DNA of 12,097 bases, from positions 1 to 12,097 of the forward strand of contig JAJZYE010000010.1 in NCBI GenBank assembly GCA_021806055.1, in the 5' to 3' direction. How positions within the stretch are numbered: the first letter of the stretch is position 1; every line of letters starts with the position of its first letter. This DNA comes from Actinomycetes bacterium. GTDB lineage: Bacteria > Actinomycetota > Acidimicrobiia > Acidimicrobiales > RAAP-2. Below are positions 1 to 12,097 of this stretch, piece after piece. The position numbers and the translations under genes were made by a program. A model generated the notes under the pieces. That model did not search any database, was not told the DNA's origin, and worked only from the letters and a program-made list of their open reading frames with translations.

Positions 1-1
1 G

Positions 2-1291
2 GGGGCGCACGTCGCGGACCGCACCCTCGTCGTGCCCACGGGCACGCTCAAGGTTCGCGCCAACGACACCGACTACCGCTTTCGACCGGGCAGCGACTTC
101 TTCTACCTCACCGGGTGCGACGAGCCTGACTGCGTGCTGGTGATCACCCCGGGCCCGTCGGGCAGTCGCGCGACCCTCTACGTACCGGCCCGGCGCGACC
201 ACCACACCCACGAGTTCTTCACCGACTCGCGCTACGGCGAGCTGTGGGTGGGGTCGCGGCGCGGCGTGGCCGAGGCCGAGGCGTTCTACGCCCTGCCCAC
301 CGCACCGCTCGAGTACCTGGAGAAGGATCTCGCCTCACTGCGTGGCACGCCGACGGCGTGCGTGCGGGGGATCGATCCGCGCGTGGACGCGCTGGTCGAG
401 CCCGGCGACGCCGACGCCGACCTCGTGGCGGCGCTCGGCGAGCACCGGCTGATCAAGGACGACTTCGAGGTCGCCCAGCTCGAGGGGGCCATCGCCTCGA
501 CCGTCCGCGGCTTCGAGGACGTCGTGCGCGCGCTCCCCGCAGCCGAGGGACGTGGCGAGCGGCTCGTCGAGGGCGTCTTCAACCTTCGCGCGCGCGTGGA
601 GGGCAACGACGTCGGCTACGACACGATCGCGGCCAGCGGCACGCACGCGACGACCCTGCACTGGACGCGCAACGACGGCGTGGTGCGTCGCGGCGACCTG
701 CTGCTGCTCGACGCGGGCGTCGAGTGCGCGAACCTCTACACCGCCGACGTCACGCGAACCCTGCCGATCAGCGGGTCCTTCTCACCCGCCCAGCGACGCG
801 TGTACGACCTCGTGCTGGCCGCGCAGGACGCCGGCATCGCGGCGATACGCCCGGGCGTCGCCTTCCACGCGGCCCACGACGCGGCGATGGCCGTGCTGAC
901 CCAGGGCCTGGTCGACCTGGGCATCCTCGAGGGGGACCCACGGGGGGCGCTGCGCCGCGATCGCCAGTTGCACCGGCGCTACACCCTGCACGGCGTCAGC
1001 CACATGCTGGGCCTCGACGTCCACGACTGCGCGCAGGCGCGCAACGACGTCTATCAGGGTGAGCTGGCCGAAGGCTACGTGCTCACCGTCGAGCCCGGCC
1101 TGTACTTCCAGCCCCACGACGCGACGGTGCCCGAGGAGTACCGCGGCATTGGCGTGCGCATCGAGGACGACGTCCTGGTCACCGCCGACGGGGCGCGCAA
1201 CCTGTCCTCGGCCCTCCCACGCCGCGCCGAGGACGTCGAGGCGTGGATGGCCGCACTCTGGTCGAACGGACCACTCCTAACCCTCGCGTGA
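2..1291 (+). CDS. pepP: Xaa-Pro aminopeptidase (aminopeptidase P, M24B), 5' end cut by window
   Basis: The reading frame is open from base 2 with no stop, so the gene begins upstream of the window; 429 residues are visible and perhaps 20 are missing. The first ~130 residues look like the aminopeptidase P N-terminal domain (a DSDFFYLTG-like stretch near residue 30). The rest is a pita-bread M24 metallopeptidase domain. Counting from the first codon, the five metal ligands of the family are all present: D237 (LLLLDAG), D249 (ADVTRT), H334 (HGVSHMLGLDVHD), E364 (VEPGLY) and E388 (GVRIEDD). The TLHW segment near residue 220 corresponds to the TILHY segment of PepP. Members are cytoplasmic dinuclear-metal enzymes that remove an N-terminal residue preceding proline. 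It is the only plus-strand gene here, and its last 15 bp overlap the 3' end of the convergent P450 gene. Another M24B Xaa-Pro peptidase is possible, but the EYRGIGVRIEDD tail is very PepP-like. Confidence 0.93.
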   Translation, partial: GAHVADRTLVVPTGTLKVRANDTDYRFRPGSDFFYLTGCDEPDCVLVITPGPSGSRATLYVPARRDHHTHEFFTDSRYGELWVGSRRGVAEAEAFYALPTAPLEYLEKDLASLRGTPTACVRGIDPRVDALVEPGDADADLVAALGEHRLIKDDFEVAQLEGAIASTVRGFEDVVRALPAAEGRGERLVEGVFNLRARVEGNDVGYDTIAASGTHATTLHWTRNDGVVRRGDLLLLDAGVECANLYTADVTRTLPISGSFSPAQRRVYDLVLAAQDAGIAAIRPGVAFHAAHDAAMAVLTQGLVDLGILEGDPRGALRRDRQLHRRYTLHGVSHMLGLDVHDCAQARNDVYQGELAEGYVLTVEPGLYFQPHDATVPEEYRGIGVRIEDDVLVTADGARNLSSALPRRAEDVEAWMAALWSNGPLLTLA

Positions 1292-2494
1292 CGCCAGACG
1301 CAGCGGCAGGTGCCGCGGCCCGCGCACCTGGCCGGGGGCCCAGGTGACACCCGCCGGGTCGGCCAGTTCGAAGCGCGGATAGCGAGCGATGAACTCCTCG
1401 AGCGCCACGCGCAGCTCCAGGCGCGCGAGGTTCGACCCGGCACACCGGTGGATGCCCAGCCCGAAGGCCAGGTGGCGGTTCTCACGCCGGTCGATAACGA
1501 AGCGGTCGGCGTCGGGAAACACGGCCGGGTCGCGGTTCGCCGCGGGAAACCCGAGCAGGATCCAGTCGTCGCGCTTCATCGGGCAACCGAGGTAGTCGAC
1601 GTCCTCCTTGACCAGGCGGGCCATCGACACCGGCGCGTAGAAGCGCAGGAACTCCTCCACGGCCGTAGCCATGAGCTCCGGCTCGCTCGCGAGCCGCGCG
1701 AGGTCCCCGGGGTTCGTGGCGAGGTGCCACAGCGACGCCCCGATGGCGGACCACGTCGTATCGATGCCGGCCACCAGGATCAGGATCATCGTCCCGAAGA
1801 CGTGCTCGGGCGCGAGCCTCTGACCGCCCACCTCGACGGTGAGCAGGTACGTCGTGAGGTCGTCGCGCGGGTGCGCGCGATGATCCTCGATCTGGACGGC
1901 GAAGTACTCCTCGATCGGTGCGAACTGCTCGATGCGCTGCTCCACCGGTTGATCGATCCCCTCGAGCACCACGTGAACGAACTCGCGGAAGAGGTCCTCG
2001 TCGCGCTCGGGAAAGCCCAGCATGCGGATGATGACCGCCGGGGGGATGAACTGGGCGAACTCGCTGCCCGCATCGATCTCACCGCGCCCCGCCAGTGCGT
2101 CGAGCAGCCGACGACACAGCGCGCGGATCATCGGCTCGAGCGCGTTGACCGGCCCGGGAGCGAAGGCCGGCAGGATGAGGCGGCGCGCGATCTGGTGGAA
2201 CGGCGGATCCGACGAGATCGGTGGGGCCACCCCGATTGGGGCCGGGGGGGCGTCCTCGAGCGGGCGCCCATTGCCGATCACCACGGTGCGACTGGTGAAG
2301 TGCTCGGTGTCCTTGGCGACGCGCGACACCGCGTCGTGGGTGGTCGGGAACCATCCGCCGCCGTAGCGCTCGGTGTGCGCGACCGGGCAACGCCGACGCA
2401 AATCATCCCAGATCGGGTAGGGATCAGCCACCCAACGCGGGTCGGTGTGGTCCCAGTCCGTGGCGAAGTCGCGAACGGGCACCTTGTCACTCAC
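1277..2494 (-). CDS. Cytochrome P450
   Basis: This 405-residue protein has the normal length of a soluble bacterial P450 and no signal or anchor helix. Hallmarks in order: a C-helix segment around residues 96-112 (DPPFHQIARRL), the I-helix AGIDTT at 242-247 with the oxygen-activating Thr, the K-helix ExxR as E281-x-x-R284, and the heme loop FGLGIHRCAG with Cys351 as thiolate ligand. It should catalyse an NAD(P)H- and O2-dependent mono-oxygenation using electrons from the ferredoxin encoded just upstream. The substrate is not readable from sequence and I do not assign a CYP family. I chose the GTG at 2494 because it forms a 4-base GTGA overlap with the ferredoxin stop. The open frame continues to 2713, but that part lies out of frame over the ferredoxin and has arginine-rich shadow composition. 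No reductase gene is in the window. Confidence 0.95.
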   Translation of the reverse strand: MSDKVPVRDFATDWDHTDPRWVADPYPIWDDLRRRCPVAHTERYGGGWFPTTHDAVSRVAKDTEHFTSRTVVIGNGRPLEDAPPAPIGVAPPISSDPPFHQIARRLILPAFAPGPVNALEPMIRALCRRLLDALAGRGEIDAGSEFAQFIPPAVIIRMLGFPERDEDLFREFVHVVLEGIDQPVEQRIEQFAPIEEYFAVQIEDHRAHPRDDLTTYLLTVEVGGQRLAPEHVFGTMILILVAGIDTTWSAIGASLWHLATNPGDLARLASEPELMATAVEEFLRFYAPVSMARLVKEDVDYLGCPMKRDDWILLGFPAANRDPAVFPDADRFVIDRRENRHLAFGLGIHRCAGSNLARLELRVALEEFIARYPRFELADPAGVTWAPGQVRGPRHLPLRLASREG

Positions 2495-2697
2495 GTCGAC
2501 TCCTCCAGCGACACCGCGTGCTCCGGGCAGTTCGCGACCGCCAAGCGTGCCGCGTCGAGGTGGGTCTCGTCCACGGTCCCGTCGCCGCGCACCACGCCGT
2601 TGCCCAGGTCGTCGAAGGCGAAGAGTTCCGGGGCCAGCGAGAAGCACCGGCCGTGCCCCTGGCACTGGTCGACGTCGATCGAAACCCTCACGGTCAC
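2491..2697 (-). CDS. Small 3Fe-4S type ferredoxin, P450 partner
   Basis: This 68-residue acidic protein has a single iron-sulfur cluster motif: C12-x2-H15-x2-C18 and a later C57-P. Three cysteines with a non-cysteine residue in the second position is the pattern of the [3Fe-4S] ferredoxins that feed electrons to actinobacterial P450s; here that residue is His, as in several mycobacterial P450 ferredoxins. The gene lies directly upstream of the P450 and its TGA overlaps the P450 GTG, so the two are almost certainly co-translated. I use the GTG at 2697; a GTGAGG-like ribosome site lies about 10 bases upstream, and a second GTG two codons later is a less likely alternative. The cluster type is inferred from the ligand pattern. 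Confidence 0.92.
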   Translation of the reverse strand: MTVRVSIDVDQCQGHGRCFSLAPELFAFDDLGNGVVRGDGTVDETHLDAARLAVANCPEHAVSLEEST

Positions 2698-2751
2698 CCC
2701 CCGCCAGCCTCACCCTACTACTGGGTAAAGCCGTACTGACCAGCCCGAATG

Positions 2752-2767
2752 CTGTGAAACTTCACAG
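2752..2767. promoter_or_regulatory. 16-bp inverted repeat upstream of ferredoxin-P450
   Basis: CTGTGAA-AC-TTCACAG is a perfect 7-bp-arm inverted repeat in the 80-bp gap between serB and the ferredoxin gene, centred about 62 bp upstream of the ferredoxin GTG. The right half, read on the minus strand, gives TTCACA (2758-2753), which could be a -35 element, although the -10 at the right distance (TACGGC) is poor. TAGGGT at 2717-2712 is another -10 candidate. The size and symmetry fit an operator for a dimeric repressor controlling the P450 pair. A weak hairpin after serB is the alternative, but the 2-base loop and missing T-run argue against a terminator. Confidence 0.45.
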
Positions 2768-2777
2768 GATGGCGACG

Positions 2778-3959
2778 CTACTCGGTCTCGATCTCCTCGC
2801 GGCTGATTCCAAGGAAGTACAGCACGGCGTCGAGGTAGGGCACCGACAGCGCCGCGTCGGCGTGATCGCGCACGACCGCCTTGGCGTTAAAGGCAATGCC
2901 CAGTCCCGCCACGGACAGCATGTCGATGTCGTTGGCCCCGTCCCCCACCGCCACGGTCTGGGCAAGTGGCACCCCCACCTCCTGCGCGAAGCGGCGCAGC
3001 GCCCGGGCCTTGCCCGCGCGGTCGACGATGGGATCCAACACGCGCCCCGTGAGGCGTCCGTCGACGATCTCCAGACGGTTGGCTTCGAGGTAGGGCACAC
3101 CCAGTTCCTCGAGCAGTGGCGTCAACACCTCCGCGAATCCCCCGGACACCACCGCGGCCACGTACCCCAGGCGGCCCAGCGTGCGCAGCAGCGTGCGCGC
3201 TCCCGGACTCAGGCGCAGCCGCGAGCGGACGTCGTCGAGCACGTCCACGGGCAGCCCGGCCAGAACCGCGACGCGACGGCGCAGCGACTCGGCGAAGTCC
3301 AGCTCCCCGGCCATGGTGGCCGCCGTGACCGCCGCCACCTCGTCGGCGCGCCCGGCCACCTCGGCCAGCAGATCGATGACCTCGTCGCGCAGCAGCGTGG
3401 AGTCCGCGTCCATCACCACCAGGTGCTTCGCGCGCCGGTGCAGCCCCGCGCGCTGCACCGCGAGGTCCAGGCCGAGATCCTGGGCCACCGCGGTGACCCG
3501 CCGGCGCAGGGCATCGTGATCGGGCCCGCGCACCACCAGCTCGTAGCAGTCCACCGGGTAGGCCGCGAGGTGCACGATGCGCTCGCAGGTCGCCCCCGTG
3601 GCGGCGATCGCCGAGAACACGCCCTCGAGGGCTTTCGCCCCAATGGCGGGCGCGAGCAGCGTGACCAGGAGACGATGCCCCACGGCGACCTCGCTGAGCG
3701 CCACCGGCTCCACGCTGACGCTCACGCCGCCGGTCGCCACCGCGTGGTCGAGCACGCGCTGGCGCACCGCGGACGCGCTGAGCGCCTCGTCGGTCGCGAG
3801 CTCCGCACACAGCACGAGCTGCCCACGCAACGTGATCTGGGCCACGTCGCGCAGTGCGGTCGCGTCACTGGCGAGCGTCGCCAGGGCGCGGAACAGCTGC
3901 GCGCCGACCCCCACGCGGTCGGGTCCACTCACGGTCACCAGGTACGTGGTCGAGGACAT
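2778..3959 (-). CDS. serB: Phosphoserine phosphatase SerB with N-terminal ACT domains
   Basis: The 393-residue protein carries out the last step of serine synthesis, hydrolysing phosphoserine to serine in the cytoplasm. The N-terminal ~170 residues contain two ACT-like regulatory segments (about 5-80 and 96-170), the layout known from mycobacterial SerB2, where they bind amino acids. The catalytic HAD domain follows with all four motifs: DADST with nucleophile D184 and acid/base D186, SGG with S272, K317, and GDGANDID with D340 and D344. The ATG at 3959 starts 24 bp after the stop of the MFS gene. There is no clear ribosome site, but a -10-like TACGCT ends six bases before the ATG. The MFS-serB link looks positional rather than metabolic. 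Confidence 0.95.
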   Translation of the reverse strand: MSSTTYLVTVSGPDRVGVGAQLFRALATLASDATALRDVAQITLRGQLVLCAELATDEALSASAVRQRVLDHAVATGGVSVSVEPVALSEVAVGHRLLVTLLAPAIGAKALEGVFSAIAATGATCERIVHLAAYPVDCYELVVRGPDHDALRRRVTAVAQDLGLDLAVQRAGLHRRAKHLVVMDADSTLLRDEVIDLLAEVAGRADEVAAVTAATMAGELDFAESLRRRVAVLAGLPVDVLDDVRSRLRLSPGARTLLRTLGRLGYVAAVVSGGFAEVLTPLLEELGVPYLEANRLEIVDGRLTGRVLDPIVDRAGKARALRRFAQEVGVPLAQTVAVGDGANDIDMLSVAGLGIAFNAKAVVRDHADAALSVPYLDAVLYFLGISREEIETE

Positions 3960-3965
3960 GTCTCG

Positions 3966-3971
3966 AGCGTA
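3966..3971 (-). promoter_or_regulatory. Possible -10 element for leaderless serB transcript
   Basis: On the minus strand TACGCT fits the actinobacterial TANNNT -10 pattern and ends six bases before the serB ATG, which puts the expected transcription start at or next to the ATG. No recognisable -35 lies 16-18 bases upstream. serB also lacks a Shine-Dalgarno sequence, which fits leaderless translation. It could equally be read from the MFS transcript. Confidence 0.3.
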
Positions 3972-3983
3972 GGGCGCGGCCGG

Positions 3984-5249
3984 CTACTCGGGTGACGACG
4001 CCCGGCTCGCGCGCAGCGCGGCGACGTGCACGTCACGGCGCGCGTCAAAACGCCACAGCGCGCGCAGCCCCACCCCGGCGGCGGCCACCGACCCCGTGCA
4101 CGCGAGTCCACCCAGAGAGAGCGACGCGCGCAGCCCGACCCATCGCGCCATCACCCCGGCGCGAAACTGACCCCCCGTCGGACCGATCGAGTACGAGATC
4201 AGCTCGATGCCCGCCATGCGCCCACGCACCTCGAGGGGAATCGACTCGTTCCACATCGTCGTGCGAAAGATCCCGCTCACCGCGTCGGCGCCGCCGCCGA
4301 TGATCAACCCGACCATCGCCCACGCCAGTGACGCGGTCGCGGCGAAGAGGGCCACACCCAAGCCCCAGAGGCCCGCCGCCACCACTACCGCCCGCCCGTA
4401 GTGGTGAACGCGGTGCGTCCATCGCGAGGTCATCGTCGCGAGCAGCGCGCCAATCGGCAGGGCGCAGTACAAGAGGGCGAGAGCGTAGGTGCGATGAAAG
4501 CCAGCCGCTACGAATGGCAGCATCACCACCGGGTAGGCCAGCACCATGGCCAGCACGTCGATCGCGTAGGTCCCCAGCAGGTCGGGCCGTGAGCGCACGT
4601 ACGCGACACCCTCGCGTAGCGCGGCGCCACGCGAGGCGCCACGGTCCGCTCGCGGCGGACTCGGCGCGAGGGTCACGAGCAGGGCGAGGGACAGCGCCAG
4701 CGTCACCAGGTTGGCCTCGTAGGCGACGGCGGGACCGAACGCCACCACCGCCAGGCCACCCAGGGCGGGGCCCAGGATCGACGCGGCGGTCTGGCGGATC
4801 GTCGCGAGCGCGGCGGCCGCTCGCTGAAGGTCGTGCGAGACGTAGGTCTGGTTGAGCGCCCCGATACTGGGCTGTTGCAGCGCACCGATGCCCACCACCG
4901 CCACGTCGGCGACGTAGAGCGCCCACACCTGCGGCGACGGGACCAGCGCGTTCAGGACCAGCCCACCGATCGCCACCATCGTCGACGCCTCGAGCACCAC
5001 GATCAGCCGCCGGCGATCCACCCGATCGGCGAGGAGCCCGCCCCACAAGCCCAGCACCACGATCGGTACGAGCTCGACCAGACCGAGGGTGCCAACCACG
5101 AGCGGCGAGTTCGTAAGGACCTTCAACTGGAACGGCACGGTGACGAAGGTCGCTTGTCCCCCGAGGGCCGTCACGAAGCCCGCCACGTAGAGACGACGAA
5201 ACGACGCCGAGGCGCGCCAGGGCGAGAGGTCCACTCCCAGTGATCTCAC
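3984..5249 (-). CDS. MFS exporter, EntS-like (MFS_3 type)
   Basis: This 421-residue membrane protein has about 12 hydrophobic segments from residue ~21 to ~396. The MFS motif A between helices 2 and 3 reads GLLADRVDRRR (71-81). A cytoplasmic central loop rich in Arg and Ser lies at ~197-212. The conserved segment after helix 10 (EVRGRMAGIELISYSIGPTGG, about 340-360) is characteristic of the EntS/MFS_3 group, which contains the enterobactin exporter and many uncharacterised drug or metabolite exporters. It probably exports a small molecule by proton antiport; the substrate is unknown. I chose the GTG at 5249 because it overlaps the acetyltransferase stop as GTGA; the open frame to 5468 has shadow composition. 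The coupling suggests acetyltransferase and exporter act together. Confidence 0.88.
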   Translation of the reverse strand: MRSLGVDLSPWRASASFRRLYVAGFVTALGGQATFVTVPFQLKVLTNSPLVVGTLGLVELVPIVVLGLWGGLLADRVDRRRLIVVLEASTMVAIGGLVLNALVPSPQVWALYVADVAVVGIGALQQPSIGALNQTYVSHDLQRAAAALATIRQTAASILGPALGGLAVVAFGPAVAYEANLVTLALSLALLVTLAPSPPRADRGASRGAALREGVAYVRSRPDLLGTYAIDVLAMVLAYPVVMLPFVAAGFHRTYALALLYCALPIGALLATMTSRWTHRVHHYGRAVVVAAGLWGLGVALFAATASLAWAMVGLIIGGGADAVSGIFRTTMWNESIPLEVRGRMAGIELISYSIGPTGGQFRAGVMARWVGLRASLSLGGLACTGSVAAAGVGLRALWRFDARRDVHVAALRASRASSPE

Positions 5250-5884
5250 GGGGCGCCCGACTGCCACCCCCGCTCGGGCGAGTAGTGGCGCAACACCCGG
5301 GCCGGGACACCACCGAGAACCACGTGGCCAGGGAACGTCCCGCGAACGACGGCCCCGGCGGCCACCACCGTGTGCGGGCCGAGGGTCGTGCCCGGCAAGA
5401 TCACCGCGTTCGCCCCGAGCCAGCTGCCCGACCCGATTCGCACCGCGGCCTCGGTGGGTCGCTGCCAACCGATGGCGGCATCAGGATCCTCGTAGGAGTG
5501 ATTCTGGTCGGTGATGTAGACGTAGGGGCCCGTCTGGATCTCGTCGCCCAACACGATCGACCAGTTACCCACGAGGTGCGAGCCCCGACCGATCACGCAA
5601 CGCCGTCCAATCGAGATGACGGGAGAACTGATCATCTCCTGGTCGCCGTTGATCCCCGCGGTGAGACAGACGTTCGGACCGATCAGCGTGTCGTCACCGA
5701 TGGACAGGTAGCGCTCGTTGTAGACCACACCCTGGGGCGCCATAAGCGCAGCGCGTTGGCCAAAGTAGTAAAACCGACGCGCGTAGGGGTCATCAGGGCC
5801 CACGGTGGCGACGTCGTTCACGTACCGGCGCGCCGCGCGCACCCCCGCACCGAGGGCGTGACGAAGTCGACGGCGCACGGACAT
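5246..5884 (-). CDS. Hexapeptide-repeat (LbH) O-acetyltransferase, WbbJ/LacA-like
   Basis: The 212-residue protein starts with a basic region (1-20). From about residue 58 to 195 it shows imperfect hexapeptide repeats ([LIV]-G-x4), such as SIGDDTLIGP, SIGRRCVIGR and RIGSGSWLGANAVILPG. This is the left-handed beta-helix of trimeric acetyl-CoA dependent acyltransferases. H129 in TDQNHSYED matches the catalytic His of the WbbJ, LacA and NodL type, and GGVPARVLR at 191-199 is the usual C-terminal signature. The acceptor is probably a sugar or small-molecule hydroxyl, not identifiable here. Its stop overlaps the MFS start. The ATG at 5884 is preferred: the beta-helix lies fully downstream, and a -10-like TAGCGT ends seven bases before it. 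The frame remains open to 5977, but that extension is arginine-rich and unconvincing. Confidence 0.87.
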   Translation of the reverse strand: MSVRRRLRHALGAGVRAARRYVNDVATVGPDDPYARRFYYFGQRAALMAPQGVVYNERYLSIGDDTLIGPNVCLTAGINGDQEMISSPVISIGRRCVIGRGSHLVGNWSIVLGDEIQTGPYVYITDQNHSYEDPDAAIGWQRPTEAAVRIGSGSWLGANAVILPGTTLGPHTVVAAGAVVRGTFPGHVVLGGVPARVLRHYSPERGWQSGAP

Positions 5885-5891
5885 GCGTGTC

Positions 5892-5919
5892 ACGCTACCG
5901 CGAGACGAACCCACGCCAA
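5892..5919 (-). promoter_or_regulatory. Predicted promoter of acetyltransferase gene, leaderless type
   Basis: On the minus strand TTGGCG (5919-5914) is followed after 16 bases by TAGCGT (5897-5892), and the ATG begins seven bases after that. This spacing would place the transcription start at the ATG, a leaderless mRNA, common in actinobacteria. No Shine-Dalgarno precedes the ATG, which agrees. The assignment rests on motif matches only. Confidence 0.45.
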
Positions 5920-5955
5920 AGAGCCGTCGGACAACGACGACGGGTGGCCGCGCGA

Positions 5956-6168
5956 TCAGTCGCGCGCGCCGCCGCACGCCGGGGCCATCCGCGGCTCGTC
6001 GCTCCGTGGCGTCGCCTCGATCGTCGACGTACGCGTCACCAGGTGGATGTCGGGTCGTCCAGAACGACGTCGCACCACTGCAGAGAACCGACTCACGCTC
6101 GGCCTCGTGAACCGCCGCGTCAGAGGGCGGCCATCCGCGGCGTCGCGACCATCGCTACTCTCGCTCAC
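5956..6168 (-). CDS. Possible small protein of unknown function (70 aa)
   Basis: This frame of 70 codons starts with GTG at 6168, preceded by AGGGAG with a 7-base spacer, a good ribosome site. A promoter-like pair lies just upstream. The product is rich in Ser, Arg and Pro, has two Cys-free arginine clusters near residues 18-37, no membrane segment, and resembles no family I know. In GC-rich DNA a frame of this length is expected by chance, so only the start signals argue for it. It may instead be a transcribed leader. Confidence 0.27.
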   Translation of the reverse strand: MSESSDGRDAADGRPLTRRFTRPSVSRFSAVVRRRSGRPDIHLVTRTSTIEATPRSDEPRMAPACGGARD

Positions 6169-6191
6169 GTCGTTACTCCCTATCGTGGGGG

Positions 6192-6219
6192 ACCGTACAC
6201 CTCACGAGCCGATCGTCAC
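6192..6219 (-). promoter_or_regulatory. Promoter-like pair ahead of the 70-codon frame
   Basis: On the minus strand GTGACG (6219-6214), a 16-base spacer and TACGGT (6197-6192) resemble a sigma-70 class promoter. It lies about 24 bp upstream of the GTG at 6168 and could also drive the acetyltransferase-MFS genes. The -35 matches the consensus at only four of six bases. Confidence 0.3.
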
Positions 6220-6292
6220 CACGCCACCGCACCTCACCTCCATCGACGACCACGGCGCCGGTGACCCAATCCCGACCCGCACCTCCGCGTCA

Positions 6293-6313
6293 GCGTGGCG
6301 CTCGCACCACCGC
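6293..6313 (-). terminator. Hairpin directly after recA stop, possible terminator
   Basis: On the minus strand an imperfect stem of eight pairs (arms around GTGGTG and CGCCAC with one bulged G and one G-T pair) closes a CGAG loop, starting one base after the recA stop codon. There is no T-run behind it, so it is not a classical intrinsic terminator, though GC-rich actinobacteria often have such T-poor hairpins. Confidence 0.3.
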
Positions 6314-6314
6314 G

Positions 6315-8456
6315 TCAATCCAGTGTCAAGGGTGCGTCCACGTCGAGGTCCAATGAGCCACCGACCACGTCGGGTGCCAGTGCCTCAGCCAGGTGCTCGC
6401 GCACCCGGCCGTCGATCTCGGCCATCAGCTGGGGGTTCTCACGTAAGAACGTCTTCACGTTCTCGCGACCCTGGCCCATCTGCTCCCCTTCGTAGGTGAA
6501 CCACGCGCCCGCCTTCTTCACGAAGCCCAACTCGACCGCGACGTCCAGAACCGACCCCTCACGGCTGATGCCTTGGCCGTACATAATGTCGAACTCGGCC
6601 TGCTTAAAGGGTGCGGCGCACTTGTTCTTCACCACCTTTACACGCGTACGGTTCCCGACCACCTCCGTGCCGTCCTTAATTGATTCGATGCGCCGGATGT
6701 CCAGGCGAACCGACGCGTAGAACTTCAGCGCACGGCCACCCGGCGTTACCTCGGGCGAATTGTGAACCACCACCCCATCAACGAGGTAGTTATGTGATCC
6801 CTCGACTTCAATATCAAATCGATGCGTCGAACGAGTAGGGGGCTTACGGTGAATATCGATCACGGGCGTCGCCACGAGTTCGTAGCGCATCGGCTCAGTC
6901 ACCGGCTCCACTCCGAACATTCCCCAAAAGCGTGGAAGCAACTTGTCCTGCATACTTGGGTGTACGAACGGGGCAATGAGCGTCTGCAGCTTCAGCGACT
7001 CCGCAGTGGGGAACACGAGAACCGCCTTCTTCCCCTTTACGTTCTCCCGTAGCTCCGGTCGTATATTCCACGTGCTCGCCAAATGGGATCGCACCCGCTC
7101 ACGCGTCGTCGGCTCCATCGCCTCGACGATGATCTCCACCCACTCGCTTCCACCGGCGATCCGGTCTTGGAGGTCCTTCGACTGCACACGAAGGCTGGCG
7201 TTATCCATGTACCACAGCGCGAGCGACAGTGGGGTAAGTTCCTTCAAATAGTCGTCATCAAAGACCTTCTTGCCATCCCGGTACACGGAACGCCGCAGGT
7301 CGGCCAATTCTGGCAGCGGTGAGAAGTCGTACGTCACACCGCCGTCGCCGCGTACGAGACGAGAGCAGCCGACATTCTCGAAGAGAGAGGCCTTCCACTC
7401 TGCGTACGCAGTCTGCGTCGGGCCGTGGGTGTAGCGCAAACGTGCTCCATACCCACTCCTCGTTGACGAGACGGATCCATCTCCCATCAACGTGCCTCGC
7501 AGCGCCTCCCACTGGAATCGTGACAGGTAGTACGGAAGCGCTTGCATCACGTTCTCACCGACGGCGAGGTCCTTGGCTTCCGTCCATCCCTGGGGGGTCC
7601 GAACCAGGTGGTTCGGCGTCGCGGCGAACTGTGCACGTCCATTGCCCATGGGCTTGGCGACGGTGATCTGAAGGAACTCGTCCGTCGTACCATTGTCGAA
7701 CCAATTCACGACCTTCTTCGGAACAACCGCACCAACCCTGTGATCGTACGAGAGGACGTCAACAGGGAGCCGCTGCGTCACGATCTTGCCGATCTTCTCC
7801 GTTGAGCCGTCGGCCAGTACCACCCGGGTGTCGTAGGAGAAGCATCCGTAGATGACGCCGATCTTCTCGCGCAGCTGATTGATGAACACGGCGACCGTGT
7901 TGGACTTGGACAGCCCGCCGGTCAACTTGCGCAGGGCCTGACTCATGAGACGCGCCTGCAGCCCGACGTGCGAGTCGCCCATGTCACCCTCGATCTCCGC
8001 TCGGGGCGTCAAAGCCGCCACGGAGTCGATGATGATGACGTCGAGGGCCCCCGAGCGGATCAGCATGTCCGTGATCTCGAGTGCCTGCTCCCCCGTGTCG
8101 GGCTGACTGATCAGCAGGTCGTCGACGTTCACCCCAATAGCCCTCGCGTACACCGGGTCCATGGCGTGCTCCGCGTCAATGTACGCGCAGACCCCGCCGT
8201 TGCGCTGTGCCTCGGCGACCACGTGCATCGCGAGAGTCGACTTACCCGACGACTCGGGCCCGTAGAGCTCGACGATCCGTCCGCGCGGCAGGCCCCCGAT
8301 CCCCAGGGCCATGTCCAGGGCGAGAGCGCCCGTCGCGATGGACTCGATGTTCATGTGCAGGTTCTCGCCCAGGCGCATGATCGAACCCTTGCCGAACTGC
8401 TTCTCGATCTGGCCCAAGGCCGCGTCGAGGGCCTTTGCGCGATCGTCGGTTGCCAT
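6315..8456 (-). CDS. recA: Recombinase RecA, precursor containing an in-frame intein
   Basis: The 713-residue precursor consists of RecA residues 1-204, a 362-residue intein (205-566) and RecA residues 567-713. The spliced product would be 351 residues, normal for RecA. It forms filaments on single-stranded DNA, drives strand exchange and stimulates LexA self-cleavage. Walker A is GPESSGKST (66-74), Walker B is VIIIDS with D144, and loop L1 lies around 154-165. The intein cuts loop L2 between IYG204 and S567-PEVTPGG, so the unspliced protein should be unable to bind DNA normally. The +1 Ser replaces the Asn usually found in FGNPE. The ATG at 8456 is preceded by AAGGAG with a 6-base spacer, which rules out the longer frame up to 8561. 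A promoter with an SOS box lies upstream. A basic or acidic C-tail ([13 protein letters not shown]) is typical. RecX is not encoded next to it. Confidence 0.98.
6759..7844 (-). mobile_element. RecA intein with LAGLIDADG endonuclease domain (second motif degenerate)
   Basis: This is a 362-codon in-frame insertion. Splicing residues, numbered in the precursor: block A starts with nucleophile C205 ([19 protein letters not shown]), block B has T280-P-N-H283, block F spans about 547-560 ([15 protein letters not shown]), and block G ends VVVH565-N566 before extein S567. The central part carries a two-motif LAGLIDADG homing endonuclease. Motif 1 is LRGTLMGDG (319-327), with the expected Asp and Gly at positions 8 and 9. 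Motif 2 is LALWYMDNA (412-420), where these two positions are Asn and Ala. From memory, length, insertion site and sequence match the M. leprae RecA intein and not the M. tuberculosis one, which sits before CSPPFK further downstream. Splicing should be functional; DNA cleavage is doubtful. Sample lines show far lower G+C here than in the exteins, a sign of acquisition. Confidence 0.97.
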
Positions 8457-8532
8457 GGCGTTCTCCTTGGTCGTCGTCACCGGGGGCACGTTAGGTACCC
8501 AGTGTGACATCGGTCGGGCTCTATCCCAGCGC

Positions 8533-8561
8533 AGGCTACTACGAACACCTGTTCGTAGCAA
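8533..8561 (-). promoter_or_regulatory. Predicted recA promoter
   Basis: On the minus strand TTGCTA (8561-8556) and TAGCCT (8538-8533) are separated by 17 bases, giving an expected start near 8526 and a leader of about 70 bases before the recA ATG. Four of six -35 bases and the T-A-n-n-n-T pattern of the -10 match. The SOS box fills exactly the spacer, which makes the assignment more credible. A second candidate -10 (TAACGT nearer the gene) lacks a good -35. Confidence 0.5.
8539..8558. promoter_or_regulatory. LexA-binding SOS box
   Basis: CTACGAACACCTGTTCGTAG is a perfect inverted repeat with 8-bp arms and a 4-base centre. The core CGAAC-N4-GTTCG is the LexA box known from Bacillus and mycobacteria. 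It lies about 83-102 bp upstream of the recA start and overlaps the proposed -35/-10 spacer, so LexA should block RNA polymerase until DNA damage activates RecA. Confidence 0.88.
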
Positions 8562-8626
8562 GCATCGAAACTCACTTCAGCACGCCCTCGTGGGCCGCTC
8601 GGACCCGCCCGTCGCCCCGTCCACTG

Positions 8627-8642
8627 ACACCGCGCGCGGTGT
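8627..8642. other. Perfect 16-bp palindrome between hydrolase and recA
   Basis: ACACCGCGCGCGGTGT reads the same on both strands. It lies about 93 bp after the hydrolase stop and upstream of the recA promoter. As RNA it could form a 6-bp stem with a CGCG loop, but there is no T-run after it on either strand. It might help end the rimO-hydrolase transcript or bind a dimeric regulator; the sequence does not decide. A second short inverted repeat, CCCGG-N8-CCGGG, lies nearer the hydrolase stop (about 8701-8718). Confidence 0.35.
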
Positions 8643-8734
8643 GGGTAGCGAGCACACGAATCATCGGGCCCCGACCAGTCTGCGTCCACCGCGGCCCCGG
8701 CCCGGCCGGATCACCGGGTCGCAGCGGCCGCCGA

Positions 8735-9964
8735 TCAGTCGACCATCGCCTGGTACACGAGTTGCTGGAGCTCACGGCGCAGAGGGTACGTTCCGCTCGG
8801 GAGGAGCTGGGTGTAGAAGGCCACAGAGACCGCGCGCACCGGATCCACCCAGAATGCGGTCGACGCGGCGCCACCCCACCCGTAGGTTCCTTCACTGACC
8901 AGGCTCTTGTTGCGGCGGGGGTCGGTCACGACCGACACGCCGAGCCCGAAGCCGATCCCCGCGAAGTCCACCTCGGCGAACGAGTCCATCGCCACCGCCG
9001 CCAGGTCGACGCCACCGGGCAGGTGGTTGGCGGTCATGAGGGCCACGGTACGCGGCGACAGGATTCGTGCATCGTCGAGCACACCACCGCGCAGGAGCAT
9101 CGTCATGAAGCGCTGGTAGTCGTGGGCGCTCGACACGAGGCCGCCACCACCGCCCAATACCCCCGGTCGGTGCTGCGCGCCGCGCGCGAGGTCGGCGAAG
9201 GGCAACGAGTCGCCCTCGTTGGGCACGTACAGCATCGCCAAGCGGTCCTGGTTGTCTTCGGGACAGAACCAGTCGGTATCCGCCATGCCGAGCGGGTCAA
9301 GGACGCGCTCGCGCAGGAACTCATCGAGGGGCTGGCCGCTCCACAGCTCGATGAGCCGCCCCAGCACGTCGGTCGCCACCGAGTAGTTCCACCGGCTACC
9401 CGGTTGGAAGAGCAGGGGGCTCGTGCACCAGTCGTGGACCGCACGCTCGAGGTCCGCGTCGCGTGGATAGCCGAAGTCGTATCCCTTGGCCCGGTAGATG
9501 GCGTCGACCGGGTGCATGTAGTTGAATCCGTAGGTCAGCCCGCTCATGTGCGTGAGCAAGTGATGCACCCGCACCGGCTCAACGGCGGGAACGCTCTGGG
9601 GCGCCGTCGGCGGACCGCCGACGTACACCCGTGGCTCGCGCAGCTCGTCGATCCACCGTCCCACGTCATCGGTGAGATCGAAGAGGCCCTCCTCGTAGAG
9701 CGTCAGCGCCGCCACCGTGGTGAGGGGCTTGGTCATCGAGTAAATGCGCCAGATGGTGTCATCGGTGACCGGCAGGTCCTGCTCGCGATGGCGATGCCCG
9801 CCTCGTCCCGTCCACACCAGGTCACCCTCACGAGCCAGCGTCACCAGCCACCCAGCTAGTCGCCGGTCCTCGACGTAGGCGTCGAAGTGCGTACGAATCC
9901 GCTCGAGGCGACGCGGGTCGAACCCGGCCTCCGTCGGGTCTCGGCGCACCTCCAGTGTCGTCAC
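8735..9964 (-). CDS. Serine hydrolase of the beta-lactamase (class C / family VIII esterase) fold
   Basis: The 409-residue protein has no signal peptide, so it is probably cytoplasmic. The catalytic SxxK is S76-M-T-K79, the second motif is Y194-S-V, and W363-G-G stands in the place of the KTG/HTG triad, as in EstB-like esterases. Other family segments are HHLLTHMSGLTYGF (about 134-147) and GGGLVSSAHDYQRF (273-286). The class includes carboxylesterases, D-aminopeptidases and penicillin-binding-like enzymes, and few are true resistance enzymes; an esterase role is most likely, with unknown substrate. I chose the GTG at 9964 because GGGAGG lies six bases upstream; a TTG two codons earlier would fall inside that spacer. 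It follows cinA by 21 bp, so it appears to be the last gene of the rimO-pgsA-cinA unit, although a link to those functions is not evident. Confidence 0.9.
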   Translation of the reverse strand: MTTLEVRRDPTEAGFDPRRLERIRTHFDAYVEDRRLAGWLVTLAREGDLVWTGRGGHRHREQDLPVTDDTIWRIYSMTKPLTTVAALTLYEEGLFDLTDDVGRWIDELREPRVYVGGPPTAPQSVPAVEPVRVHHLLTHMSGLTYGFNYMHPVDAIYRAKGYDFGYPRDADLERAVHDWCTSPLLFQPGSRWNYSVATDVLGRLIELWSGQPLDEFLRERVLDPLGMADTDWFCPEDNQDRLAMLYVPNEGDSLPFADLARGAQHRPGVLGGGGGLVSSAHDYQRFMTMLLRGGVLDDARILSPRTVALMTANHLPGGVDLAAVAMDSFAEVDFAGIGFGLGVSVVTDPRRNKSLVSEGTYGWGGAASTAFWVDPVRAVSVAFYTQLLPSGTYPLRRELQQLVYQAMVD

Positions 9965-9985
9965 GCGCAACCTCCCGACCCGACA

Positions 9986-11257
9986 CTACGCGCGCGGCGG
10001 CGCCGACACCTCGAGGGTGCGTCGCAGGGCGTCGAGCGCGCTAATCGCACTGTAGGCGCGGATCCGTGGACGATCGCCGGGCAGTTGGAGCGCCACCTGG
10101 CGAGCGTGATCGCCGACGACGACCCCGAGGAAGACCGTCCCGACCGGCAGATCGTCCTGCGGATCCGGCCCCGCCACCCCGGTGGTGGCGAGTCCCACGT
10201 CCGCGCCGAGCAGGTCACGCACCCCTCGAGCCATCGCGTCGGCGGCGGCGGCGCTGACCACCGGCCCCTCGGGCACGTGCAGGAGGTCGAACTTGACCTC
10301 GGACGCGTAACTGACGACGCCGCCGCGGAACCACGCCGACGCGCCCGGCACCGCCACCAGCCGGCTCGCGATGAGTCCGCCGGTCAACGACTCGGCCACG
10401 GCCAGCGTGAGGCCGCGCTCGGACAGCCGCTCGGCCACCGCGTCCTCCATGGTCTGCTCGTCCACGCCGAAGATGATGTTGCCGAGTCGCTCCGTGATCA
10501 GTGCACGGACGAGCGACTCCTCGACGCGCAGGAGCTGGCGCGCGTGCTCCGCGTCGTCACCCCGAGCCGTGAGGCGCACCTTGATCCCTTCGATACCCGA
10601 CGCCAGGAAGGCCAGGGTCACCCGCTCACTGGCGCGCAGCGCGTCGAATCGCTCGGCCACCGCCTCGGCCAACGCGGACTCACTGGCTCCCCACGTCCGC
10701 AGCACGCGGCTGACGATGGCGGTGCGCTGACCCTCACGCGAGGCGCGCTGCTCGAGGTCGGGTCGGATCGCCCGCTCGAACATCTCTCTCATCTCGTGAG
10801 TGACCCCGGGCACGGCGTACACGACCTTGTGGCCCAGCGGGCAGACCAGCCCCGGAGCCGTCCCGCGGCGCGCCGCGATGACGAGAGCCCCGCGCGGCAC
10901 GTCGGCCTGGCGCAAGTTGTTGGCCGGCATCGTGCGACCGCGCGCCTCGAACATCGTGCGAATCGCGCCGGCGATCTCCTCGTCACGCTCCAGCGGGACG
11001 TTCATCACCTCGGCCAGCGCCTCGCGCGTGATGTCGTCCTGGGTGGGGCCTAGCCCGCCGGTGACGATGACCGCGTCGCCGCGAGCCAGCGCCGTGCGCA
11101 GTGCCAGCACGATCCGCTCGTGATTGTCGCCGACGTGCTGGTGGAAGTACGAGTCGATCCCGTGCGCCGCCAGCTGCTCACCGAGCCACTGGGAGTTAGT
11201 GTCGGCGATCTGGCCCAGGAGCAACTCCGTGCCCACCGCCACGATCTCAACGCGCAC
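9986..11257 (-). CDS. cinA: CinA family protein: COG1058 domain plus nicotinamide-nucleotide amidase
   Basis: The 423-residue protein has the standard two-domain CinA layout. The N-terminal MoaB-like domain (about 1-170) has AVGTELLLGQIADTN at 8-22 and GGLGPTQDD at 67-75; in characterised homologues it hydrolyses ADP-ribose-type pyrophosphates. The C-terminal PncC domain (about 265-415) has AESLTGG with nucleophile S290 and TTGVAGP at 358-364; it deamidates nicotinamide mononucleotide to nicotinate mononucleotide, recycling pyridine nucleotides. Two GTG codons stand in a row at 11260 and 11257. I prefer the second because GAGG lies seven bases upstream of it and the resulting MRVEIVAVGTELL start matches the family. 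It overlaps the end of pgsA by 11 bp. In several bacteria cinA lies before recA and is linked to competence; here a hydrolase gene intervenes. Confidence 0.95.
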   Translation of the reverse strand: MRVEIVAVGTELLLGQIADTNSQWLGEQLAAHGIDSYFHQHVGDNHERIVLALRTALARGDAVIVTGGLGPTQDDITREALAEVMNVPLERDEEIAGAIRTMFEARGRTMPANNLRQADVPRGALVIAARRGTAPGLVCPLGHKVVYAVPGVTHEMREMFERAIRPDLEQRASREGQRTAIVSRVLRTWGASESALAEAVAERFDALRASERVTLAFLASGIEGIKVRLTARGDDAEHARQLLRVEESLVRALITERLGNIIFGVDEQTMEDAVAERLSERGLTLAVAESLTGGLIASRLVAVPGASAWFRGGVVSYASEVKFDLLHVPEGPVVSAAAADAMARGVRDLLGADVGLATTGVAGPDPQDDLPVGTVFLGVVVGDHARQVALQLPGDRPRIRAYSAISALDALRRTLEVSAPPRA

Positions 11258-11819
11258 CACGCAACCTCACTCGACCCTCACGGTAGTACTGCCACCCGGT
11301 GTAGAGCGTCATCACCGCGGCGATCCAGATCGTGACCAGAGCCAGCCAGGCGTGCGGTGCGGTGATCGGCAGGACGCTGAAGGCGATCGCCCAGTCCTGG
11401 ACGAACGTCTTCCACTTGGCCAGTCGGCTCGCCGGTATCGAGACGCCGCGCCGAGCGGCGCGGGAACGGTAGACACTCATCCAGATCTCGCGCAGCGTGA
11501 TGACCAGTGACGGCACGATGAAGCTGTGCACGCCGTGGGGCCGGGAGAGGATGATCGCGTACAGCGAGCCGAGCACGATGATCTTGTCGGCCAACGGGTC
11601 GAGGAACGCGCCCGATCGCGTCGTGCCGTGGCGCCGCGCCACGATACCGTCGAAGTAGTCCGACGCTGCCGCGAGAAAGCCCACGAGCACCGTCCACCAC
11701 GACACCCGGCGCACGATGATGAGATAGACGAAGAGCGGCGCGATGAGCAGACGAAACGCGGTCATGAGATTGGCGGGAGTCAGCAGGGCCGACTCGCCGT
11801 AGGTCGGGCGCGTGCTCAC
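11247..11819 (-). CDS. pgsA: CDP-alcohol phosphatidyltransferase, PgsA type
   Basis: The 190-residue membrane protein joins CDP-diacylglycerol to glycerol-3-phosphate, the committed step to phosphatidylglycerol and cardiolipin. The family signature D-x2-DG-x2-AR-x7-8-G-x3-D-x3-D is complete: D54, D57, G58, A61-R62, G70, D74 and D78, the acidic residues binding metal and CDP. About six hydrophobic segments lie at roughly 21-37, 41-54, 79-92, 98-113, 143-158 and 160-175. The GTG at 11819 overlaps the rimO stop as GTGA, and the gene end overlaps cinA. Actinobacteria have several paralogues (Pgs, Pis, Cls-like); the neighbourhood rimO-pgsA-cinA favours the PgsA assignment, though the acceptor alcohol is not proven by sequence. 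Confidence 0.9.
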   Translation of the reverse strand: MSTRPTYGESALLTPANLMTAFRLLIAPLFVYLIIVRRVSWWTVLVGFLAAASDYFDGIVARRHGTTRSGAFLDPLADKIIVLGSLYAIILSRPHGVHSFIVPSLVITLREIWMSVYRSRAARRGVSIPASRLAKWKTFVQDWAIAFSVLPITAPHAWLALVTIWIAAVMTLYTGWQYYREGRVRLRGAR

Positions 11820-12097
11820 GCCACCACCGCTTCGAGGTCGGTGCCTCGGCTCGCGGTGATCACGACGTCAACCAGGGTCCCCACCGCGAGCGAGGGATCC
11901 ACCACGATCACGCCATCGATCTCGGGGCACTCGTGGACGCTGCGACCGACACCGGGCGCGTCGACGAGCAGACGTTGCGTCGTGCCGATCAGCCGATCGC
12001 GTCGACGAGCGGTGATGGCGTCCTGCACCTCGCCCGCCTCGCGGAGCCGCTCGAGCGCCAGCTCGGGGGGCACCGGTGCGTCGAGCGTAGCGGCGTA
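11816..12097 (-). CDS. rimO: Ribosomal protein S12 methylthiotransferase RimO, C-terminal part only
   Basis: The frame is open to the window edge, so the 93 visible residues are the C-terminus of a longer gene starting beyond 12097. The segment resembles the end of MiaB/RimO proteins: a helix with RLREAGEVQDAITARRRDRLIG, then a TRAM-like beta domain containing GRSVHECPEIDGVIVVDP and a TLVDVVITASRGTDL end. The PEIDG phrase is typical of RimO rather than MiaB. RimO is a radical-SAM iron-sulfur enzyme that methylthiolates an Asp of S12; the radical-SAM core is outside the window. It overlaps pgsA by four bases. Confidence 0.85.
   Translation of the reverse strand, partial: YAATLDAPVPPELALERLREAGEVQDAITARRRDRLIGTTQRLLVDAPGVGRSVHECPEIDGVIVVDPSLAVGTLVDVVITASRGTDLEAVVA

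Follow-up and report, generated by a model that had tools for sequence, protein, structure and literature searches.

The recA precursor and its insert

We analyzed a 12,097-nucleotide stretch of DNA (here, the window) in which one open reading frame on the minus strand encodes a RecA precursor interrupted by an intein. The features of the locus are listed below, in the coordinates of the window.

6315..8456, minus strand: recA precursor gene, 713 amino acids plus stop, with its ATG at 8454-8456 (matches to RecA profiles)
7845..8456, minus strand: N-extein of RecA, 204 amino acids, with the P-loop GPESSGKS and ending in ...KIGVIYG (profiles, alignment to 1n03_A)
6759..7844, minus strand: intein, 362 amino acids, with the class-1 residues Cys1, TPNH, His-Asn and Ser+1 (profiles, residues)
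7539..7844, minus strand: N-terminal splicing (HINT) part, intein residues 1-102, boundary approximate (TIGR01445 over residues 1-83; structure model)
6930..7538, minus strand: nested LAGLIDADG endonuclease domain, intein residues 103-305, boundaries approximate
6759..6929, minus strand: C-terminal splicing part, intein residues 306-362, ending in ...VVVHN (TIGR01443)
6315..6758, minus strand: C-extein of RecA, 147 amino acids plus stop, starting with SPEVTPGG (RecA profiles, alignment)
8542..8555, no strand assigned: perfect palindrome CGAAC-N4-GTTCG, 86 bases upstream of the recA start
8735-9970, minus strand: gene for a beta-lactamase-family (PF00144) protein, between cinA and recA

Profile searches identified the exteins as RecA (TIGR02012, 540 bits against a cutoff of 325; Pfam RecA PF00154 and RecA_C PF21096), with the RecA core and C-terminal domain present in a single frame. 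A frame of 714 codons that spans both halves of RecA with no inner stop is not attributable to chance. RecA is comprised of precursor residues 1-204 and 567-713, and the intein of residues 205-566. This bears out the in-frame insertion of 362 codons claimed in a preliminary description of this DNA, together with the length of 351 residues given there for the spliced RecA (713 - 362). Further inspection of the intein revealed a complete class-1 signature: Cys1 (codon TGC, 7842-7844), T76-P-N-H79, D344 of block F, H361-N362 and Ser+1, so that the initial Cys, the TxxH and the HN followed by Ser had been read correctly. Two intein profiles scored above their cutoffs (TIGR01445, 48.1 versus 24.5 bits; TIGR01443, 24.7 versus 15.6 bits), and Pfam Intein_splicing (PF14890) scored slightly below its own (32.9 versus 35.8 bits). 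The break lies between IYG and SPEVTPGG, as described, and follows the residue that aligns to position 204 of E. coli RecA chain 1n03_A (aligned over 4-204). We take this position to fall within loop L2 of RecA (residues 195-209). The retained splicing residues predict that the intein is excised and the exteins are joined, and it is reasonable to expect that RecA would be active only after splicing. An AlphaFold model of the whole precursor was set aside (pLDDT of 69.5, with residues 567-634 below 50).

This recA is the sole one found in the MAG assembly (1.41 Mb, 274 contigs, 69% complete). Upstream of it, on the same strand, are cinA and a pgsA-like gene, which encodes a CDP-alcohol phosphatidyltransferase domain. 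The palindrome, which resembles the actinobacterial SOS (LexA) box, is the single match in the window, and 3 of 200 shuffles contained one. Elsewhere in the window, a small ferredoxin-like gene (2491-2697) immediately precedes a cytochrome P450 gene (1277-2713), both on the minus strand, and the two are likely a redox pair.

The allele and its hosts

The RecA intein of Mycobacterium leprae TN (L091) is inserted at the identical point (KIGVMFG/CMNYSTRV...VMVHN/SPETTTGG, where slashes mark the junctions) and shares 52% identity with the window intein, which agrees with the earlier assignment to the M. leprae rather than the M. tuberculosis site. All 47 loci read, among them that of the window, are cut immediately behind the Gly of ...IGV(M/I)(F/Y)G and have Ser at +1. 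A search against an intein collection had been proposed as a check, with best matches to M. leprae-type inteins supporting the allele. Both junctions were recovered by pattern in 119 of the 120 homologues used, those listed among 4838 (query, precursor residues 206-567, one residue off the intein), and the M. tuberculosis intein PI-MtuI scored 49.5 bits.

To the same description, a host outside the mycobacteria would extend the range of the allele. A scan of one genome per species returned 395 relatives of the intein alignment, and the best 80 of these include Mycobacterium, Mycolicibacter, Nocardia, Rhodococcus, Skermania and Hoyosella as well as Micromonospora, Amycolatopsis, Saccharopolyspora, Saccharomonospora and Streptosporangiaceae. 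Among these best 80, the N-junction is common to 80 and the C-junction, as read, to 79. Since the hits are spread across many actinobacterial genera, the allele is already in public data well outside the mycobacteria, and the proposed extension is not news at the sequence level; the calls of intein and allele stand. Judged by its junctions and relatives, the intein is the M. leprae-site RecA allele, already widespread.

Intein matches at an E value of ≤0.001 were obtained in 19 of 99 genomes of the window's genus, in 18 of 198 genomes sampled from the class and in 46 of 396 sampled from the phylum; the E value exceeds about 1e-6 in 6 of the class and 10 of the phylum matches, which may be other inteins, and is below 1e-100 in 31 of the 46 phylum matches. 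Several protein matches at about 70% identity carry the name Acidimicrobiales "recombinase RecA," and the nearest named proteins among the matches listed are "recombinase RecA" of Acidimicrobiales or Acidimicrobiaceae, on which alone we base the description of the host as Acidimicrobiales-like. The titles and abstract openings surveyed contained neither a paper on RecA inteins in Acidimicrobiia nor a survey of this allele beyond mycobacteria, a weak negative at that scope.

Several further observations concern the wider distribution. The same allele occurs in the RecAs of two MAGs labeled Acidobacteriota or Acidobacteria (P0102 and L102), which reflects either a wider host range or mislabeled MAGs. 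Thirty-five viral-contig loci, considered as possible phage vectors, match the intein alignment; the full-length matches are 23 to 32% identical, except for L152 (contig IMGVR_UViG_3300015360_000121), with 70% identity in its best segment. In one RecA precursor (P0027), an intein at the M. leprae site is followed by another further on, at VKNK/C. A search of 136 loci for such double insertions, 122 of them readable, gave two positives (L035 and L056), in each of which the second intein was read at its start only. In P0122, a second intein begins and then the frame runs out.

The endonuclease domain, its lesion and mobility

The window intein has a LAGLIDADG fold, the two catalytic motifs of which are located as follows.

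7476..7484, minus strand: motif 1, Gly-Asp-Gly, intein residues 121-123; Asp122 is intact and aligns with I-SceI D44
7200..7202, minus strand: Asn215 (AAC), aligned by profile with I-SceI Asp145; part of motif 2, ALWYMDNAS

The first catalytic Asp is present and the second is absent, a loss that did not figure in the preliminary description. Asp is found at position 215 in 231 of 245 distinct inteins, at position 122 in 234 and at both in 223; this set omits L139, P0113, the split intein of G182 (L020/L028), several weak matches (L022-L027, L029 and L030) and three genus members with incomplete inteins (G002, G004 and G036). A near twin of the window intein (P0003, a cluster of 14 sequences) also has Asn215 and differs from it at five other residues. 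The inteins that come next in similarity (82% identity; P0004-P0006 and L175, the latter of genome G634) retain Asp215 and have Ala or Val at 122, and thus two sister lineages carry different lesions. The I-SceI substitution D145A renders cleavage completely defective, according to PMC3928301; the residue compared is Ala, and the Asn of the window, which is milder, might leave weak or single-strand cutting. With one catalytic Asp lost, the empty recA site probably is no longer cut and the spread of the element probably has ended; we infer that this cleavage activity is dead in the window intein.

We therefore asked how the lesion fits the distribution of the allele in the genus. Sixteen of the 19 carriers have full-length inteins, 13 with both Asp residues and 3 (the window, G634 and G032) with one lost. 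In G004 (L257), the same allele lacks 35 residues in frame, and with them the first catalytic motif; the inteins of G036 and G002 are broken by a run of N and by a contig end, respectively. Full-length RecA without an intein is encoded by 68 genomes of the genus, including G635 (L224), which shares a three-row clade with the window and G634. An extein tree of 83 rows (15 of the 19 intein-bearing and the 68 intein-free of the 99 genomes, another 12 having no RecA or a partial one) requires at least 10 presence changes, 7 of them forced by well-supported branches, compared with a shuffle mean of 14; gains are indistinguishable from losses in this tree. In another actinobacterial family, f75, RecA mini-inteins of 166 to 170 residues without an endonuclease occupy the same site (L258/G547, L259/G457 and L260/G369). 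Five of the 68 intein-free RecAs (L212, L242, L247, L252 and L254) have Asn or Thr in place of Ser at +1, and Asn at this position should not support splicing. These five are on average 0.29 from intein-bearing rows, versus 0.43 for the other intein-free RecAs (permutation P = 0.06), and site immunity is a possible reading of the change.

Silent divergence between the window and G634 is 0.68 (interval, 0.55 to 0.85) in the intein and 0.46 (0.36 to 0.60) in the exteins, i.e., higher with overlapping intervals. As the intein is at least as diverged as the exteins, nothing suggests transfer after the split. Codon bias may slow silent change in recA, however, and for this reason the comparison is weak evidence for vertical descent. 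In the pair G637-G033, both inteins of which keep both Asp residues, the intein value is below that of the exteins with separate intervals (0.046 [0.019 to 0.072] versus 0.140 [0.093 to 0.191]), a pattern that would be expected after recent spread; G637-G631 agrees (0.078 versus 0.179, separate intervals). The intein value is also lower for G631-G033 (0.082 versus 0.130) and is higher for G030-G021 (0.187 versus 0.131), with overlapping intervals in both. The excess in G032-G033 (0.562 versus 0.299, separate intervals) may reflect separate sources or recA codon bias. Among the six pairs, only G637-G033 and G637-G631 give a clear indication that the intein spread once the hosts had diverged.

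The exteins of the window and G634 are under strong constraint (dN/dS of 0.014). For the endonuclease part, dN/dS is 0.18, well below 1, which indicates that the domain is not freely drifting; folding or a role in splicing may account for this constraint. Faster endonuclease evolution was not found on lesion-bearing terminal branches (9 lesion versus 64 intact, Mann-Whitney P = 0.50) when branch lengths of the endonuclease and splicing partitions were compared on a fixed tree of 73 inteins, in which three of the nine lesion branches are near-identical rows of one lineage and close to zero, as is P0004. Hence, we make no general claim of a relaxed rate. Lesion-bearing inteins deviate more in conserved endonuclease columns (median of 6.5 versus 1 of 64 columns, with relatedness ignored) and in conserved splicing columns (median of 4 versus 1 of 71 columns, P = 1.5e-6, with shared ancestry ignored). 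Because the splicing columns deviate too, the excess is not limited to the endonuclease.

These data are best explained by a class-1 RecA intein at the M. leprae site that presumably still splices to leave a 351-residue RecA and whose I-SceI-like endonuclease probably is dead and immobile, a reading that we hold with good confidence. What speaks for it is at the sequence level: the site, the splicing residues, Asn where nearly all relatives have Asp, the differing sister lesion and the silent divergence. In the proposed mechanism, Cys1 would attack the Gly-Cys bond, the chain would then move to Ser+1, Asn362 would cyclize with the aid of His361, and the exteins would join across the DNA-binding loop. 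Splicing would have been kept because RecA is needed. The element would represent the decay phase of the homing cycle and appears to have been inherited vertically. That cycle is an established model, as set out in PMC3229294 and PMC8966425, and inteins with degenerate endonucleases are an already known kind. Continued homing, in which Asn215 leaves a double-strand cut or a nick sufficient for gene conversion, would suit the patchy presence of the allele (19 of 99 genomes, at least 10 presence changes) and a domain that is full length, confidently modeled, constrained (dN/dS of 0.18) and in possession of Asp122 and Asp214. We nevertheless regard it as unlikely given the retention of Asp215 in 231 of 245 distinct inteins, the inactivity of I-SceI D145A (PMC3928301) and silent sites that give no hint of the intein having moved recently between the window and G634.

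Retention of the insert and comparison with known systems

An intein past its mobile phase might also be retained as a domesticated switch, gated, for example, by single-stranded DNA (ssDNA), in which case splicing would occur only when ssDNA or a stress cue reaches the precursor and RecA would mature on damage. Its position within the DNA-binding loop, in a gene preceded by an SOS-box-like palindrome, would suit such a switch, as would splicing residues that are retained where an endonuclease Asp is lost. Splicing activated by ssDNA is known in a RecA-family protein, RadA of Pyrococcus horikoshii, as PMC5790916 describes. By analogy such a switch is conceivable, but we consider it quite improbable: 68 genomes of the genus, among them G635 in the clade of the window and G634, have full-length RecA without an intein, and an insert would persist in any case if precise deletion is rare. 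That the Asn or the insert is a MAG error, or that RecA is not made, is most improbable, for although the MAG is fragmented (274 contigs, 69% complete) and the intein of sibling G036 is interrupted by a stretch of N, the reading frame here is unbroken, P0003 shares Asn215 despite five other differences, extein dN/dS against G634 is 0.014 and no other RecA was found in the assembly.

Taken by itself, the element is unremarkable, as this intein allele is known and its branch well populated. Its interest lies in the genus, where at a single recA site inteins are seemingly mobile, point-lesioned, partly deleted or absent, and the endonuclease-free mini-inteins of f75 extend this series to another actinobacterial family. 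Stages of the homing cycle would become testable among close relatives. This raises the question of why a seemingly immobile insert is kept in a central DNA repair protein. Were the gated switch true, it could be tested by comparing species of this genus that carry the intein, carry it with an endonuclease lesion or lack it.

The closest known system is the RecA intein of M. leprae TN, at a site that we take to be RecA-b of the intein literature. It has the same insertion residue, class-1 splicing residues, a similar length (365 versus 362 amino acids) and a LAGLIDADG domain, and differs from the window intein in sequence (52% identity), in motif 2 (MDDG versus MDNA) and in its host, that of the window being Acidimicrobiales-like. 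PI-MtuI of M. tuberculosis (2imz and others) shares the splicing fold and host protein, in a fold comparison drawn from Foldseek's own candidates; its match covers the splicing parts only, and its insertion point, VKNK/C, is unlike that of the window and is where P0027 has its second intein. I-SceI and I-WcaI are free-standing intron enzymes with both Asp residues, whereas the window intein has Asn at the second. The VMA intein of P. horikoshii likewise has an endonuclease without catalytic Asp, in another host protein and at another site; according to PMC8966425, it has lost the active-site residues of both motifs, one of which is truncated, whereas the window intein has lost one Asp from a domain that is full length.
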